DNA of 64,000 nt from Hydrogenobacter sp. T-2 (GTDB lineage: Bacteria > Aquificota > Aquificia > Aquificales > Aquificaceae). Numbering within the stretch: the stretch's first letter is position 1; each line of letters starts with the position of its first letter. Made by a program: the position numbers and the translations under genes. The notes beneath the pieces were generated by a model, which was not told the DNA's origin, did no database searches, and was given only the letters and a program-made list of their open reading frames with translations. The DNA lies in assembly GCF_033971325.1 (NCBI RefSeq), contig NZ_CP117180.1, positions 1-64,000 on the forward strand, in the 5' to 3' direction. Positions 1-64,000 of this stretch are shown here, piece after piece.

Positions 1-200
1 CAGACAAAATGAAGCTATACGAAAGGCATGGAGTAAAGGAGTATTGGCTTGTGTTTCCTTTGGAAAAAACCATTATGCTTTACGAGCTAACAGAAAAAGG
101 TTATGAGCTTTTCTCTTCTGCTACGGAAGAGGGAAAAGTCAAGTCAAATGTCCTTGAGGGCTTTGAGCTTGATGTGGAAGAGATTTTTAAGGAACTATAG
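1..200 (+). CDS. Uma2-family (DUF820) nuclease-like protein, C-terminal part
   Basis: The reading frame is open to the left edge of the window, so this is only the last ~65 residues of a longer protein; the first ATG at position 9 is internal. The stretch KLYERHGVKEYWLVFP is the typical end of Uma2/DUF820 proteins, which have a restriction-endonuclease-like fold, where this segment follows the PD-(D/E)XK core. The catalytic part lies outside the window. Its stop overlaps the stop side of convergent coaBC by 14 bp. Role unknown; Uma2 genes are often scattered and multicopy. Confidence 0.7.
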   Translation, partial: DKMKLYERHGVKEYWLVFPLEKTIMLYELTEKGYELFSSATEEGKVKSNVLEGFELDVEEIFKEL

Positions 201-1347
201 CTTTTACCAACTCCTTAACCATGAGCTCGCTCGCCTGCAGTTTGTTGCTTGCCTTTAAGTTTATCGCTTTTCCTTCTTTGAATAAGATTATGCCTTCGTA
301 TTGCTCTGAACCCATGCTCTCTAAGGGATTTGCCACTATAACATCAAGGTTTTTACCTTGCAGTTTCTTAAGGGCGTTTTCTTGGAGTTTTTGCCTCTCT
401 TCTAAAGCAAAGCCTATAAGCACGTAGTCTTTCTTCAGCCTTCCGAGCTCTGCGAGTATGTCTGGGTTTTTAACCAACTCCAGAGTAAGCCTTTCTTGTT
501 TTTTTAGCTTTCCTTCGTAGGTTTCAAGAGGTCTGTAGTCCGCTACCGCAGAGTTCATAACAATAATGTCCGCCCAGTCTTTCAGGTCCATTACCTTTTC
601 ATACATTTCCTTAGTGGATAAAACCCTTAAAATTTCCACTTCCGGTGGCTCTTCCGCAGTAGTAAAACCTGCTATAACCTTTACCTGTGCACCATACCAT
701 CTAAAAACTCTTGCAAGAGAAAAACCCATAAGACCACTGGAGAGGTTGGAGATAAACCTCACCCTGTCTATAAACTCTCTGGTAGCACCCGCAGTTATTA
801 GCACCCTTTTGCCTTCAAGGGGCTTAGGTCTTAGGGCATACTCTATCCAATCAAGGAGCCTTTGTATGGACGCAAGCCTTCCCTGTCCTTCCTCTTGACA
901 GATAAGCCTTCCTTCCTCTGGCTCAACAAGTATCACTCCTCTCTCCCTTAGCCTCTTTATGTTCTCCTGCACCGCTGGATTTTTATACATCTCCACATTC
1001 CCAGCAGGAGCGAGCAGAAGTTTTCCCTTATGAGAAAGGGCACAGGTGGTAAGTAAGTTGTCTCCTATGCCTAAGGCAATTTTTGAAAGGGTGTTTATAC
1101 TGCATGGAGCTATCACAAAAAGGTCAGACCATCTTGGTAGGTTTATGTGTAAAAGAGGGTCATCTTCCCAGTCCACATAAGCCTTGTTTCCAGAAAGAGC
1201 CTCAAAGGTAAGCCTGCTTATGAACCTCTCAGAAAAGGGAGACATAACAACCTTAACTTCATGCCCTGACTTTATGAGTTCCCTTACAAGCTCACAAGCC
1301 TTATATATGGCAATGCTTGAGCTAACGCCGAGAAGTATCTTAGCCAT
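187..1347 (-). CDS. coaBC: Bifunctional phosphopantothenoylcysteine decarboxylase / phosphopantothenate-cysteine ligase
   Basis: Two consecutive steps of coenzyme A synthesis: CTP-dependent joining of cysteine to 4'-phosphopantothenate (CoaB) and FMN-dependent decarboxylation (CoaC). The N-terminal ~175 residues are the CoaC flavoprotein, with GVSSSIAIYKA at residue 7, the catalytic-type His in HINLPRW (about 68), Asn117 in PAGN and the CQEEGQGRL lid near 150. The CoaB half carries GATREFID and the NLSSGLMG signature (about 201-208), AVADYRP and KLKK. At 386 residues the length is normal for the fusion. The start overlaps the pyrB stop by 8 bp, so the two form an operon. Confidence 0.95.
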   Translation of the reverse strand: MAKILLGVSSSIAIYKACELVRELIKSGHEVKVVMSPFSERFISRLTFEALSGNKAYVDWEDDPLLHINLPRWSDLFVIAPCSINTLSKIALGIGDNLLTTCALSHKGKLLLAPAGNVEMYKNPAVQENIKRLRERGVILVEPEEGRLICQEEGQGRLASIQRLLDWIEYALRPKPLEGKRVLITAGATREFIDRVRFISNLSSGLMGFSLARVFRWYGAQVKVIAGFTTAEEPPEVEILRVLSTKEMYEKVMDLKDWADIIVMNSAVADYRPLETYEGKLKKQERLTLELVKNPDILAELGRLKKDYVLIGFALEERQKLQENALKKLQGKNLDVIVANPLESMGSEQYEGIILFKEGKAINLKASNKLQASELMVKELVKAIVP

Positions 1348-2227
1348 CCTTTAAAGCCCAGTATAAAACCGCCATCCTTACGTATAGACCCATTTCCACC
1401 TGCTTTAGAACCAAGGACTTGTCCAGATAAACCACCTCCGCATCCACATCCACATAGAGGTTTACAGGTCCTGGGTGCATAAAGTAGCCCTTTAGCCTTT
1501 TGTATCTCTCCTTTGTTAGACCAAACTGGAGAAAGTAGCTTTCTTTACTTGGAATGTAGCTTTCTGTAAACCTTTCTTCTTGTAGTCTTAGCCATATGCA
1601 TAAGTCCGCCCACTCAATAGCCTCATCCACACTATCAAAAACTTGCTCCACTCCAAAGGGAGAAAGGTCTGAAGGAATAAGAGTTTTGGGTCCACAAACT
1701 CCAACCTTAGCACCGTAAAGACCAAAAAGGTATGCACCAGAACGGAAAACTCTGCTATGGAGTATGTCTCCGATGTATAACACCTTTAGGTTTTCCAAAG
1801 AACCAAAAACCTCTATGGCGGTAAAGAGGTCAATTAGCCCTTGTGTAGGATGTTGATGCGTCCCATCACCCGCATTTATGAGGCTTATTTCCTCTCCCTT
1901 GTAGCCCTCGTAGGGAAAGAGAACAAAGGGAACTCTAAGCACCAAGGCTCTAAAGCCAAGAGCTTGAAGAGTTTTTATGGTATCTCTTAGACTTTCTCCC
2001 TTTTCTATTGAGCTTTCTCCCCTGCCTGCGTAATAGGTTCTAAGCCCCAAAAGCCTACAAGCTTTCTCAAAGGATAAGCGAGTCCTTGTAGAGCTTTCAA
2101 GAAAAAACAAAGCAACATCGCCTTCAAGAGTTTCTCTTTCTCCGCCCCTGAACCTTTTTGAGAGATGCCTCAAAAGGTCTATATCCTCTTTGCTGAGGTC
2201 TCTCACAGATATTAGATGTTTTGGCAT
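1340..2227 (-). CDS. pyrB: Aspartate carbamoyltransferase catalytic subunit
   Basis: First committed step of pyrimidine synthesis: carbamoyl phosphate plus aspartate gives carbamoyl aspartate. The carbamoyl-phosphate loop SSTRTRLSFEKA is at about residues 45-56 and the HPTQGLIDLFT segment follows near 125; the C-terminal HPGPVN motif is present. The 295 residues fit a catalytic chain; no pyrI regulatory chain is next to it. It is the first gene of the pyrB-coaBC operon. A TATATT box on the minus strand (2234-2239) lies 6 nt before the ATG and no Shine-Dalgarno is seen, which suggests a leaderless transcript. Confidence 0.95.
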   Translation of the reverse strand: MPKHLISVRDLSKEDIDLLRHLSKRFRGGERETLEGDVALFFLESSTRTRLSFEKACRLLGLRTYYAGRGESSIEKGESLRDTIKTLQALGFRALVLRVPFVLFPYEGYKGEEISLINAGDGTHQHPTQGLIDLFTAIEVFGSLENLKVLYIGDILHSRVFRSGAYLFGLYGAKVGVCGPKTLIPSDLSPFGVEQVFDSVDEAIEWADLCIWLRLQEERFTESYIPSKESYFLQFGLTKERYKRLKGYFMHPGPVNLYVDVDAEVVYLDKSLVLKQVEMGLYVRMAVLYWALKDG

Positions 2228-2233
2228 TTCGGG

Positions 2234-2241
2234 AATATAAT
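2234..2241. promoter_or_regulatory. Overlapping divergent -10 boxes between pyrB and the HTH/NosL-like gene
   Basis: The 20-bp spacer holds TATAAT on the plus strand (2236-2241) and TATATT on the minus strand (2234-2239). Each ends 6 nt before its start codon (ATG 2248 plus, ATG 2227 minus). Transcription would begin at or next to the start codon in both directions. Seen directly; promoter activity is inferred. Confidence 0.6.
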
Positions 2242-2247
2242 TTTAAC

Positions 2248-2823
2248 ATGGACCGAAAGGAAAAAATAATAGAGCTCATACCACAGGGATACAGGAGCGT
2301 AAAGGCTCTTGCCCAGCACTTTGGCGTATCCCTTATGACCATCTACAGGGATGTGAGGGAGCTGGAGAAGGAGGGTAGGATTGTAAGAAAACATGGAGAA
2401 CTGCTCCTAAGAGAAGAGGCAGGAGAGGTCATAGAAGAAACCGTCCCATCCTGTGCCTATTGCACCAAACCCATAGAAAAAAGGCTTGAGTTTACATACA
2501 GAATGAAGAGGGGTAAGTTTGTAAGGGCTTGTTGTGCTCACTGCGGGCTTTTGCTATACAAAAGCCTAAGGGAAGAGGATGTTGAGTCCTGTATGACCTG
2601 GGACTTTATAAATTGCAGACCTTTAAGCTGTTTCTCCGCATGGTATGTAATAGGCTCTTCCGCCATGCCATGTTGTTCTCCCTCTGCCATAGCCTTTGCA
2701 AGCAAAGAGGATGCGGAGAAGTTTGCCAAGGGCTTTGGAGGGATTGTGGCGAATTTTGATGAGGCGGTGGAGGGTATTGAAAAGCTCATGAAAAGAGGAA
2801 CTCCAGTAAAATTGAAAATCTAA
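2248..2823 (+). CDS. DeoR-like HTH protein with Cys-rich NosL-like C-terminal domain
   Basis: About 191 residues. The first ~55 form a winged helix-turn-helix of the DeoR kind (VKALAQHFGVSLMTIYRDV). The rest is Cys-rich: CAYC, RACCAHCG, then GSSAMPCCSPSAIAFASKEDAEKF, which resembles the end of NosL-type copper-handling domains. I infer a metal-responsive, perhaps copper-responsive, regulator. I chose ATG 2248 rather than the upstream in-frame TTG at 2221, because the TTG lies inside pyrB and the -10 box sits 6 nt before the ATG. It is followed 10 bp later by nuoG, so the two may be co-transcribed. Confidence 0.7.
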   Translation: MDRKEKIIELIPQGYRSVKALAQHFGVSLMTIYRDVRELEKEGRIVRKHGELLLREEAGEVIEETVPSCAYCTKPIEKRLEFTYRMKRGKFVRACCAHCGLLLYKSLREEDVESCMTWDFINCRPLSCFSAWYVIGSSAMPCCSPSAIAFASKEDAEKFAKGFGGIVANFDEAVEGIEKLMKRGTPVKLKI

Positions 2824-2833
2824 GGAGTGTATT

Positions 2834-4714
2834 ATGGAAAAGGTAAAGATACTTGTAGATGGTGTGGAGTATGAGGTTGACAAGAAAAAGCCTTTGCTTC
2901 AAAGCCTGCTTGACCTTGGTATAAGCATTCCATACTTTTGCTACCATCCTCGCCTGAGGATAATCGGTGCCTGTAGAATGTGTATAGTCTACAACGAGAA
3001 GACTGGAAGGCTTATGACCTCATGCAATGTATACCCAGAGGAGGGCATGTCCATATCCGTCCAGCATCCTTTGGTAAAAGAAAACCAAAAATACCTTCTT
3101 CAAGCCTTTATGACAAGACATCCCCTTGACTGTCCCATATGCGACAAGGCAGGAGAGTGCGACCTACAAAACTACGGAGCTCTCTTTGGACCCCAGAAAC
3201 AAATCGTGCCAGTCTCCGCCCTTGAAAAGGAAAGACATCAGCTTGATTGGGAAAGCGACTTTTTAGAGTATTACTCCAATAGGTGCGTGGTATGTTATAG
3301 ATGCACAAGGGTTTGCGACGAGGTGGTAGGAGCTCACGCTCTATATGTGGAAGAGAGAGGCTTTCAGGCAAACATAGCACCCACTGTTAGACCTATGGAT
3401 ACCTCTTCCTGTGAGATGTGTGGTCTTTGTGTTTATGTTTGTCCAGTGGGTGCTATTATCTCCAAACCCTTCAAGTATTGGACAAGAAGCTGGCTCTTGA
3501 AAAGGGAAAAAACCACATGCGGTTTGTGTCCTGTAGGCTGTGAGATACAGATAGAGTATGGAGTGGGAGACTGGAGGTCAAAGGAAAAGGTGTATAGAAC
3601 CAAGCCCACTGACGAGCTAAATATATGTGCCAAGGCTTTCTTTGGCTACGATGTGCTAAACCACGAGAGGCTTAGGTCTCCCAAAATGTATGGCAGAGAA
3701 GAAACCAGTGGCAACATAGCCAACCTCCTCTCCATGTTGCTTAAGGGAAAGCATGAAGAGACCTTACTTGTCCTATCCCCTTATATGACAAACGAAGACT
3801 ACGACTTAATAGCTCAGATAGTAAAAAGCACTGGCGTAATGGTAAGTTCAACCCTAAGTCTTGACCTAAAAGCCTTCCTTGAAAGCTATGGAGAATACCA
3901 GCCAATAGGCATAGAAGATATAAAGAAGGCGGACTTTTATGTTTTCATAGGAGAAGACATAACCTCAACCTCACCAGTGCTATCCTATTATACCAAAGGC
4001 AAGGTATACCGTATAGGTAAAGGCACAAGAGACCAAAAGCTAAACCTCATTGAAATTCAGAAGGAAGACCTGCAAAACCTTGAAGGCAAGGGCGTGATAG
4101 TTTTCAATGCCATAGGCATGAAGCCACAAGAGGCAAGAGAATGGGGTGCGTATCTCAAAGACCTTTGCAAAGAAAAGGGCTTTAGGCTTATGCTTTTATA
4201 CGATGGGAACTTTCTTGGGTTTTTGAAACACATACCATTGAGCTGGCTTTCGGACCTTCATGAAGCTCTCCAAAGGGCAAAGAACCTTGTCATCTTTGGC
4301 GAAGACCTAACGGACTATATGAAAATGGAGGAGCTTGAGAAAGTATTTGAAGGTCTTGAGCATCTTGTAGTTTTTTCTCCCTTTGAGGATGGTCTTGCTC
4401 AATACGCTCAGATGAAAATACCCATGAGCTTAATGGGTGAGATAGATGGCACTCTTACCACTTTAATGGGAGAGAAAAAGACATTTAAGTTCCTACCAAA
4501 AGCCTTCAACCATACAGAGTTTTTAAGGAGCTTGCTTGAGTATCTACCTCAAGGAGAAAAGGAGCCATTAGTCCTAAAAGGCGAGCCAAAAGACTTCAGG
4601 AGAGAAATGCATCTGTATAGAAGTGGATGGATAACAAGAAGGAGCGAAAACCTCACAAGGCTTTATGAGAAAAACACTGCGGTGATGGAGATAGTGAAAG
4701 AGCTGAGTGGGTAA
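2834..4714 (+). CDS. nuoG: NADH-quinone oxidoreductase subunit G-like iron-sulfur protein
   Basis: Electron-carrying subunit of complex I or a related peripheral arm. An N-terminal 2Fe-2S ferredoxin domain has Cys in YFCYHP, GACRMC and TSC (about 37-63). Next are the His-Cys3 cluster (HPLDCPICDKAGEC), two 4Fe-4S motifs (RCVVCYRCTRVC and SCEMCGLCVYVCP), and a CGLCPVGC...C motif of the molybdopterin-oxidoreductase Fe-S type (N7-like). The C-terminal ~350 residues are a degenerate molybdopterin fold. It is 626 residues, shorter than E. coli NuoG but usual for thermophiles. A GGAG precedes the ATG. No other nuo gene is in the window, so the partner subunits are elsewhere. Confidence 0.85.
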   Translation: MEKVKILVDGVEYEVDKKKPLLQSLLDLGISIPYFCYHPRLRIIGACRMCIVYNEKTGRLMTSCNVYPEEGMSISVQHPLVKENQKYLLQAFMTRHPLDCPICDKAGECDLQNYGALFGPQKQIVPVSALEKERHQLDWESDFLEYYSNRCVVCYRCTRVCDEVVGAHALYVEERGFQANIAPTVRPMDTSSCEMCGLCVYVCPVGAIISKPFKYWTRSWLLKREKTTCGLCPVGCEIQIEYGVGDWRSKEKVYRTKPTDELNICAKAFFGYDVLNHERLRSPKMYGREETSGNIANLLSMLLKGKHEETLLVLSPYMTNEDYDLIAQIVKSTGVMVSSTLSLDLKAFLESYGEYQPIGIEDIKKADFYVFIGEDITSTSPVLSYYTKGKVYRIGKGTRDQKLNLIEIQKEDLQNLEGKGVIVFNAIGMKPQEAREWGAYLKDLCKEKGFRLMLLYDGNFLGFLKHIPLSWLSDLHEALQRAKNLVIFGEDLTDYMKMEELEKVFEGLEHLVVFSPFEDGLAQYAQMKIPMSLMGEIDGTLTTLMGEKKTFKFLPKAFNHTEFLRSLLEYLPQGEKEPLVLKGEPKDFRREMHLYRSGWITRRSENLTRLYEKNTAVMEIVKELSG

Positions 4715-4747
4715 TTGTCTAAACTCTTTTCCTAAAAAGGTCAGATA

Positions 4748-4780
4748 TAACTTGCAATTCAAGTTAAAATGTGCTATTCT
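4748..4780 (+). promoter_or_regulatory. Promoter with palindromic operator for the SF1 helicase gene
   Basis: TTGCAA (4752-4757), a 17-nt spacer and TATTCT (4775-4780) make a good sigma-70 promoter. A perfect 7-bp inverted repeat, TAACTTG (4748-4754) and CAAGTTA (4760-4766) around 5 nt, covers the -35 box, as expected for a repressor site. The regulator is unknown. Confidence 0.55.
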
Positions 4781-4825
4781 AAGAAAAAAGTAAAGTAAAA
4801 GCATTCTATATGAACGGTAGAGCGG

Positions 4826-7618
4826 ATGGAGAACTATAATGCCATAGAGCCTACAGAGGAAGATATAAAAAAATTGCTTGACTGTTATTTATCATTTCTG
4901 AACTTGAATAGCTTTAACACATTTCGTGTATCCAACCAAAAAGGTAGAGTTTTCCATATCTCACAGGAAGTATTTAAAAGTGTTATAGAAGAGCTGGATG
5001 AACGCGGGAAAGCTAATTTGCTTAAGATAGTAGGCAGTATTTCAGGCAAGCAGATAGAGACTGCTTTGAAAGAATTTATACGGGTAAATCTTATTGATGA
5101 AAACAATCCGACGTTAGAGAGAAAATTTGGTCTTGCTTTTGCACCATTTAATGTAGAAGACAGTGAGGATAGTGTTATAGCCTTTTTTTACAAACTGGAA
5201 TTTGATGAATATAAAGATGCTCTGCTTGTTGGAGAACCTGTGGTAAATAATTACATTGAAGAAAAGATAAATAAACATAAAGGTGAAGAATATCCGATTA
5301 AGAAGTTCTTAAAAAAGTCAAATGATGTGCTTAATGTGCTGGGCATTATGCTTGGTATTTTTGAGTCTTCAAGTATAATTCGGCTTGAACCGGCAATTAA
5401 CCTAACCATTAATCTAATTTTTCTTTCGCCATATGTCCGTAAACTAATCAAACTTATAAAACCCGATAAATTTACTGAGTTTTTCGATGAGGATGTTTCA
5501 GGAAGCATATTCGTATTCTGGTATACAGATGATGTGTTTACACAAAGGCTTAGAAAAGACCTTGAAAGAATAAAGGATAGCTTGGAGCAGAAGGAAATAG
5601 AAGAGAAATTAAAAAAGCTATGGCAAAAACAAGTGCCTGCTATGGCAGATATGGATACATTTAGAGAGTATCAGTTAAGTTTTCTTGAACACGAGCTTAC
5701 TGACTCTCAAAAGAAGGCATACAGAAGAATACTTGCACAAGACATTACAGCCATTGAGGGACCTCCTGGCACTGGCAAAACACAACTTATATCTACTTAT
5801 TGTATGGATATGCTAATACATGGTAAAAACGTTATACTAACAAGCACAAACAACAAAGCAGTTGATAATATAGTCAACAAGTTAGAAAAATTTGATGAGT
5901 GTATGTCAAACAAACTCTTAACTGGTAGGTATTTAAAAGGATATATGAAATATACATCTGGAGGTGTGCTTGCGGAATACATAAAAAAGGAGATTTTATC
6001 CGCACAACATACTCAAGAGGAGGTAAAACAAAATATAAAAATTCTTGAAGAGCAAATCGCAAAATTAAAGAGCATTATTTACAACATAAATAGACTCACC
6101 TCGCTAAAGGAATTTATAGAAAAGATTATCAATGATATTGCATTAACGAGAGAGAATATAAACCTTTTGAGCAAAGAGCTGTTCTTATCCACAGACAAGG
6201 CTGACAATTTTAACAAAGATAATCTTCTTACCTTTTCTAAGTTATTTCTTAGGCTCAATAGATACTATGCATATTTGCCAGTAATATCTTTCTTTATAAA
6301 AAGGTCTTTCTTCTCCTATGCATCAGAAAAGGGAATAAAAGTATTAGGCCAAAGTGATGCTAAATATCTTTCCTGTAGGGATATTTATACAAGAAATATG
6401 AAAATTTACGAACAGCTTAATGAATTTTTAGAGTTTAAAGATAAACTTGAAGGACAAGAACAAGAAAAGGCAAAAATAACTTCTGAAATGGAAATACTAA
6501 ATGCGGAGATAAATAAGTTATGTGTAGAGCTTGGGTTATCAGAGGATGAGTGTTTGAAAGAGGCGAAGAAACTTTTGTTAATAAGAACAAAGGAGTTAAA
6601 TTATTGGAAATTGCAAGCTGACAAAGAATTTAAGGAGAAATTAATGAACGCTATAACAGAGATAGAAAAAGAAAGGCTATGGTCATACACAGACCAGATT
6701 CTTAAGATAAGTCCTATTATAGCTGTTACTGCTCTATCCTCTCCAAAGATTGCACCGCCAAAGGTGGATTTGTTTGATACCGCAATTGTGGATGAAGGTG
6801 GTCAGACGCTTTTTGTTTACACCCTTCCTGTTTATCTGCGCGCAAAAAAGTTCGTAATAGTGGGAGACAAACACCAGCTTGGTCCTGTTATATCTTATGG
6901 TGGCAATAAAATTGACAAAATTTGTAGTGGTTTACCTACTCATCTGCATTTTACCAAATCCGCTACAGATACAGTAGAATACATAGACGATACAAAAGAC
7001 GAAGAGAGAAGACTTAGAGAGCATTTTAGGTGTCATAGGGACATTATAGAATTTTGTGATGTATTGTGTGAATATAATTTGGATATTAAAACAAGAACTG
7101 AGACTTATGGGTTTATTGAAAGCCTACCAGAGGAACTAAAGCACTTTTTTGAAAAGGCTGTTACATTTGTAAATGTTGAAGGAAATGAAGAAAAAGATAC
7201 TTTTGGAAGCAAGAAAAATAGGAAAGAAGCAGAATTTATCGTTAGCTTATTAAGAAAACTTAAAGATTACATACCAGCATCTGACTTAGGTATCATAACT
7301 CCTTACAGAGCTCAAAGTGAATATATAAGAACTATGCTAAGGGATTTTAATAATAAACCTCAAATTGGAACAGTTCATGTTCTTCAAGGAGATGAACGAG
7401 ATATAGTTATCATTAGTGCCGTTTGCACTAGCGGAAAAACTCTTGAAACAAGCAGACTTCTAAACAACAAAAACCTCATTAACGTAGCGGTATCAAGAGC
7501 AAGAAAACATCTTATACTTGTTGGTAAGAGGAGTGCTTTTGAAGAAATAAGAAGGGAAGACTCTCCAATAGCTATGCTATATAGATATGTGTTGGATAGA
7601 GGTAAGTTAATAGATTGA
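4826..7618 (+). CDS. Large SF1 (DNA2/UPF1-like) helicase, possible defence gene
   Basis: A 930-residue superfamily 1B helicase. Walker A EGPPGTGKT is at 311-319 and Walker B VDEGGQ is near 656 (GG replaces the usual AS). GDKHQLGPVI, HFRCHRD (near 733), VLQGDERD (near 852) and VAVSRARKHL (near 888) follow. Residues ~375-600 are a coiled-coil-rich insertion typical of UPF1/DNA2 relatives. The first ~300 residues are an unrecognised domain and no nuclease motif is seen. It stands alone, is AT-richer than its neighbours and has its own operator-bearing promoter. These traits fit an acquired accessory or anti-phage gene, but that is inference. Confidence 0.8.
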   Translation: MENYNAIEPTEEDIKKLLDCYLSFLNLNSFNTFRVSNQKGRVFHISQEVFKSVIEELDERGKANLLKIVGSISGKQIETALKEFIRVNLIDENNPTLERKFGLAFAPFNVEDSEDSVIAFFYKLEFDEYKDALLVGEPVVNNYIEEKINKHKGEEYPIKKFLKKSNDVLNVLGIMLGIFESSSIIRLEPAINLTINLIFLSPYVRKLIKLIKPDKFTEFFDEDVSGSIFVFWYTDDVFTQRLRKDLERIKDSLEQKEIEEKLKKLWQKQVPAMADMDTFREYQLSFLEHELTDSQKKAYRRILAQDITAIEGPPGTGKTQLISTYCMDMLIHGKNVILTSTNNKAVDNIVNKLEKFDECMSNKLLTGRYLKGYMKYTSGGVLAEYIKKEILSAQHTQEEVKQNIKILEEQIAKLKSIIYNINRLTSLKEFIEKIINDIALTRENINLLSKELFLSTDKADNFNKDNLLTFSKLFLRLNRYYAYLPVISFFIKRSFFSYASEKGIKVLGQSDAKYLSCRDIYTRNMKIYEQLNEFLEFKDKLEGQEQEKAKITSEMEILNAEINKLCVELGLSEDECLKEAKKLLLIRTKELNYWKLQADKEFKEKLMNAITEIEKERLWSYTDQILKISPIIAVTALSSPKIAPPKVDLFDTAIVDEGGQTLFVYTLPVYLRAKKFVIVGDKHQLGPVISYGGNKIDKICSGLPTHLHFTKSATDTVEYIDDTKDEERRLREHFRCHRDIIEFCDVLCEYNLDIKTRTETYGFIESLPEELKHFFEKAVTFVNVEGNEEKDTFGSKKNRKEAEFIVSLLRKLKDYIPASDLGIITPYRAQSEYIRTMLRDFNNKPQIGTVHVLQGDERDIVIISAVCTSGKTLETSRLLNNKNLINVAVSRARKHLILVGKRSAFEEIRREDSPIAMLYRYVLDRGKLID

Positions 7619-7665
7619 TATGGCTTTTTATCTAACATGCTATCTACCTAAACCTTACTCCACCC

Positions 7666-9561
7666 TCAACGCCCACTTTCTAAAAGCCTTCCCTTTACGA
7701 ACTCCAAAACTTTCTTCTTTATGCCTTCTGCATCTATGCCCACCAAGTTTCTAAGCAGGTTTTGGTTTCCATGCTCTATGAACCTGTCGGGAATGCCTAA
7801 GGTGAGAACCCTCTTGGTGTAGCCCCTCTTTGCCAACCACTCAAGCACTCCAGAGCCAAAGCCTCCCATAAGCACGTTGTCCTCCACCGTTATAAAGAAG
7901 TCATAGGTGTTTGCCAACCTTTCCAAAAGCTCCTCATCCATAGGCTTTACAAACCTTGCGTTTACCACCGCAAAGTCAATACCCTCTCTTAGAAGCTCCT
8001 CCGAAGCCTTGAGAGCTTGATAAACCGTATAGCCCACTCCCAATATCACACCATCCTTACCCTCTTTTAGAAGCTCCCAACTTCCCACCTTTATGAGATG
8101 AAAACCCTCCGTAGGCACGCCGTAGGCTGGACCTCTTGGATACCTTATGGCAAAGGGTCCATTGTGGTGCAGGGCGGTATATAGTAGGTCTCTTAGCTCT
8201 TGCTCATCCTTTGGTGCGGACACCACCATATTAGGAATGCACCTAAGGTATGAAAGGTCAAAAACTCCGTGATGTGTTGGTCCATCATCACCCACAAGAC
8301 CGCCCCTGTCTATGGCAAAAACCACATGCAAGTTTTGAAGTGCTATGTCGTGTATAACTTGGTCGTATGCCCTTTGGAGAAAGGTAGAATAGTAGCAAGC
8401 TACAGGTTTGAGACCTCCTGCCGCAAGACCACCCGCAAAGGTGCAGGCATGCTGTTCCGCAATACCCACATCAAAAAACCTTTCGGGAAACCTTTGGCTA
8501 AACTCCACAAGACCAGAGCCTTCCTTCATGGCAGGTGTTATCACCACTATGTTCGGGTCTTGTTCCGCCAGCTCCACTATGGCTTTTCCAAAGACGGAAG
8601 TCCAGTTGGGTGGTGAAGGCTTTTTGATAAACTCGCCAGACTCTCTTTTGTAGGGTGCAACACCGTGCCAAGTAACTGGGTCGTTTTCTGCTGGCTTGTA
8701 GCCTTTGCCTTTTTTGGTATACACGTGCAAGAGGACGGGTCCTTCTATATGCTTTATGTTCTCAAGGGTTCTCTCTAGGGCAGGTAGGTCATGTCCGTTT
8801 ACTGGACCTATATAGTTAAAGCCAAGCTCCTCAAAGAGGACTCCAGGAGATAAAAGACCCTTTAGAAACTCCTCTGTAAGCTTCATCACTCTAAGTGCAG
8901 GACTTCCCAAATGCTCAAGAAGATGCTTTACCTTCTGTCTTGTCTCCTGCACGAAGTGTCCGCTTAGTATTTTGCTAAGGTATGTGGATATGGCACCTAC
9001 GTTAGGAGAGATGGACATTTCGTTGTCGTTGAGGATAACTATAAACCTGTTGGGTCTTAGATGTCCTGCGTTGTTTAGTGCTTCAAAAGCCATGCCTGCG
9101 GTCATTGCACCATCACCGATCACCGCCACCACATAACGGTCTTGCTCACCCAAGAGGTCAAAGGCTTTCCTAAAGCCAAGCGCAGCGGATATGGAAGTGG
9201 AGCTATGCCCTGCACCAAAGGCGTCAAAGGGACTTTCTTCCCTTCTTAGAAAACCCGATATGCCTCCGTATTGCCTAAGGGTTGGGAAAAGCTCCTTTCT
9301 GTCTGTGAGTATCTTCCAGGGATATGCCTGATGCCCTATGTCCCAGATTATAACATCCTTGGGTGGTTCAAAGACCCTTAAAAGTGCTATGGTTAACTCT
9401 ACAGCACCAAGCCCCGGTGCCACATGACCTCCATTTTTTGCGGTAACCTCTATAAGATAGTCTCTTACCTCTTCCGCAAGCCTTTCAAGCTCTTTATAGT
9501 CATACCTCTTTAGGTCTATAGGACCGCCGTATTCCCTTAAAAGTTCATACCTTTCTAACAT
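7666..9561 (-). CDS. dxs: 1-deoxy-D-xylulose-5-phosphate synthase
   Basis: First enzyme of the MEP isoprenoid pathway: condenses pyruvate with glyceraldehyde 3-phosphate using thiamine diphosphate. The GHQAYPWKI and GAGHSSTSIS segments, the cofactor motif GDGAMTAGMAFEALNNAG, and the transketolase-type pyrimidine domain with EQHACTFAGGLA are all present. Length 631 is normal. It ends the minus-strand run that begins with the coiled-coil gene at 17220, with a 41-bp gap from the preceding gene. IspG at 21.8 kb is a later enzyme of the same pathway. Confidence 0.96.
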   Translation of the reverse strand: MLERYELLREYGGPIDLKRYDYKELERLAEEVRDYLIEVTAKNGGHVAPGLGAVELTIALLRVFEPPKDVIIWDIGHQAYPWKILTDRKELFPTLRQYGGISGFLRREESPFDAFGAGHSSTSISAALGFRKAFDLLGEQDRYVVAVIGDGAMTAGMAFEALNNAGHLRPNRFIVILNDNEMSISPNVGAISTYLSKILSGHFVQETRQKVKHLLEHLGSPALRVMKLTEEFLKGLLSPGVLFEELGFNYIGPVNGHDLPALERTLENIKHIEGPVLLHVYTKKGKGYKPAENDPVTWHGVAPYKRESGEFIKKPSPPNWTSVFGKAIVELAEQDPNIVVITPAMKEGSGLVEFSQRFPERFFDVGIAEQHACTFAGGLAAGGLKPVACYYSTFLQRAYDQVIHDIALQNLHVVFAIDRGGLVGDDGPTHHGVFDLSYLRCIPNMVVSAPKDEQELRDLLYTALHHNGPFAIRYPRGPAYGVPTEGFHLIKVGSWELLKEGKDGVILGVGYTVYQALKASEELLREGIDFAVVNARFVKPMDEELLERLANTYDFFITVEDNVLMGGFGSGVLEWLAKRGYTKRVLTLGIPDRFIEHGNQNLLRNLVGIDAEGIKKKVLEFVKGRLLESGR

Positions 9562-9602
9562 GACTATAAAGCTATGCTTATTTTCTTACCTTTCAATATG
9601 CC

Positions 9603-10001
9603 TTATGAGAAAAATACCAACCTAAGCATCCATCCTGTAAAGAACTGGAAAAGGGTAAGTAATAACCCCAACAGAGGAAGCAAAGCTAACTTCTTGCCAG
9701 CGGTTTCTCCCTTAAACCAAAAGACCACAAAGGTTAGCACAGAAAGGACAAGCAGAAATACCCCGTTCCACTTGTGAGGAAATCCCCATATAAAAGGCGT
9801 TTTTGCCTGCACCCAATCAATAGAAGAAACACGAAAGCCAAATACCACCGACAGTAGGGCAAAGACTATAAGGGCTACGTTCAAGTAGAGTGCATACTTT
9901 ATCATACCTCTTAACTTTAGCAAACTAACTATGTAGAGGGCAAACACACCAAGGGCTAATAATACCGTGGGATACGCAAAGAGAGGATGCAAAACCATCA
10001 A
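9603..10001 (-). CDS. Small four-helix membrane protein of unknown function
   Basis: 132 residues with four hydrophobic segments (about 10-30, 37-58, 78-97, 105-128). Conserved-looking His residues occur in LHPLFAY at the N-terminus and in PHKWNGVF at the third helix, a layout seen in small haem-binding membrane proteins such as DUF2231/DUF420, but I cannot assign a family. The start overlaps the reverse gyrase stop by 4 bp, so it is translationally coupled to it. Function unknown. Confidence 0.7.
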   Translation of the reverse strand: MMVLHPLFAYPTVLLALGVFALYIVSLLKLRGMIKYALYLNVALIVFALLSVVFGFRVSSIDWVQAKTPFIWGFPHKWNGVFLLVLSVLTFVVFWFKGETAGKKLALLPLLGLLLTLFQFFTGWMLRLVFFS

Positions 10002-13000
10002 ACTACCTCCAGCTTTTTGTCCAATTCTATTATACTCCTGTAAAGGTCATTAAGTATGTCCGCATAGTCCTCTTTACCCTCCTCCACCTTGTCCATAAGC
10101 TCTTCAAGCCTTCTGGTAAACTCTTCCTTAAGAAACTCGTGCACCTCCTCCCTGCTCTGCAGGTAGCTGTATACCTCCTTTCCGAGTTTTGTAGGAATGA
10201 GAAAGCCCTTGTTTTCTATCACATAGCCCCTCTCTATGAGTTTTTCCACTATGCTTGCGTAAGTGGAAGGTCTGCCTATGCCCCTTCTTTTCATCTCCTG
10301 CACCAGCTCTCCATGAGTGTATAGATAAGCCTTTGGCTGTGAAAGGAGCCTTTTCCTTTCAGAGACATCCACAGAGCCTAATATGGGTTTGTAAACCTCT
10401 AAGGGTATTAACCTGTTCCAGCCATCTTCAAGCACTTCAACAGGCACTTCAATTTCCTTTTCCCTTCCATCTGCAAGGATGTGGAGCTTATAAACTCTTA
10501 ACTTTACTGGTTTCATCTGGCTTGCCATAAACTGCCTAAAGATAAGCTCATAAAGCAGTATGTGTTCTTTGGATAGACCTTCCGCTTGACCGCTTAGAAA
10601 TAGAGCTCTTAACTCCTCTGGGTCTATGCCCTTTGTGGGTCTTATACATTCATGAGCCCCACCCTCTCCCCATACCCTTGCATGGAAGTATTCCTCTCCA
10701 AATTCTTCACTTATATACTCCTTAGCCAAGCCTATACCGTAGTCAGACACCCTTGTGGAGTCCGTCCTGTGGTAGGTTATGTATCCCAGCTCAAAAAGGG
10801 TTTGAGCAAGGCTCATAGTCTTTGGCAGAGACCACCTGTAGACATCGCTGGCAGACTTGAGCATGGTGTCTGTGCTAAAAGGTGGTGGTGGATTTTTGAG
10901 TTCTTGTCTTTCTTCTATTAACTCAACCCTTATCTGCGAAAGCATGGAATAAAAGGTATGTGCCTCTTCCTTGCTTTCAAAACTCCAATCCACTCTTAGC
11001 CTTCCTCCATCGTCCAATGGAACCACGATCTTGTAAACCTTCTGCCTATATTCCCTCTCTCTCTGTATTATCCAGCCAAGGACTGGAGTTTGAACCCTTC
11101 CAGCTGAAAGCCATTGCTTTCCAAAGGCTTTTTGCAGGAGCTTAGAAAACTCAAAGCCTACCCATCTGTCCGCCACCCTTCTAAGTATTTGTGCCTTTAC
11201 GAGGTTAAGGTCAAAATCCCTACTTTCCCTTATGGCTTTCCTAATAGCCTTTTTCGTAACTTCGTGAAACTCCATCCTCCTTATGTTAGAATTATACGCC
11301 CTTAGCAATAATGCGATATCCCATCCTATCTTCTCACCCTCTGTGTCTGGGTCTGTGGCTATTAGAACCTCTTGAGCCTCCATTGCCATACGCCTTAGGC
11401 TTTCAATTATCCTCTCTTTACCTTCAATAGCTTCATACACAGGCACAGGCTTCCCATCCATATAAACGCCATGAAAACCTTCTTCCTTGTTTAGGTCAAG
11501 CACATGCCCAAGGCTTGCGGTTATCATTATGTATCTATCCTCTGCAGAGGTCTCCATAAGCTCGTGGTCTCCCACACGCCTTTTTACTGCTTTACCAAAG
11601 AAGTTAGCAATAGTCTTTGCCTTATTGGGAGACTCCACCACTATAAGCACAGGTTTTAAAAGCTCCTTACTCTCTGGCTTTTCCTCACCCGCAAGAAACT
11701 TTCTTATCTTCTCTCTGTCTGTGTCCACCTCTTTTATAAGACCTTTGACCTCCTCTTCTCTAAAAGCCTTAAACTCTATCTCCTCGTTGAACCATTTTAC
11801 CTTCCTTATAAGATGCCTAAAAGCCCTCTTGTCATCCACGAGCACAAGGCTTATGCCCTTGCTTATGCCACCTGCAAACATACGGGAAGTCCTTCCACTT
11901 GCCTGCAGATAGCCCGTGGCGTCAGAAACTATTATCTGGTAGCCTTCTTCTGTCTTCCTTAGGGTTATCTCCTCCGAGGCTTGGATTAGCTCAAGCACCT
12001 CTTCTTCCAAAAGAAAGCCACTCACATCCTCTCTAAGTTTGTCTATCTTCTCCACAAGCTCAGGCTTATCCTTTAGAAAGTCTTCACTAAGATACTGATA
12101 CCTCCTTAGGCTTTCAAGCCACTTGTCCACTTCCTTAAGTCTGTTAGGCATTCTTTTGGCTATAAGCCCCCGTAAGGACATAAGAGCCCAAAGGATATGA
12201 GAGAGGTTTTTCTCAAACTTTAGAGATATCACTATCTTTGGAACGCCATAAAAGAGTGCATACCTTATCACGTGAGGCAAGTCTATACCCCTCGCAAGAG
12301 GATTTCTGTATGACGCTATACCCACCAAAAGGTCTATCTTACCCTCCTCGTAGTCCCTTAACACCTCTTCGTCCATCTTTTCGTAAGAAACCGCCCTTAT
12401 ACCCCTTTCTTGCAGGTATGACACAAGCTCATCCACAAACTCCTTCTTTCTATCTGAAGATACAAAGAGCAATCCACCCTTTCCCAGAAGTCTTATCCAT
12501 TCTTCTATAGGCTTTGTCTCAATGTCCTCATATAGGTCTACCACGTTTCTTAGGTAAAAGGTAGGAGTTCCCACTTCAAAACCAAGGAGTTCCCTAAAGA
12601 GTTTTATCCTGTTTGAGCGAGGATTGGAAGTGGCAGAGGAAACCACAAGCACACCCCTTCTTTTCTTTGAAAGCTCCTTCACCTTTTCTGAAAGCTCTTT
12701 TATACCCTCCCAGTCCTCCTCCTTTTTATTTCTAACCCCCTTTAGCCTTATAAGTTTCATGGCAAGGTCAATATCCTCCTGCTCAAAGCCCAAGAGGAAA
12801 AGAAGCTTGTCTATGTTTTTGGCTGTCTTAAGAAAGGAATCCACATCATCCACAAAAATAAAGTCAAAACCCTTTGGAATTGTTTCATGGTTTTTGTAAA
12901 GAAACATAGAAGTGCTTACAAGCACCTTAAAGTCCCCTTCCAGAAGCCTTTTCTTTCTAAGTTCCTTTTGTTTTTTGCTTTCCTCAGAAAAGTATAGGAT

Positions 13001-13432
13001 ATCCTCCTCCTTTAGACCAAAGTTGAGAAGCCTTTGGACCACCTGCTCCACCAAGAGCTTTGTGGGAAGTATCACATAAGACCCTTTACCCTTCTTTGCA
13101 AAATAGCTTGCCATAGAAAGACCAAAGGAAGTTTTACCAACACCAGTAGGTGCCAAAAGCCCAAAGGAGTTTCCAAGAAAAACCCTCTTTGCCCAGCTAA
13201 CCTGCAAACTCCAAGGCTTTGACCTCAAAAAACTTTCAAAATGAGCTTCCCAAGAACTTAGCTCTTCCTCCACGTGGCAAAGCCTTTTGAGCTCCCCCTC
13301 TCTTACAAGACTATCACAAAGCTCTCCATAGCTTGGCATACACTTCTCACAAGGAAGCCCAAGCTCAAGCCTCTCTGCACTTATATCTCCTCCACAGTTA
13401 GGACAAAGGTTTTTAAAACTGCTGGCTATCAT
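9998..13432 (-). CDS. rgy: Reverse gyrase
   Basis: ATP-dependent introduction of positive supercoils, the hallmark enzyme of hyperthermophiles. A Zn finger has Cys10, Cys13, Cys28 and Cys31. The helicase-like half carries APTGVGKT (94-101), FVDDVDSF and ASGRTSRMFAGG (latch region). The type IA topoisomerase half starts with Toprim VVESPNKAKT (near 598) and ATDPDTEG (near 694), and the catalytic Tyr is in YITYHRTDS (about 887). No second Zn finger is obvious. At 1144 residues it is full length and intact. Its start overlaps the helicase-nuclease stop by 20 bp and lacks a clear Shine-Dalgarno, so it depends on the upstream genes for transcription unless an internal promoter exists. Confidence 0.96.
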   Translation of the reverse strand: MIASSFKNLCPNCGGDISAERLELGLPCEKCMPSYGELCDSLVREGELKRLCHVEEELSSWEAHFESFLRSKPWSLQVSWAKRVFLGNSFGLLAPTGVGKTSFGLSMASYFAKKGKGSYVILPTKLLVEQVVQRLLNFGLKEEDILYFSEESKKQKELRKKRLLEGDFKVLVSTSMFLYKNHETIPKGFDFIFVDDVDSFLKTAKNIDKLLFLLGFEQEDIDLAMKLIRLKGVRNKKEEDWEGIKELSEKVKELSKKRRGVLVVSSATSNPRSNRIKLFRELLGFEVGTPTFYLRNVVDLYEDIETKPIEEWIRLLGKGGLLFVSSDRKKEFVDELVSYLQERGIRAVSYEKMDEEVLRDYEEGKIDLLVGIASYRNPLARGIDLPHVIRYALFYGVPKIVISLKFEKNLSHILWALMSLRGLIAKRMPNRLKEVDKWLESLRRYQYLSEDFLKDKPELVEKIDKLREDVSGFLLEEEVLELIQASEEITLRKTEEGYQIIVSDATGYLQASGRTSRMFAGGISKGISLVLVDDKRAFRHLIRKVKWFNEEIEFKAFREEEVKGLIKEVDTDREKIRKFLAGEEKPESKELLKPVLIVVESPNKAKTIANFFGKAVKRRVGDHELMETSAEDRYIMITASLGHVLDLNKEEGFHGVYMDGKPVPVYEAIEGKERIIESLRRMAMEAQEVLIATDPDTEGEKIGWDIALLLRAYNSNIRRMEFHEVTKKAIRKAIRESRDFDLNLVKAQILRRVADRWVGFEFSKLLQKAFGKQWLSAGRVQTPVLGWIIQREREYRQKVYKIVVPLDDGGRLRVDWSFESKEEAHTFYSMLSQIRVELIEERQELKNPPPPFSTDTMLKSASDVYRWSLPKTMSLAQTLFELGYITYHRTDSTRVSDYGIGLAKEYISEEFGEEYFHARVWGEGGAHECIRPTKGIDPEELRALFLSGQAEGLSKEHILLYELIFRQFMASQMKPVKLRVYKLHILADGREKEIEVPVEVLEDGWNRLIPLEVYKPILGSVDVSERKRLLSQPKAYLYTHGELVQEMKRRGIGRPSTYASIVEKLIERGYVIENKGFLIPTKLGKEVYSYLQSREEVHEFLKEEFTRRLEELMDKVEEGKEDYADILNDLYRSIIELDKKLEVV

Positions 13433-16400
13433 TTTTAAACCCTAAATGTTCGTCCAACAACCTATAAATCCTTTCTACCTCATTCTTGACTAACTCTTGA
13501 GGTAATAGTCTTCCATATTTGTCAAACCACTTGTAATATTGAGTGTTTATTATATTCCATCCTGCTCTCATTAACTGTTCCATTCTTTCTATGTGTTGTC
13601 CGTTATATTCCCTCGGATTATCTTCCCTAAAGTGGTATATACCGTCCACTTCAACTGCAACAAACTTATGGTTATTTTCATTATAAAGAACAAAATCCAG
13701 TCTTCTTCCACAGGATTCTACTTGATTGTATATCTTGACCCCGTTTCTCCTATCTGCGTAAGCTTTAAGTTGGTAATAAACCATCCTTTCAAACTCAGAT
13801 TCAAATCGCTTTTCATCAAACTTCCATAAGTCTCTTATACTGGACTGAATATGATAATCCTTTTGTCCTACAGAGATATTATCAAGGTTATAGCCGAAAT
13901 GACTAAGATACCTACGCGTTAGAGAAAAATTCATAGGGATATCGCTATACACAAAAAAAGTAAAGTATTTTGCCCTACTTACCATAACATTAAACCTATT
14001 AGGATTTTCGTAATGTTGTTTTGCCGCAGATTCTCCAGCACTAAGAGTTATAATAGCAACATCAAATTCATGACCTTGTGCCTCCTCCGGAGTTCCCAAA
14101 AACACATTATCGAAGTCCAACCCTCTTGCATCCATAATATTCCTTATAAATTCTATCTGATTCCTAATGGGAGATATAACACCTATGGAAAACTTTTCTT
14201 TTTCTCTAAAAATATGAGACAAATCCACATATCCGTATGCTTTAATTTTTCTCAGACTTTCTATTATAGAAACCACTTCCTCTGCTTCCTCAGGCACGTA
14301 TCTTCCTACCTTATCTCTTTTTCCAGACACTCTTACTGGATACAAATTGTTTGGTAGCAAGTTTATCTTGTCAGGAGTTTTTGTCATTATTACAAGCTTG
14401 TCCTCATAAAAGGTTCTACTTACAAACTCCGCTAAGGCAGGTAGAGAACGAAAGTGTTCGTTAAGCGTAGTCTGTGGCACAGTTATGTATTTCTCTTCAG
14501 AGGTTATGAGGTCAAGTATGGAGGATTTAGTCACGGTTAAATTTCTATTCCTTCCTTCGCTGTAAGACATACCCCCTGGTCTATACCTATTCCAAGTAAT
14601 CTCATCAAACCTCAAACTAAGGTTCAAAGGTAATCCAGTAGATATAAGGCTCAACTGTTTATGATCACCAACTACACACAGCTTTTTACACCTGTATATT
14701 ACAGGCAGTATTTCTGGCAAGTTTACTTGGGAAGCCTCATCTATAACCACAAGGTCAAAAACCTCAGGCACCATAGGAAGTAGTTCGTTTATTTTCCTTG
14801 TCTCACATATCCATACGGGATATACTTCTAACAGTTTTTCAAACCTTATATTCTTTCTTAACTCCGCTATTTTATCTTTGTTAGTATAATAAAGAAGTCT
14901 ATTAAACTTTTTTAACTCTTGGCTTATATCTTCCTTAAGCAATGATTCAAATAAGCGTATGTTATTTTTAGCCTTTATATATTCTTTATCTAACTCTTCT
15001 AATCTATGCTTAAGTTCCTTCAAGTTCTTTTTGGTTCTATTTATATCAAACCTATTCAAATTAGCGTAATGTTCCAGTATTTTTGCATATCTTTCGTATA
15101 CCTCAATAGCCAAATCAAGAAATTCTGGAGTTCTGATATAATATCTGTAGAAATCTTTAGATAAAATGGGCTTGCCAAACTTATGTAGCAAACTCAAAGC
15201 AGAGTAATAAAATATAGCTTGACTTAATGGCAAAATATAGTCATCCTTAGTTAGATTTTTAAGATAAGACTTTATAGCTTTTAACACTCTTATATTCTCT
15301 CTTTTTATATCAACACCATCCTCTCGTATAGCATAATAATTGTTTTCAAAATACCTACGTAGATTTTCTAAATCTCGGCTCAGTTTAATGTATTCTACAT
15401 TTAGATTAATAAGATATTCAACTCTTTCTTCAAGTTCCTTTATTTGCATGTAAACTCGGTCAATTTCTCTTTCTAAATCTTCTAAAACTTTCAAGGTTTG
15501 TTTTTGCTTGCTATTTAAATCGTTTCTTGGTAAACCTAATAACCTTCCAATCTCTTCTCTTAGCCTATTTCTTACTCCATCAGCTACATGAATGAAAGGC
15601 AAAAAACCCATTTCATTTCTAAGAAAAGGCTCAAGTTTTTCCGCAACAACTTTAACTGCTGGCTCCTTACTGGAAACTATTAAAACCTTTAGACCCTTTA
15701 ATATCCCAAGCATAGCTATAGCAGTTATAGTGTAGGATTTCCCGGTTCCTGGTGGTCCTTGAATGTAAGATATTTTACTGGTTAGGGCTTTTAAAAGGGC
15801 TTCCTTCTGCTTGTGCGATAAAGTCAAGGGCAGATATTTCTCAATGTAGCTTTCTAAATCTCTCCATTGCTCTTCGTCAGGATATATTGATTCAACTTTT
15901 CTGTGGAAAAGCCCATGCATCAAAGTATTTATAAGTTCGTTTTGCACTCTACCTTTTTCTTTTAACTCCTCTTCTAAAAGCTTTATAGAGTTAAAAACCG
16001 ATACCTCGTGAGGCACATCCAAAGCTAAGATATATAAAGCATTTACATCTAAAATGATCTGGGAGTTTAGTTTTTCTACTTGTTTTCGTTCCAAAAGCTC
16101 TGTGATAGTTTCTCTCTTTGTCTTAAACCTACTCTCAAGATTTAAAGAGGAATTAATTATCTCAAAACAACGTTCTGCCAACTCAGAAAATTTATAATCT
16201 TTTAAACCCTTTTCAAGAAGCTCTTCCAAACTATCTACCAATTTAGATAAAGTCTCATCTCTTAAAACACTTTGAACTACTTCTTCTACGTCAAAATCGT
16301 CATAATAACCTATTAAAGTTGATATTAGCTTGTAGTTTACAAAAATACTATCAGTTAGATTTAGCTTGTTTTCGTTTTCATCAATTTCAAGCTCCATCAA

Positions 16401-16715
16401 TAGTAAAGGAGCACCTATAACTCTATTATCAACTTTTCCATATAAACAACCTATACCCAAAAATAAACCGTATCTATATACGCGCGTCGCTATATTAACC
16501 AATTGTCTTAAACTATCATCCATCAATATATAAGCGTTATCTTTTATTTCACCAATACTTATAGACTTTAGCACACCATATACTCTTTTTCTACCTCTAC
16601 TCTTGTTTGTTATCAGAACTTTTTCTACATCGCTTGAAATACTTAATTCATGACTAATGTCCTTTATATACTTGACGTAGGCTATTACATCCTCAAAGTT
16701 AGCCAATTTACTCAT
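13413..16715 (-). CDS. SF1 helicase fused to a C-terminal Vsr/DUF559-like nuclease
   Basis: 1100 residues. Walker A QGPPGTGKS is near 319-327 and Walker B VVIDEASQ near 656-662, followed by VGDHKQLS, EHFRS, GTPEEAQGHEFD and VMVSRAKYF; a long coiled-coil stalk lies between motifs I and II. The last ~120 residues have the RRLDFVLYN...VAVEVDGIYHF pattern of DUF559/Vsr-type PD-(D/E)XK nucleases. Helicase-Vsr fusions are known in anti-phage systems such as Hhe, though I do not see the DUF4011/DUF3320 parts of that system. It overlaps the upstream coiled-coil gene by 8 bp and reverse gyrase by 20 bp. A defence or repair role is inferred. Confidence 0.85.
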   Translation of the reverse strand: MSKLANFEDVIAYVKYIKDISHELSISSDVEKVLITNKSRGRKRVYGVLKSISIGEIKDNAYILMDDSLRQLVNIATRVYRYGLFLGIGCLYGKVDNRVIGAPLLLMELEIDENENKLNLTDSIFVNYKLISTLIGYYDDFDVEEVVQSVLRDETLSKLVDSLEELLEKGLKDYKFSELAERCFEIINSSLNLESRFKTKRETITELLERKQVEKLNSQIILDVNALYILALDVPHEVSVFNSIKLLEEELKEKGRVQNELINTLMHGLFHRKVESIYPDEEQWRDLESYIEKYLPLTLSHKQKEALLKALTSKISYIQGPPGTGKSYTITAIAMLGILKGLKVLIVSSKEPAVKVVAEKLEPFLRNEMGFLPFIHVADGVRNRLREEIGRLLGLPRNDLNSKQKQTLKVLEDLEREIDRVYMQIKELEERVEYLINLNVEYIKLSRDLENLRRYFENNYYAIREDGVDIKRENIRVLKAIKSYLKNLTKDDYILPLSQAIFYYSALSLLHKFGKPILSKDFYRYYIRTPEFLDLAIEVYERYAKILEHYANLNRFDINRTKKNLKELKHRLEELDKEYIKAKNNIRLFESLLKEDISQELKKFNRLLYYTNKDKIAELRKNIRFEKLLEVYPVWICETRKINELLPMVPEVFDLVVIDEASQVNLPEILPVIYRCKKLCVVGDHKQLSLISTGLPLNLSLRFDEITWNRYRPGGMSYSEGRNRNLTVTKSSILDLITSEEKYITVPQTTLNEHFRSLPALAEFVSRTFYEDKLVIMTKTPDKINLLPNNLYPVRVSGKRDKVGRYVPEEAEEVVSIIESLRKIKAYGYVDLSHIFREKEKFSIGVISPIRNQIEFIRNIMDARGLDFDNVFLGTPEEAQGHEFDVAIITLSAGESAAKQHYENPNRFNVMVSRAKYFTFFVYSDIPMNFSLTRRYLSHFGYNLDNISVGQKDYHIQSSIRDLWKFDEKRFESEFERMVYYQLKAYADRRNGVKIYNQVESCGRRLDFVLYNENNHKFVAVEVDGIYHFREDNPREYNGQHIERMEQLMRAGWNIINTQYYKWFDKYGRLLPQELVKNEVERIYRLLDEHLGFKNDSQQF

Positions 16716-17220
16716 TATTTATTATTTCCTCAAGAAGTTTAACAGGTTGGTTGAGTTTATTAATTACATTGTCTATTTGAGATTGCATCTCATCCATCTT
16801 TTGCATTACTGAATTTAACTCATTATGCATAAATTTAGCGAGTTGCACTAATTGTATCCCTTGATCATTTAAAGTTTTACGCAAACTATCTATGTGTGAT
16901 TGTTGAAGTTCAATTGATTGCTTTGTATGAGCTAAATTCTTTTGGATTAAATTAATAATTTGTGCCAATTGTTCTTGGTTATCGTTTAAATTTTTCTTTA
17001 GCTCATCTATTCGCATCTGGTTTTCTCCGATTGATAATTTTATAGAATTTAGATGTTGTTGGACAAGGTTTACCATTTGCCATGTCTGTTCTTGTAGGCT
17101 CAGTAAATCTTTTATATAGTTTTCTAATTTCTTGCTTTTTTCATATGTAAAATAAAAACTTGCAAGGCTTACCATAGACAACAATCCAAGAACTATTAAT
17201 ATAAGACTGATAGTATCCAT
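16708..17220 (-). CDS. Membrane-anchored coiled-coil protein with three 39-residue repeats
   Basis: 170 residues: one N-terminal transmembrane helix (about 4-24), then an all-helical cytoplasmic region. Residues 43-81, 82-120 and 121-159 are three tandem repeats of exactly 39 residues (patterns QEQxxQxxNLxQxxL and IDxLxKxLND). Thirty-nine equals four heptads plus one hendecad, consistent with a long rod. GAGGAGGTGTC before the ATG is a strong Shine-Dalgarno. It is the first gene of the run and overlaps the helicase-nuclease by 8 bp, so it may tether or trigger that protein. No family recognised. Confidence 0.75.
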   Translation of the reverse strand: MDTISLILIVLGLLSMVSLASFYFTYEKSKKLENYIKDLLSLQEQTWQMVNLVQQHLNSIKLSIGENQMRIDELKKNLNDNQEQLAQIINLIQKNLAHTKQSIELQQSHIDSLRKTLNDQGIQLVQLAKFMHNELNSVMQKMDEMQSQIDNVINKLNQPVKLLEEIINNE

Positions 17221-17243
17221 GACACCTCCTCTAGTCTTTATTT

Positions 17244-17272
17244 ATTATAACGAAAACTACTCATCTTGTCTA
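17244..17272 (-). promoter_or_regulatory. Sigma-70 promoter of the coiled-coil/helicase-nuclease/rgy run
   Basis: Reading the minus strand, TAGACA (17267-17272), a 17-nt spacer and TATAAT (17244-17249) match the consensus at 11 of 12 positions. The promoter sits at the 3' end of der, so the downstream genes need not rely on der read-through. The predicted leader is about 17-20 nt and carries the Shine-Dalgarno. Confidence 0.7.
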
Positions 17273-18552
17273 CCTTTTAGCACAATTTTTAAAGGTGAAT
17301 ACTTTATTTGAAGATGCTCTCTAAGTTTCTTTTCAAAAAACCTCAGGTAATCCTTTCTCCAAAGCTCTGGGTCGTTTGTGAATACCACAATGGTTGGTGG
17401 TCTTGTGCTCTCCTGAAAGGCGTAGTATATCTTTACTTCCTTTCCCTTCTTAGATGGTGGATGTTTTTCTCTTATGACCTTTTCTATTGCTCTGTTTACA
17501 AAGGAAGTTTTGTGTTGTATGTTGTAATCTTTCCAAACAAGCTCGCAAGCCCTAAGCAGGTCCTCCACTCCTTGCCCCTTAATAGCAGAAGTTAGCACAA
17601 TGGGTGCAAAATCAAGAAAATACAGCTCCTTTCTTATATAACTTTCTATCTCCCTCTTGCTTGCTCTTACCAAGTCCACCTTGTTGCCCACTATTACGCA
17701 TCCCTTGTGCCTTCTTTCTATAAGACCACCTATCTTCTTGTCTTGGTCGGTTATGCCTTCTGAGAGGTCAATCAAAAGGCAGGATATGTCCGAAAGCTCT
17801 ATGGCTTTTATGGACCTACCTACAGAGAAAAACTCTACGCCGTATTCAACCTTGCTCCTTCTCCTTATACCTGCGGTATCTATGAGAACAAAGTCTTTTC
17901 CTTCAAAGGAAAAGGGCACTTCTATAGCATCCCTTGTAGTTCCTGCAATTGGAGAGACTATAACTCTTTCCTCTTTTAGTATGGCGTTTATTAGAGATGA
18001 CTTTCCCACGTTAGGTCTTCCCACGAAAGCTATGCGTATGCCTTCTATACTTTTCTCCTCACCCTCTGGAATAAGTTCTATAAGGCTATCAAGAAGCTCG
18101 CCTATACCCCTTCCATGCTGTGCGGATATAGGAAAGACCCTTTCAAAGCCAAGAGAATAAAATTCATAAACTTTGTCCTCTAAGCGGTCTGTATCAATTT
18201 TGTTTATTGCCATAAATACCTTTTCCCTATATGGATAGAGTAGCTTAGCTATATACTGGTCTCCTGCGGTAAGCCATTCCCTTCCATCCACTACGAATAT
18301 TATCGCCTTAGCTTCAGACAAAACTCTTTGCACCTGCCTCTTAATGCCCTCTGCTATCTCATCACCCTTCTCAAGCACACCTCCCGTATCCGCAACGGTA
18401 AAAGTCCTATCTCGCCACTGAACCACACCTTCTACCATATCTCTGGTAACTCCGGGCACGTCATGAACTATGCTTTTTCTTCTCCTTATGAGCCTGTTAA
18501 AGAGAGTAGACTTTCCTACGTTAGGTCTGCCCACTATGAGAATGTCAACCAT
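17257..18552 (-). CDS. der: Ribosome-assembly GTPase Der (EngA)
   Basis: Essential double-GTPase for 50S ribosome maturation. Two G domains are visible: GRPNVGKST near residue 8 with DTAG-like VADTGG and NKID, and GRPNVGKSS near 178 with DTAGIRRR and NKVD. A KH-like C-terminal domain follows. At 431 residues the length is normal. A TAGAAT box 9 nt before the ATG and no clear Shine-Dalgarno suggest a leaderless start. It lies just downstream of the DUF190-crcB-DUF190 genes on the same strand. Confidence 0.95.
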   Translation of the reverse strand: MVDILIVGRPNVGKSTLFNRLIRRRKSIVHDVPGVTRDMVEGVVQWRDRTFTVADTGGVLEKGDEIAEGIKRQVQRVLSEAKAIIFVVDGREWLTAGDQYIAKLLYPYREKVFMAINKIDTDRLEDKVYEFYSLGFERVFPISAQHGRGIGELLDSLIELIPEGEEKSIEGIRIAFVGRPNVGKSSLINAILKEERVIVSPIAGTTRDAIEVPFSFEGKDFVLIDTAGIRRRSKVEYGVEFFSVGRSIKAIELSDISCLLIDLSEGITDQDKKIGGLIERRHKGCVIVGNKVDLVRASKREIESYIRKELYFLDFAPIVLTSAIKGQGVEDLLRACELVWKDYNIQHKTSFVNRAIEKVIREKHPPSKKGKEVKIYYAFQESTRPPTIVVFTNDPELWRKDYLRFFEKKLREHLQIKYSPLKIVLKGRQDE

Positions 18553-18580
18553 TAGGAAACTATTCTAAAGCAAATTTCCC

Positions 18581-18904
18581 TTACGAAGGCTTTATAACCT
18601 TTACTTTTTCAAGGGTTATTATACCTTCCTTCACAAGTCTTGAAAGCTCAGGCAGAATTTCTTGAACCTTTTCCTCACAATCCACTATCTCTACTACTAT
18701 TGGAAGGTCAGAAGATAGACTAAAGATACTCGCTTTGTGTATTACAGAAGACTTTCCATAGCCAAGTATACCTCTAAAAACCGTAGCACCAGCAATACCC
18801 TTTTCCCTACAAAACTCCACCACATACCTATAAAGAGGCTTTCCTTCGTATTTGTTGTTCTCACCAAAAAACATCCTAACCAAAATAGCGGTTTCACACT
18901 GCAT
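18581..18904 (-). CDS. DUF190 family protein (PII-like), second copy
   Basis: 107 residues with the DUF190 hallmarks LVRMFFGE, YEGKPLYRYVVEF, GIAGATVFRGILGYG and DLPIVVEIVD. DUF190 proteins are small PII-like ferredoxin-fold proteins, usually trimers, frequently encoded next to crcB. It starts 2 bp after crcB. It is a diverged paralogue of the protein at 19266-19580, so each side of the channel gene has one. The ligand is unknown; a sensing role for the channel is inferred. Confidence 0.85.
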   Translation of the reverse strand: MQCETAILVRMFFGENNKYEGKPLYRYVVEFCREKGIAGATVFRGILGYGKSSVIHKASIFSLSSDLPIVVEIVDCEEKVQEILPELSRLVKEGIITLEKVKVIKPS

Positions 18905-18906
18905 GT

Positions 18907-19281
18907 TTATAACATTTTACCAAGTCCATATCCCAGGGCTACGAAGAGCAAACCTAACCCATTGCTAAGTAGTAAATATAGAAGTGCTTTTAACCATTCC
19001 CCGTTTAAAAGCATATAATAGGCTTCATAAAAGAGCGTGGAATAAGTAGAATATCCACCAAGCAAACCCGTTATAAGCAAAGCCCTAAGGTTTGGAGAAA
19101 GGTCAAGCCTTTCTACAAAAAAGGCAAAGAAAAAACCTATCAAAAAAGCAGAGGAAAGATTAACAAGGAGCGTGCCTACAGGAAAGTCAATGCCCGCTTT
19201 TGTTTGAATAAACTTGGAAACCAAAAACCTCAAAACAGACCCAACCGCACCACCTATGGCTATGGCTAAGAGGAATACCAA
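18907..19281 (-). CDS. crcB: CrcB/Fluc fluoride channel
   Basis: Fluoride export channel of the inner membrane. 124 residues with four transmembrane helices, GGAVGSVLRFLVS at the N-terminus, the LLVNLSSAFLIGFF asparagine motif, and GGYSTYSTLFYE in helix 3, which carries the aromatic/Ser-Thr fluoride track. It works as a dual-topology dimer in known cases. The start overlaps the upstream DUF190 gene by 16 bp and the downstream DUF190 gene follows after 2 bp. I see no fluoride riboswitch upstream of the three genes. Confidence 0.92.
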   Translation of the reverse strand: MVFLLAIAIGGAVGSVLRFLVSKFIQTKAGIDFPVGTLLVNLSSAFLIGFFFAFFVERLDLSPNLRALLITGLLGGYSTYSTLFYEAYYMLLNGEWLKALLYLLLSNGLGLLFVALGYGLGKML

Positions 19282-19580
19282 AGGACTACCCTCTCAAGGG
19301 TTATGAGACCAACTTTAGCTTTTTGAAGCAACCTTTCTATGGCTTGCATAGCCTTTTGCTCTTCTTCTACAAACTCCAACACTACAGGCAGGCTGTATGA
19401 GAGCACCTCAAGACCTTCATAATGAACCTCTCCAGTAGTCCCGTAGCCCATTATGGACTTAAGCACCGTAGCACCACCGATGCCATACTCCTTTAATAGC
19501 TCAAGCAGTCTTCTGTATGCTGGCTTGCCCTCAAGCCTGTCATCTTCCCTTAGAAATATACGAACGAGCACGAACTCCAT
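19266..19580 (-). CDS. DUF190 family protein (PII-like), first copy
   Basis: 104 residues, with LVRIFLRE, LEGKPAYRRLLELL, GIGGATVLKSIMGYG and SLPVVLEFVEE, the same order of motifs as the second copy. It is the first gene of the three-gene DUF190-crcB-DUF190 unit. TAAGAT lies about 9 nt before the ATG on the minus strand and no Shine-Dalgarno is seen, so the mRNA may be leaderless. It diverges from nadA across 49 bp. Confidence 0.85.
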   Translation of the reverse strand: MEFVLVRIFLREDDRLEGKPAYRRLLELLKEYGIGGATVLKSIMGYGTTGEVHYEGLEVLSYSLPVVLEFVEEEQKAMQAIERLLQKAKVGLITLERVVLWYSS

Positions 19581-19592
19581 ATGATTTAAATC

Positions 19593-19621
19593 TTAACACG
19601 AGCCTTGGCAAGTAATATAAT
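19593..19621 (+). promoter_or_regulatory. nadA promoter, near-consensus, leaderless spacing
   Basis: TTAACA (19593-19598), a 17-nt spacer and TATAAT (19616-19621). Only 8 nt separate the -10 box from the nadA ATG at 19630, so the start site should fall at or next to the A of the start codon. No Shine-Dalgarno is present. Confidence 0.65.
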
Positions 19622-19629
19622 CTCTCATT

Positions 19630-20598
19630 ATGCTACAGGTAGAACTCATAAAAGAAAGTGAGCTAAATAGTGAGGATATAAAAGAGCTTCAGCAAGAAGT
19701 CCGTAGGCTCGCAAGGGAGAAAAATGCGGTTATCCTTGCCCACTACTACCAAAGACCGGAGGTGCAGGACATTGCGGACTTTGTGGGAGACTCTTTGGAG
19801 CTTTCTCGTAAGGCAAGCCAAACGGATGCGGACATCATAGTTTTCTGTGGCGTGCGTTTTATGTGTGAGACCGCTAAGATAGTAAACCCCACAAAGAAGG
19901 TGCTTCATCCTAATCCAGAGTCTGGCTGTCCTATGGCGGATATGATAACCGCAAAGGATGTGCTAAGGCTAAGGGAAAAGCATCCAGATGCGGAAGTGGT
20001 TGCCTATGTAAACACCAATGCGGATGTAAAGGCGGTCTCTGACGTGTGCGTGACTTCCGCCAATGCCATTAAGGTGGTGCAAAAGCTCTCATCTAAAAAG
20101 ATAATCTTTATCCCCGACCAAGCCCTTGGAAACTGGGTCAAAAGGCATGTGCCAGACAAGGAGTTTATCATATGGCAAGGCTTTTGCCCTCCACACTTTG
20201 AGTTTACCGCAAGAGAGGTTCAAAAACTAAAGGAGCTATATCCAGATGCCAAGACCGCGGTGCACCCTGAATGCCATCCAAAGGTTATAGAGCTTGCGGA
20301 CTTTGTGGGCTCTACCTCTCAGATAATCAACTATGCTACCACCTGTGAAGCGGACAAGGTCATAGTGATAACAGAGGTGGGTCTAAAGCACACTCTCATG
20401 AAGAAAAACCCCAACAAAGAATATATATTCCCAGAGTCTATGAACTACTGCGGGACTGTTTACTGTTGCACCATGAAGGGCATAACTTTACCGAAGGTCT
20501 ACCAAACCCTAAAGGAAGAGATAAACGAGGTGGTGCTACCAGAAGATATAATTGAAAAGGCAAAGAGACCAATATTGAGGATGCTTGAGTTGTCATAA
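19630..20598 (+). CDS. nadA: Quinolinate synthase A
   Basis: Forms quinolinate from iminoaspartate and dihydroxyacetone phosphate in NAD synthesis, with an oxygen-sensitive 4Fe-4S cluster. AHYYQRPEVQDIADFVGDS near residue 40 is the family signature; cluster Cys candidates are in FCGVRFMCETAK, GFCPPH or HPECHP, and YCGTVYCCTMKG. At 322 residues it is a normal length. NadB and NadC are not in the window. It has its own near-consensus promoter. Confidence 0.95.
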   Translation: MLQVELIKESELNSEDIKELQQEVRRLAREKNAVILAHYYQRPEVQDIADFVGDSLELSRKASQTDADIIVFCGVRFMCETAKIVNPTKKVLHPNPESGCPMADMITAKDVLRLREKHPDAEVVAYVNTNADVKAVSDVCVTSANAIKVVQKLSSKKIIFIPDQALGNWVKRHVPDKEFIIWQGFCPPHFEFTAREVQKLKELYPDAKTAVHPECHPKVIELADFVGSTSQIINYATTCEADKVIVITEVGLKHTLMKKNPNKEYIFPESMNYCGTVYCCTMKGITLPKVYQTLKEEINEVVLPEDIIEKAKRPILRMLELS

Positions 20599-20609
20599 AA
20601 TTTTAACAG

Positions 20610-20951
20610 ATGGGCTTCAAAAGTGCAGAACAAGAAGCTATAAATAGACTTGCGGTTATACTGGCTCATATCTATAAGTTTCAGAATTATAGGCAGTATT
20701 CCCAAGGTGGAATCAAGTGGTTAAAAACTATCAGAACTCAAATAAGGGACTTGAGAAAGATATTGGAAGATTATCCAAGTCTGGAGAAGAAGATTGACGA
20801 TCTAATAAAAAACCATGCGTGGGAAAAAGCAAAGAAGCTGGTGATAAAAGATTTGGAAGGAGATATAAAGCTCAGTAAAGAGGATTTCCCAGAAGGGTGT
20901 CCCTACAACTGGGAAACTATACTCGTGTATTATTACTCATATTACATGTAA
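20610..20951 (+). CDS. DUF29-like protein, short form
   Basis: 113 residues. INRLAVILAHIYKFQ, the IRTQIRDLRKILEDYPSL stretch and FPEGCPYNWETIL match the conserved central and C-terminal parts of DUF29. The usual N-terminal YExDFxxW segment of that family is missing, so this is a short form or a 5'-truncated copy. A TAAAAT box 8 nt before the ATG suggests a leaderless start. It follows nadA by 11 bp. Function of DUF29 is unknown. Confidence 0.65.
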   Translation: MGFKSAEQEAINRLAVILAHIYKFQNYRQYSQGGIKWLKTIRTQIRDLRKILEDYPSLEKKIDDLIKNHAWEKAKKLVIKDLEGDIKLSKEDFPEGCPYNWETILVYYYSYYM

Positions 20952-21035
20952 ATAGCCATGCATGACACTTGGAATGTTACACTGGCAATTAAGGATGGGT
21001 TGGATAATTTATACTAAGAGCAAGAGGTAATACAT

Positions 21036-21863
21036 ATGGACATGATGCAGGTTAAAAAACTTTACGAAAGGGACTACTACCTTTGGATAAAGGAGATTAT
21101 ATCTCTACTTAAGGAAAAAGGTCTTTCTGAAAAAGTTATACATGCCATAGGACTGGAAAAGTTATTCTCCGCTATGCACTACTACAAAACCTCTACAAGA
21201 CGTAAGTTCTTAAGAGAGTTTATAGGGCTTATAAGCTATAGGCTATGTCATAGCGAGGATGGATATTACGACCTGCTTTACAAGAAAACGAGGAGCAGAA
21301 TAAACCGTTTGCTTGAGATAGACCCTCGCTTGTGGGAAGTTATACTTGACTACGTTCCAGAGGGCAGGCTATCTGAGGAAATTACAAGGGAAGTAAGGGA
21401 TGTTTTGGTCTTAGAAAATGGGGTGTGTGATGAGGAAATAGCAAGGGTTTTTCTTGATGAGTTGACTAAACTTATGGTAATAGACTATCGCAAGCACGAA
21501 GACTTCTTATCTGTCTTAGAAAGGCTAAAACTATACATAGAGCATGAACTTGTAGAAAACCTCGTAGACATCTTAGAAAACCTTACCTTACTAAAGGCTA
21601 ATACCTTCCCCGAAAGGCAAAGAGAGTTGTGGGAAGAGATAAATATTAGTAGGATAAACATAGAGCTAAGCTTAGAATATGCAAATAGCTTGAGGGAAGA
21701 TATTGACAAGCTAACAGAGAAGGCAAAGAGGATAGCAAACAAAGAACTGACAGAATACGCAGGATTGGATGTGTTAAACTACTCCTTTGAAGAGCTTTTG
21801 AGCCTTTCTTTTGAAGAAGTTAGGCAAGGAGAAAATATATGGTTAAGACAGAAGCCCCTATAA
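21036..21863 (+). CDS. Helical protein of unknown function with DUF29-like N-terminus
   Basis: 275 residues, predicted largely alpha-helical and charged, no transmembrane segment. The N-terminal KLYERDYYLWIKEIISLL resembles the YExDFxxWLLEQ start of DUF29 proteins, the part absent from the gene just before it. The remainder (helices rich in Leu, Glu and Arg, ending in LSLSFEEV) is not recognised. AAGAGG 8 nt before the ATG is a plausible ribosome site. It overlaps the ispG start by 25 bp. Confidence 0.55.
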   Translation: MDMMQVKKLYERDYYLWIKEIISLLKEKGLSEKVIHAIGLEKLFSAMHYYKTSTRRKFLREFIGLISYRLCHSEDGYYDLLYKKTRSRINRLLEIDPRLWEVILDYVPEGRLSEEITREVRDVLVLENGVCDEEIARVFLDELTKLMVIDYRKHEDFLSVLERLKLYIEHELVENLVDILENLTLLKANTFPERQRELWEEINISRINIELSLEYANSLREDIDKLTEKAKRIANKELTEYAGLDVLNYSFEELLSLSFEEVRQGENIWLRQKPL

Positions 21864-22915
21864 CACGCAGGAAAACTCGTCAAATACAGGTAGGCTCTGT
21901 AAAGATAGGTGGAGATGCACCCATTGTGGTGCAATCCATGACCTCTACAAAAACGCATGACATAGAGGCAACCCTTGAGCAGATAAAAAGGCTTGCAAAA
22001 GCAGGCTGTGAGTTTGTGCGTGTAGCAGTGCCACACGAAGAAGACTTGCAAGCCCTACCAGATATCGTAAAAAACTCCCCCATACCGGTGATAGCGGACA
22101 TCCACTTTGCACCCTCTTACGCCTTCAAATCTATGGAGAAGGGTGTGCATGGCATTAGGATAAACCCTGGAAATATAGGGAAAGAGGAGATAGTAAGAGA
22201 AATAGTGGAAGAGGCAAGGAAAAAAGGCGTAGCCATACGCATAGGTGTAAACTCTGGCTCTCTTGAAAAGGACCTCTTGGACAAATATGGCTATCCCTGT
22301 GCGGAGGCACTTTTTGAGAGTGCTATGCGTTGGTCTGAGAGGTTTGAAAAATGGGGCTTTTATAACTTTAAGGTCTCCATTAAGGGCTCTGACGTTTTGG
22401 AAAACATAAGGGCTAACGAGCTTTTTGCTCAACATACAGACATACCACTCCACATAGGCATAACAGAGGCAGGAATGGGTCTAAAGGGCATAGTCAAATC
22501 CTCTGTGGGTATAGGCATTCTCCTATATAAGGGCATAGGGGACACGGTCAGAGTTTCTCTAACCGACGACCCAGAGGTGGAGATAGAAACCGCCTACGCC
22601 ATATTACAGTCCCTTGGTCTAAGAAGGAGAGGCATAGAAATAATCGCCTGTCCTACCTGTGGAAGAATAGAGGTAGACCTGCCAAAGGTGGTGAGAGAGG
22701 TGGAAGAAAAGCTAAAACACATACAAAAGCCTTTAAAAGTTGCCATAATGGGCTGTGTGGTAAATGCCATAGGTGAGGCTCGTGAAGCGGATATAGGTCT
22801 TGCCTGTGGCAAAGGCTTTGCATGGCTCTTTAAAGAGGGCAAACCTATAAAAAAGGTAAGCGAAGAAGAGATGGCAAAAGCACTCCTTGAGGAGATAGAA
22901 AATATCCAGAATTGA
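21839..22915 (+). CDS. ispG: 4-hydroxy-3-methylbut-2-enyl diphosphate synthase
   Basis: Reduces the cyclic diphosphate MEcPP to HMBPP, the penultimate step of the MEP pathway, using a 4Fe-4S cluster. RKTRQIQVGSVKIGG at the N-terminus, MTSTKTHD, the INPGNIG barrel motif, and the cluster Cys in CPTCGRIEVDL and MGCVVNAIGEA are all seen. Length 358 fits the short bacterial form. Reduced ferredoxin or flavodoxin is the usual electron donor. The start lies inside the preceding gene; Dxs of the same pathway is encoded at 7.7-9.6 kb. Confidence 0.95.
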   Translation: MVKTEAPITRRKTRQIQVGSVKIGGDAPIVVQSMTSTKTHDIEATLEQIKRLAKAGCEFVRVAVPHEEDLQALPDIVKNSPIPVIADIHFAPSYAFKSMEKGVHGIRINPGNIGKEEIVREIVEEARKKGVAIRIGVNSGSLEKDLLDKYGYPCAEALFESAMRWSERFEKWGFYNFKVSIKGSDVLENIRANELFAQHTDIPLHIGITEAGMGLKGIVKSSVGIGILLYKGIGDTVRVSLTDDPEVEIETAYAILQSLGLRRRGIEIIACPTCGRIEVDLPKVVREVEEKLKHIQKPLKVAIMGCVVNAIGEAREADIGLACGKGFAWLFKEGKPIKKVSEEEMAKALLEEIENIQN

Positions 22916-22963
22916 CTTATATCACAAAACCTCATAGGCTATTGTGCTAAATATATATCTACT

Positions 22964-23308
22964 ATGACAGAAAGAGAAAAGTTTGAAAGAATGCTCCAGA
23001 AGGCTCAGCTTGTTGACCCCAATATTCAGATAAACTTTGTCCTTCTTGACCTTACACCAAGATGGATGAAGTGTAGGAGAACCAAAAGGTTGGTTTTTCA
23101 GTTTCACAAACTTGGAGAAGAGGAGGGTCTTACCGCCTGTGGCATAAGGCTTGAGAAGTATCAGGTTTTGCCAGAAAGGCAAGAAAACCTTGTGATAACT
23201 CAGGTTAATATGATGCTGGGAGGTCTTGGACTTCTTGTATTTTTTGACCTATGTCCTAAGTGCTTTGGGAATATAAACAGATGTAATCCTTTAGAAGAGG
23301 GGGCATAA
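22964..23308 (+). CDS. Hypothetical protein with C-terminal CPKC motif
   Basis: 114 residues, not recognised. The C-terminal part has a hydrophobic stretch (MLGGLGLLVFFDL) followed by CPKCFGNINRC, with another Cys at MKCRR and one in TACGIR, so metal or disulfide binding is possible. The start ATG is preceded by an AT-rich ATATATCT tract and no Shine-Dalgarno. The stop codon lies in the loop of the terminator hairpin at 23299-23314. Confidence 0.55.
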   Translation: MTEREKFERMLQKAQLVDPNIQINFVLLDLTPRWMKCRRTKRLVFQFHKLGEEEGLTACGIRLEKYQVLPERQENLVITQVNMMLGGLGLLVFFDLCPKCFGNINRCNPLEEGA

Positions 23309-23314
23309 GCCCCC
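23299..23314. terminator. Bidirectional terminator between the CPKC protein and cytochrome c-552
   Basis: GGGGGC (23299-23304) and GCCCCC (23309-23314) form a 6-bp all-GC stem with an ATAA loop. On the plus strand it is followed by ATTTGGTTT; on the minus strand by TCTTCT. It serves two convergent genes. The T tracts are weak, so efficiency is uncertain. Confidence 0.6.
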
Positions 23315-23321
23315 ATTTGGT

Positions 23322-23624
23322 TTACTTTATGGACATTATCCACTGGGCAAGTTGTTTTGCCTCTGCATCAGAGACGTTTTGAGGTGGCATAGGAACAGAA
23401 CCCCAAACACCAGCACCACCTTTCTTAATCTTGCCTGCCAAGTAATCCACAGCGTCCGCTCTGCCTGCATACCTCTTAGCTATGTCCGTATAAGTAGGTC
23501 CCACCTTCTTTGCCCTCATGTCGTGGCATGCCATACAGCCCTTCTGCCTTGCAAGCTGTTCACTGGCGAAGGATGCTCCTGTGAGACCTATAACCACCGC
23601 CAAAGTTAAGGCTACTCTCTTCAT
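23322..23624 (-). CDS. Periplasmic cytochrome c-552 (class I)
   Basis: Soluble electron carrier with one c-type haem. Residues 1-20 are a signal peptide (LTLAVVIGLTGASFA). Mature protein begins near SEQLARQKGC, with CMACH for haem attachment and Met in VPMPPQNV as the distal ligand; about 80 mature residues. From memory the mature sequence is nearly that of Hydrogenobacter thermophilus cytochrome c-552, a well-studied thermostable cytochrome, which helps place the organism. Maturation would need a system II machinery, of which CcsB is encoded at 29.0 kb. GGAGGTG precedes the ATG. Confidence 0.95.
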   Translation of the reverse strand: MKRVALTLAVVIGLTGASFASEQLARQKGCMACHDMRAKKVGPTYTDIAKRYAGRADAVDYLAGKIKKGGAGVWGSVPMPPQNVSDAEAKQLAQWIMSIK

Positions 23625-23655
23625 GCTAACACCTCCTTACTTGAATTCTCTTAAG

Positions 23656-23667
23656 GTATTATAATAC
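23656..23667. promoter_or_regulatory. Palindromic shared -10 between cytochrome c-552 and murI
   Basis: GTATTATAATAC is a perfect 12-bp palindrome that contains TATAAT on both strands, so one element can serve as the -10 for both divergent genes. Both genes then have a leader and a Shine-Dalgarno, unlike the leaderless pairs elsewhere in the window. Confidence 0.5.
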
Positions 23668-23687
23668 ACAAGAAGGATGAAAAAAAG

Positions 23688-24458
23688 ATGAAAATTGGTC
23701 TTTTTGACTCGGGTGTTGGTGGGCTTACTGTTCTCAAGGCTCTAAGAGATAAGTATCCAGAGGTTGACTTTGTTTACCTTGGAGATACCGCAAGGGTGCC
23801 ATATGGCAACAAATCCGCACAAACTGTCATAAGATACAGCTTAGAGGGTGCAGAGTTCTTGCTTTCCGAGGGCGTGGACCTGCTTATAATTGCCTGCAAT
23901 ACCGCAAGCTCCTACGCCCTGGATGTTCTGCGAGAGAATTTTTCAATTCCTGTTTTTGGAGTGATAGAGCCGGGAGTCAAGCATGCACTTGATACTACAA
24001 AAAATAGAAGGGTTGGAGTTATAGGAACAAAGGCTACTGTGTCAAGTGATGCCTATGGTAGGCTTTTGAGGTCTAAGGGTATTGAGGTTTTTCAAAAAGC
24101 CTGCCCTCTCTTTGTTCCTCTGGTGGAAGAAGGAATCCTCAATGGTGATATAGCCCAAAGGGTAGTGGAATACTACCTTACGGAGCTAAAGGACAAAGAT
24201 ATAGATACTCTCATACTTGCCTGCACTCACTATCCACTGCTTAAACCTGTTATAGAAGAGTTCATGGGTGAATCTGTCAAAGTGATAGATTCTGCGGAAA
24301 GCACCGCACTTGAGATAATGCCCTTTGTGGAAAGGTCTGGTTCTTCAAGTCTTAGCCTATACTTTACAGACCATTCACCAAGCCTTAATTTCCTCATAGA
24401 GCTTATCTTGGGTGAACCTATTGACTACAAGCTCCTTACTCTGCCTTGCAAGGTTTAG
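23688..24458 (+). CDS. murI: Glutamate racemase
   Basis: Makes D-glutamate for peptidoglycan. DSGVGGLTVLKAL at residue 7, the catalytic Cys motifs ACNTASS and ACTHYPLL (two-base mechanism), and GVIGTKATV are present. At 256 residues it is normal for the family. The last 84 bp overlap the DUF4416 gene on the other strand. An ATG 11 bp upstream is out of frame and was not chosen. Confidence 0.93.
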   Translation: MKIGLFDSGVGGLTVLKALRDKYPEVDFVYLGDTARVPYGNKSAQTVIRYSLEGAEFLLSEGVDLLIIACNTASSYALDVLRENFSIPVFGVIEPGVKHALDTTKNRRVGVIGTKATVSSDAYGRLLRSKGIEVFQKACPLFVPLVEEGILNGDIAQRVVEYYLTELKDKDIDTLILACTHYPLLKPVIEEFMGESVKVIDSAESTALEIMPFVERSGSSSLSLYFTDHSPSLNFLIELILGEPIDYKLLTLPCKV

Positions 24459-24941
24459 TTGCTTAAGAAAGTCTTCCCTTACACCTTCAAAGAAGGCTTT
24501 AACCCTTTTGTCCCTGTAGTCTCCATAGGTCCAATACAGTGGTCTAAAGCGACCATATACAAAGAGATATTCCATTTCTCCATAGACTCCCTTTCCTAAA
24601 TAAAGCCTGCCACCTCTTCTTTTGGAAGATGCAAGCACAAGATGGCTCTCATCCACATAACCGGGGTCTATGTTGAGCCTTCTTTTAGAGTCCAAAGCAT
24701 ATTTTCTCTCCATATTCATAGCCCAAAGTTTAAAGTCCACAAGCTCCTCTTTTTTCATAAAACCCTTGAGACTTAGAAATCTCTTGAAGAGTCCATCTCC
24801 CATCTCTTTGCCATAGTATCTCTGTAAGCCTTCAAAGTAAAAGCTCTGAGAAACTCTCTCCACTTTAAGGTTTAAAAGGAAGTCTTCCAACAATCCTTCT
24901 TCCCTGTATAGTATAGCCATTATAGGTTTTGCAAGCTCCAT
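24375..24941 (-). CDS. DUF4416 family protein
   Basis: 188 residues. LNIDPGYVDESHLVLASSK and LYLGKGVYGEMEYLF are the DUF4416 core, and PLYWTYGDYR follows near the C-terminus. The family has no known function. It is convergent with murI and their 3' coding ends overlap by 84 bp, long for such overlaps. It lies 7 bp downstream of the Ski2-like helicase and is probably co-transcribed with it and rbfA. Confidence 0.8.
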   Translation of the reverse strand: MELAKPIMAILYREEGLLEDFLLNLKVERVSQSFYFEGLQRYYGKEMGDGLFKRFLSLKGFMKKEELVDFKLWAMNMERKYALDSKRRLNIDPGYVDESHLVLASSKRRGGRLYLGKGVYGEMEYLFVYGRFRPLYWTYGDYRDKRVKAFFEGVREDFLKQLNLARQSKELVVNRFTQDKLYEEIKAW

Positions 24942-24948
24942 AGCTTTG

Positions 24949-27177
24949 CTATCTTATAACTTCTATTAACTCTCGCTTGGTCTTTTTGAGTGCTACCGCA
25001 CCTTCCAAAAATAGGTTGTATGCAAGTATTATCTTATCGTCCACCATATAGCCTCTACGGTTATTTTGAAAGGTCTTCCTTATCCTTTGAAGTTCTTCTT
25101 TAGCCCTATTTGGGTTTAGTTTCCTGTATTTTGCTAACTTCTCAAGCAACAGCTCCCAAAAGTCCTCCCTTTTGACCATCTCCAAGAAGTTTTCCACTGG
25201 CACACCTATCTGTGGTGGTTCTAAGTTAAGCTCTTTGAGAACTTCTTTAATCATATTAACCCTTATATGACCTATTCCCTTTATACCTGCAATACTTGAA
25301 TACTCTGGTTTTATGCCATACTTCAAAGCGTGAGCTATCTGAAGCATTTCAATACTTGAAAACCTGTAAAACTTGTGCCTGTTTATCTCCATAAGGTTTC
25401 TCAAAAGATGCAAAGCATCTGTGCCAAGGTAAGAAAACTCACCAGGTGGGTTTTTTATGTTGGGATATTTCACAGTTAAACCTTTCACATAAAAAAGAAG
25501 TTGGTCCGTGTTGTCTTTGAGGCACTCTTCTCCACAAGGTAGGAGCATGCCTCTTATTACCTTTAATTCTTCTAAAAAGCCTTCTGCGGACTTAAGAAAG
25601 CTATAGAGCCCGTTAAACTTTTTCATATACAAAAGGGGTCTTACGGTGGTTATAGGGTCAAGGTCTAAGCTTCTTCTTCTGAGGAACTCTTCAAAGCTAA
25701 GAGGTGGTATACCGGTTCTTATACAAAATAGTCCCTTTTGACTTGGGTTATAGCTTTCCAAGTAGCCATGAGTTCTTAGAAACCTTTCAATTCTCTCCAT
25801 CCTTTCTTTGCTAACCTTTTTGAAAGAGTAGGTGTTTCTTAGATAGTTTTCGTAGTTTTTACCCTCATACATGTGAGCAAGCAATAGGAAAAAGCTCAAG
25901 GCAGTGTCTTCAGCATCCTCCATTACTGCGGTAGTAAAGGGTTTTTCAAGGGCACACTCAAGCTCCCTTTGAAGGTCCTTATCCCTTGCACCATAAACCA
26001 AAAGGTTTGAGTATCCCTCTTCTCTTATGCCAAGTCTTCCTGCCCTTCCTTCCATCTGGAGTATATCAAGACTGTCAGGTATACTTTTGAGCTTACCCTT
26101 TTTTCTGAAAAACTTAGCAAAAATAATCACCCTATCTGCAGGGAGATTTACACCATAGGCGAGAGTTTGGGTAGCTATGAGGGTTTGAAGTTTCCCTTCT
26201 CTGAAAGCCTTCTCTATCTCTTCCCTTTCTTCCTTTGGTATGTCCGCATTATGAAAAGCTATCTCTGGTTCTCTTTCCTCTTCAACTTCAAAAGGCAGTG
26301 TCTGGTTCATTATGCCTATTTTTTCTTCCTTTGCCAATTCAATCGTTTTCCAACCAAGACTTTTCTTAGGGACAAAGAGTATAACTTGTTCTCCTCGCTG
26401 TTTGAGTGAAAACAGGGCGGACAAAAGCCTTTCTGCTATAAGGTCCTCACCCTCCAGCTCTTTTCTTATGGGTTTGAACTTGGTAAGGTTCATCACTTCT
26501 CTGTGCAATGGAACAGGTCGCCAAGCACTCTTTATAACAAGGTTTGCACCTATCCATTCAGACAACTCCTCTAAACCTGGAAGAGTTGCAGAAAGGCACA
26601 GCATGGCTAAGTCCATTTTTTTACATGCAGTTATTATCTCTTCTAACATCCACCTTTTACTAATTTGATGGACTTCATCTATTACCACCGCTTCCACCTC
26701 TTGCAACCACCTTGAGGAATTCCTGAAGGCATAAGCAAGGTTTTCATAGGTGCTTACAACCACCTTTGCCCTAACCTCTTTATAACTCTCCAACACACTA
26801 TCACCAGTCCTCATTTCTACACTTTTACCATAATAGGTTCTAAACTCAACCGCCTTTTCCTTTACCAATGCCTTTGTGGGTGCGGTGTATACCACCTTTC
26901 CCTCAAAGTTTTTCATAAAGAGATAAGCTATTAGACTTTTGCCAGAGGAAGTGGGTGAAGACACAAGGGCATTGCCTCCCTTGTAGAGCTTATAAAAAAG
27001 GGTCTGAATAGGGTTCAAAAAAGAATAGGGTATCTTTGGGTCTACCTCAACCGCTCTTAAGAGTTCTTCGGACTTTACCTCATTGTCTTGGTTTGTAAAA
27101 TACAGTAGCTTTCCAGAAGGTGGATTAACACTATATAAACTCTCTTTGAGAAGATAGACGGTCAAAGTTTCTGCCAT
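24949..27177 (-). CDS. Ski2/Hel308-type SF2 helicase
   Basis: 742 residues. Walker A SPTSSGKSLIAY near residue 74, the DEVH box in VVIDEVHQISKRW, SATLPGLEEL, and QMEGRAGRLG are the Ski2-like helicase motifs. The C-terminal part has a helix-hairpin-helix-like IAGIKGIGHIRVNMI near 640, as in the Hel308 DNA helicases of archaea. Such proteins are common in archaea and patchy in bacteria, so transfer from archaea is plausible. The start overlaps the rbfA stop by 16 bp. The substrate, RNA or stalled forks, is not decided by the sequence. Confidence 0.85.
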   Translation of the reverse strand: MAETLTVYLLKESLYSVNPPSGKLLYFTNQDNEVKSEELLRAVEVDPKIPYSFLNPIQTLFYKLYKGGNALVSSPTSSGKSLIAYLFMKNFEGKVVYTAPTKALVKEKAVEFRTYYGKSVEMRTGDSVLESYKEVRAKVVVSTYENLAYAFRNSSRWLQEVEAVVIDEVHQISKRWMLEEIITACKKMDLAMLCLSATLPGLEELSEWIGANLVIKSAWRPVPLHREVMNLTKFKPIRKELEGEDLIAERLLSALFSLKQRGEQVILFVPKKSLGWKTIELAKEEKIGIMNQTLPFEVEEEREPEIAFHNADIPKEEREEIEKAFREGKLQTLIATQTLAYGVNLPADRVIIFAKFFRKKGKLKSIPDSLDILQMEGRAGRLGIREEGYSNLLVYGARDKDLQRELECALEKPFTTAVMEDAEDTALSFFLLLAHMYEGKNYENYLRNTYSFKKVSKERMERIERFLRTHGYLESYNPSQKGLFCIRTGIPPLSFEEFLRRRSLDLDPITTVRPLLYMKKFNGLYSFLKSAEGFLEELKVIRGMLLPCGEECLKDNTDQLLFYVKGLTVKYPNIKNPPGEFSYLGTDALHLLRNLMEINRHKFYRFSSIEMLQIAHALKYGIKPEYSSIAGIKGIGHIRVNMIKEVLKELNLEPPQIGVPVENFLEMVKREDFWELLLEKLAKYRKLNPNRAKEELQRIRKTFQNNRRGYMVDDKIILAYNLFLEGAVALKKTKRELIEVIR

Positions 27178-27482
27178 ATTCTTTCCATTCTTTTGAGTTC
27201 TTTATCAAAAAGAAATTCAAGCTCTGGGACTCTCTTAAGATTAAGGCTCTTTGCAAGTTGAGACCTTATATAGGTGCTTGCATGTCTGAGGGCAGATTCC
27301 GCTTCCTTTTCCCTACCTTCCTGAAGGGTAGTGAAGTAAACTTTTGCTTTTCTCATATCCTGTGAAAGCTCCACGTAGGTTATCACCACATCCGCAAGCC
27401 TTGGGTCCTTTAGCTCTTTGAATATAAGGCTCGCTATCTCCTCCATAAGCAATTTTTCCAATCTTGCCTTTTTTCTGTCCAT
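27162..27482 (-). CDS. rbfA: 30S ribosome-binding factor A
   Basis: Late 16S rRNA maturation factor of 106 residues with the KH-like fold. Signature pieces: LLMEEIASLIFKELKDPRL, ITYVELSQDMRKAKVYF and PELEFLFDKEL. It heads the rbfA-helicase-DUF4416 run. TAAAAT on the minus strand (27492-27497) ends 9 nt before the ATG and there is no Shine-Dalgarno. Confidence 0.9.
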   Translation of the reverse strand: MDRKKARLEKLLMEEIASLIFKELKDPRLADVVITYVELSQDMRKAKVYFTTLQEGREKEAESALRHASTYIRSQLAKSLNLKRVPELEFLFDKELKRMERIWQKL

Positions 27483-27487
27483 TGTGA

Positions 27488-27553
27488 TATAATTTTAGAA
27501 TATAACCTCGTTCCTGCCATAGAGCAGGGACCATTAAAGCCCAGGAGGTAAGG
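27488..27553 (+). promoter_or_regulatory. rpsF operon promoter and short leader
   Basis: TATAAT (27488-27493) is followed by a ~50-nt leader ending in AGGAGG 4 nt before the rpsF ATG. The leader holds a 6-bp hairpin with one wobble (TTCCTG/CAGGGA). Autoregulatory S6:S18-binding leaders are known for this operon in other bacteria; I cannot confirm the conserved CCG bulge here. Confidence 0.35.
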
Positions 27554-27892
27554 ATGGCAAGAAGGTATTACAGGACAGTAAGGAACTACGAAAGTGTTTT
27601 GGTTTTCAAACCCACTCTCACGGAGGATGAAGTCCAAAGGAAACTTCAGGAAGTAAAGGACTTTGTCCAAAAGAAGGGCGGAGAAGTCTTAAACACAACA
27701 GACTGGGGCACAAAACAGCTTGCATACCCTATACAAGGCTTTAACCACGGCAGATACTTCATAATTCATATAAGGTCTGAAGAACCACAGCTTACTAACG
27801 AGCTTGACTTTTACTACAAAATAAGCGAAGATATAATACGCTGGCTAAACATACAGGTAAAGACCCAAGAAGGAGAGAAGGTTGCTCAATAG
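27554..27892 (+). CDS. rpsF: Small subunit ribosomal protein bS6
   Basis: 112 residues. YRTVRNYESVLVFKPTLTED, the GTKQLAYPIQGFNHGRYF motif and ELDFYYKISEDIIRWL are classic S6. First gene of the rpsF-ssb-rpsR-rplI operon, with an AGGAGGTAAGG ribosome site. It overlaps ssb by 11 bp. Confidence 0.96.
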   Translation: MARRYYRTVRNYESVLVFKPTLTEDEVQRKLQEVKDFVQKKGGEVLNTTDWGTKQLAYPIQGFNHGRYFIIHIRSEEPQLTNELDFYYKISEDIIRWLNIQVKTQEGEKVAQ

Positions 27893-28307
27893 GGTTATTA
27901 TCATAGGAAGGTTAGTGAAAGACCCAGTTATGAGGTATAGCTCCTTAGGCAATCAAATAGTGGAGTTTCCTATTGCATACAACAGGAGATACATGGTAGG
28001 TGATGTATGGAAAGAAGAAAGCCACTTTTTTGAGGTCAAAGCCTACGGTAAACTTGCAGAAAGCCTTGTAAGTCGTGTATCAAAAGGCTATACGGTAGTA
28101 ATAGAAGGTAGGCTCACTCAAGAAAGGTGGGTAGATAAGGAAGGTAAAACACAAAGCAGGATAAGAATAGTCGCGGATAGCGTAAGAATAATAAACAAAC
28201 CCAAGATGGAGGAGCCTGTAGAGGAGTTACCATTGAAGGAAGAAGATATACCCGAGGAAACTATGGGAAAACCCTTTAGTTCAGAAGATGATGAAATACC
28301 CTTTTAA
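27882..28307 (+). CDS. ssb: Single-stranded DNA-binding protein
   Basis: 141 residues: an OB fold (LNRVIIIGRLVKDPVMRYS at the N-terminus, FFEVKAYGKLAE, KGYTVVIEGRL) and the acidic C-terminal tip ending in DDEIPF that recruits repair and replication partners. The start is TTG at 27882, inside rpsF, which gives the correct LNRV beginning. The linker is short for a bacterial SSB. Its place between rpsF and rpsR is the standard bacterial order. Confidence 0.95.
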   Translation: MLNRVIIIGRLVKDPVMRYSSLGNQIVEFPIAYNRRYMVGDVWKEESHFFEVKAYGKLAESLVSRVSKGYTVVIEGRLTQERWVDKEGKTQSRIRIVADSVRIINKPKMEEPVEELPLKEEDIPEETMGKPFSSEDDEIPF

Positions 28308-28319
28308 GGAGGTTTTAGG

Positions 28320-28541
28320 ATGGATATGATCAAAAGGTCTGCAAAAAAGAGTTGTCCCTTCTGTGACGCGAAAAAAGACCCAAGCTATAAAAACTATGAG
28401 GAACTTAGAAGGTTTATGACAGAAAGGGGCAAGATAATAGGTAGAAGGCAAACAGGTGTATGTGCAAAGCACCAAAGAATGCTTGCCAGAGAGATAAAAA
28501 GAGCAAGACAGCTCGCTCTACTGCCGTATCTTGTAGCCTGA
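28320..28541 (+). CDS. rpsR: Small subunit ribosomal protein bS18
   Basis: 73 residues; partner of S6 on the 30S platform. Family signature [22 protein letters not shown] and [13 protein letters not shown] near the end. The N-terminal SCPFCDAKK with AKH later supplies three Cys, as in zinc-binding S18 variants. AAGGAGG 6-7 nt before the ATG. Confidence 0.95.
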
Positions 28542-28552
28542 GGAGGTAAGTC

Positions 28553-28999
28553 ATGAAGGTGGTGCTTATAAAAGACCTTGAAGGTTACGGAAGTTTTGGA
28601 GATGTTATAAGTGTTAAGGATGGCTTTGCCAGAAACTATCTTATACCCAGAGGAATAGCTTTGCCAGCTACAGAGGGAAACCTCAACCATGTAAATAGCA
28701 TCCTCTCACAGAGGGCAAGAAAGCTCCAAAAAGAAAAAGAGAAGGCACAAACACTTGCCAAAAAAATGGAAGGACTTACACTAGAAATTGTTAGACAGGT
28801 AGGTGAGAAAGGAAAGCTCTTTGGTTCTGTAACATCGCAAGACATAGCTCAAGCCCTTCAGGAAAAGGGTTTTGATGTGGACAGGAAAAAGGTTATGCTC
28901 AAGAACCCAATAAAAGATATAGGCATGTATACGATTACCCTAAGGCTACATCCGGAAGTTAGCGTAAACATAAAGGTGGATGTCAAACCTGTGGAATAG
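28553..28999 (+). CDS. rplI: Large subunit ribosomal protein bL9
   Basis: 148 residues. The N-terminal domain MKVVLIKDLEGYGSFGDVI and GFARNYLIPRGIA binds 23S rRNA; a long charged helix and a C-terminal domain (KLFGSVTSQDIAQAL, LHPEVSVNIKV) follow. Last gene of the rpsF operon; TGAGGAGGT precedes it and overlaps the rpsR stop region. Confidence 0.96.
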   Translation: MKVVLIKDLEGYGSFGDVISVKDGFARNYLIPRGIALPATEGNLNHVNSILSQRARKLQKEKEKAQTLAKKMEGLTLEIVRQVGEKGKLFGSVTSQDIAQALQEKGFDVDRKKVMLKNPIKDIGMYTITLRLHPEVSVNIKVDVKPVE

Positions 29000-29017
29000 A
29001 CTATATTTATAAGAGCT

Positions 29018-29935
29018 ATGAGGGAAATAACCTTTGAAAAAGGAGGAACAAGGAGTTTTGGTTTTCTCCTGTGGCTTTTTATACTGCTGATTGGTGGACT
29101 TCTTGGAACGATAGGGGTTGATAATACCTTTTGGTATAAGTCCGCAACCCTTGCCTATGCCTTGTCTTCTATAGTTTACGCGAGCACTCTTTTTCTGCGA
29201 GATAGGTTAGTGCAGAATATAGCAACACTTACCCTTTCTCTGGGCCTTATTCTGAACCTTGCAGGCATGATAAGAAGAACTATTCAAACCTATGAGCTCG
29301 GCGTGCCACATCCACCATGGAGCAACCTCTTTGAAGCCCTTACCTTTTGGAGTTTTGTGGTAGGCTTTATATACCTGTTTCTTGAAAGAAAGTATGGTAT
29401 AAGGCTACTTGGTGCCGTGGTGGTTCCTGTGGTTTTTGGACTGTCTGCTTTTGCCATTTTTTACGCTTCAAAAGAGATAGTTCCACTGATGCCAGCTTTG
29501 AGGAGCTACTGGCTATATCTCCACGTGGTTACTGCGTTTATAGGCTATGCGGGCTTTACGGTAGGTTTTGGTGGTGCGGTTTTGTATCTTCTAAAGGATA
29601 GGTTTTCAAACCTGCCTCTACCATCAAAGGACTTACTTGATGAGATTACTTACAAATCCATAGTTATAGTCTTTCCCATATGGACTGCTTCCATAATACT
29701 AGGTGCTGCGTGGGCAAACGAAGCCTGGGGTGGATACTGGAGCTGGGATCCCAAGGAGGTGTGGTCTCTTATAGTGTGGCTCTTCTTTGGAGCTTACCTG
29801 CATGCAAGGCAGATGCTTGGATGGAAAGGGAAGAGAACAGCCTGGATGGTGATTTTTGGCTTTATAACGGTGCTAATATGCTTCTTTGCGGTAAATCTTT
29901 TCTTTCCAGGGCTTCACAGTTATGCAACTGATTAA
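29018..29935 (+). CDS. ccsB: System II cytochrome c synthase subunit CcsB/CcsA-like
   Basis: 305 residues with about eight transmembrane helices. The haem-handling motif WGGYWSWDPKEVWS near residue 237 and flanking His (HLHVVTA-like LYLHVV, LHARQ) identify the CcsA/ResC family that presents haem for attachment to apocytochromes c. It would serve cytochrome c-552 encoded at 23.3 kb. The partner subunit (ResB-like) is not in the window. TATATT lies 10 nt before the ATG. Confidence 0.88.
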   Translation: MREITFEKGGTRSFGFLLWLFILLIGGLLGTIGVDNTFWYKSATLAYALSSIVYASTLFLRDRLVQNIATLTLSLGLILNLAGMIRRTIQTYELGVPHPPWSNLFEALTFWSFVVGFIYLFLERKYGIRLLGAVVVPVVFGLSAFAIFYASKEIVPLMPALRSYWLYLHVVTAFIGYAGFTVGFGGAVLYLLKDRFSNLPLPSKDLLDEITYKSIVIVFPIWTASIILGAAWANEAWGGYWSWDPKEVWSLIVWLFFGAYLHARQMLGWKGKRTAWMVIFGFITVLICFFAVNLFFPGLHSYATD

Positions 29936-31146
29936 GAAACAAACTTCTCAGCTTCAAGCCTTGCTTCTTCCAATATCTTCTTTATATTCTCTGACGAGGT
30001 CCCCAAAACCTTTGCCACTTTGTTTACGGTTTGCTCATCTCTATTGTCTTCCAAGAGGTCTATAAGAGAGAGTATGAACCCAAGAAGGCTTAACCTGTTT
30101 TCGTAAGCTTCAACTATTTCTCTGTCAAGAAGCAAAACTCTTGCTATATCCTCTGGTTTTTGTCCTAATATCTCCCATGAGAGAGAAAACAAACCCATTA
30201 AGTAAGCCTTATCCTTCATTTCTTTTGCGTTTATCTCCGCAATCTTCTCACCGAGACTTGCCCTGAAAAGGGCTTTCCTCCAAAGTTCCTTTTCTTTTTC
30301 TTCTACAAACATATCAGAAAGGGCGAGCACTATGGTAAACTTGGCAACATTTTCAAGTCCAAGGTAGACAACTGCATCTTCCACATTGCTGAACTCCCTC
30401 GCCTTCGGAAAATAGGCTGAGTTTACAAACTTTAGGAGTTTGTATGTTACCCCCACATCCTTCTCTATAACCTCAATAACTTTCTTCATATCTTTGGATT
30501 TTATAGCGTTATATATCTGCAGTATAGTTGATTTAAGAAAGGATATAGTTCTTGTATCCTTAACCAATGCAGGTCTCGAGAGATAAATTCCCTGAAAATA
30601 TTCAAATCCAAGCTCGTAAGCTTTTTCATATTCTTGTTTGGTCTCTATATTCTTGACTATTATACCTCTTTTTAGGCTTTTTAATATGCTTATCACCTCA
30701 CTCAGCTCTTCCTCTTTGTAGGGATTATTCTTTATGTCTATCTTAACGAAGTGGCATTTATTGAGAAGTGGCAAGTAGTCTATTTTTTCAAAGCCAAAAT
30801 CGTCTATACAAAATTTAAAACCTCGCTTTATAAGAATATCTATAGCTTCAAAGAGTGTATTGCTAAGTCTTTTGTTTTCAACAAGCTCTATACCCACATA
30901 TTGAGGTGATAGCAGGTCAAACATGGAAGCCTCAAGAAATATAGCGGGCACGTTCACAAAAACTAACTTACCATTTCCCACCTTTTGAGGTCCTATTTCA
31001 GTAAGCACGTCTATAGCTATACTCGTAGCCTTAAGTGGGTCAAAGTCCTTTGGGTATGCACCAGTGCTTCTATCTTGAAGAAATACCTCGTAGAAAGCTA
31101 TCTTTCCCTCTCTGTTATATATTGCTTGTTTACATACCACGTTCAT
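29932..31146 (-). CDS. YuxH-like EAL/HDOD signalling protein, probably catalytically inactive
   Basis: 404 residues. The N-terminal ~205 are an EAL-like domain in which the catalytic ExLxR motif is replaced (YEVFLQ) and other metal ligands are degenerate, so c-di-GMP hydrolysis is unlikely. Residues ~210-400 are an HDOD domain (FVNSAYFPKA, VYLGLENVAKF). This order is the YuxH/CheV-associated type, thought to act as a signalling scaffold. A TATAAT box (31155-31160) sits 8 nt before the ATG on the minus strand. It is convergent with ccsB (4 bp overlap). Confidence 0.85.
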   Translation of the reverse strand: MNVVCKQAIYNREGKIAFYEVFLQDRSTGAYPKDFDPLKATSIAIDVLTEIGPQKVGNGKLVFVNVPAIFLEASMFDLLSPQYVGIELVENKRLSNTLFEAIDILIKRGFKFCIDDFGFEKIDYLPLLNKCHFVKIDIKNNPYKEEELSEVISILKSLKRGIIVKNIETKQEYEKAYELGFEYFQGIYLSRPALVKDTRTISFLKSTILQIYNAIKSKDMKKVIEVIEKDVGVTYKLLKFVNSAYFPKAREFSNVEDAVVYLGLENVAKFTIVLALSDMFVEEKEKELWRKALFRASLGEKIAEINAKEMKDKAYLMGLFSLSWEILGQKPEDIARVLLLDREIVEAYENRLSLLGFILSLIDLLEDNRDEQTVNKVAKVLGTSSENIKKILEEARLEAEKFVS

Positions 31147-31155
31147 GCATTTATA

Positions 31156-31767
31156 TTATAATAGGTTATCCAAAAGGTTCTGCAAATTACCACCTTTGAG
31201 TCTTTGAAGGTAGTTCATTACATACTTGCCTATTATATCCACCTCTACGTTTACCATATCTCCTAATTTTCTAAACCTCAAGTTGGTATTTTGATAGGTA
31301 TGCGGTATAACATTTATGTGTATGTATTGTCTATCAACTTTGTTTATGGTAAGGCTTATACCGTCTATGCCTACAGACCCCTTTTCTACAAAATACGTTT
31401 CGTAACCGGGTTTTATTTCAATAATTAAAGACCAGTGTTCTCCAATTCTTTGCAGTTTAACTATGGGAGATGTAAAGTCCACATGCCCTTGCAAGATATG
31501 CCCACCGAGCCTGTCAGATAGTCTAAGAGCCCTTTCCAAGTTTACATAATCTCCTCTTTTTAAAGACCTCAGATTGCTCCTGCTTAGTGTTTCTTCAGAT
31601 AGGTCAAACTCCAAAATATTGCGGTCAATCTTTACCACCGTAAGACATACGCCGTTGACCGCTATACTCTCTCCAAGCACCACATCCTCAAAGCCTGCAT
31701 CTAAAACAAGCCTTCCTCCCTTTAGAACCTCTACCCTACCCACTCTCTCCACAAGACCCGTAAACAT
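31156..31767 (-). CDS. ribE: Riboflavin synthase alpha chain
   Basis: Dismutation of 6,7-dimethyl-8-ribityllumazine to riboflavin. The protein starts MFTGLVERVGRVE and shows two tandem barrel repeats, with LGGHILQGHVDF in the first and KGSVGIDGISLTI in the second. I chose ATG 31767, which shares one base with the pyrK stop (TGATG), instead of an in-frame start 45 bp upstream that would lie inside pyrK. 203 residues is normal. Confidence 0.93.
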   Translation of the reverse strand: MFTGLVERVGRVEVLKGGRLVLDAGFEDVVLGESIAVNGVCLTVVKIDRNILEFDLSEETLSRSNLRSLKRGDYVNLERALRLSDRLGGHILQGHVDFTSPIVKLQRIGEHWSLIIEIKPGYETYFVEKGSVGIDGISLTINKVDRQYIHINVIPHTYQNTNLRFRKLGDMVNVEVDIIGKYVMNYLQRLKGGNLQNLLDNLL

Positions 31768-32513
31768 CAGAAAAGCACCTCCTCCGCAGGTAAAACTGGA
31801 CCCTCGTAGCAAACTCTTTTGTAGCCTTCAGGAGTTTTCACCACACATCCAAGACACACACCCCATCCACATGCCATCCTACTTTCAAGAGAAAAATACA
31901 TTCTATGTCCACTGTTTAAATTCTTCAAAGCTCTCAGCATGCCCTTTGGTCCGCAAGCATGGACAATCCAAGAGCTGTCAAAGTCCTTTAGCACCTCCGT
32001 TATAAGACCCTTCCTGCCAATGCTTCCATCCTCTGTGTAGAGTATGTATTCAAAGCCCTCTTCCTTTAGCCACTCTTCCATACCCAAATGCTCCTCAGAT
32101 CTGCCCGCATAAACAAAGACAACCTTTTTGCCCTTTGCTCTAAGCTCCTTGCCCCATAGGCTAAGCCCTGCAAGCCCCACACCACCACCAAGAAGTAGAT
32201 GCTTTTCGCCTTCTTCAGAGAAAAGCCCTTTACCAAGAGGACCAAAGGTCCAAATCTCTTCTCCCTCCTTTATTTTAGACAACAGCCTTGTCCCTCTCCC
32301 TAAGAGGTCGTAGAAGATAAGGATATTTTCACCCCTTACATCTGCAACCGCAAAGGCTCTCCTTCCCATAGGGTCAAGGCTCTTAGAAACCCTAAGCATC
32401 ACAAACTGCCCAGCCTTAACGGACTTTGCGATTTCTGGTGCATGGAGCTCAAGAATAAACAATCTTCCCCTTACATTGCGATTTTCCATCACTTTGCAGA
32501 GCAAGTCCTTCAT
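31767..32513 (-). CDS. pyrK: Dihydroorotate dehydrogenase electron-transfer subunit
   Basis: Ferredoxin-reductase-like partner of PyrD, passing electrons from dihydroorotate to NAD via FAD and a 2Fe-2S cluster. GRRAFAVAD binds FAD, LLLGGGVGLAGL binds nucleotide, and CGWGVCLGC...VCYEGPV near the C-terminus holds the four cluster Cys. 248 residues. PyrD is not adjacent, which is unusual; ribE and a permease flank it instead. It overlaps the permease stop by 4 bp. Confidence 0.9.
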   Translation of the reverse strand: MKDLLCKVMENRNVRGRLFILELHAPEIAKSVKAGQFVMLRVSKSLDPMGRRAFAVADVRGENILIFYDLLGRGTRLLSKIKEGEEIWTFGPLGKGLFSEEGEKHLLLGGGVGLAGLSLWGKELRAKGKKVVFVYAGRSEEHLGMEEWLKEEGFEYILYTEDGSIGRKGLITEVLKDFDSSWIVHACGPKGMLRALKNLNSGHRMYFSLESRMACGWGVCLGCVVKTPEGYKRVCYEGPVLPAEEVLF

Positions 32514-33487
32514 TTTTTGCCACTCCTTAGGAGATTATCTCCAAGAAGGTTAAAGGCTATGACAAGGAGAAAAAGTGCAATACCTGGAGAGAGTATCCAT
32601 GGATGTGCGACCACAAGATTTACATTTCTCGCATCAGAGAGCATGTTGCCCCAGCTGGGAAAAGGTTCTTGAATGCCCAAACCCAGAAAGCTCAAAGAGG
32701 CTTCCGCCAGTATGTATCCCGGGAAAGAAAGAGTTGCGGAAACTATAAGATAGTAGTAGGCATTTGGCAAGATGTGGACTCTTAATATCCTAAGCGTGCC
32801 AGCACCATAAGTCTTTGCGGATTGGACAAACTCCTTCTCCCTTATGGAGAGCACCATACCCCTTACAACCCTTGCAAGCCCAGCCCATCCAAGAAAGGAA
32901 AGGATAAAAATAACCATCAGAAAAACATGAAAGCTCTCCATAGTGAGAGGGAAAACAGACCTAAGGGAGAGCATAAGATAGAAGGTAGGTATTGCCAAAA
33001 GCACCTCAACAAGCCTCATTATAAGAGTGTCCACTTTTCCGCCAAAGTATCCAGAAATGCCACCTATTAGACTGCCAAGAAGGAAGGTTATGCTTACGCC
33101 CACAAGACCTATTGTCAAGGAAACTCTTGAGCCGTATACAAGCCTACTGAAAATGTCTCTACCCAGCTTGTCCGTGCCTAAGAGGTATATATGGCATGGC
33201 TCTTCCACAGAGAGGAGTTTATATCCGTATTCTGTTTTTCCGAAAAATCTTAGCTTGCAGGCAACATTTTTGTCTTCCTCGTATACCTTAAAGAGAGGGT
33301 CTGTCATTCTGTGAGAGTGCACGTAGGGAAAGGTAAGACTTCCATCTTTGAATAGGTGTATCCTTGTGGGAGGATGGAAGGGTGCGGTTCTGTTTTGAAG
33401 GTCGTAAGGATAGGGTGCAATAAAGTCCGCAAAGACTGCAAGAAAGAGGAAAAAGCCTATTATGGTTAGAGGAAAGGCAAGCCTCAC
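32510..33487 (-). CDS. ABC transporter permease, DppC/OppC type, orphan
   Basis: 325 residues. An N-terminal helix and DFIAPYPYD are followed by a ~70-residue periplasmic segment. The permease core has LLGTDKLGRDIFSRLVYGSRVSL and the EAA-type loop GLARVVRGMVLSIREKEFVQSA; AEASLSFLGLGIQEP is the DppC signature. No partner permease, ATPase or binding protein is in the window, so it must pair with distant genes. The start codon is GTG. A TATACT box (33497-33502) lies 9 nt before it. Confidence 0.88.
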   Translation of the reverse strand: MRLAFPLTIIGFFLFLAVFADFIAPYPYDLQNRTAPFHPPTRIHLFKDGSLTFPYVHSHRMTDPLFKVYEEDKNVACKLRFFGKTEYGYKLLSVEEPCHIYLLGTDKLGRDIFSRLVYGSRVSLTIGLVGVSITFLLGSLIGGISGYFGGKVDTLIMRLVEVLLAIPTFYLMLSLRSVFPLTMESFHVFLMVIFILSFLGWAGLARVVRGMVLSIREKEFVQSAKTYGAGTLRILRVHILPNAYYYLIVSATLSFPGYILAEASLSFLGLGIQEPFPSWGNMLSDARNVNLVVAHPWILSPGIALFLLVIAFNLLGDNLLRSGKK

Positions 33488-33496
33488 AGTTTGAAT

Positions 33497-33506
33497 AGTA
33501 TAAAAT
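33497..33506. promoter_or_regulatory. Overlapping divergent -10 boxes, permease and MTH1187-like gene
   Basis: The 28-bp spacer has TATACT on the minus strand (33497-33502) and TAAAAT on the plus strand (33501-33506). Each is 9 nt from its start codon. No Shine-Dalgarno is visible on either side. Confidence 0.5.
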
Positions 33507-33515
33507 ATTTAAGCC

Positions 33516-33836
33516 ATGAGTGTGCTGGTCTTTGTGAGTATGACACCCTTGGGTAAAGGGGAGAGCGTCAGCGAGTATGTGGCAAGGGTTGTAGATATAG
33601 TAGACAGGTCTGGACTGCCCTATGTGCTTACTCCTATGGGGACCATAATAGAGGGAGAAACATGGGATGAGGTCATGTCTGTTTTGAAAGAGGGCTTTGA
33701 AGCTCTAAAAAAAGACTGTCCTCGCATATCCATAACTATGAAGATAGACTACAGGGAAGGAAAGTCTGGAAGAATTTTCAGCAAGGTAAAATCCGTAGAG
33801 GAAAAGATTGGAAGGGAAATAAAGAAAACAAGTTAG
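33516..33836 (+). CDS. MTH1187/YkoF-like thiamine-binding family protein
   Basis: 106 residues. VLVFVSMTPLGKGESVSEYV, LTPMGTIIEG and PRISITMKIDYREGK match the DUF77 family of ferredoxin-fold proteins, some of which bind thiamine or HMP. Cytoplasmic, probably tetrameric by family. It is divergent from the permease and is followed by the 78-residue unknown. Confidence 0.85.
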   Translation: MSVLVFVSMTPLGKGESVSEYVARVVDIVDRSGLPYVLTPMGTIIEGETWDEVMSVLKEGFEALKKDCPRISITMKIDYREGKSGRIFSKVKSVEEKIGREIKKTS

Positions 33837-33865
33837 AGTAGGCTAAGAGGGTTTATAATTAAAGC

Positions 33866-34102
33866 ATGCAAGGCAGACCTCTTTTACCCAATGAGCTTGA
33901 GCTTTTCAAAAAAGCCCTTGGCATAGGACCTCACAACTTCTGGAGATGGTCATCAAGGACGAGAAACTTCAAACTGCTTACTGACGGAAAGGTGGTATGG
34001 GTTGAAGGGACGGAAGAAAACATAGGAAAATCCATGCCCGTCCACGAAGCCACTTGGTGGAGCTGGGAGCTTATAAGGGAAAAGCTAAAAGATATGGGTT
34101 AA
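33866..34102 (+). CDS. Small hypothetical protein
   Basis: 78 residues, rich in Trp (WRWSSRTRNF, VVWVEG, ATWWSWELI), no membrane segment, no recognised family. TATAAT (33854-33859) ends 6 nt before the ATG, so it probably has its own leaderless promoter. It lies 12 bp before fabD. Confidence 0.6.
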   Translation: MQGRPLLPNELELFKKALGIGPHNFWRWSSRTRNFKLLTDGKVVWVEGTEENIGKSMPVHEATWWSWELIREKLKDMG

Positions 34103-34114
34103 AATAAAAAACTC

Positions 34115-35044
34115 ATGGGAAAGTTAGCTTATGTTTTTCCGGGACAAGGTTCTCAATATGTGGGTATGGGGTATGACTTTTATAGGGAGTTTTCTGAGTC
34201 TGCGGATGTCTTTCATAGTGCGGAGACCGCCCTCAGATACAACCTCACAGATATCATCTTTAAAGGTCCCGAGGAGGAACTAAACAGAACCGTAAACACC
34301 CAACCTGCCATACTTACCACAAGTCTTGCCATATACGCAGCTATGAAGGCAAGGGGTTTTCCAGAGCCAGACTTTGTGGCTGGACACTCGCTTGGAGAAT
34401 ATACCGCACTTGCGGTAGCGGGTGGTGTGGAGCTTTTTGAGGCGGTCAGGCTTGCAAACCTTAGAGGCAAATACATGCAGGAAGCAGTGCCAGAAGGATT
34501 GGGTGCCATGTATGCGGTTTTAAAATTGCCACCCGAGAAGGTAGAAGAAGCCTGCAGGCTCGCACAAGAACACGGTGTGGTAGAACCCGCCAACTACAAC
34601 TCTCCAGAGCAAACAGTGATATCTGGAGAAAAGACTGCGGTGGAAAAGGCGGGTGAAATTGCCAAACAGATGGGTGGTAAGGTAATACCTCTAAAGGTTT
34701 CTGTGCCTTCACATTGCTCTTTGATGAAGCCTGCAGCGGACGCCTTTAGGCTTAAGCTCGCTCAAACTCCTATAAAGAACATAAACATACCAATAGTCCA
34801 AAACTACACTGCAAAAGCCCACACAATGGCACCTGAAATAAGAGAAAACCTATACAGGCAGATATTCTCTTCAGTGAAGTGGTTTCAAAGTGTGCTTTAT
34901 ATGGTAGAACAGGGGGTAGACACCTTCGTGGAAATAGGTCCTAAGAATGTTCTGTCTAAACTTATTCAACAGACGGTGCGGAATGTAAGGGTTTTTAACG
35001 TAGAAAAGATGGAGGATTTAGAGAAGGTTTTGAAGGCTATATGA
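34115..35044 (+). CDS. fabD: Malonyl-CoA:ACP transacylase
   Basis: Transfers malonyl from CoA to acyl carrier protein in fatty acid synthesis. VFPGQGSQYVGMG at the N-terminus, the nucleophile in GHSLGEYTAL (Ser about 90), and the catalytic His in VPSHCSLM. 309 residues. The stop overlaps the methyltransferase start (ATGA). A TAAAAT box lies 8 nt before the ATG. Other fab genes are elsewhere. Confidence 0.95.
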   Translation: MGKLAYVFPGQGSQYVGMGYDFYREFSESADVFHSAETALRYNLTDIIFKGPEEELNRTVNTQPAILTTSLAIYAAMKARGFPEPDFVAGHSLGEYTALAVAGGVELFEAVRLANLRGKYMQEAVPEGLGAMYAVLKLPPEKVEEACRLAQEHGVVEPANYNSPEQTVISGEKTAVEKAGEIAKQMGGKVIPLKVSVPSHCSLMKPAADAFRLKLAQTPIKNINIPIVQNYTAKAHTMAPEIRENLYRQIFSSVKWFQSVLYMVEQGVDTFVEIGPKNVLSKLIQQTVRNVRVFNVEKMEDLEKVLKAI

Positions 35045-35919
35045 TAAATCCTGTTAAATCTCCTCTTAGATACCCCGGAGGCAAGTCAAAAGCGGTAAAT
35101 TTCTTATCCAAATTCGTGCCTAACTTTAGGGAATTTAGAGAGCCTATGTGTGGTGGAGCAAGCATGACCTTGTATTTTGCTCAGATAAAGCCAGATGCGA
35201 AATACATAATGGGTGATATAAACTATGACTTGTATTGCTTTTGGAAAACGCTTAAGGAAATGCCAGAAAAGCTCATAAAGGAAATCAGGCTTATAAAATC
35301 CTCTTTTCTTGATGGTAGAAGGCTCTTTGAGGAGCTTATGGGACGAAGAGAAAGGCTAAATAGCTGTTTTGAACGTGCAGTTGACTTTTATGTGCTTAAT
35401 AGAATAACCTTTTCTGGAACGGTAGATTGTGGAGGTTATTCAGAGTCTGCTTTTAGGAAGCGATTTACAGAAAGCTCTATTGAAAGGCTTTTTGAAGTTA
35501 GCAGAGTTTTGAAGAAAGTTGAAGTGGTTTGGGGTGATTACGAAGAGCTTCTTACAGCGAAAGGAGAAGATGTATTTGTATTTCTTGACCCACCTTACTT
35601 TTCCGCACAATCTTCTAAGCTGTATGGGAAGAGAGGCACTCTTCACGTTAGCTTTAACCATGAAAGACTTGCAGAGCTCGTGAAGGATTGTAAACACAAG
35701 GTTATGATAACTTACGACAACAGCCCATATATAAGGGAACTGTATAAAAACTTTTACTTGCTGGGATGGAAGCTAAAGTATGGCATGACAAACTATGGAA
35801 GAAGCTATCTTAGAGAAGGAGACGAGCTTTTGATAACTAACTATCCTCTTGACAGCTTTCTTAGCAGTCTAAAAAGACAGCACCTTCTTTTTCAGAAGGT
35901 GGCAAAATATTACGCATGA
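35041..35919 (+). CDS. DNA adenine methyltransferase, D12 (Dam-like) class
   Basis: 292 residues. SPLRYPGGKSKAVNFL near the N-terminus is the SAM-binding motif I of the D12 class, and VFLDPPYF near 180 is the catalytic DPPY motif IV for N6-adenine methylation. The target site cannot be read from the sequence. No restriction endonuclease is adjacent; it is an orphan held between fabD and argB by ATGA overlaps on both sides. A role in regulation or protection is open. Confidence 0.88.
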   Translation: MINPVKSPLRYPGGKSKAVNFLSKFVPNFREFREPMCGGASMTLYFAQIKPDAKYIMGDINYDLYCFWKTLKEMPEKLIKEIRLIKSSFLDGRRLFEELMGRRERLNSCFERAVDFYVLNRITFSGTVDCGGYSESAFRKRFTESSIERLFEVSRVLKKVEVVWGDYEELLTAKGEDVFVFLDPPYFSAQSSKLYGKRGTLHVSFNHERLAELVKDCKHKVMITYDNSPYIRELYKNFYLLGWKLKYGMTNYGRSYLREGDELLITNYPLDSFLSSLKRQHLLFQKVAKYYA

Positions 35920-36812
35920 TAGAGCAGTATATAGAAAAGGCTAAGACTCTGCAGTCCGCTCTCCCTTACATAAGGGAGTTCTACGGTAAGACCTTTGTTA
36001 TAAAGTATGGTGGCTCGGCTATGACAGAGGAAAGCCTAAGAGAGAGCTTTGCAAGGGATGTGGTGCTTCTGAGGTATGTGGGTATAAGGGTTGTGGTGGT
36101 TCATGGAGGTGGTCCTCAAATAAGCCAGACCCTTGAGAGGTTTGGGGTAAAAGCTCATTTCGTAGGCGGAATGAGAAGGACTGACGAGGATACCATTCAT
36201 ATAGTTGAAATGGTTTTATCCGGTGATATAAACAAGGACATAGTGGCGCTTATAAACATGCATAGCGGTCAGAATATATATGCGGTGGGTCTCTCTGGCA
36301 GGGATGGGCAACTTATAAGGGCTAAGAAATTGGATAAGGAAAAATACTTCACAGAGCTTGGTCTTGAAGTGCCAGAGGAAGATATAGGCTTTGTGGGTGA
36401 AGTGGAAAGTGTAAACACAGAGCTACTCCATGCACTTATGGAAAAGGGTTATATACCAGTTATAGCTCCTATAGGTGTAGGCAAAAGGGGAGAGGCTTAC
36501 AACATAAATGCGGACTTAGTAGCTTCAGAGGTTGCAAAAGCACTCAAGGCGGAAAAGCTAATTTTTCTAACAGACACAGAAGGTGTAAAGGATGCTCAAG
36601 GAAAGCTCATACCAACGCTTAACAAGGACAAAGTTTACGAGCTTATACAGCAAAGCGTTATAAAAGGAGGCATGCTACCAAAGATAAAGAGTGCTATAAA
36701 GGCACTGCAATCTGGTGTTAGGAAAGTCCATATAATTGATGGTAGAGTTCCTCATTCCATACTTTTAGAGGTCTTCACTGAAGAAGGTATAGGGACGGAG
36801 ATAGTGGAATAA
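35916..36812 (+). CDS. argB: N-acetylglutamate kinase
   Basis: Second step of arginine synthesis. FVIKYGGSAM near residue 28, VHGGGPQI, and NINADLVASEVAKALKAEKLIFLTDT are the amino-acid kinase signatures. At 298 residues it has the N-terminal helix found in arginine-inhibited hexameric forms. Start overlaps the methyltransferase stop by 4 bp. Confidence 0.95.
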   Translation: MIEQYIEKAKTLQSALPYIREFYGKTFVIKYGGSAMTEESLRESFARDVVLLRYVGIRVVVVHGGGPQISQTLERFGVKAHFVGGMRRTDEDTIHIVEMVLSGDINKDIVALINMHSGQNIYAVGLSGRDGQLIRAKKLDKEKYFTELGLEVPEEDIGFVGEVESVNTELLHALMEKGYIPVIAPIGVGKRGEAYNINADLVASEVAKALKAEKLIFLTDTEGVKDAQGKLIPTLNKDKVYELIQQSVIKGGMLPKIKSAIKALQSGVRKVHIIDGRVPHSILLEVFTEEGIGTEIVE

Positions 36813-36920
36813 GCATATAAACACATTCATATGTTTTATTGAAAAATAACAAACTTTAATGGAAACATGAAAAAACTGGTGTTATGCTTTAGACAATAAA
36901 TCCAGTTGGGAGGTTATAAG
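36813..36920 (+). promoter_or_regulatory. Intergenic region with probable promoter for the SCP2-like gene
   Basis: An extended -10 TGTTATGCT (hexamer 36883-36888) has a weak -35 TGGAAA (36860-36865) at 17 nt. An inverted repeat AACTGG/CCAGTT (about 36875-36880 and 36902-36907) brackets the -10 and start site. GGGAGGT lies 6 nt before the ATG at 36921. Confidence 0.35.
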
Positions 36921-37406
36921 ATGAGAAAGCTCTATTTTCTACTGCTAAGTTTTAGCGGTGTTGTACTGTCCGCACCTGTTTTTATGGACGGAGAGTATGC
37001 AAAGGCATTGTGTGAAGCATGGAATAAAACGCCTCAACTTTCTGAGCAATTGGGAAAAAGTGAAAGCTGGGTTGCAGTTCCTGAGAGGAAGCTATTCCTT
37101 TACAGGGAAGACTGCGGGGATGCCAAGCAAATACAACTCACAATAAAAAATGAGGGAGGTAAGGCGGTTTGCGTTTACGGAGGACCTGCAAAGGACAAAA
37201 GGGGCAAGGATGACTTTCTTATGTATGCGGAGACAAAAAGATGGTTAGAGATGGGAAGAAAGGAATACGGACCTATGAGGGCAATGATGTTAGGAAGGCT
37301 CAAGTTTGAAGGACCGAGAGGTGTCGCCATGAAAAACATGGGACCCTTTGAAGCCTTTCTTGATATGGTGGATGATCCACCACACAATGCAAGCAGGTGT
37401 CCCTAA
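36921..37406 (+). CDS. Secreted SCP2-like (sterol carrier fold) protein
   Basis: 161 residues. The start is ATG 36921, with GGGAGGT in front, rather than an in-frame TTG 15 bp upstream. Residues 1-18 are a signal peptide (LYFLLLSFSGVVLSA). The mature part has KAVCVYGGPAKDKRGKDDFLMYA and GPMRAMMLGRLKFEG...MGPFEAFL, the pattern of bacterial SCP2 domains, which bind lipids in a hydrophobic tunnel. Three Cys are present. Convergent with truA (4 bp overlap). Confidence 0.7.
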   Translation: MRKLYFLLLSFSGVVLSAPVFMDGEYAKALCEAWNKTPQLSEQLGKSESWVAVPERKLFLYREDCGDAKQIQLTIKNEGGKAVCVYGGPAKDKRGKDDFLMYAETKRWLEMGRKEYGPMRAMMLGRLKFEGPRGVAMKNMGPFEAFLDMVDDPPHNASRCP

Positions 37407-38125
37407 AGTAATACCTTCTCAAGGGTAAGGCCCTTAGCCTTTGCGGTGTAGGGGCACTTGCCCTTTCCACTTAAGAACTCTTCTATGTCCTTTGGTTCAA
37501 GTTTTCCAAGTCCCACATATACAAGACTTCCCACAATTCTTCTAACCATATACCTAAGGAAGTTTCTTGCCTTTATTCTAAACTCTATAAGGTCTCCCTT
37601 TCCTATTAGACTTGCCTCTTGAACGTGTATGCGAGTTTCCTTTTCTTCTTCAAGTTTAGCAAAGGCGGAAAAGTCATGAAGTCCTTGAAAGAGACCAACT
37701 ATGGATGCCATCCTTTCAAAGTCAAGTTTGTAGGGAATTCTCCAGCAGAAGGGTTCAAGAAAAGGGTCTCTTGCATGGGTGTTTAGAATTCTATACAGGT
37801 AAACCTTACCCTTTACATGATAACGGGCATTAAAGCCCTCTTGTGTCCAAACCTTCTTTATACCCACATCCTCTGGTAGTAGTGAATTTAAAGCCTTTAG
37901 AAGGGTTTCCGTGTCAAAAAAACTCTCCGTTGGAAAATTAGCCACATACTCCACCGCATGCACGCCAGCGTCAGTCCTACAACAGCCTGTTAGTTTGATT
38001 GGGTGCTGGAATATCTTCTCCAAGACCTCTTTTAACACTCCTTGAACCGTCCTCAAATTAGGTTGAACCTGCCAGCCATGAAAGTTTGTCCCTACAAAAG
38101 AAAGGAGCAAAACGTAGTTAGGCAT
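37403..38125 (-). CDS. truA: tRNA pseudouridine(38-40) synthase
   Basis: 240 residues. YVLLLSFVGTNFHGWQVQPN at the start, the catalytic Asp motif CCRTDAGVHA, and NFLRYMVRRIVGSL are TruA signatures. Modifies the anticodon stem of many tRNAs. It follows ybeY by 9 bp in a phoH-ybeY-truA run. Confidence 0.94.
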   Translation of the reverse strand: MPNYVLLLSFVGTNFHGWQVQPNLRTVQGVLKEVLEKIFQHPIKLTGCCRTDAGVHAVEYVANFPTESFFDTETLLKALNSLLPEDVGIKKVWTQEGFNARYHVKGKVYLYRILNTHARDPFLEPFCWRIPYKLDFERMASIVGLFQGLHDFSAFAKLEEEKETRIHVQEASLIGKGDLIEFRIKARNFLRYMVRRIVGSLVYVGLGKLEPKDIEEFLSGKGKCPYTAKAKGLTLEKVLL

Positions 38126-38134
38126 AAGATAGGA

Positions 38135-38590
38135 TTATAAATAGTTTGAAAGACTTTCTATAAGCCTTTTTTCCAATTCCATAAAATGCTTCTCTTCCTC
38201 TTCTCCAAGCTCATGGTCATAGCCCAACAGATGCACAAAGCCGTGCACCAAAAGCCTTTTTATCTCTTCTTCAAGGCTGTGCCCTAACTCTTTTGCTTGC
38301 CTTTTAGCAGTGTCTATAGATATAACTATCTCGCCAAGGAGTTTGTATCCGCCTACCTGCTCCTTGTATATAAAAGAAAGGACATCCGTAGCCTTGTCCT
38401 TGCCTCTAAAGTTTTTGTTTAGAAGCCTTATAGTCTCATCGTCTGTTAGGTATATGCTTAACTCTATACCTTCTAAGCCTTGAATATCTAACAGCTTGCC
38501 AACTATATCTCTAACCCATCTAATCCTTACCTTTCCCTTCTCCTTCCTTGCTAAAACCCTGTTCTTCCTTTGCTCTTTCAAACTCTTCAT
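38135..38590 (-). CDS. ybeY: Endoribonuclease YbeY
   Basis: Metal-dependent RNase for 16S rRNA 3' maturation and ribosome quality control. The zinc motif [15 protein letters not shown] near 113-127 and DKATDVLSF are diagnostic. The written start gives 151 residues with a basic N-terminal extension that overlaps phoH by 71 bp; a later start is possible, so the 5' end is uncertain. Confidence 0.9.
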
Positions 38591-39530
38591 AGGCTTTTAT
38601 TATCCTCGCAACTATAGGATGCCTGACCACGTCCTCGTCCTTAAACCACACAAAGCTAATACCTTCTATACCTTGCAAAACCTTTATGGCTTCTACTAAA
38701 CCCGATTGCTCTCTCTTAGGAAGGTCTATCTGTGTTATATCACCTGTTATAACTACTTTTGAGCCAAAACCTATACGAGTGAGAAACATTTTCATCTGCT
38801 CTTTTGTAGAGTTCTGTGCTTCGTCCAAGATTATAAAGGCATCGTTGAGAGTCCTTCCTCTCATAAAGGCAAGAGGTGCTATCTCTATTATGTTTCTTTC
38901 AAGCATGTAACTTGCCTTATCATAGTCTACCATGTCGTAAAGGGCATCATAAAGGGGTCTAAGGTATGGGTCTACCTTTTCCGCTATACCACCAGGCAAA
39001 AAGCCCAGTTTTTCTCCAGCTTCTACCGCAGGTCTGGTGAGTATTATCTTATTAACCTTGTTTGCTTTTAGATGTGCCAGTGCCATTGCCATAGCAAGGT
39101 AGGTCTTGCCTGTCCCTGCTGGACCAATTCCAAAGACTATATCGTTGTTCCTTATGGCGTCCACATATATGTTTTGAGTATGAGTCTTTGGCAGTATGGC
39201 CTTTTTCCTATGGGTTATGAGTATTATCTCTTCTCTTGGAGTCTCTTCCCTTTCAAGCTTTAGCCTAACGTAATTTCTTGCTCTCTCTTTTACCTCCTGA
39301 GGCGTTAAGGTGGACGTTCTTAGCTCTTTTATTATGTCCTTTAGAAAATCGTATACTGCACGGACTCTGTCTTCTTCTCCTCTTATGAGTATCTCTGTTC
39401 CCTTTGCGGATATCTTCACATCAAAGAGCTGTGAAAAATACTTGAGGTTTTCGTCTCCTCTTCCAACTATGGCGTAGAACTTCTCATCAAAGCTTCCAAG
39501 GTCAAGCCTTTCCTCTACTCTTTCTGTCAT
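38520..39530 (-). CDS. PhoH-family ATPase
   Basis: 336 residues. A KH-like N-terminal RNA-binding part is followed by the PhoH P-loop ATPase: [21 protein letters not shown] near 130, [16 protein letters not shown], and ILDEAQNST. PhoH is widely neighbour to ybeY and thought to act in RNA metabolism with it. The C-terminal tail is highly charged ([16 protein letters not shown]) and overlaps ybeY. Confidence 0.92.
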
Positions 39531-39601
39531 TGTAATATGGGTTATTCGTTAAATATAAATCCTCTCTCCTTAAAATCAAGTCTGAGCTATATCATTTAGG
39601 G

Positions 39602-39630
39602 TTGACAGCTTCCTCTCTTGTTTGTATTTT
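39602..39630 (+). promoter_or_regulatory. Strong htpX promoter
   Basis: Perfect -35 TTGACA (39602-39607), exactly 17 nt, then TATTTT (39625-39630). The start site should lie near 39637, giving a leader of about 120 nt before htpX. It is one of the strongest-looking promoters in the window. Confidence 0.65.
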
Positions 39631-39636
39631 AAACTT

Positions 39637-39757
39637 ATATAAATACCTGTGGCATGGACCAAAACCGCCTGCTGGGGCAGTCCATGTGTAAAAAGGCGGG
39701 ATACAAATACCCCAGCCCAGTCAGCCTTATCATGGCTGTCTGGAGGAGGAAAAGGAA
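39637..39757 (+). ncRNA. Candidate structured leader RNA of htpX
   Basis: The leader has three perfect helices that cross one another: 39653-39659 with 39680-39686 (CATGGAC/GTCCATG), 39665-39670 with 39694-39699 (CCGCCT/AGGCGG) and 39671-39677 with 39710-39716 (GCTGGGG/CCCCAGC). A separate hairpin, 39717-39726 with 39734-39743 (9 pairs, one U-U), ends directly before the AGGAGG at 39744-39749. I do not recognise a known riboswitch class. A reading frame through the same bases is an alternative explanation. Confidence 0.4.
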
Positions 39758-39773
39758 ATGGGCTACGCAATAA
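39654..39773 (+). CDS. Possible 39-residue upstream peptide overlapping htpX
   Basis: An ATG at 39654, about 17 nt after the predicted start site, opens 39 codons ending at TAA 39771-39773, overlapping the htpX start by 16 bp in another frame. The peptide has a basic tail (MAVWRRKRKWATQ) and one Cys. There is no Shine-Dalgarno. It may be a leader peptide, a real small protein, or chance; it competes with the structured-RNA reading of the same interval. Confidence 0.25.
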   Translation: MDQNRLLGQSMCKKAGYKYPSPVSLIMAVWRRKRKWATQ

Positions 39774-40630
39774 GGAGTGTTATACTGCTTGGAGTTTTGA
39801 CGGGTCTTTTCCTGTTCGTAGGTAATCTGATAGGTGGTAGGGTTGGAATGACTATCGCCCTCGTGTTGGCAGGAATTATGAACTTCCTCGCCTATTGGTT
39901 TTCTGACAAGATAGTGCTTAAGATGTATGGTGCAAGGGAGATACCCTACGAGGAGGCTCCATGGCTTCACAGGATGGTGGAAGAGCTCGCCCAGAGGGCA
40001 AATATACCAAAACCCAAAGTATACCTTGTCCCTATGGAACAGCCCAACGCCTTTGCTACAGGAAGAGGACCTTCTAACGGTGCGGTGGCGGTCACTTCTG
40101 GCATACTCAGGCTCTTGAACGAAAGGGAACTAAGAGGCGTGCTCGCTCACGAGATCGGACATATAAAAAACAGAGATGTTTTGGTTGCCACCATGGCAGC
40201 AACTATAGCGGGTGCCATATCTTACCTTGTAAGCATGCTACAATGGGCTCTCATATTTGGACACTCAAGGGACGGTGAGAATAACAACAATCCTCTTTCT
40301 CTTATAGCAAGCATAGCCATGATAATTATAACACCCATAATAGCCACCATTATCCAAATGGCTATATCTCGCTCAAGGGAATATATGGCGGACGAAACTG
40401 GTGCAAGGATCTCTGGAGACCCTCTTGCCCTTGCCAGTGCCCTTGAGAAGATACACAACTACGTGCATCAAATACCAGCGGAAGTCAACCAAGGAACTGC
40501 CCACCTTTTCATAGAGAACCCCCTTTCTGGTCAAGGTATATGGGAGCTTTTCTCCACACACCCATCTACAGAAAAGAGAATTGCAAGGCTCAAGGAGTTT
40601 GCAAGGCAGATGGGGGTATTTGCATACTAA
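39758..40630 (+). CDS. htpX: HtpX membrane-bound zinc metalloprotease
   Basis: Inner-membrane quality-control protease. 290 residues: two N-terminal transmembrane helices (about 5-22, 28-47), the zinc motif LAHEIGHIKNRDV near 130, two further hydrophobic segments, and SREYMADETGA with the third zinc ligand. AGGAGG lies 8 nt before the ATG. Unlike most genes here it has a long, structured leader, which suggests stress-responsive translation control. Confidence 0.93.
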   Translation: MGYAIRSVILLGVLTGLFLFVGNLIGGRVGMTIALVLAGIMNFLAYWFSDKIVLKMYGAREIPYEEAPWLHRMVEELAQRANIPKPKVYLVPMEQPNAFATGRGPSNGAVAVTSGILRLLNERELRGVLAHEIGHIKNRDVLVATMAATIAGAISYLVSMLQWALIFGHSRDGENNNNPLSLIASIAMIIITPIIATIIQMAISRSREYMADETGARISGDPLALASALEKIHNYVHQIPAEVNQGTAHLFIENPLSGQGIWELFSTHPSTEKRIARLKEFARQMGVFAY

Positions 40631-41016
40631 GATAGCACGTGTTTTTCTGGAACTACGCAGAGGAACTCCCCCTCTGCGACCTTCTCTTCTCCTCTTTTAA
40701 CCTCCACAAAAACCCATCGCTTTTTACCCTCCGCCTTTATGAGCCTTCCCTCCGCTATAAGCTCATCTCCTACCACCACTGGCTTTAAAAACTTTATACT
40801 TGCCTGTGCTAATACCACCGTTGGCTCGTTTACCGTTGCCATAGCACAAAAGTCCGCAAGAGAAAAGATAAAGCCTCCATGCACAAGACCCTTCTCATCC
40901 GCCACCATCCTACGGTCTGTCTTTAGCTTAAGCACCGCAGAGCCTTCAGAAAGTTCAATAATCTCACCGCTAAGGCTTGTGTCAATCTCCAAGTGCGTTC
41001 TTAACTGCATGGACAA
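40627..41016 (-). CDS. Hotdog-fold thioesterase (PaaI-like)
   Basis: 129 residues. GLVHGGFIFSLADFCAMATVN is the hotdog helix with the HGG motif, followed by ASIKFLKPVVVGDEL. Acyl-CoA thioesterase activity is likely from the family; substrate unknown. It overlaps the trpF stop by 35 bp; a start at the second Met would shorten that slightly. Convergent with htpX. Confidence 0.85.
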   Translation of the reverse strand: MSMQLRTHLEIDTSLSGEIIELSEGSAVLKLKTDRRMVADEKGLVHGGFIFSLADFCAMATVNEPTVVLAQASIKFLKPVVVGDELIAEGRLIKAEGKKRWVFVEVKRGEEKVAEGEFLCVVPEKHVLS

Positions 41017-41596
41017 ACTCCTCCATTTTTTTATGGTCTTTTATGCCAGGGATTACCTCTATGCTGGAGGAAACATCAACACCAAAGGGTTTTACAGTTC
41101 TTATAGCATCCCTAACGCTTTCAGAATTCAAACCACCTGCGAGAATTACCCTAAAGCCTCTTTCCACGAGCCCCTTTGCAGTGCTCCAATCAGACCTCTT
41201 GCCACTTCCACCATAGGATTCTGAGCAAGCATCAAGAAGCACCGCATGTGCCTCTTTCCACTCCTCTTGAACCTTGAGCCCCAGACAGCTCCTAAAGGCT
41301 TTTATGACCCTTTCTATGCCAATTTCCATGGCAAAGTCCAGGCTCTCCTCTCCATGAAGTTGAATAAGGTCAAAGCCCATCTCTAAAGCCTCTTTTGCCT
41401 CCTCCAGGGTAGGGTTTACCATAACCGCCACACTTTTGGAACCCTTTACAGCCTCAAGAAGTTTCACAGCCCTACACATCTCCACATACCTTGGACTTTT
41501 GGAATAGAGTATTATGCCTAAGTAATCCACCCTTAGGCTTAACGCTTTTTTTATGTCCTCTTCCCTTGTAAAACCGCAGAGTTTTATTTTTACCAT
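40982..41596 (-). CDS. trpF: Phosphoribosylanthranilate isomerase
   Basis: Tryptophan synthesis, Amadori rearrangement of PRA. VKIKLCGFTREEDIKKAL contains the catalytic Cys; the Asp acid is in GVDVSSSIEVIPGIKDHKKM; IQLHGEE and LAGGLNSESV are barrel motifs. 204 residues. Other trp genes are not adjacent, as usual in Aquificaceae where the pathway is dispersed. Confidence 0.94.
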   Translation of the reverse strand: MVKIKLCGFTREEDIKKALSLRVDYLGIILYSKSPRYVEMCRAVKLLEAVKGSKSVAVMVNPTLEEAKEALEMGFDLIQLHGEESLDFAMEIGIERVIKAFRSCLGLKVQEEWKEAHAVLLDACSESYGGSGKRSDWSTAKGLVERGFRVILAGGLNSESVRDAIRTVKPFGVDVSSSIEVIPGIKDHKKMEEFVHAVKNALGD

Positions 41597-41676
41597 TTAA
41601 GTGAGGAATATTATATAACTTGGTTAACTTTCTCTCTTTGAAGAAATGCCTATATTTTACACTTGGAGGTGTAAAA

Positions 41677-42165
41677 ATGAAAGCAATATTAGGATTACTT
41701 CTAATCTTTAGCTTGGTTTTTGCTCAGCCCCATGGCAAGGTAGTGCAAACGCCATATGTAAAACCCTTCAAAGTGGTTTACGAGCTATTTCTTGACCATC
41801 CAGAGAAGATAAGACCAGCTCTTGGATGGATATCCAATGTTATCTTTGTCCTTACAAACCCTCCCTATGATTTCAGCCCAGATGATATACACATAGTGGT
41901 GGTTTCTCATGGCAGAGAGCTTCCTGTTTTTGCCATGAAAAACAAAGAGCAGTATGCGGATATAGTGGAGAGGCTTGAAAGCCTTAGCATGTATGGAGTA
42001 GAGTTTAAGGTGTGCAAAATGGCGGCGGAGCAAATATACGGACTTTCAGAAAAGGACTTTTATCCCTTTGTTGAGCTCGTCCCTTCCGCTATAACAGAGA
42101 TAATCCACTGGCAACTTCAAGGCTACGCCCTAATGATACCTCAAGTTTTTGAAATAAGAAGATAA
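41677..42165 (+). CDS. Secreted DsrE-like protein
   Basis: 162 residues from ATG 41677, which has GGAGGT before it; an in-frame start at 41620 is less likely. Residues 1-16 are a signal peptide (ILGLLLIFSLVFA). The remainder resembles the periplasmic DsrE family (IHIVVVSHGRELPVFA and VEFKVCKMAAEQIYGL, with the conserved Cys). DsrE folds handle sulfur, but function is open. A related protein is encoded at 57.8 kb. Convergent with the MNT gene (25 bp overlap). Confidence 0.75.
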   Translation: MKAILGLLLIFSLVFAQPHGKVVQTPYVKPFKVVYELFLDHPEKIRPALGWISNVIFVLTNPPYDFSPDDIHIVVVSHGRELPVFAMKNKEQYADIVERLESLSMYGVEFKVCKMAAEQIYGLSEKDFYPFVELVPSAITEIIHWQLQGYALMIPQVFEIRR

Positions 42166-42497
42166 GCCCCGAGCCTTCTTAGAGTTTCTTCCTTTTTGCT
42201 CTCTTCTACCACCACCAAGTCAAAGTCCATTTTTAGCCTGTCTGCCACGAAGTTAAATATTTCTCTGTAAACCCTCCAGAAGTTTGACCTATCTAACCTT
42301 ACTCTTACCACCACAAGCAAGTCCACATCGCTAAGCCCTCTCTCTTCACCCTTTGCCAAAGAGCCAAAAAGGTATACTTGGCTAACATTTTCCAGCTCGC
42401 TCTTCATCTTCTCAGCCAAGTTTTTGAGAAAGCTCAGGAGCTCATCCTTCCTTATGTATATGAGTTTTGCACCATTGCAGGATATTATTGCACGCAT
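42141..42497 (-). CDS. MNT-type nucleotidyltransferase (probable antitoxin)
   Basis: 118 residues. YLFGSLAKGEERGLSDVDLLVVV has the GSxxxG...DxD core of minimal nucleotidyltransferases; a third acidic residue is in DFDLVVVEES. In HEPN-MNT pairs this enzyme neutralises the HEPN RNase, in known cases by AMPylation or similar. The written start overlaps the HEPN gene by 56 bp; a later non-ATG start is possible. Confidence 0.8.
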   Translation of the reverse strand: MRAIISCNGAKLIYIRKDELLSFLKNLAEKMKSELENVSQVYLFGSLAKGEERGLSDVDLLVVVRVRLDRSNFWRVYREIFNFVADRLKMDFDLVVVEESKKEETLRRLGAYLLISKT

Positions 42498-42840
42498 CTA
42501 TTGCCTCCTGTGCATTTTCCTCTGTGTAATAGTCAGAGGGTTTGCCTGCAGGCAGACCATTGGGATATCTCGTTGGTATGTAATACAGGTCAAGGCTCTT
42601 AGCGCATCTTTCCACTTCCCTTGGTATGTCAAGCCCTGCCTGTTTTAAAGACTGTAAAAGGGCAAGCAGGGAATGTCCCCAGGGTTCAAAGCCTTTATGC
42701 ATGCAGAGTGCCTTAAGAGCCTTTTCCGCAGACTGCTGTGCGGTAAAGCAAGCCCACTCATAATAGCCATGCTCTAAATCAAGCCTTGCCTTTTCTTCGT
42801 CCCTAAGTGCTTGCTCCCACCAGTCTTTCCATCGGTTCAT
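42442..42840 (-). CDS. HEPN-domain protein (probable toxin partner)
   Basis: 132 residues. [40 protein letters not shown] and [12 protein letters not shown] are the PF05168 HEPN pattern, with RYPNGLP and DYYTEENA at the end. No perfect RX4-6H motif is obvious, so RNase activity is uncertain. Upstream of and overlapping the MNT gene, the standard order. A TATAGT box 7 nt before the ATG, in a 21-bp divergent spacer with glgB. Confidence 0.8.
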
Positions 42841-42842
42841 GG

Positions 42843-42855
42843 ACTATACTATAAC
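42843..42855. promoter_or_regulatory. Divergent -10 boxes between HEPN gene and glgB
   Basis: The 21-bp spacer contains TATAAC on the plus strand (42850-42855, 6 nt before the glgB ATG) and TATAGT on the minus strand (42848-42853, 7 nt before the HEPN ATG). GAGG sits only 1 nt from the glgB ATG, too close to be a normal ribosome site. Confidence 0.5.
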
Positions 42856-42861
42856 AGAGGC

Positions 42862-44751
42862 ATGAGGGTTTTTTATGACTTTTCCCTTATAACCGACTAC
42901 GATGTATACCTTTTTAAAGAAGGTTCTCACTGTAGGTTATATGAAAAGCTGGGCTGTCATCTTTTTGAGGATGGTGCCTATTTTGCGGTATGGGCTCCCC
43001 ATGCGGAGCAGGTTTTCCTTTTTGGAGATTTCAACCACTGGGACAAGCACTCTCTGCCTTTGAGGAAAAGAGAAGATGGCTCTGGTATATGGGAAGGCTT
43101 TGTAAAAGGTGTCAAAAAGGGTCAAAGGTATAAATACCACCTTTATACTTCGTGGGGCTACTGGACAGACAGGGCAGACCCCTTTGGCTTTTTTCACGAA
43201 ACTCCACCCTTGACCGCCTCTATCGTATGGGAACTAAGTTATGAGTGGCACGACGAAGAGTGGTTAAGGAAAAGAAGGGACCTAAACCATCACAGGTCAC
43301 CTATTAGCATATACGAGGTTCATCTTGGTTCGTGGAGAAGAGTGCCAGAAGAGGGAAACAGATGGCTAAGCTACAGAGAGCTTGCACCTCTTTTGGCAGA
43401 GTATGTAAAGGAAATGGGTTTTACCCACGTGGAGTTTCTACCTGTGATGGAGCATCCCTTTTATGGGTCTTGGGGCTATCAAATAACAGGCTACTTTGCA
43501 CCCACTTCACGCTATGGCACACCTCAAGACTTTATGTATCTTGTGGACTATCTCCATCAAGAGGGTATTGGAGTTATCCTTGATTGGGTTCCCTCTCACT
43601 TTCCCACCGATGGGCATGGACTGGCATACTTTGATGGGACTCACCTTTATGAGTATGGAGATTGGAGAAAGGGCTGGCATCCTGACTGGAAAAGCTATGT
43701 TTTTGACTATGGAAAGGGTGAGGTAAGGTCCTTTCTGCTTAGCTCCGCTCACTTTTGGCTTGAGAAATACCACGTGGACGGTCTTAGGGTAGATGCGGTT
43801 GCCAGCATGCTCTACTTGGACTACTCAAGGCATGAATGGGTTCCCAACATATACGGTGGCAAAGAAAACCTTGAAGCCATAGACTTTTTGAAAAAGCTCA
43901 ATACATGCCTATACAAGGATTTTGAGGGCATACAGACTATAGCGGAAGAGTCTACCGCCTTTCCCATGGTAAGCAGACCCGTGTATCTTGGTGGGCTCGG
44001 CTTTGGCTTTAAGTGGAACATGGGCTGGATGAACGACACGCTTTTTTACATGTCCAAAGACCCCATATACAGGAAATACCACCATCATCAGCTCACCTTT
44101 AGCATCTGGTATGCCTTTTCTGAAAACTTTATACTTCCCCTTTCCCACGACGAAGTAGTCCATGGCAAAGGCTCACTCATATCCAAAATGCCAGGCGACT
44201 ATTGGCAAAAGTTTGCCAACCTTAGGCTCCTCTTGGGATACATGTGGACTCATCCAGGGAAAAAGCTCCTCTTTATGGGTGGAGAGTTTGCTCAGTGGAG
44301 GGAGTGGAACCATGACCAAAGTCTTGATTGGCATCTTCTCCAATACGAAAGCCACAGAGGAATTCAAAGGCTCATAAAGGACCTAAATAAGCTCTACAGA
44401 GAAGAGAAGGCACTTCACGAGCTGGATTGCGAGCCAGAGGGCTTTGAATGGGTAGATTTCTATGACTGGGAAAAGAGTATTATTAGCTATCTTAGGAAAT
44501 CCTCCGAGGGAGACCTTCTGCTTGTGGTTTGCAACTTCACACCCGTTCCTCGCTTTGAATACAGAATAGGTGTGCCAAAGGCAGGCTTTTGGAAGGAGCT
44601 TTTAAACACAGACTCTGAGATATACGGTGGCTCAAATCTTGGTAATATGGGTGGAGTATGGGCGGAAGAGGTGCCTTTTCATGGAAGACCTTTCTCTCTT
44701 AAACTTACACTACCACCTCTTGCGGTGGTGGTGTTAAAGAAGATTTTATAA
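42862..44751 (+). CDS. glgB: 1,4-alpha-glucan branching enzyme
   Basis: Introduces alpha-1,6 branches in glycogen; GH13 family. N-terminal CBM48-like module ([21 protein letters not shown]) then the TIM barrel with [10 protein letters not shown], nucleophile Asp in [17 protein letters not shown], acid Glu in IAEESTAF, and [15 protein letters not shown] start at ATG 42862 (629 residues) rather than an in-frame upstream ATG that would run into the HEPN gene. Length is usual for bacterial GlgB lacking the N1 module. Other glg genes are outside. Confidence 0.94.
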
Positions 44752-44884
44752 GTTAGAACTTCATATTTTTTAGGATACGGATTGATAGAAAGCTCTTCAA
44801 TGGCAGAAAGTATCCTATAGGTGTGCTGGCGTCAATCCTTTTGAAGTCATCGCTTACCGATTTTTTGAAGAGCAGTTTATACAT
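44752..44884 (-). pseudogene. Frameshifted, truncated RelE/ParE-type toxin remnant
   Basis: An ATG at 44884 overlaps the end of the antitoxin gene and encodes YKLLFKKSVSDDFKRID, typical RelE N-terminus. About 20 codons on, the frame breaks near 44812-44820; in another frame the sequence continues as RILSAIEELSINPYPKKYE, the next part of the same family. The last third, with the catalytic YRIRVGDYRV-type segment, is absent because glgB begins here. The module is therefore dead. Read by eye on the minus strand; the family match is by pattern. Confidence 0.6.
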
Positions 44885-45074
44885 AAAGGGTTTTCTTTAT
44901 AGCATCCAAGCTAAGGAGTTCTTCGTCTTTCCTTTCCAAAACTACCTTAACATCATGCATATCTTCAATAAGCTGTGTAAATTCCTTCCATGGCATTATA
45001 ATTTCCTTGATTTTCTTAGTTTGGTCTATTACGTACTTTACCCTTTCCTTAGAATGCTTTTTCATAGGGTTCAA
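44877..45074 (-). CDS. Small antitoxin-like protein upstream of broken toxin
   Basis: 65 residues. The pattern VKYVIDQTKKIKEIIMPWKE then FTQLIEDMHD resembles short Phd/RelB-type antitoxins whose C-terminal tail wraps the toxin. The first codon is TTG at 45074, 9 nt after a GGAG; ATG 45065 is an alternative. Its stop overlaps the toxin remnant start, the usual toxin-antitoxin coupling. It lies 35 bp after the 3' end of tRNA-Lys. It could still bind a related toxin elsewhere. Confidence 0.55.
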   Translation of the reverse strand: MNPMKKHSKERVKYVIDQTKKIKEIIMPWKEFTQLIEDMHDVKVVLERKDEELLSLDAIKKTLYV

Positions 45075-45109
45075 TTTATGCTACTCCTCTCTTTTGGCGA
45101 CTTGTTCTA

Positions 45110-45182
45110 TGGGCCGGGCGGGAGTCGAACCCGCGACCCACGGATTAAGAGTCCGTTGCTCTGCCAGCTGAGCTACCGACCC
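45110..45182 (-). tRNA. tRNA-Lys (anticodon CTT)
   Basis: On the minus strand a 73-nt cloverleaf: acceptor GGGTCGG/CCGGCCC with one G-T pair, D arm with AGCTCAGCTGGCAGAGC, anticodon loop ACTCTTAATC (CTT), T arm with GGTTCGACTCC, discriminator A. CCA is not encoded (TAG follows). Its first 38 nt overlap the 3' end of the lpxK reading frame on the same strand. Confidence 0.95.
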
Positions 45183-46119
45183 TCTGCAGTCTATTAATTA
45201 TAAAACCTTCTAAAAACTCTTTCAAGCCTTCCACCTCTACCTCAAAGTCAAGATAGAAAAGGTTTTCCGCAGGCTCTAACTTTACAAGGTCCTTTAAGGT
45301 GGTTATGTATAGCTTATCCCTTTGAAGTTTGAAACCTCTATAGTGATAGTGGTCTGGAAAGCCAAGGGTGTCTTCCAGTCTTATGCCTAATCTCCTAAGG
45401 GTTTGGAAAAACTGCTCGTTGTCTCCAAGTCCACAAAAGGCTAAAAAGCTAAGCTCATGGTAGTTTTCTACCTGCCTGTGGTCTGTGCTCCTAAGTATCC
45501 TCCAGCCACTTCTACGCATCTTAAAGGTAGGCTTGTGAGCATGTCTCCAGTCAAAGTCCTCAAGCTCTCTGTATGAAAGCACAAAAGCGTCCGCCCTTTC
45601 CATACCTTCAAGTGGCTCTCTCAATCTACCAAAAGGTAAAACCCTGTCTGAGAAGTCTCTTTTTCTGAGAAGAAGAAGGTCTAAGTCTCTGTGTATTTTC
45701 CTGTGCTGAAAGCCATCGTCAAGGATGATAAGCTCTGGTTTTAATTCCCTAAGGGCAAAGTCCGCACCCCTGCACCGCACCTCATCCACCACAAGGCTAA
45801 CCCTTGGCAGTAGCTTTGCCAACATATAAGGCTCATCTCCAGCCTCCTGCCAGCTTGCCCTCAAGTTACCCCATTCAGAGACTAAAAGTGTCCCCTTTGT
45901 GCTTCTTTTGTAGCCTCTTGAAATTACGCATACCTTTAACTTCTCAGAGAGCATATTAGCTATATACCTAACCAAGGAGCTCTTCCCGCTTCCTCCGACA
46001 GACAGATTCCCAACTGAAATAACAGGAATAGGGAATTTGCATTGAGCTATAAGCCCTGAGTCATAAACCCAGTTTCTAAGTTTTACCGCCCAGAGGTATG
46101 GGTTGAGGCTTTCAAGCAT
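45145..46119 (-). CDS. lpxK: Tetraacyldisaccharide 4'-kinase
   Basis: Phosphorylates the lipid A precursor at the inner membrane; shows that the cell makes lipid A. P-loop VGNLSVGGSGKSSLVRYI near residue 36, VISRGYKR, DEPYMLAK, and LDDGFQHRKIHRD with the catalytic Asp-x-x-His region. 324 residues. The reading frame runs 38 nt into the tRNA-Lys gene, so the last ~12 residues (GSSAGRATDS) are translated tRNA sequence. Confidence 0.93.
   Translation of the reverse strand: MLESLNPYLWAVKLRNWVYDSGLIAQCKFPIPVISVGNLSVGGSGKSSLVRYIANMLSEKLKVCVISRGYKRSTKGTLLVSEWGNLRASWQEAGDEPYMLAKLLPRVSLVVDEVRCRGADFALRELKPELIILDDGFQHRKIHRDLDLLLLRKRDFSDRVLPFGRLREPLEGMERADAFVLSYRELEDFDWRHAHKPTFKMRRSGWRILRSTDHRQVENYHELSFLAFCGLGDNEQFFQTLRRLGIRLEDTLGFPDHYHYRGFKLQRDKLYITTLKDLVKLEPAENLFYLDFEVEVEGLKEFLEGFIINRLQRVGSSAGRATDS
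45197..45225 (-). promoter_or_regulatory. tRNA-Lys promoter inside the lpxK 3' end
   Basis: Minus strand TTGAAA (45220-45225), 17 nt, TATAAT (45197-45202): 11 of 12 consensus bases. The start site near 45190 would give a leader of only ~8 nt before the mature tRNA. The whole promoter is within lpxK coding sequence. Confidence 0.7.
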
Positions 46120-47077
46120 TTTTGAACCTTTTTGCGTCCCTTATGAGAAAAAAGGCGAGCAAGAAGCCTCCAATTATTGCACTCAAATACTGAGTTATAA
46201 ACCTCCAAAGCATGGAAAAGCCTCCAAGAAGAGAAAGCTCCAAGAAGGGTTCAAAGGCATACAATGCACCTACCTCTCCCACACCGCTTCCACCCGGAGT
46301 TGGGCTTATAAATATGGCATACAGTAGCAAAAGCTGATGTTCTATGAGGGTTAAAATTTCTGGCTGTGGATTAAAGCTCTTTAGTAGGAAAGCACCCGAC
46401 GCTAAGAAAGACATATAAACAAGCACACTGCTTAAGCATGCAATAAGTATGCTCATCTTTTTGTCCCTAAGAAATATTTTGAGGACTACCAAGTATTTTT
46501 TGAGATTATATTTTAGCCTCTGTATGAGCTTTTGCTGGTTAGAAGAGCTTCTCTTAAAGAAAAGCCTAAGAAGTATGTATAAGAAAAGCACTAAAGCAAA
46601 GAAAAAGAGCAAAACGTAGCCTATTCTAACACCTTGAGATGGGTTTTTGTATATGTGTAAAAGCACGTAGGGTAGAGCCAGAAGAAAAAAAACTAAACCA
46701 CTTAGCATTTTCATAGTTAATATGCTAAGCACCTTATGCAATTTTCCACCCTTTCTTGAAAGAGTATACATGGACATAAACTCTCCCCCTGCTTGTGAGG
46801 GTGTTATGGTAGCACCAAAGGTATTTATGTAGGATATAACATAGCCGTAAAAGAAGGAGTATCTTAGCTTCATTGCCCTCGAAAGCACAAAAAACCTAAT
46901 GTTGTCAAAGGTATGATACAAAAGCATACAAACAAAGGACATGAGCATATACTTCTTGTCCGCATGGATAAGCGCGTTAAAAAAGTCCTTTGTAAAAGTC
47001 TTCTTGACTATATAGACCAATGAACCGCCCACAAACAAGAGGGTAAGGAGTATGCCATACAGAATTGACCTATACAT
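46112..47077 (-). CDS. UPF0104/LPG-synthase-type flippase-like membrane protein
   Basis: 321 residues with about eight transmembrane helices. FGATITPSQAGGEFMSMYTL and FISPTPGGSGVGEVGALYAF are the two P-x-x-x-G signature loops of the lysylphosphatidylglycerol synthase TM / AglD family. These proteins are thought to move or modify lipids. It overlaps lpxK by 8 bp, hinting at a role in envelope lipid. A TATAAA-type box lies 7 nt before the ATG. Confidence 0.8.
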   Translation of the reverse strand: MYRSILYGILLTLLFVGGSLVYIVKKTFTKDFFNALIHADKKYMLMSFVCMLLYHTFDNIRFFVLSRAMKLRYSFFYGYVISYINTFGATITPSQAGGEFMSMYTLSRKGGKLHKVLSILTMKMLSGLVFFLLALPYVLLHIYKNPSQGVRIGYVLLFFFALVLFLYILLRLFFKRSSSNQQKLIQRLKYNLKKYLVVLKIFLRDKKMSILIACLSSVLVYMSFLASGAFLLKSFNPQPEILTLIEHQLLLLYAIFISPTPGGSGVGEVGALYAFEPFLELSLLGGFSMLWRFITQYLSAIIGGFLLAFFLIRDAKRFKNA

Positions 47078-47101
47078 TCGTAGGTTTATATTTTAATCCT
47101 C

Positions 47102-47689
47102 ATGCGAGTCCTTATGATAGACAACTATGACTCCTTTACCTACAACTTGGTTCAATATTTGCAGATGCTTTCTGCGGATGTGGCTGTAAGAAGAAATGAC
47201 GAAATAAGCCTTGAGGACATAAGAAGGGCAAAGCCAGATGCTATTGTGATATCTCCTGGACCTTGCACTCCAAAGGAGGCAGGCATATCTGTGGATGTGA
47301 TAAGGGAGTTTTACAGGGAAATACCCATACTGGGTGTTTGCTTAGGTCATCAGTCTATAGGTTATGCCTTTGGGGCAAGGATAGTGAGGGCAAAAAGGCT
47401 TATGCATGGCAAAACATCTCAGATAACACACACAGGCGAGGGCATCTTTGAAGGTCTCAAGAACCCTTTTACTGCGGTAAGATATCACTCCCTTGTCATA
47501 GACAAGAGCACCCTGCCAGAGGTTTTAAAGATAACCGCATGGTCTGAAGACGATGAAATAATGGGTGTCCAACATGTGGAGTATCCTCTCTTTGGTGTCC
47601 AGTTTCATCCAGAATCTGTTCTTTCAGAAGAGGGTATGAAACTTCTTGAAAACTTTCTTAGAATAGCAAAGGAGAGAGTTTTGGTATAA
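47102..47689 (+). CDS. trpG: Anthranilate/aminodeoxychorismate synthase glutamine amidotransferase subunit
   Basis: 195 residues, class I amidotransferase. [16 protein letters not shown] at the start, nucleophile Cys in [14 protein letters not shown], and catalytic His-Glu in [12 protein letters not shown]. It supplies ammonia to TrpE or PabB; the partner is not in the window, so it may serve both (trpG or pabA). TATATT lies 9 nt before the ATG, no Shine-Dalgarno. Confidence 0.92.
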
Positions 47690-47690
47690 T
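47685..47690 (+). promoter_or_regulatory. Extended -10 for purD over the trpG stop
   Basis: TGGTATAAT is an extended -10 (TGn plus TATAAT, hexamer 47685-47690) that overlaps the trpG stop codon. Only 6 nt separate it from the purD GTG start at 47697. It suggests an internal leaderless promoter inside what looks like an operon. Confidence 0.45.
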
Positions 47691-47693
47691 TGA

Positions 47694-48983
<1,290 letters not shown>

Positions 48984-49037
48984 ACCTCTATAGCATACGC
49001 TTCAATCTAATACTCATATTTCGGAATATTTATATTT

Positions 49038-50492
49038 ATGCTTGACTACGCAGTAGTTGGCGGTGGCATAGGTGGTGTTTTGGCTTCCTCACTTCTCTCT
49101 CATATGGGAAAGGATGTTATTCTTTTTGAAGCCCTTGACTATCTTGGGGGTTGTGCGGGGACTTTTCAGAGGAAGGGTTTTTATTACAATGTGGGTGCTG
49201 CTACCTTTGTAGGTGCGGAAGAAGAGCTTCCTGTGGGGAAAATAGCAAAGTACGTGGGTTTAGAGCTTCCCATAAAGCCTATAGACCCTGCCATGGTAAT
49301 ATATCTGGGGGATAAGACTATAAGAAGGTGGAAAAACAGAGAGCTTGCCCTTGAGGAGATATCAAAAGCCTTTCCGGGACTTAACCACAGAGCCTTTTGG
49401 AAGAGGGTATACGAAGTAAGCGATGCCATGTGGAGTATGTGGTGCGACAGCCTGCCTTATCCCAGCTTAACCTTGCCCTTCAGAAACCTTTCAAAACATC
49501 CTGTTGGCTTTCTTTCCACCCTTTTGTGCAATTTTTTCAGTGCAAAAAGGGTTGTGAAGGTATACCTCGGAGACTTTAACTCCGACTACGAGCTTTTTCT
49601 TACACACCACACTCTAATTACCGCACAGGGCTTTTTAGAAGAGGTGCCATTCTCTGTAGCCTCTCTGGGGCTTACCTATCCAAACCTAACCAACTATTAT
49701 GTGATAGGTGGTATGGGGAAACTTCTTGACACCTTTGCCCAGAGGGTAAAACACGTAAGTATGAAAACGAGGGTAAAAGCCATAAGGAAAAAGCCCTGGG
49801 GTTTTCTCATAGAAACCAACAAGGGGCAATACGAGGCAAAAAGAGTTATTCTAAACACTACCCTGTGGAAGGCTGGAGACCTTATAGAAGAGCTTAAGGA
49901 TTTCTCCGAAAGGGCAAAAAGGCGATACTCCAAGCTATGGGGTGCCTTTACCATATACATGACGGTAGAGGGAGAGCTTCCAAAGGACTTTTCTCACCAC
50001 CATTTTATACTTCTGAGAGAGCCTATACCCTACACGGGCAGTAGGTCTCTGTTTCTTTCTATCTCAGAGGAAGATGACCCAGTGCTTAGCAAGGAAAAAA
50101 CCCGCAGTATTACCATATCTACCCACACAAGGCTTGAGCTATGGGAGGGGCTTTCAAAGGAAGAATACGAGGAAAGAAAGGAAAGAGCTACCGAGTATTG
50201 TCTTGAGCTAATCTATAAGCATCTGCCAGAGCTAAGAGCTTTGAAGAAACTTCATGTCTTTGCTGGCACTCCAAAAACCTTTGAGAGATACACGGGAAGA
50301 TACAGGGGTTCGGTGGGTGGAATACCCGTTATAAAGGAGAACTTTCCCTTTTCCTATCCCTCATCACTTACGCCTGTGGAGGGTGTTTATCTTGTGGGAG
50401 ATACCGTCTTTCCAGGTCAAGGTTGGCCAGGTGTGAGCATGGGTGTTATAAACTTGCTAAAACTTATAGAAAGGGACTTTCAAATATGCTAA
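49038..50492 (+). CDS. FAD-dependent CrtI/CrtISO-like oxidoreductase
   Basis: 484 residues. AVVGGGIGGVLASSLLSHMG is the dinucleotide fold, FEALDYLGGCAGTF follows, and the C-terminal VEGVYLVGDTVFPGQGWPGV closes the FAD site. This is the phytoene desaturase / carotene isomerase superfamily, which also includes retinol saturase-like enzymes. No phytoene synthase or other carotenoid gene is in the window, so the substrate is open. It overlaps the kinase gene by 7 bp. Confidence 0.8.
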   Translation: MLDYAVVGGGIGGVLASSLLSHMGKDVILFEALDYLGGCAGTFQRKGFYYNVGAATFVGAEEELPVGKIAKYVGLELPIKPIDPAMVIYLGDKTIRRWKNRELALEEISKAFPGLNHRAFWKRVYEVSDAMWSMWCDSLPYPSLTLPFRNLSKHPVGFLSTLLCNFFSAKRVVKVYLGDFNSDYELFLTHHTLITAQGFLEEVPFSVASLGLTYPNLTNYYVIGGMGKLLDTFAQRVKHVSMKTRVKAIRKKPWGFLIETNKGQYEAKRVILNTTLWKAGDLIEELKDFSERAKRRYSKLWGAFTIYMTVEGELPKDFSHHHFILLREPIPYTGSRSLFLSISEEDDPVLSKEKTRSITISTHTRLELWEGLSKEEYEERKERATEYCLELIYKHLPELRALKKLHVFAGTPKTFERYTGRYRGSVGGIPVIKENFPFSYPSSLTPVEGVYLVGDTVFPGQGWPGVSMGVINLLKLIERDFQIC

Positions 50493-51472
50493 GGATTCGC
50501 CTAAGGGAATGGTTATACATACTCTTACTCGCTTTCCTTCTTGGCTTTTCCATATCAGGCTTTGTGGCATCTTTGCACGGTCAAAACCTAATGCCAATGG
50601 CTTTTCTTGGACTACTTACCTCAAGCTATATATTTATCCTCTCCCTTATAACCACAGAGATAAACAACCGCTGGATTGTAAAGAAAATGCCAGAGTTTTT
50701 AAGAACACCCTTTAGCCTTTTGCTTGCCTTACTTTCTGGCTTTTTTGGTGCAATAGGTGGCTACCTTACCAATGAAGTCTTTAGAATAGTGGACTTGCAT
50801 CTTCCCATGAGCAAAGCCCTTAGCCTTTCCTTTTTCTTAGGCATTATGACCGCATCCCTTGGCTATCTTCTCTACAAGCTGGTCTCTTTGCAAAGAAGAG
50901 AAGAAGAAAACAAAAGGTTACTCCTTGAGGAGCACATAAGAAACTTAGAAAGTCAGATAAGTCCTCACTTTATGTTTAATACACTGAACGCATTGGCGGA
51001 GCTTGTCTATCAAGACCCTCGCAAAGCGGAAGAAGCCATATTAGCCTTGGCAAGCCTCCTTAGGAAAAGCCTCTACTTTGAACCTCTTATAACCCTGCAG
51101 GAGGAGATAAACCTCCTCAAAGACTACTGGAAGGTCATAAGCCTTAGGTTCGTAGGTAAAATAGAGCTTGAAACGGAGCTGGATGAGAGCCTTTTGTCTT
51201 TGAAAGTGCCTAAGTTTTCCCTGCAGGTTCTTGTAGAAAACGCACTAAAGCATGGTCTAAAGCTAAGAAGAGGAAAGGTGCAAATAAGAGCTTACAGAGA
51301 GGGAGGCAGGGCGATAATAGAGGTGATAGACAACGGCGTAGGTTTTGAGGAAATAAGGGAAGGCACAGGTCTTTCTAATCTGAGAAAAAGACTTGAACTC
51401 TGTAATGGAAAGCTAAGCTATAAGTCCTCTGAGGGCTTGACGGTCTTTAGAATAGAGCTTGATGAGAGGTAA
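50486..51472 (+). CDS. LytS-type membrane sensor histidine kinase
   Basis: 328 residues from ATG 50486, which overlaps the previous stop; an earlier in-frame start is inside the upstream gene. Four transmembrane helices (first ~130 residues), then a His_kinase (LytS/YehU) domain: the phospho-acceptor His is in ESQISPHFMFNTLNALAEL, followed by VENALKHGLK (N box) and VIDNGVGFEEI, with GLSNLRKRLEL. No ligand domain is obvious. The only LytTR regulator in the window is 3.4 kb away on the other strand (54895-55620). Confidence 0.88.
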   Translation: MLRIRLREWLYILLLAFLLGFSISGFVASLHGQNLMPMAFLGLLTSSYIFILSLITTEINNRWIVKKMPEFLRTPFSLLLALLSGFFGAIGGYLTNEVFRIVDLHLPMSKALSLSFFLGIMTASLGYLLYKLVSLQRREEENKRLLLEEHIRNLESQISPHFMFNTLNALAELVYQDPRKAEEAILALASLLRKSLYFEPLITLQEEINLLKDYWKVISLRFVGKIELETELDESLLSLKVPKFSLQVLVENALKHGLKLRRGKVQIRAYREGGRAIIEVIDNGVGFEEIREGTGLSNLRKRLELCNGKLSYKSSEGLTVFRIELDER

Positions 51473-51567
51473 AAATCAAACCTTAAAGGGTAGCTTTGTC
51501 CCATACCAAAGGGACTCTGCAAGACCTATGCTTATCCATAAGTAAAAACCAAAAGGAGGTGTGTGCC

Positions 51568-51669
51568 ATGCAACTACCAGAGGCTTTTAGGTTCATGAGG
51601 ATAGGATGGTGGATTGTCCACATAGTGGGTATAACTCTGGTCTTTTTGCTTGGCAGATGGACCGCATGA
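51568..51669 (+). CDS. 33-residue single-helix membrane peptide
   Basis: A strong AAGGAGGT lies 6 nt before the ATG at 51568. The 33 codons encode a short head (MQLPEAFRFMRIG) and one hydrophobic helix (WWIVHIVGITLVFLLG) ending RWTA. Its TGA overlaps the ATG of flavin reductase (ATGA), so the two are translationally coupled. Too short for routine gene calling. The His in the helix and the tight coupling suggest a membrane partner or anchor; family unknown. Confidence 0.65.
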   Translation: MQLPEAFRFMRIGWWIVHIVGITLVFLLGRWTA

Positions 51670-52253
51670 GAAAGGCCCACCATGCCCATGCCTTGCCTCC
51701 TCCTGAAGGGGTCCTCCCCGCCCCTCAGGAAACTTTTAAGACCCTTGAAGATGCCTACTTTTTGGGTTATGTGCCAAGGCCAGTGGCACTCCTTTGTGTG
51801 GGAGAAAATCCACTGGCAGTAGCTTGGCACATGCCCACAAACAAAGAACCCTTTATGTATGCGGTAGCCATAGCAAGGGAAAACTATAGCCATAAGCTGG
51901 TCTTAGAGGGAATAGACTTCACTGTCAACTTCCTCCCTGAAACCTACCTTGAGGACATCCTTATCGCAGGAAAATATCACGGAGACCAAACAGATAAATG
52001 GAAACTATTCAAGGAAATAAAACCTCTCAAAGCCTTGAGGGTTAATGCCTACATGGTGAAGCAATCCCTTCTTGTGTATGAGTGCAAGCAAGAAAGGCTT
52101 ATTGAGCTTCCAGACCATAGCCTATTAATAGGCAGGGTGGAGCTAATACACTACAAAAAGGGTAAGCTAAAGCCAGAAAAGGTAAGGTATCCTCTCCACA
52201 TGGGTAAAGCCTACTTTTCAAAAAACACGAGAGCAAAAGCCTATATTTTATAA
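51666..52253 (+). CDS. Flavin reductase-like FMN-binding split-barrel protein
   Basis: 195 residues from ATG 51666, chosen because it forms the ATGA overlap with the small peptide; further upstream in-frame ATGs would lie inside that peptide. GYVPRPVALLCVGENPLAVAWHMPTNKEPF and GIDFTVNFLP are the flavin-reductase-domain pattern. An N-terminal HHAHALPPPEG segment is His-rich. It may supply reduced flavin, possibly to the photolyase four genes on. It is followed within 3 bp by the DUF454 gene. Confidence 0.8.
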   Translation: MRKAHHAHALPPPEGVLPAPQETFKTLEDAYFLGYVPRPVALLCVGENPLAVAWHMPTNKEPFMYAVAIARENYSHKLVLEGIDFTVNFLPETYLEDILIAGKYHGDQTDKWKLFKEIKPLKALRVNAYMVKQSLLVYECKQERLIELPDHSLLIGRVELIHYKKGKLKPEKVRYPLHMGKAYFSKNTRAKAYIL

Positions 52254-52256
52254 CTG

Positions 52257-52505
52257 ATGAAGAGCGTATATAGGCTTTCTGGCTTTTTCTTTTTTGGGCT
52301 TGGCACTCTTGGCATATTTTTGCCACTTTTACCCACCGTTCCCTTGTATCTTCTTGCCATTATATTGCTTTCCAGAGCTTCCAAAAGGGACATAGTGAGG
52401 CTTAAAAGGATACCATTCATAGGCAAAAGGATATACCCATACATAAAAAGGTCTGTAAAATACATACAGTCATGGAATACACGACCGCAAAGTTTATCCA
52501 CCTGA
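52257..52505 (+). CDS. DUF454 (YbaN-like) small membrane protein
   Basis: 82 residues. GLGTLGIFLPLLPTVPLYLLA covers the DUF454 signature, with two short hydrophobic helices and a conserved FIGKRIYPYIKR-like end. Function unknown; E. coli YbaN is the best-known member. It overlaps the next gene by 34 bp. Confidence 0.8.
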   Translation: MKSVYRLSGFFFFGLGTLGIFLPLLPTVPLYLLAIILLSRASKRDIVRLKRIPFIGKRIYPYIKRSVKYIQSWNTRPQSLST

Positions 52506-52912
52506 TTGGCATTTTTATCTGGGCTGGAGCATCCTCTTCCCTTGGACTTTTTATGCTGTATTCTATGAAAAGACCCACAGGTTGCAATCAAGACCTACTT
52601 AGGAACTTTTACCGTTGGATGACCAACCTTGAAATAGCAGGCTTTGTGTTAGCTGTAGTAATGGGTTTTTATATGCTTCATCTTCTCAAGTATAAGTTTG
52701 ACATAAACTGGCTAAACTACAAGCTACCTCTTGTTTTAGGTATCATACTACCACTTGAGGTCATAAACTTTTGGTTTGTTAACTTCTACATACCTCGTTC
52801 AAAGGAAAAGCCAAAAGCCTATAAAAACTACGACATGTTTACATACATAGTAGCCCTGCCACTTATAGTGGTATCGCTAACGGTTATCTACCTTGCGGTA
52901 GCCAAACCATGA
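52472..52912 (+). CDS. Four-helix membrane protein (DUF2269/CopD-like)
   Basis: 146 residues with four transmembrane helices. KFIHLIGIFIWAGASSSLGL at the start is typical of DUF2269 and CopD-like proteins, in which the His may bind haem or copper. No firm function. Its stop overlaps the photolyase start (ATGA), so the two are coupled. Confidence 0.7.
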   Translation: MEYTTAKFIHLIGIFIWAGASSSLGLFMLYSMKRPTGCNQDLLRNFYRWMTNLEIAGFVLAVVMGFYMLHLLKYKFDINWLNYKLPLVLGIILPLEVINFWFVNFYIPRSKEKPKAYKNYDMFTYIVALPLIVVSLTVIYLAVAKP

Positions 52913-54192
52913 GAGCGGTGTATTTGTTCAAAAGAGACCTAAGAGCAAGGGATAACAGAGGGCTTGCCTATGCGTCAAAGAGACATAAGGAGATTGTCCC
53001 CCTCTTTATCTTTGACAAGGACATAATCAGGGACTTAAAGGTTGACAAAAAAAGGCTTGTCTACTTATACAAAGCCTTAGCCCTATTGTCCTCACAGATA
53101 AAGGTTTACTGTATGCAAGGTAGCACGGAAGAAGTCTTAAAAGAAGTGTTTAAAACCGCTAAGCCAACCCATCTATATACCACAACGTCTTACAGCTGGA
53201 GTGGAAGAGAAAGGAACAAGGTCATAAAAAGTATTTGCCAAGCCCACGGTGTGGAATATGTGGAAGTTTTTGAAAACTTTCTTGTGAGACCAGAATCCAT
53301 ACCTCAAAAAAAGGTGTATACGCCCTTTTACACAGAATGGATAAAAAGAGTAGACCTTACGGAAGAAGACCCACAAGACTTTAAAGTGCCAGACTTACCA
53401 TTGCCCACCTTAAAGGACTTAAACATAGACTTTGATAGTCCAGAACCCTTTCATCCAGAGGACTGTTTTGAGAGGTTAAGGAGCTTTCCCTTTGAAAGAT
53501 ACGAAGAGCTTAGGAACTATCCGGCGATAGATGGTTCTTCAAGACTTTCTCCTTGCATAAGATTTGGAGTGCTATCCTTGAGAAGTATCTTTAAGACCGC
53601 ACAGGGTAGGAGCGAGCAGTTTATAAAGGAGTTAGCATGGAGAGAGTTCTGGTATCATATAGCCTACAACTTTCCACAGACCAAAGACCTTGAGTTTCAG
53701 GAAAAGAGAAGAAACATAAGATGGGAAAACAGGCAAGAATACATACAGGCTTTCTTTGAGGCACGCACTGGCTATCCCATAGTAGATGCAGGCATAAGAC
53801 AGCTAAAAGAAGAAAAATGGCTTCACAACAGGATGAGGATGATAGTAGGTAGCTTCCTCACAAAGGTTTTGCTTGTAGACTGGAGGATAGGAGAGGAGTT
53901 TTTCAAGGAACACCTTTTGGACTACGATGAGGTGGTAAACATAGGAAACTGGCAGTGGACCGCCTCTGTGGGTGCAGACCCCAAACCCTTTAGGCTTTTC
54001 AATCCCATACTTCAAGCCCAAAGGTATGATCCGCAGTGTGAGTATATAAAAAGGTATATTCCAGAGCTTTCAGACATACCCTGCGAAAAGCTACATGACC
54101 CTATAAGGTATGCACTACCCTACCACAAACCCATTGTAAATTATTACCAAAGGATAAGCATCGCAAAAGAGCTATATAGAGCCCTTTCTTGA
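52909..54192 (+). CDS. phrB: Deoxyribodipyrimidine photo-lyase
   Basis: Light-driven repair of pyrimidine dimers. 427 residues: N-terminal antenna domain (YLFKRDLRARDNRGLAYA), C-terminal FAD domain with SRLSPCIRFGVLS, ELAWREFWYHIAY, the GYPIVDAGIRQL and WLHNRMRMIVGSFLTK signatures, and NWQWTASVGADPKPFRLFNP. All look intact. The organism therefore meets light, consistent with hot-spring surface water. Coupled by ATGA to the membrane gene before it. Confidence 0.93.
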   Translation: MRAVYLFKRDLRARDNRGLAYASKRHKEIVPLFIFDKDIIRDLKVDKKRLVYLYKALALLSSQIKVYCMQGSTEEVLKEVFKTAKPTHLYTTTSYSWSGRERNKVIKSICQAHGVEYVEVFENFLVRPESIPQKKVYTPFYTEWIKRVDLTEEDPQDFKVPDLPLPTLKDLNIDFDSPEPFHPEDCFERLRSFPFERYEELRNYPAIDGSSRLSPCIRFGVLSLRSIFKTAQGRSEQFIKELAWREFWYHIAYNFPQTKDLEFQEKRRNIRWENRQEYIQAFFEARTGYPIVDAGIRQLKEEKWLHNRMRMIVGSFLTKVLLVDWRIGEEFFKEHLLDYDEVVNIGNWQWTASVGADPKPFRLFNPILQAQRYDPQCEYIKRYIPELSDIPCEKLHDPIRYALPYHKPIVNYYQRISIAKELYRALS

Positions 54193-54216
54193 CTGTATAA
54201 ACTACAAGCCTATATT
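54189..54216 (+). promoter_or_regulatory. Promoter of the repeat coiled-coil gene
   Basis: TTGACT (54189-54194), 16 nt, TATATT (54211-54216). Ten nt separate the -10 from the GTG start at 54227, so the mRNA would have almost no leader. It overlaps the photolyase stop. Confidence 0.5.
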
Positions 54217-54226
54217 TATACCCATT

Positions 54227-54898
54227 GTGGAGCTTATTATAAGCACTATAACGATTATAGGTGCGGTGGTTGGAGTTGGTGTGTTTTTGATGATGCATAT
54301 AGATAAGAGACTGGATGCACTCCAAGCTGACATTCAAAGAGTGGATAAAAAGACGGATACCTATAGGCAGGAGCTTATGGAAGAGATAAACAGGCTTGAG
54401 GAGAAAATAGATAGAGTAGATGCAAAGGTAGATGCAAAAGTTGAAACTTCTAAACAGGAATTAAAAGAGGAAATACGTAAAGTAGACGCAAAGGTTGATA
54501 AGGTAGATGCAAAGGTTGATATGGTAAAACAGGAGCTTATGGAAGAGATAAACAGACTTGAGGAGAAAATAGATAAAGTGGATGCAAAGGTTGATATGAA
54601 GGTAGAAACCTCCAAGCAAGAACTAAAGGAGGAAATACATAAAGTAGATGCAAAAGTTGATAAGGTAGATGCAAAGGTTGATATGGTAAAACAGGAGCTA
54701 AAGGAGGACATAAACAAACTTAGGGAGGAAATACAAAAGGTAGATGCAAAAGTAGACCTCACGCGTCAAGAACTTAAGGCTGAGATTATGGAAACTAACA
54801 GAAGAATAAGTCATGCGGAGGCAGAGTTAAAAGAGGACATAAGAGAGATAAGATTGGTTCTCTTTAAAATATTGGAAGTTCCACAAAAGGAAAGCTAA
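54227..54898 (+). CDS. Membrane-anchored coiled-coil protein with 54-residue tandem repeats
   Basis: 223 residues starting with GTG. One transmembrane helix (about 4-23) then a highly charged coiled coil made of VDAKVD-type hexads. A 54-residue unit (162 bp) starting QEL is repeated at residues 48, 102 and 156; the first two copies are nearly identical in DNA. Architecture is like the 170-residue protein at 16.7 kb, though the repeat unit differs. No family or function recognised; scaffold or stalk is likely. Confidence 0.65.
   Translation: MELIISTITIIGAVVGVGVFLMMHIDKRLDALQADIQRVDKKTDTYRQELMEEINRLEEKIDRVDAKVDAKVETSKQELKEEIRKVDAKVDKVDAKVDMVKQELMEEINRLEEKIDKVDAKVDMKVETSKQELKEEIHKVDAKVDKVDAKVDMVKQELKEDINKLREEIQKVDAKVDLTRQELKAEIMETNRRISHAEAELKEDIREIRLVLFKILEVPQKES
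54368..54760 (+). repeat. 162-bp tandem direct repeat within the coiled-coil gene
   Basis: Copies begin at 54368, 54530 and 54692, exactly 162 bp apart. Copies one and two are nearly the same; the third is partial and diverged. Such repeats can expand or contract by slippage, so length may vary between strains. Confidence 0.8.
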
Positions 54899-55620
54899 AT
54901 ATTTAGATAGTCCCTTAGTGCCTTTGCACCCTCTCTGCTTGTCTTTAGAGTTTCGTTTATATCTTTGAAAACTATCACATATTTACTTTGCTCCACGCTC
55001 TTTAGCTCCTTTACCTTGCTTAGGTTAACAAGGTAAGACCTATGGACCCTAAAGAAGTTGTATGGTCTAAGCATATCCTCTATCTCGTATAGCTTTTTGC
55101 TAAGTGGTAAAAGTCCTTCCTTTGTTCTTACGCTTACCTCTCCCATCTCCGCCTGAACGTAGTATATGTCCTCTGGACTTAGAAACAGAACCTTATTCCC
55201 AATTCTCGCAGGTATTATAGGACGCTCCGCCCTTATAAGATTAGAAACTTGCTGAAAGTTGCTTTTCTTTTCCAAGACTTTATCTACAGCCTTGGCTAAG
55301 TCTTCCTGAGAGTAGGGCTTTAGGAGGTAATCTACCGCAGATACTCTAAAGGCTTCAAGGGCATACTCGCCATATGCAGTGGTAAAGATTATGTAAGGTT
55401 TTAGACCCATGGAAAGGACTTCTTTTGCAAGGTCTATGCCAGTGCCATCGGGAAGCCTTATGTCAAGAAACAAGACCTCTGGCTTTTTTTCCTCTATGAG
55501 CTTTAGGGCTTCTTCGTATGTGCCTGCTTCTCCAACTACCTCAAGCCTGCCATCTTGACTTAACATCCTCTTTAGTCTTTGGACTGCCAAGGGTTCGTCT
55601 TCTACTATAAAGGCTCTCAT
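54895..55620 (-). CDS. LytTR-family response regulator
   Basis: 241 residues from ATG 55620 (the frame extends 10 codons further upstream). Receiver domain with acidic EDEP, phospho-acceptor Asp in LFLDIRLPDG (about 54), Thr in IIFTTAYGEYAL and Lys in LLKPY; then a LytTR DNA-binding domain (VLFLSPEDIYYVQAEMG, FFRVHRSYLVNLSKV). Likely partner of the LytS-type kinase at 50486-51472. Convergent with the coiled-coil gene (4 bp overlap). Confidence 0.88.
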   Translation of the reverse strand: MRAFIVEDEPLAVQRLKRMLSQDGRLEVVGEAGTYEEALKLIEEKKPEVLFLDIRLPDGTGIDLAKEVLSMGLKPYIIFTTAYGEYALEAFRVSAVDYLLKPYSQEDLAKAVDKVLEKKSNFQQVSNLIRAERPIIPARIGNKVLFLSPEDIYYVQAEMGEVSVRTKEGLLPLSKKLYEIEDMLRPYNFFRVHRSYLVNLSKVKELKSVEQSKYVIVFKDINETLKTSREGAKALRDYLNI

Positions 55621-55676
55621 GTATTTTATCTTCCCACCTTGTCCCTGCATTTTGTATGGAGATTTTTACATTTTAT

Positions 55677-55710
55677 TTAAAAGGAGGGCTCCCCCAGATG
55701 GGAAGAGCCT
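55677..55710 (-). terminator. Terminator of the TonB receptor gene
   Basis: On the minus strand AGGCTC, then CCC-ATCT-GGG, then GAGCCCT form a hairpin with one bulge, followed by CCTTTTAAAT. It lies 21 bp after the TonB receptor stop. It also lies upstream of the LytTR regulator gene on the same strand, separating the two units. Confidence 0.6.
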
Positions 55711-55730
55711 ACCGCATAGCCATGCTGGGC

Positions 55731-57797
55731 TTAAAACTGATAGGATGCGCTTACATAAAAGCTTCTTCCGGGCTCTGGCACTCTAACACCTGCAGAAAAA
55801 GGGTTTCTTACATAAGAGAAGTGCTCATAGTATTTCTTGTCAAAAATGTTCTCCACGCCTGCATTGAGGGTAAAGTTCTTGTAATTTACTCCTGCCTTTA
55901 GGTTGACTATAGCCCAGCCAGAGGTTTTTTGCTCTCTTAGGTCTGAGTCCACTTTGTTTTGAGTTGAGGTTGCTACGGTTTCACCTTCTACAAACCACAT
56001 GCCTGTATCGTATCTAAGACCAAGCCTACCCTTTAGAGGTGGCACCTCCGCCACATCCTTGTCGGTTATACCTATGGCTGGCTTTCTGTCTTTCCTACCT
56101 TCTACATAACTTGCACCACCAAGCAGGAATAGGTTTTCCCAAAGGTTGTATGTAGAGCTTAACTCAAATCCCAAAAAGCGAGCATCCGTGTTAGCGTAGG
56201 TCATTGCCCTACCGTTGGGAGGTGCAACCATAGACATGGGGTTCACTACAGGCTTGTTGTTGACCGTTATATAATCTTGCACATAGCTTACAAACACCGT
56301 TGCCTTTGTGAGAGATTTGGCACTTTGATGTTTTAGACCAAGGTCAAGCTCAAGGTTTTTAGAGGGTTTTAGATTAGGATTGCCAACCCGCGCACAGTAG
56401 AAGTTATTCTGTGCAATACATATCATCAACCTATTTTGGGCAAAATACCTTTCTTGAGGATCTGGGACTCTTACCGCATAACCTACGCCCGTAAACAGTT
56501 CAAGCTCGGGTGCAAGGTTGTAAAAGAGCTGAACATTTCCAGAAGGATATGTGTCTGTTTTTGATGTGCTTCTTGTATTGTGGTAGGCGTAGTATAGGTT
56601 TGTATTGGCTTTTGAAGAATTCGCTTCGCTCTTTGTAGTGTCAAGTCTCAAGCCTACAACCATTCTCATAGCCTGAGTTAAGAGCTTTTTATATTCTCCA
56701 TAGAAGCCTATGTTGGTTATATCTACATCTGGTATAACAAACTGATTTCTATAGGTTCCAGCACTTTGGCTCCACATGTAGTTTACCGCATCCCAGTTTC
56801 TCTTATAGGCTTCAAGCCCCAAAGTAAAGTCAGCAACCTTTGCCTCTATCCTTCCACCATAGGTTTTTGTTTGAGCATCCGTAGCCATAGAGTAAGGTCC
56901 TGATGGAGTTCCCATAAAGGTTCTATACCTGTTATCCATCCAGTGGTCTACCTTTGTGTAGTAAAACTGAAAGTCAAGAGATTTAAGCAGGTCTGATATC
57001 TTTCCTACCTTATAATTCAGGTTAAACCTATCCGTTTTGTCATATATGGTATCCATCATAAGGGCTGGATATAGCACATGCCTTGCATCCTGCCTCGTGT
57101 AGCCTATCTCAAACTCATGGTTTTCTAAGGGCTTAAAGCCAAACTTAGTCCAGTAGGTATTTATCTCAAAGGCTTTGGAGTTTACATACTGTGATTTGTA
57201 GTCGGCATACTCTGTTATCCTCTTGCCATCCCCATCCTTGTAAGGCTTTGAATATCTGTAGGAGTATCCCACAAGTCCGTAGAACTTCTCATCCCTGTAG
57301 GAAATAACAGGTGAAAAGTTTCTGTAGTCAAAAGAGCCAACGGTGACATTAAGCCTTAGCCTAAAGCCCTGCTCTGGCTTTTTGGTAACTATGTTTACAA
57401 GACCACCCAGTGAACCTTGATGTCTTATATCAAAGGGTCCTTTTACTACATCTATCCTCTCCACTTCAGAAAAGTCCACATGGAAGGCAGGCGGGTCCAT
57501 CCTATTGGGACACGCAGCGTGAACCTCGGTGTCGTCAATAAGCACGTTTATATTGTCCCTTTGAAAAGCCCTTATAACCACATCGTTGGCAATGCCAGCC
57601 TTCCTGAATTTATGAATCCCATCAATTCTTGTCAGTGCCTCACCCACATCCTTTGCGAAGGATTCTCGCACCTCTCTTATTTCAAGGCTGTCTCTAAAGG
57701 TCTCCCTTTTGCCCTTTACCTCAACCTCCTTTAGCAACACCTCCTGTGCGAAGGCTGGAAAGCTAAGAACCGCTCCTAAAAGAAGTGTCTTCTTCAT
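55731..57797 (-). CDS. TonB-dependent outer-membrane receptor, OprC/NosA-like (probable copper)
   Basis: 688 residues. Signal peptide (1-17, LLLGAVLSFPAFA), plug domain with VIRAFQRDNINVLIDDTE and VKGPFDIRHQGSLGGLVNIVTKKP, and a 22-strand barrel ending in Phe (SYQF). The segment HAACPNRMDPPAF matches the CPNRMDPP motif I associate with OprC/NosA copper receptors. It is second in an operon after a His-rich secreted protein. Substrate by analogy is copper; this is inference. No TonB/ExbBD genes are present here. Confidence 0.85.
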   Translation of the reverse strand: MKKTLLLGAVLSFPAFAQEVLLKEVEVKGKRETFRDSLEIREVRESFAKDVGEALTRIDGIHKFRKAGIANDVVIRAFQRDNINVLIDDTEVHAACPNRMDPPAFHVDFSEVERIDVVKGPFDIRHQGSLGGLVNIVTKKPEQGFRLRLNVTVGSFDYRNFSPVISYRDEKFYGLVGYSYRYSKPYKDGDGKRITEYADYKSQYVNSKAFEINTYWTKFGFKPLENHEFEIGYTRQDARHVLYPALMMDTIYDKTDRFNLNYKVGKISDLLKSLDFQFYYTKVDHWMDNRYRTFMGTPSGPYSMATDAQTKTYGGRIEAKVADFTLGLEAYKRNWDAVNYMWSQSAGTYRNQFVIPDVDITNIGFYGEYKKLLTQAMRMVVGLRLDTTKSEANSSKANTNLYYAYHNTRSTSKTDTYPSGNVQLFYNLAPELELFTGVGYAVRVPDPQERYFAQNRLMICIAQNNFYCARVGNPNLKPSKNLELDLGLKHQSAKSLTKATVFVSYVQDYITVNNKPVVNPMSMVAPPNGRAMTYANTDARFLGFELSSTYNLWENLFLLGGASYVEGRKDRKPAIGITDKDVAEVPPLKGRLGLRYDTGMWFVEGETVATSTQNKVDSDLREQKTSGWAIVNLKAGVNYKNFTLNAGVENIFDKKYYEHFSYVRNPFSAGVRVPEPGRSFYVSASYQF

Positions 57798-57808
57798 GTC
57801 TTACCTCC

Positions 57809-58252
57809 TTACCAAGATATAATTCTCACTCTTTCCTCAGAAAGTAGCCCAAAAACCATGTCAGGCTTGCCAAACTCCGCACCCTTTACAAGCTCTTTAA
57901 CTCCTAACATATTGGCACAGTGCGGACACACATAGACCTTTCCACCCTTTGAGATAAACTCTTGTAGTGCCTTGCTTGCCTCAGAAGATTTTGCCTTTGC
58001 GTCCGCAAGCCTTACGCCCTCAGAGTTAAGCCATATTACAGTGGGATTACCCCTTTCAAGGGATATGGTAGCAAACCTTATAGCCATAACTGCAGAAGGT
58101 GCTCTGTCCCTTGTTAGGTTAACTACCACGGTTATGTTATCCTGAGCCTGAACTTGATGTTGATGCATATGTCCCTCGTGAGCCCATGAAGGCATACCTA
58201 CAAGAGGCATAAGCCCGACAAATGCAGTAAATATTAGGTGTTTCATTCTCAT
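57809..58252 (-). CDS. Secreted His-rich DsrE-like protein
   Basis: 147 residues with a signal peptide (about 1-24) and a His/Met-rich start to the mature chain (HEGHMHQHQ) that could bind copper. The rest is a DsrE-like fold (ITVVVNLTRDRAPSAVMAIRFA, YVCPHCANMLGV with CPHC). First gene of the operon with the TonB receptor, 11 bp apart. GGAGGT lies before the ATG. Probably a periplasmic metal or sulfur carrier. Confidence 0.75.
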   Translation of the reverse strand: MRMKHLIFTAFVGLMPLVGMPSWAHEGHMHQHQVQAQDNITVVVNLTRDRAPSAVMAIRFATISLERGNPTVIWLNSEGVRLADAKAKSSEASKALQEFISKGGKVYVCPHCANMLGVKELVKGAEFGKPDMVFGLLSEERVRIISW

Positions 58253-58274
58253 GAATTTACCTCCAATTTAGCGT

Positions 58275-58313
58275 TATAATTAACATTATAGAATAGATCA
58301 TGACCTTTGTCAA
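58275..58313 (-). promoter_or_regulatory. Perfect consensus promoter with palindromic operator for the DsrE/TonB operon
   Basis: Minus strand TTGACA (58308-58313), 17 nt, TATAAT (58285-58290): every consensus base. An inverted repeat TATAAT-TAAC-ATTATA (58275-58290) runs from the -10 to the start site, and TCATGA (within 58297-58302) lies in the spacer. A repressor is strongly suggested, since an uncontrolled consensus promoter would be always on. Confidence 0.75.
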
Positions 58314-58331
58314 GTTTGAAAGGGTTAACGA

Positions 58332-58838
58332 TTACTTATAGACCTTCCTTCTAAATAGGTCTTTGGAAGAGACAAGCCTTTCAATAAAAACCTTACCATC
58401 AAGATGGTCTATTTCATGTTGAATAACCACCGCCTCAAAGCCTTCTGTATCAAACTCCACAAGGTTTCCCCTTTGGTCAAGGGCCCTAACCCTTATCCAA
58501 TAATGCCTTTTTACGTTGCCTGTGTAGTCTGGCACGCTTAGGCAACCCTCTCTTACCACAAGCTCGCCATCACGCTGGACTATCTCGGGGTTTATTAACA
58601 CCATCAGCCCATGGCTTAGCTTGTTTTCCTTATGCTTAGAATTAGAGGTGTCAACCACTATTATCCTTTTGTGAACACCTACCTGCGGAGACGCAATACC
58701 AACGCAACCTGGAGAGGTTTTCATGGTGTATATTAGGTCTTCAACAAAACTATCCAACTCCTTGTCAAAGGATACAACCTCAAGGGAAGGGACTTTTAAC
58801 CTCTCATCGGGATAGGTTATTATAGGTAGTTTTCTCAT
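58332..58838 (-). CDS. def: Peptide deformylase
   Basis: 168 residues. Three motifs in order: GCVGIASPQVGVHKRI (motif 1), REGCLSVPDYTG (motif 2, Cys ligand), and VVIQHEIDHLDGKVF (motif 3, HExxH). Removes formyl from new proteins. Overlaps the ACT-domain gene by 4 bp. Confidence 0.94.
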   Translation of the reverse strand: MRKLPIITYPDERLKVPSLEVVSFDKELDSFVEDLIYTMKTSPGCVGIASPQVGVHKRIIVVDTSNSKHKENKLSHGLMVLINPEIVQRDGELVVREGCLSVPDYTGNVKRHYWIRVRALDQRGNLVEFDTEGFEAVVIQHEIDHLDGKVFIERLVSSKDLFRRKVYK

Positions 58839-59353
58839 AGCCTTTCCTCTTCCTCCCTCTCTACGCTTATGTCAACACCCAACAAATCCTTTAACTTCTC
58901 AAGCTCAAGTCTCAAAATATCCTCTACATCCTCTTGCCCTTCCGCTTCTATAACCATCACATATAGGCTTCCCCTCTTTTCCGTTCTAAGGTCGCTTATA
59001 TTTAAGCCAAGGTCTGCAAGGATTGAAGAAACCCCATAGACTATCCCAGGCTTATCAGAGCCAAAGACTACAATCCTATAAATAGCCTCCGCCTTAGGAT
59101 AAACCACTTTTTCCAACTCCCTACATACCATAAAAAGCTCGTATTCCTGCCCTACCTCTTGAAGGTTTTGGAGTATATCCTCCGCACTTATATCCCTTTC
59201 GGAAGCTACTATGAGCATTATGGTAAATTCACCGTTGAGCCTTGTCATTGAGGAATCTTCAAGGTTCAAACCCATCTTGTATAGGGCTTTTGAAACCCCT
59301 GCCACTATGCCAGGTCTGTCTTTGCCAAAGAGGGAAAGGATAAAAAACCTCAT
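58835..59353 (-). CDS. Tandem ACT-domain protein (GcvR-like)
   Basis: 172 residues with two ACT domains: FFILSLFGKDRPGIVAGVSKAL (1-80) and RIVVFGSDKPGIVYGVSSIL (about 90-165). Resembles GcvR and other amino-acid-sensing regulators, without a DNA-binding domain. A TAAAAT box (59360-59365) lies 6 nt before the ATG, sharing a 14-bp spacer with the next gene. Confidence 0.8.
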   Translation of the reverse strand: MRFFILSLFGKDRPGIVAGVSKALYKMGLNLEDSSMTRLNGEFTIMLIVASERDISAEDILQNLQEVGQEYELFMVCRELEKVVYPKAEAIYRIVVFGSDKPGIVYGVSSILADLGLNISDLRTEKRGSLYVMVIEAEGQEDVEDILRLELEKLKDLLGVDISVEREEEERL

Positions 59354-59355
59354 GC

Positions 59356-59365
59356 TAAGATTTTA
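59356..59365. promoter_or_regulatory. Divergent -10 boxes in a 14-bp spacer
   Basis: TAAGAT on the plus strand (59356-59361) and TAAAAT on the minus strand (59360-59365). Each is exactly 6 nt from its start codon (ATG 59368 and ATG 59353). No room for any leader in either direction. Confidence 0.55.
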
Positions 59366-59367
59366 AT

Positions 59368-59679
59368 ATGGATGAGTTAGGATTTCACATATCACAGGTA
59401 GCAAAAATCCTCGGTCTTGCACAGCCTATGGGTTTTATGCTCTCCTATGAGTTTGGAGATATATGGATAGATGTTTATATGGAAAAAACTCCCGAAGGTT
59501 GGACTGGTAGAACCTATACCATAAGCGTCCCTAAGGAAAAATTTGGAAGACTCACAGAACTTGTGGAAAGTATGGGTGGACTGGCTGAAGATGTATTTTT
59601 GGATTTTGAAAGGGCATATGTAAGTCTTTCACAGGAAGACTGGGAATCCGCGAGCCCTGTTATAATGAACTTACTATGA
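59368..59679 (+). CDS. Hypothetical protein before the dehydrogenase gene
   Basis: 103 residues, soluble, acidic, no recognised family. GFMLSYEFGDIWIDVYME and GRTYTISVPKEKFGRL suggest a small alpha/beta fold. It overlaps the next gene by ATGA, so it is co-translated with the dehydrogenase. Confidence 0.6.
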   Translation: MDELGFHISQVAKILGLAQPMGFMLSYEFGDIWIDVYMEKTPEGWTGRTYTISVPKEKFGRLTELVESMGGLAEDVFLDFERAYVSLSQEDWESASPVIMNLL

Positions 59680-60545
59680 GAGTAGGTTTTATAGGACTTG
59701 GAAGTCTTGGAAAGGCTATAGCAAGGAGGCTTTCAGAGCAGGGTGTAGAGCTTTTACTTTGGAACAGGACAAAAGAAAAAGCCCTTGAGCTTGGTCTTCC
59801 CGTTGCGGACAGCCCCGCACATCTAATAAGTCAAGTGGACAGGGTTTTCCTTATAGTTTTTGACTCTCATGCTTCTGAAGAAGTAATATTTGGAAAAGAT
59901 GGGCTTGTTGAGGGTGGAGTAGAGGGTAAAACCATAATAGACATGACTACAAACCACTACGCTTATGCAAAGCTCGCATATGAGGAGCTAAAGAAAAGAG
60001 GAGCTTATTATCTTGATGCACCCATCTTAGGTAGCATAATACCCGCACAGAAGGGAGAGCTTACAGTCCTTGTGGGAGGAGACAAGGAAAAGTTTGAAGA
60101 AAACAAAGCCATATTTGAGAAGTTTTGCAAGAAGATTTTTTACGTGGGTCCTTCAGGAAATGCAAGCAAGCTAAAGTTGATAAACAATATGGTTCTTGGT
60201 GGCTTCATGCAGGTGCTTTCTGAAGCTATAGCTATTGGAGAACTTGCAGGCTTTGAGAGAGAACTTCTCGTGGATATCTTAGAAAGTGGTGCTGGAAAAT
60301 CTTACCTTTTAGAGGTGAAAAAGAAAAAGCTCCTCCAGAGGGACTACTCGGTTCACTTTTCCGTTGACCTCATACACAAGGACCTCCATTATGCGGAGGA
60401 TATGGTAAAGGATTTGGGAGCTTTCAGCCTTAGTCTTCAAAATGTTAAAAATGCATACGCCCTCGCCAAGTATTTAGGTATGGGAGGCGAGGACTTTTCG
60501 GTCCTCGTGGAGCTATATAAAAGGCTTAGAACTCAAAGTCCTTGA
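59676..60545 (+). CDS. 3-hydroxyisobutyrate dehydrogenase-family NAD(P) oxidoreductase
   Basis: 289 residues. Rossmann motif [43 protein letters not shown] (substrate motif), and the catalytic Lys in [16 protein letters not shown]. Members act on beta-hydroxyacids or glyoxylate; the substrate here is unknown. Convergent with rpoD (20 bp overlap). Confidence 0.88.
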
Positions 60546-62238
60546 GATACTTAGCCCTTGCTGGATGTCTTAGCTTTCTTATGGCTTTTGTCTCAAGTTG
60601 ACGAATCCTCTCTCTTGTTACATTGAACATCTTACCTATCTGCTCAAGGGTATACTCTATGCCATCCACAAGCCCATACCTATACATGAGTATTTCCTTC
60701 TCCTTCTCTCCGAGAGTGCTTAAGACCCTTATGAGCTGTTCTCTGAGAAGTCTTCTTGAAACTTGTTCCTCCGGTGATGGGACGCTTTTGTCTTCTATAA
60801 AGTCTCTCAGGTGTGTTTCCTCGTCATCTCCTATAGGTGTCTCAAGGGATACAGGCTCTTGGGAGACTCTCATTACCTTTCTGGCTTTTTCTGGTGATAT
60901 ACCAAGATACTTGGCTATTTCCTCTGCGGTTGGCTCTCTACCCAGCTCTTGGAAGAGCTTTTTGTGTGCCTTTGTTATGTCGTTTATGGTTTCTATCATG
61001 TGAACAGGTATGCGTATGGTTCTCGCTTGGTCTGCTATAGCCCTCGTTATTGCCTGACGGATCCACCAAGTGGCGTAGGTTGAGAACTTGTAGCCCTTTC
61101 TGTAGTCGTACTTATCCACTGCCTTCATAAGCCCTATGTTGCCCTCTTGAATAAGGTCAAGGAAGTGAAGACCTCTGTTCACATACTTTTTGGCTATAGA
61201 TACCACAAGCCTTAGGTTGCACTTTACCATAACTTGCTTTGCTTGAGTCACCTTTGTCCTTCCTTCTTTTATTATGTGTATAACCCTTTGAAGCTCCTCA
61301 GGAAGTATACCCATCTCTCGCCTAAGGTCCTCTATTTCCTTTTTGAGAGTAAGGTATTCATCCCTTAGCATTTGAAACCTTGCAAAGCCATAACCCGCCC
61401 TCTCTGCCTTTTTCTGTAAGGTGGCGTCTTGGTCATATTTTTCTATAAGCTCCTCTATATCTGGATGTATACTCTCTAACTTCTTTTTCCTTACCTCAAA
61501 CTCCTTTGACTTTCTTGTGTATTTGTTATAAAGGTTTAAAAGCTCGTCCGCTATGCGTTCAAACTTGGAATGCTTGAGTTTCATATCCTTGAGGATTCTG
61601 TTCATCTTAGCATGTCTTCTTAGATATTCCTTTTTGTATTCTGGCGTTGCGTAGAAAAGATAAGAGTCTCTCCAATAGATTGCTTCCTTGTATGCCTTTG
61701 CTAGTTCAAAACCCTTTTCTATAAAGTATCTTTCCAAATGTTCGTGGCTTTCTTCGTATTCTTCTATGGTCTTACTGTCATCTACCGTATCCATAAGGTC
61801 TGTAGCCTTGAGCTTGCCATTGCATACCTCTCCCCAGTCTCTCAAAACCCTGTCAATGAGAAAAGAGGTTCTCAAAAGCCCCCTTCTCATCACCTTTCTT
61901 CCCATCTCTATCTGCTTTGCATACATTATCTCCTCTTCTCTCTTGAGTAGCGGTATCTTACCCATGTCTTTAAGATATAGCCTTACCGGATCTCCATCTT
62001 TACCCGTAAGGAGTAAGCTCTCGGTGGAAACTGTAAAGGCATCTTCCTTTTCCATCTCCTCCACAGACTCTTCCGTTTCCACTATCTTTACTCCTCTCTC
62101 CTGAAGAAAGTCCATTATCTCTTCGTAGAGCTCCGTATCCACAAGCTCAGGTCCAAGAAGCTCGTTGATTTCGTCGTAGGTTACATAGCCCTTTTCACTT
62201 ACATCAATTAGCTTTTTCATGAGCTGTTTGTATATCAT
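60526..62238 (-). CDS. rpoD: RNA polymerase primary sigma factor
   Basis: 570 residues. Region 1.1 at the N-terminus ([21 protein letters not shown]), an acidic linker, a large non-conserved insert, then region 2 ([37 protein letters not shown]), region 3, and region 4 helix-turn-helix ([20 protein letters not shown]). It fits the TTGACA/TATAAT-type promoters seen in this window. GGAGG lies 6 nt before the ATG. Confidence 0.96.
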
Positions 62239-62357
62239 CCAAAACCTCCTGTATGTATATTCTTCTCAGATGTTGTGCATTCCTTGGGATTTGGAAGCTG
62301 ACCCGCTATAATGTATGTTTCAGCGACTATATTCAAACTCCTAAGCTCAGACCCCAT
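62235..62357 (-). CDS. Possible 40-residue protein coupled to rpoD
   Basis: An ATG at 62357 opens 40 codons whose TGA overlaps the rpoD ATG (ATGA). Residues are mixed and soluble-looking ([18 protein letters not shown]) with one Cys. AT-rich TATATTTT lies 8-10 nt before the ATG, like the leaderless genes here, and an in-frame stop is just upstream. It also contains the rpoD ribosome site. It may be chance; conservation would decide. Confidence 0.3.
62284..62312 (+). promoter_or_regulatory. Orphan plus-strand promoter-like element upstream of rpoD
   Basis: TTGGGA (62284-62289), 17 nt, TATAAT (62307-62312), pointing right. No plus-strand gene follows until 63552. It would give a transcript antisense to the region before rpoD and to the nitroreductase gene. 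Could be a spurious match. Confidence 0.3.
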
Positions 62358-62397
62358 AACTTTCTAAAATATATTTACCACTCTCCCCTCTGGCAAC

Positions 62398-62913
62398 CTA
62401 AATTATGGTGAATATGTCCTCTATGCTTCTCCTTGGTATTGGTATTGGTTCTTCTGCTGGATATCCAACTGTAAGGATAGCTATGGGCTTCCACTCCCTG
62501 GGTGTGGAAAGGGAGGTTTTCAGTCCAGCTTCTTCAAAAGCACCCACCCAACAGGTGCCTAATCCAAGTGCTACCGCAGAAAGCTGAGCGTAAGCACAGG
62601 CTATGGTAGCATCTTGTATGCAGTAGAGCTCCGCACCCCTTTTGCCATACTTTACCGCACTTCTTGAAGGATTGGCAAAGAAGACGAAGACCGCAGGAGC
62701 TTCCGCTATAAACCATTGGCTCAGAGCCCAGCGGGCAACCTCTGTCTTTTTAACTTCATCAAGAACCACCAACACCTCATAAGCCTGAAGATTCCCCGCA
62801 GAGGGTGCACTCCTTACTGCTTCCATTATAGCCCTTATCTTTTCTTCTTCAACGGGTCTCTTCTGGTAACTTCTTACAGAATGTCGTCTTCTTAGAACCT
62901 CAAAGAACTCCAT
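62398..62913 (-). CDS. Nitroreductase-family flavoprotein
   Basis: 171 residues. RRRHSVRSYQKRPVEEEKI and APSAGNLQAYEVLVV bind FMN; GLGTCWVGAF and PIAILTVGYPAEEP follow. NAD(P)H-dependent reduction of an unknown quinone or nitro compound. Overlaps the phosphoribosyltransferase stop by 14 bp. Confidence 0.9.
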   Translation of the reverse strand: MEFFEVLRRRHSVRSYQKRPVEEEKIRAIMEAVRSAPSAGNLQAYEVLVVLDEVKKTEVARWALSQWFIAEAPAVFVFFANPSRSAVKYGKRGAELYCIQDATIACAYAQLSAVALGLGTCWVGAFEEAGLKTSLSTPREWKPIAILTVGYPAEEPIPIPRRSIEDIFTII

Positions 62914-63538
62914 CTTTCAAAAGCTCCTCTACTTCTGAATCCTCCACTTGCCTGAAGTCTCTATAGAACATGCCAACCGCAAAGCTACCCCTCTCGGAAG
63001 TATGCAGACAATAGACCTCATCCGCGTGTTCCTTTAGCCTCTTAATGCTTTCCAGAGGACATACGGGCACAGCTACTAAGACCTTCTTAGCACCTTTTCC
63101 TTTTAGATACTCCACTCCAGCTATAACCGTCTGCCCTGTAGCAATCCCATCATCAACTACAAGAACCGACTTATCCCTCACATCCACTTCCTTACCCTTT
63201 AAAAACTTTTCTTCCCTTTCCCTTATCTTTTTTAGCTCCTCCTCCGCCACTCTCTTTATTTCTTCCTGGGAAAGCCTAAAATATTCTACGGTCCATCTGT
63301 CCGTGTATATGCGACCTTCTGGGTCTATGGCTCCAAAGGCTAGCTCAGGATTTGAAGGAACCCCGAGCTTTCTCACTATTAGAAGACTCATGGGCACATG
63401 GAGAACCTTTGAAACCTCCTTTGCCACTACAACACCACCCCTTGGAATGCCAAGAACTAAGTCAACTTCAAGCCCCTTCACCTTGAGGTACTCTCCAAGA
63501 ACCTTACCTGCTTCTTTCCTGTTTGAGAAAACCACCAT
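62900..63538 (-). CDS. Phosphoribosyltransferase-like protein
   Basis: 212 residues. VDLVLGIPRGGVVVAKEVSK and the PRPP loop SVLVVDDGIATGQTVIAGV are the type I PRTase core. The hood region is not typical of a known purine or pyrimidine enzyme, so the base is unknown. The ATG at 63538 is very close to an AT-rich -10-like tract; GTG 63535 is another possible start. Confidence 0.85.
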   Translation of the reverse strand: MVVFSNRKEAGKVLGEYLKVKGLEVDLVLGIPRGGVVVAKEVSKVLHVPMSLLIVRKLGVPSNPELAFGAIDPEGRIYTDRWTVEYFRLSQEEIKRVAEEELKKIREREEKFLKGKEVDVRDKSVLVVDDGIATGQTVIAGVEYLKGKGAKKVLVAVPVCPLESIKRLKEHADEVYCLHTSERGSFAVGMFYRDFRQVEDSEVEELLKDGVL

Positions 63539-63543
63539 ATAAT
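63538..63543 (+). promoter_or_regulatory. -10 box of the DUF2103 gene
   Basis: TATAAT (63538-63543) ends 8 nt before the ATG at 63552, with no Shine-Dalgarno. It begins on the last base of the divergent phosphoribosyltransferase gene; the spacer is only 13 bp. Confidence 0.5.
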
Positions 63544-63551
63544 TTTAAACT

Positions 63552-63839
63552 ATGGCAAAGCACAGAAAAGCCAAAGTAAAATTAGAACACCACCTCTTAG
63601 AGGGCTTGGAGGAGTATTTAGAAAGGCTATCTAGCATGGACTGTGTAAAGTCCATAATACCTGGGAGGATAAGCAGGCAAAACGGAGGAAGAGGCTCAAA
63701 GGGGCTTTTTCTAAAATACAGAACCAATTCAGGCTACAAGCTCCTTTATAAGATGGGCACTTCCGTGCAAGAAGTTTTTGTGGTTTGCGAAGACCCACAA
63801 GCCTTTGAGAAAGCCTTTAAGGAGAGTATGACACTATGA
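63552..63839 (+). CDS. DUF2103 family protein
   Basis: 95 residues, basic N-terminus (AKHRKAKVKLEHHLLEG). CVKSIIPGRISRQNGGRGSK and FLKYRTNSGYKLLYKMGTSVQEVFVV match the DUF2103 family, described as putative metal-binding. Its stop overlaps the start of the next gene (ATGA). Confidence 0.75.
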   Translation: MAKHRKAKVKLEHHLLEGLEEYLERLSSMDCVKSIIPGRISRQNGGRGSKGLFLKYRTNSGYKLLYKMGTSVQEVFVVCEDPQAFEKAFKESMTL

Positions 63840-64000
63840 GGACTTTGACCCTGCTTCTGTTTTTCATAAACCTTTTGGTGGCTCAGGAGGTAAGGGTCTC
63901 CGCTATAGTGCAGGGTAAAGTAGAGAAGGTTTTTGTGAGGGAAGGTCAGAGGGTAGAGAAGGGAGAAGTGCTCGTGCGGATAGACCCCGTTCTTTACACA
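63836..64000 (+). CDS. HlyD-like membrane fusion protein, N-terminal part
   Basis: 55 residues seen; the gene runs off the right edge. A signal-like N-terminus (LTLLLFFINLLVAQ) is followed by VSAIVQGKVEKVFVREGQRVEKGEVLVRID, the half of a biotinyl-lipoyl-like hairpin found in periplasmic adaptor proteins of RND or ABC exporters. Coupled to DUF2103 by ATGA. Confidence 0.75.
   Translation, partial: MRTLTLLLFFINLLVAQEVRVSAIVQGKVEKVFVREGQRVEKGEVLVRIDPVLYT

Follow-up and report, generated by a model that had tools for sequence, protein, structure and literature searches.

The leader of htpX in Hydrogenobacter sp. T-2 belongs to a multi-copy family of knotted RNAs that includes the right end of a TnpB-encoding element inserting at Shine-Dalgarno sequences

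The leader of htpX in Hydrogenobacter sp. T-2 (positions 39637-39757 of the 64,000-nt stretch of DNA analyzed here, referred to as the window) contains three short helices that cross one another, which raises the question whether these pairings arose by chance, serve htpX specifically, or have another origin. The three mutually crossing helices of 6-7 bp and the fourth hairpin described in the initial annotation were present as claimed (Table 1). H1, H2, and H3 were the only perfect helices of at least 6 bp in the leader; they cross pairwise in the order A-B-C-A'-B'-C', with the 5' arms of both H2 and H3 located in the loop of H1. Among 5000 dinucleotide-preserving shuffles, any mutually crossing triple occurred in 0.34% and one of at least 20 bp in 0.02%. 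Ordinary fold prediction, which cannot represent such crossing, gave an unremarkable result (z -1.85). The covariance models of Rfam 15 did not match the leader at gathering or relaxed thresholds, in agreement with the earlier statement that it is not a recognized riboswitch or thermosensor. Transcription is predicted from the sequence to start near 39637. Elsewhere in the window, crossing triples of perfect helices with at least 20 bp in total were seen in 121-nt segments at 22181, 36801, 40561, and 44741.

Table 1. Features of the htpX leader region (positions in the window)
Feature	Position	Strand	Description
Putative sigma-70 promoter	39602-39630	+	TTGACA 39602-39607, spacer of 17 nt, TATTTT 39625-39630
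Helix H1	39653-39659 / 39680-39686	+	CATGGAC / GTCCATG; 7 bp, perfect
Helix H2	39665-39670 / 39694-39699	+	CCGCCT / AGGCGG; 6 bp, perfect; near-invariant core CCGCC 39665-39669 / GGCGG 39695-39699, extended by T39670/A39694 in the window copy
Helix H3	39671-39677 / 39710-39716	+	GCTGGGG / CCCCAGC; 7 bp, perfect
Unpaired linker	39700-39709	+	GATACAAATA; between the 3' arms of H2 and H3; near-invariant RATANAAATA in alignments A2-A5
Hairpin P4	39717-39743	+	4+5 bp around an internal mismatch; adjoins H3
Shine-Dalgarno sequence	39744-39749	+	full AGGAGG after P4, in place of the right terminus of the element (ACCAGG in TnpB-linked copies)
htpX	39758-40630	+	zinc metalloprotease, 290 aa; start codon ATG at 39758; downstream of the leader

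A DNA search with the leader revealed that its central ~60 nt recur many times per genome across the Aquificales. A covariance model, R2, built from 29 copies with H1 alone as paired helix, matched 86 of 112 genomes of this order (E ≤ 0.001). The highest copy number, 35, was found in genome G050; per-genome counts are lower bounds, as candidates had been filtered. Hydrogenobacter sp. T-2 has one strong copy, the htpX leader itself (86 bits), and two weak further matches (18.0 and 16.2 bits) that lacked the core pattern were treated as chance. A pattern scan of named genome contigs gave 63 stretches, mostly from Aquificota, the remainder coming from Thermodesulfobacterium, thermophilic Firmicutes (Fervidicola, Thermosediminibacter, Caldicoprobacter), and scattered MAGs. 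The RNA is ~100 nt long, and its consensus starts with the H1 5' arm, AAATA, CCGCC, N, GCTGGGG, at least 2 nt, and the H1 3' arm, followed by a short A-rich linker, GGCGG, RATANAAATA, CCCCAGC, P4, a short spacer, the Shine-Dalgarno (SD) sequence, and the start codon.

Pairs were counted in two alignments of 92 and 82 distinct rows, which were fitted to H1 only, so that H2 and H3 were not favored by construction. Standard pairs made up 97-98% in the two alignments; when the partners were slid by one column, pairing fell to about 39-53% and the covariation score, >0.5 in register, to about 0.1. H1 proved to be the sequence-variable, covarying stem, with both-side changes at 9 of 9 pairs. H3 showed such changes at 7 of 7 and 6 of 7 pairs in the two alignments, the compensated variants including GTTGGGG/CCCCAAC, GCGGGGG/CCCCCGC, and GTCAGGG/CCCTGAC. 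H2 was 100% paired, and one of its pairs was changed from C-G to G-C in 11 sequences of G050. P4 varies in sequence with its stem kept and was predicted in nearly all loci folded. The covariation that the initial annotation had looked to homologous leaders for was thus found in H1, H3, and one pair of H2, and the multi-pseudoknot RNA that it proposed is genuine, its helices recurring with compensatory changes in about 170 distinct loci. Judged by these substitutions, H1, H2, and H3 are each individually real, whether they coexist or alternate, a distinction to which covariation is blind. Shuffles and covariation together led us to reject a chance origin of the triple-crossing fold.

htpX orthologs are present in 62 of 64 genomes of the Aquificaceae. 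Among 13 orthologs from the genus of the window, none of which has tnpB beside the leader, H1 carried both-side changes at 6 of 7 pairs, and H2 and H3 were invariant. This pattern of compensatory change indicates that H1 of the htpX leader is a structure held by selection. P4 was predicted in 12 of 12 htpX orthologs inspected, with changed sequences, and TTGACA with a -10-like box at similar spacing precedes the motif in five orthologs (L003, L005, L008, L010, and L011).

The position of the RNA relative to genes is nearly constant: in 161 of 170 distinct copies, an ORF starts on the same strand 22-75 nt downstream (median, 37). A -10-like hexamer (5 or 6 of 6 matches) ending 4-11 nt before H1 was found in 37 copies, compared to 8 in a control shifted 100 nt upstream. 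Proteins encoded downstream, read by eye, include ribosomal proteins and the products of infC, hfq, rpoA, ftsH, htpX, hsp20, acpP, glyA, metE, ilvC, guaB, and atp and nuo subunit genes, as well as thioredoxin-like proteins. These genes share no common pathway, and the sets differ even between sister genomes; 35 copies were found in G050 and none in G051 or G052 of the same genus. In G050, two different hfq-like genes (L159 and L160) each have their own leader copy. Four Firmicutes loci (L109, L127, L136, and L142) have the RNA always before the same gene (MGIVGCYLMPHPPIM...), unlike the scattered targets in Aquificota; we read its product from the sequence as an AmmeMemoRadiSam-type protein. 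The description of the locus as a structured leader of htpX is right about the structure yet covers too little: the leader belongs to a multi-copy family preceding many unrelated genes, and htpX-specific regulation was rejected.

Elements of ~1.7 kb that encode a TnpB-related protein have the RNA as their right end in Sulfurihydrogenibium and its relatives; in Sulfurihydrogenibium-type and some other genomes, the RNA is the 3' end of a long ORF reading through H1-H3. The 607-aa ORF of locus L095 matched TIGR01765 (68 bits) and TIGR01766, "IS200/IS605 family accessory protein TnpB-related" (53 bits); Pfam gave sub-threshold matches only, and none of the solved structures was close in sequence to the TnpB-related protein. 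Its relatives occur in 49 of 112 genomes, Hydrogenobacter sp. T-2 and G050 not being among them. Three genomes with the RNA (G018, G042, and G057) had zero TIGR01766 matches, and in G018 18 copies persist without any TIGR01766 TnpB. Compensated H3 variants were also seen in TnpB-linked copies (GCAGACC/GGTCTGC, GCCAGTG/CACTGGC). A conserved reading frame across the paired bases, which the initial annotation had set against an RNA, is absent from the solo htpX leader; the tnpB frame does traverse the RNA in TnpB-linked copies. These copies lie at the tnpB 3' end, as expected of TnpB right-end RNAs, and share with the window copy the pseudoknot scaffold, H1-H3 crossing with covariation. The window copy has no tnpB beside it and is therefore classed as a derivative, not a member, of the TnpB right-end RNAs.

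Several element copies deviate from this arrangement. In the TnpB relatives of G052, the motif is absent: the alignment stops at the residue preceding it, and the element ends differ in sequence and contain inverted repeats. By eye, one can fit a 3' pseudoknot there whose order and linker length are similar, which we regard as a lead. Such TnpB-only elements without the motif (L296-L302 in G052 and L315 in G038) have terminal inverted repeats (GAGGCTGTTCTAAAAAT ... ATTTTTAGAACAGCCTC), occur in several copies per genome, and show by eye a pseudoknot at the 3' end. L275, near a tnpB end in G041, is a deletion variant of natural origin that has lost H2 and H3 but retains P4 and a shortened H1. 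In five loci of G086 (L187, L188, L189, L193, and L194), the TTAG..CCTG hairpin immediately 5' of H1 has been lost, and a TATAAT-like box is located about 31 nt upstream. Several of these loci have a truncated tnpB, and they are possible intermediates between element and solo leader. A second insert with a long inverted repeat (ATCGTGTTTCAAA...TTTGAAACACGAT-like) lies inside the tnpB 3' end in L200-L203 (G083) and L054 and is common to several copies.

The target of the element became evident from filled and empty orthologous sites within one genus, Sulfurihydrogenibium, which were available for ten genes (trpS, hslU, lexA, guaB, metE, acnB, rpsM, rpsN, rplU, and atpC). The right edge read ACCAGG/gene start in 10 of 10 genes, and the left edge read GGAGG/element wherever it was read (junctions are marked by a slash). 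The empty rplU site reads aaaaAGGAGG/TTTTGATATATG, and the filled site has aaaaaggagg/tgcacaacagttgc at the left and GACCAGG/TTTTGATATATG at the right edge; for trpS, the empty site is aaaAGGAGG/CAATTTATG and the filled site GGAGG/TTaacaatag ... GACCAGG/CAATTTATG. The element inserts exactly 3' of the SD core GGAGG, and its terminus ACCAGG adjoins the start-codon region, which explains the sense orientation and the fixed distance to the gene. This geometry, GGAGG followed by a gene start, fits the TAM and target of a TnpB as far as it can be read from the sequences. IS607 TnpB uses a RAGATH-18-derived reRNA and the TAM 5'-AGGAG or GAGGG (PMC11061315), which makes an SD-like target plausible for a TnpB system.

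Solo copies point to the same target. Leader-less orthologs of the G050 genes and of htpX have GGAGG before the start at 41 of 42 sites, Sulfurihydrogenibium sites included and not all sites being independent, compared to 15-36% of genes genome-wide by a common procedure; such an excess is predicted by insertion at GGAGG. GGAGG within 40 nt 5' of H1 was kept in only 10 of 122 solo copies, so that the left half of the insertion history is reconstructed, and between close relatives no insertion polymorphism of a solo copy was caught. These comparisons strongly suggest that the solo copies, the htpX leader included, also arose by insertion at GGAGG. SD sequences of genes with solo leaders were weaker than those of leader-less orthologs (mean, -6.7 versus -11.8 kcal/mol), but much of this gap reflects target-site bias, insertion targets being preferentially genes whose orthologs have GGAGG. 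When genome averages served as reference, the SDs of leader genes in G050 were modestly weaker (-7.0 versus -8.6 kcal/mol, p=0.01); the difference was clear in G086, for which G075 genes were used in the comparison, and weak in G083, and G018 showed none. The idea of exceptionally weak SDs in leader genes was tempered after this genome-wide control, and the window copy itself is followed by a full AGGAGG.

We consider it probable that the htpX leader descends from the right-end RNA of a TnpB element, as a solo copy that was domesticated and retained as a 5'-UTR module acting in cis. The TnpB-encoding element would insert in sense orientation at the 3' edge of GGAGG in the SD of a host gene, and its right end would fold into the three mutually crossing helices and P4, terminating in ACCAGG. 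ACCAGG would replace the displaced SD, leaving the host gene translatable. Upon loss of tnpB, as at htpX in the genus of the window, the RNA would remain as 5' UTR with its structure still maintained by selection, and the fold may serve its own mRNA in cis, whether it holds the initiation region open, attracts the 30S subunit, or protects the 5' end. This cis function is putative; compensatory change continuing in genomes that lack this TnpB speaks for a role other than in transposition. The unpaired core bases are more conserved than a mere spacer needs, which we counted against the leader-module reading. In a bolder version, doubtful though possible, the knotted right-end RNA would be an SD-substituting, ribosome-recruiting, IRES-like module on an SD-targeting transposon, kept by hosts as a general leader.

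Other origins and functions can be weighed against these data. The high conservation of the unpaired AAATA and RATANAAATA, the compact pseudoknot always just 5' of the SD, and the sporadic occurrence in other thermophile phyla, such as the four Firmicutes loci in which it always precedes the AmmeMemoRadiSam-type gene, would suit a novel class of riboswitches that sense a global signal (nucleotide, cofactor, or ion) and act via translation initiation on many unrelated growth and stress genes. We judge this quite unlikely, considering that the target genes lack a shared pathway and differ between sister genomes, that the copies spread within a mobile element inserting at GGAGG, and that we saw no alternative pairing that involved the SD consistently. 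The direction of descent could also be reversed, with an old host leader RNA for translation or stability later captured as TnpB right end, which would have made SD-site insertions tolerable. Solo copies in lineages without the TnpB and in other phyla agree with such a capture, as does the end of the alignment before the motif in the G052 TnpB relatives. We nevertheless consider it unlikely, since GGAGG at orthologous sites of solo copies lies far above background, as insertion predicts, and since the motif-less TnpB elements appear by eye to have their own 3' pseudoknot, as an omega-RNA origin predicts.

Domestication of the right-end RNA also has to be compared with two further possible roles of the solo copies. 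The fold might merely stabilize mRNAs, shielding the transcript near its start from RNases at high temperature with no direct role in initiation, and both the -10-like boxes ending shortly before H1 in many solo copies and the thermophilic nature of the named hosts would be in accord with this. It would leave the invariant core bases unexplained, however, TnpB-linked copies of the RNA are located deep within a long transcript, and H1 in the window begins about 16 nt after the predicted start, which makes this explanation improbable. Finally, the identity of the RNA with the right end of tnpB elements could mean that TnpB or a Cas12-like nuclease still uses the solo leaders in trans, as guide-RNA scaffolds cut out of the mRNAs. 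This is very improbable in view of the three genomes that have the RNA without a TIGR01766 protein and of P4 and the SD following the pseudoknot where a guide is expected.

Among known systems, IS607 TnpB with RAGATH-18 (PMC11061315) shares the order of tnpB followed by a conserved pseudoknotted RNA at the right end of the element, and its published SD-like TAM is close to the GGAGG insertion site. In contrast to that system, the tnpB frame overlaps the RNA here, and solo copies are kept as 5' UTRs of dozens of genes; IS607 elements have a serine-recombinase tnpA, whereas the element stretches read here from left to right end contained only a tnpB-like ORF. The Rfam model of RAGATH-18 gave no match up to E=10 for the window stretch and up to E=5 for a TnpB-linked locus. 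The omega-RNA of IS200/IS605 elements (ISDra2; PMC10097598) likewise derives from the tnpB 3' end and the right element end and contains a pseudoknot, but three crossing helices with P4, SD-site insertion, and use as mRNA leader are undescribed for it. TldRs, TnpB-derived RNA-guided transcription factors, are another TnpB-derived system domesticated for host gene control (PMC13418256); TldR needs its protein and acts in trans, whereas the leader would act in cis with no TnpB-like protein needed. The pnuC motif, an orphan riboswitch candidate (PMC8632094), is also a conserved RNA directly upstream of the ribosome-binding site, but the present family is multi-gene, mobile, and without a coherent pathway. 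About 100 candidate ncRNAs were reported for A. aeolicus by Lechner 2014 (PMC4227106), the main text of which names no such leader, and openly accessible main texts described neither such an RNA from the Aquificales nor a TnpB element directed at SD sites. The RNA family is thus apparently undescribed.

The family adds to the structured RNAs a large one of rare topology, with three mutually crossing helices, that is absent from Rfam, and the TnpB element targets the Shine-Dalgarno sequence itself, even in genes of core functions, among them those encoding ribosomal proteins and ATP synthase. If the solo copies did arise from this element, they show clearly how an RNA from a transposon end can come to serve as the 5' UTR of many genes. 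Two questions become testable, namely how insertions that separate the SD from the start codon are tolerated in bacteria, and whether the SD can be replaced by a structured RNA; if the right-end RNA does recruit ribosomes, this would let the element sit in the translation start region of essential genes.
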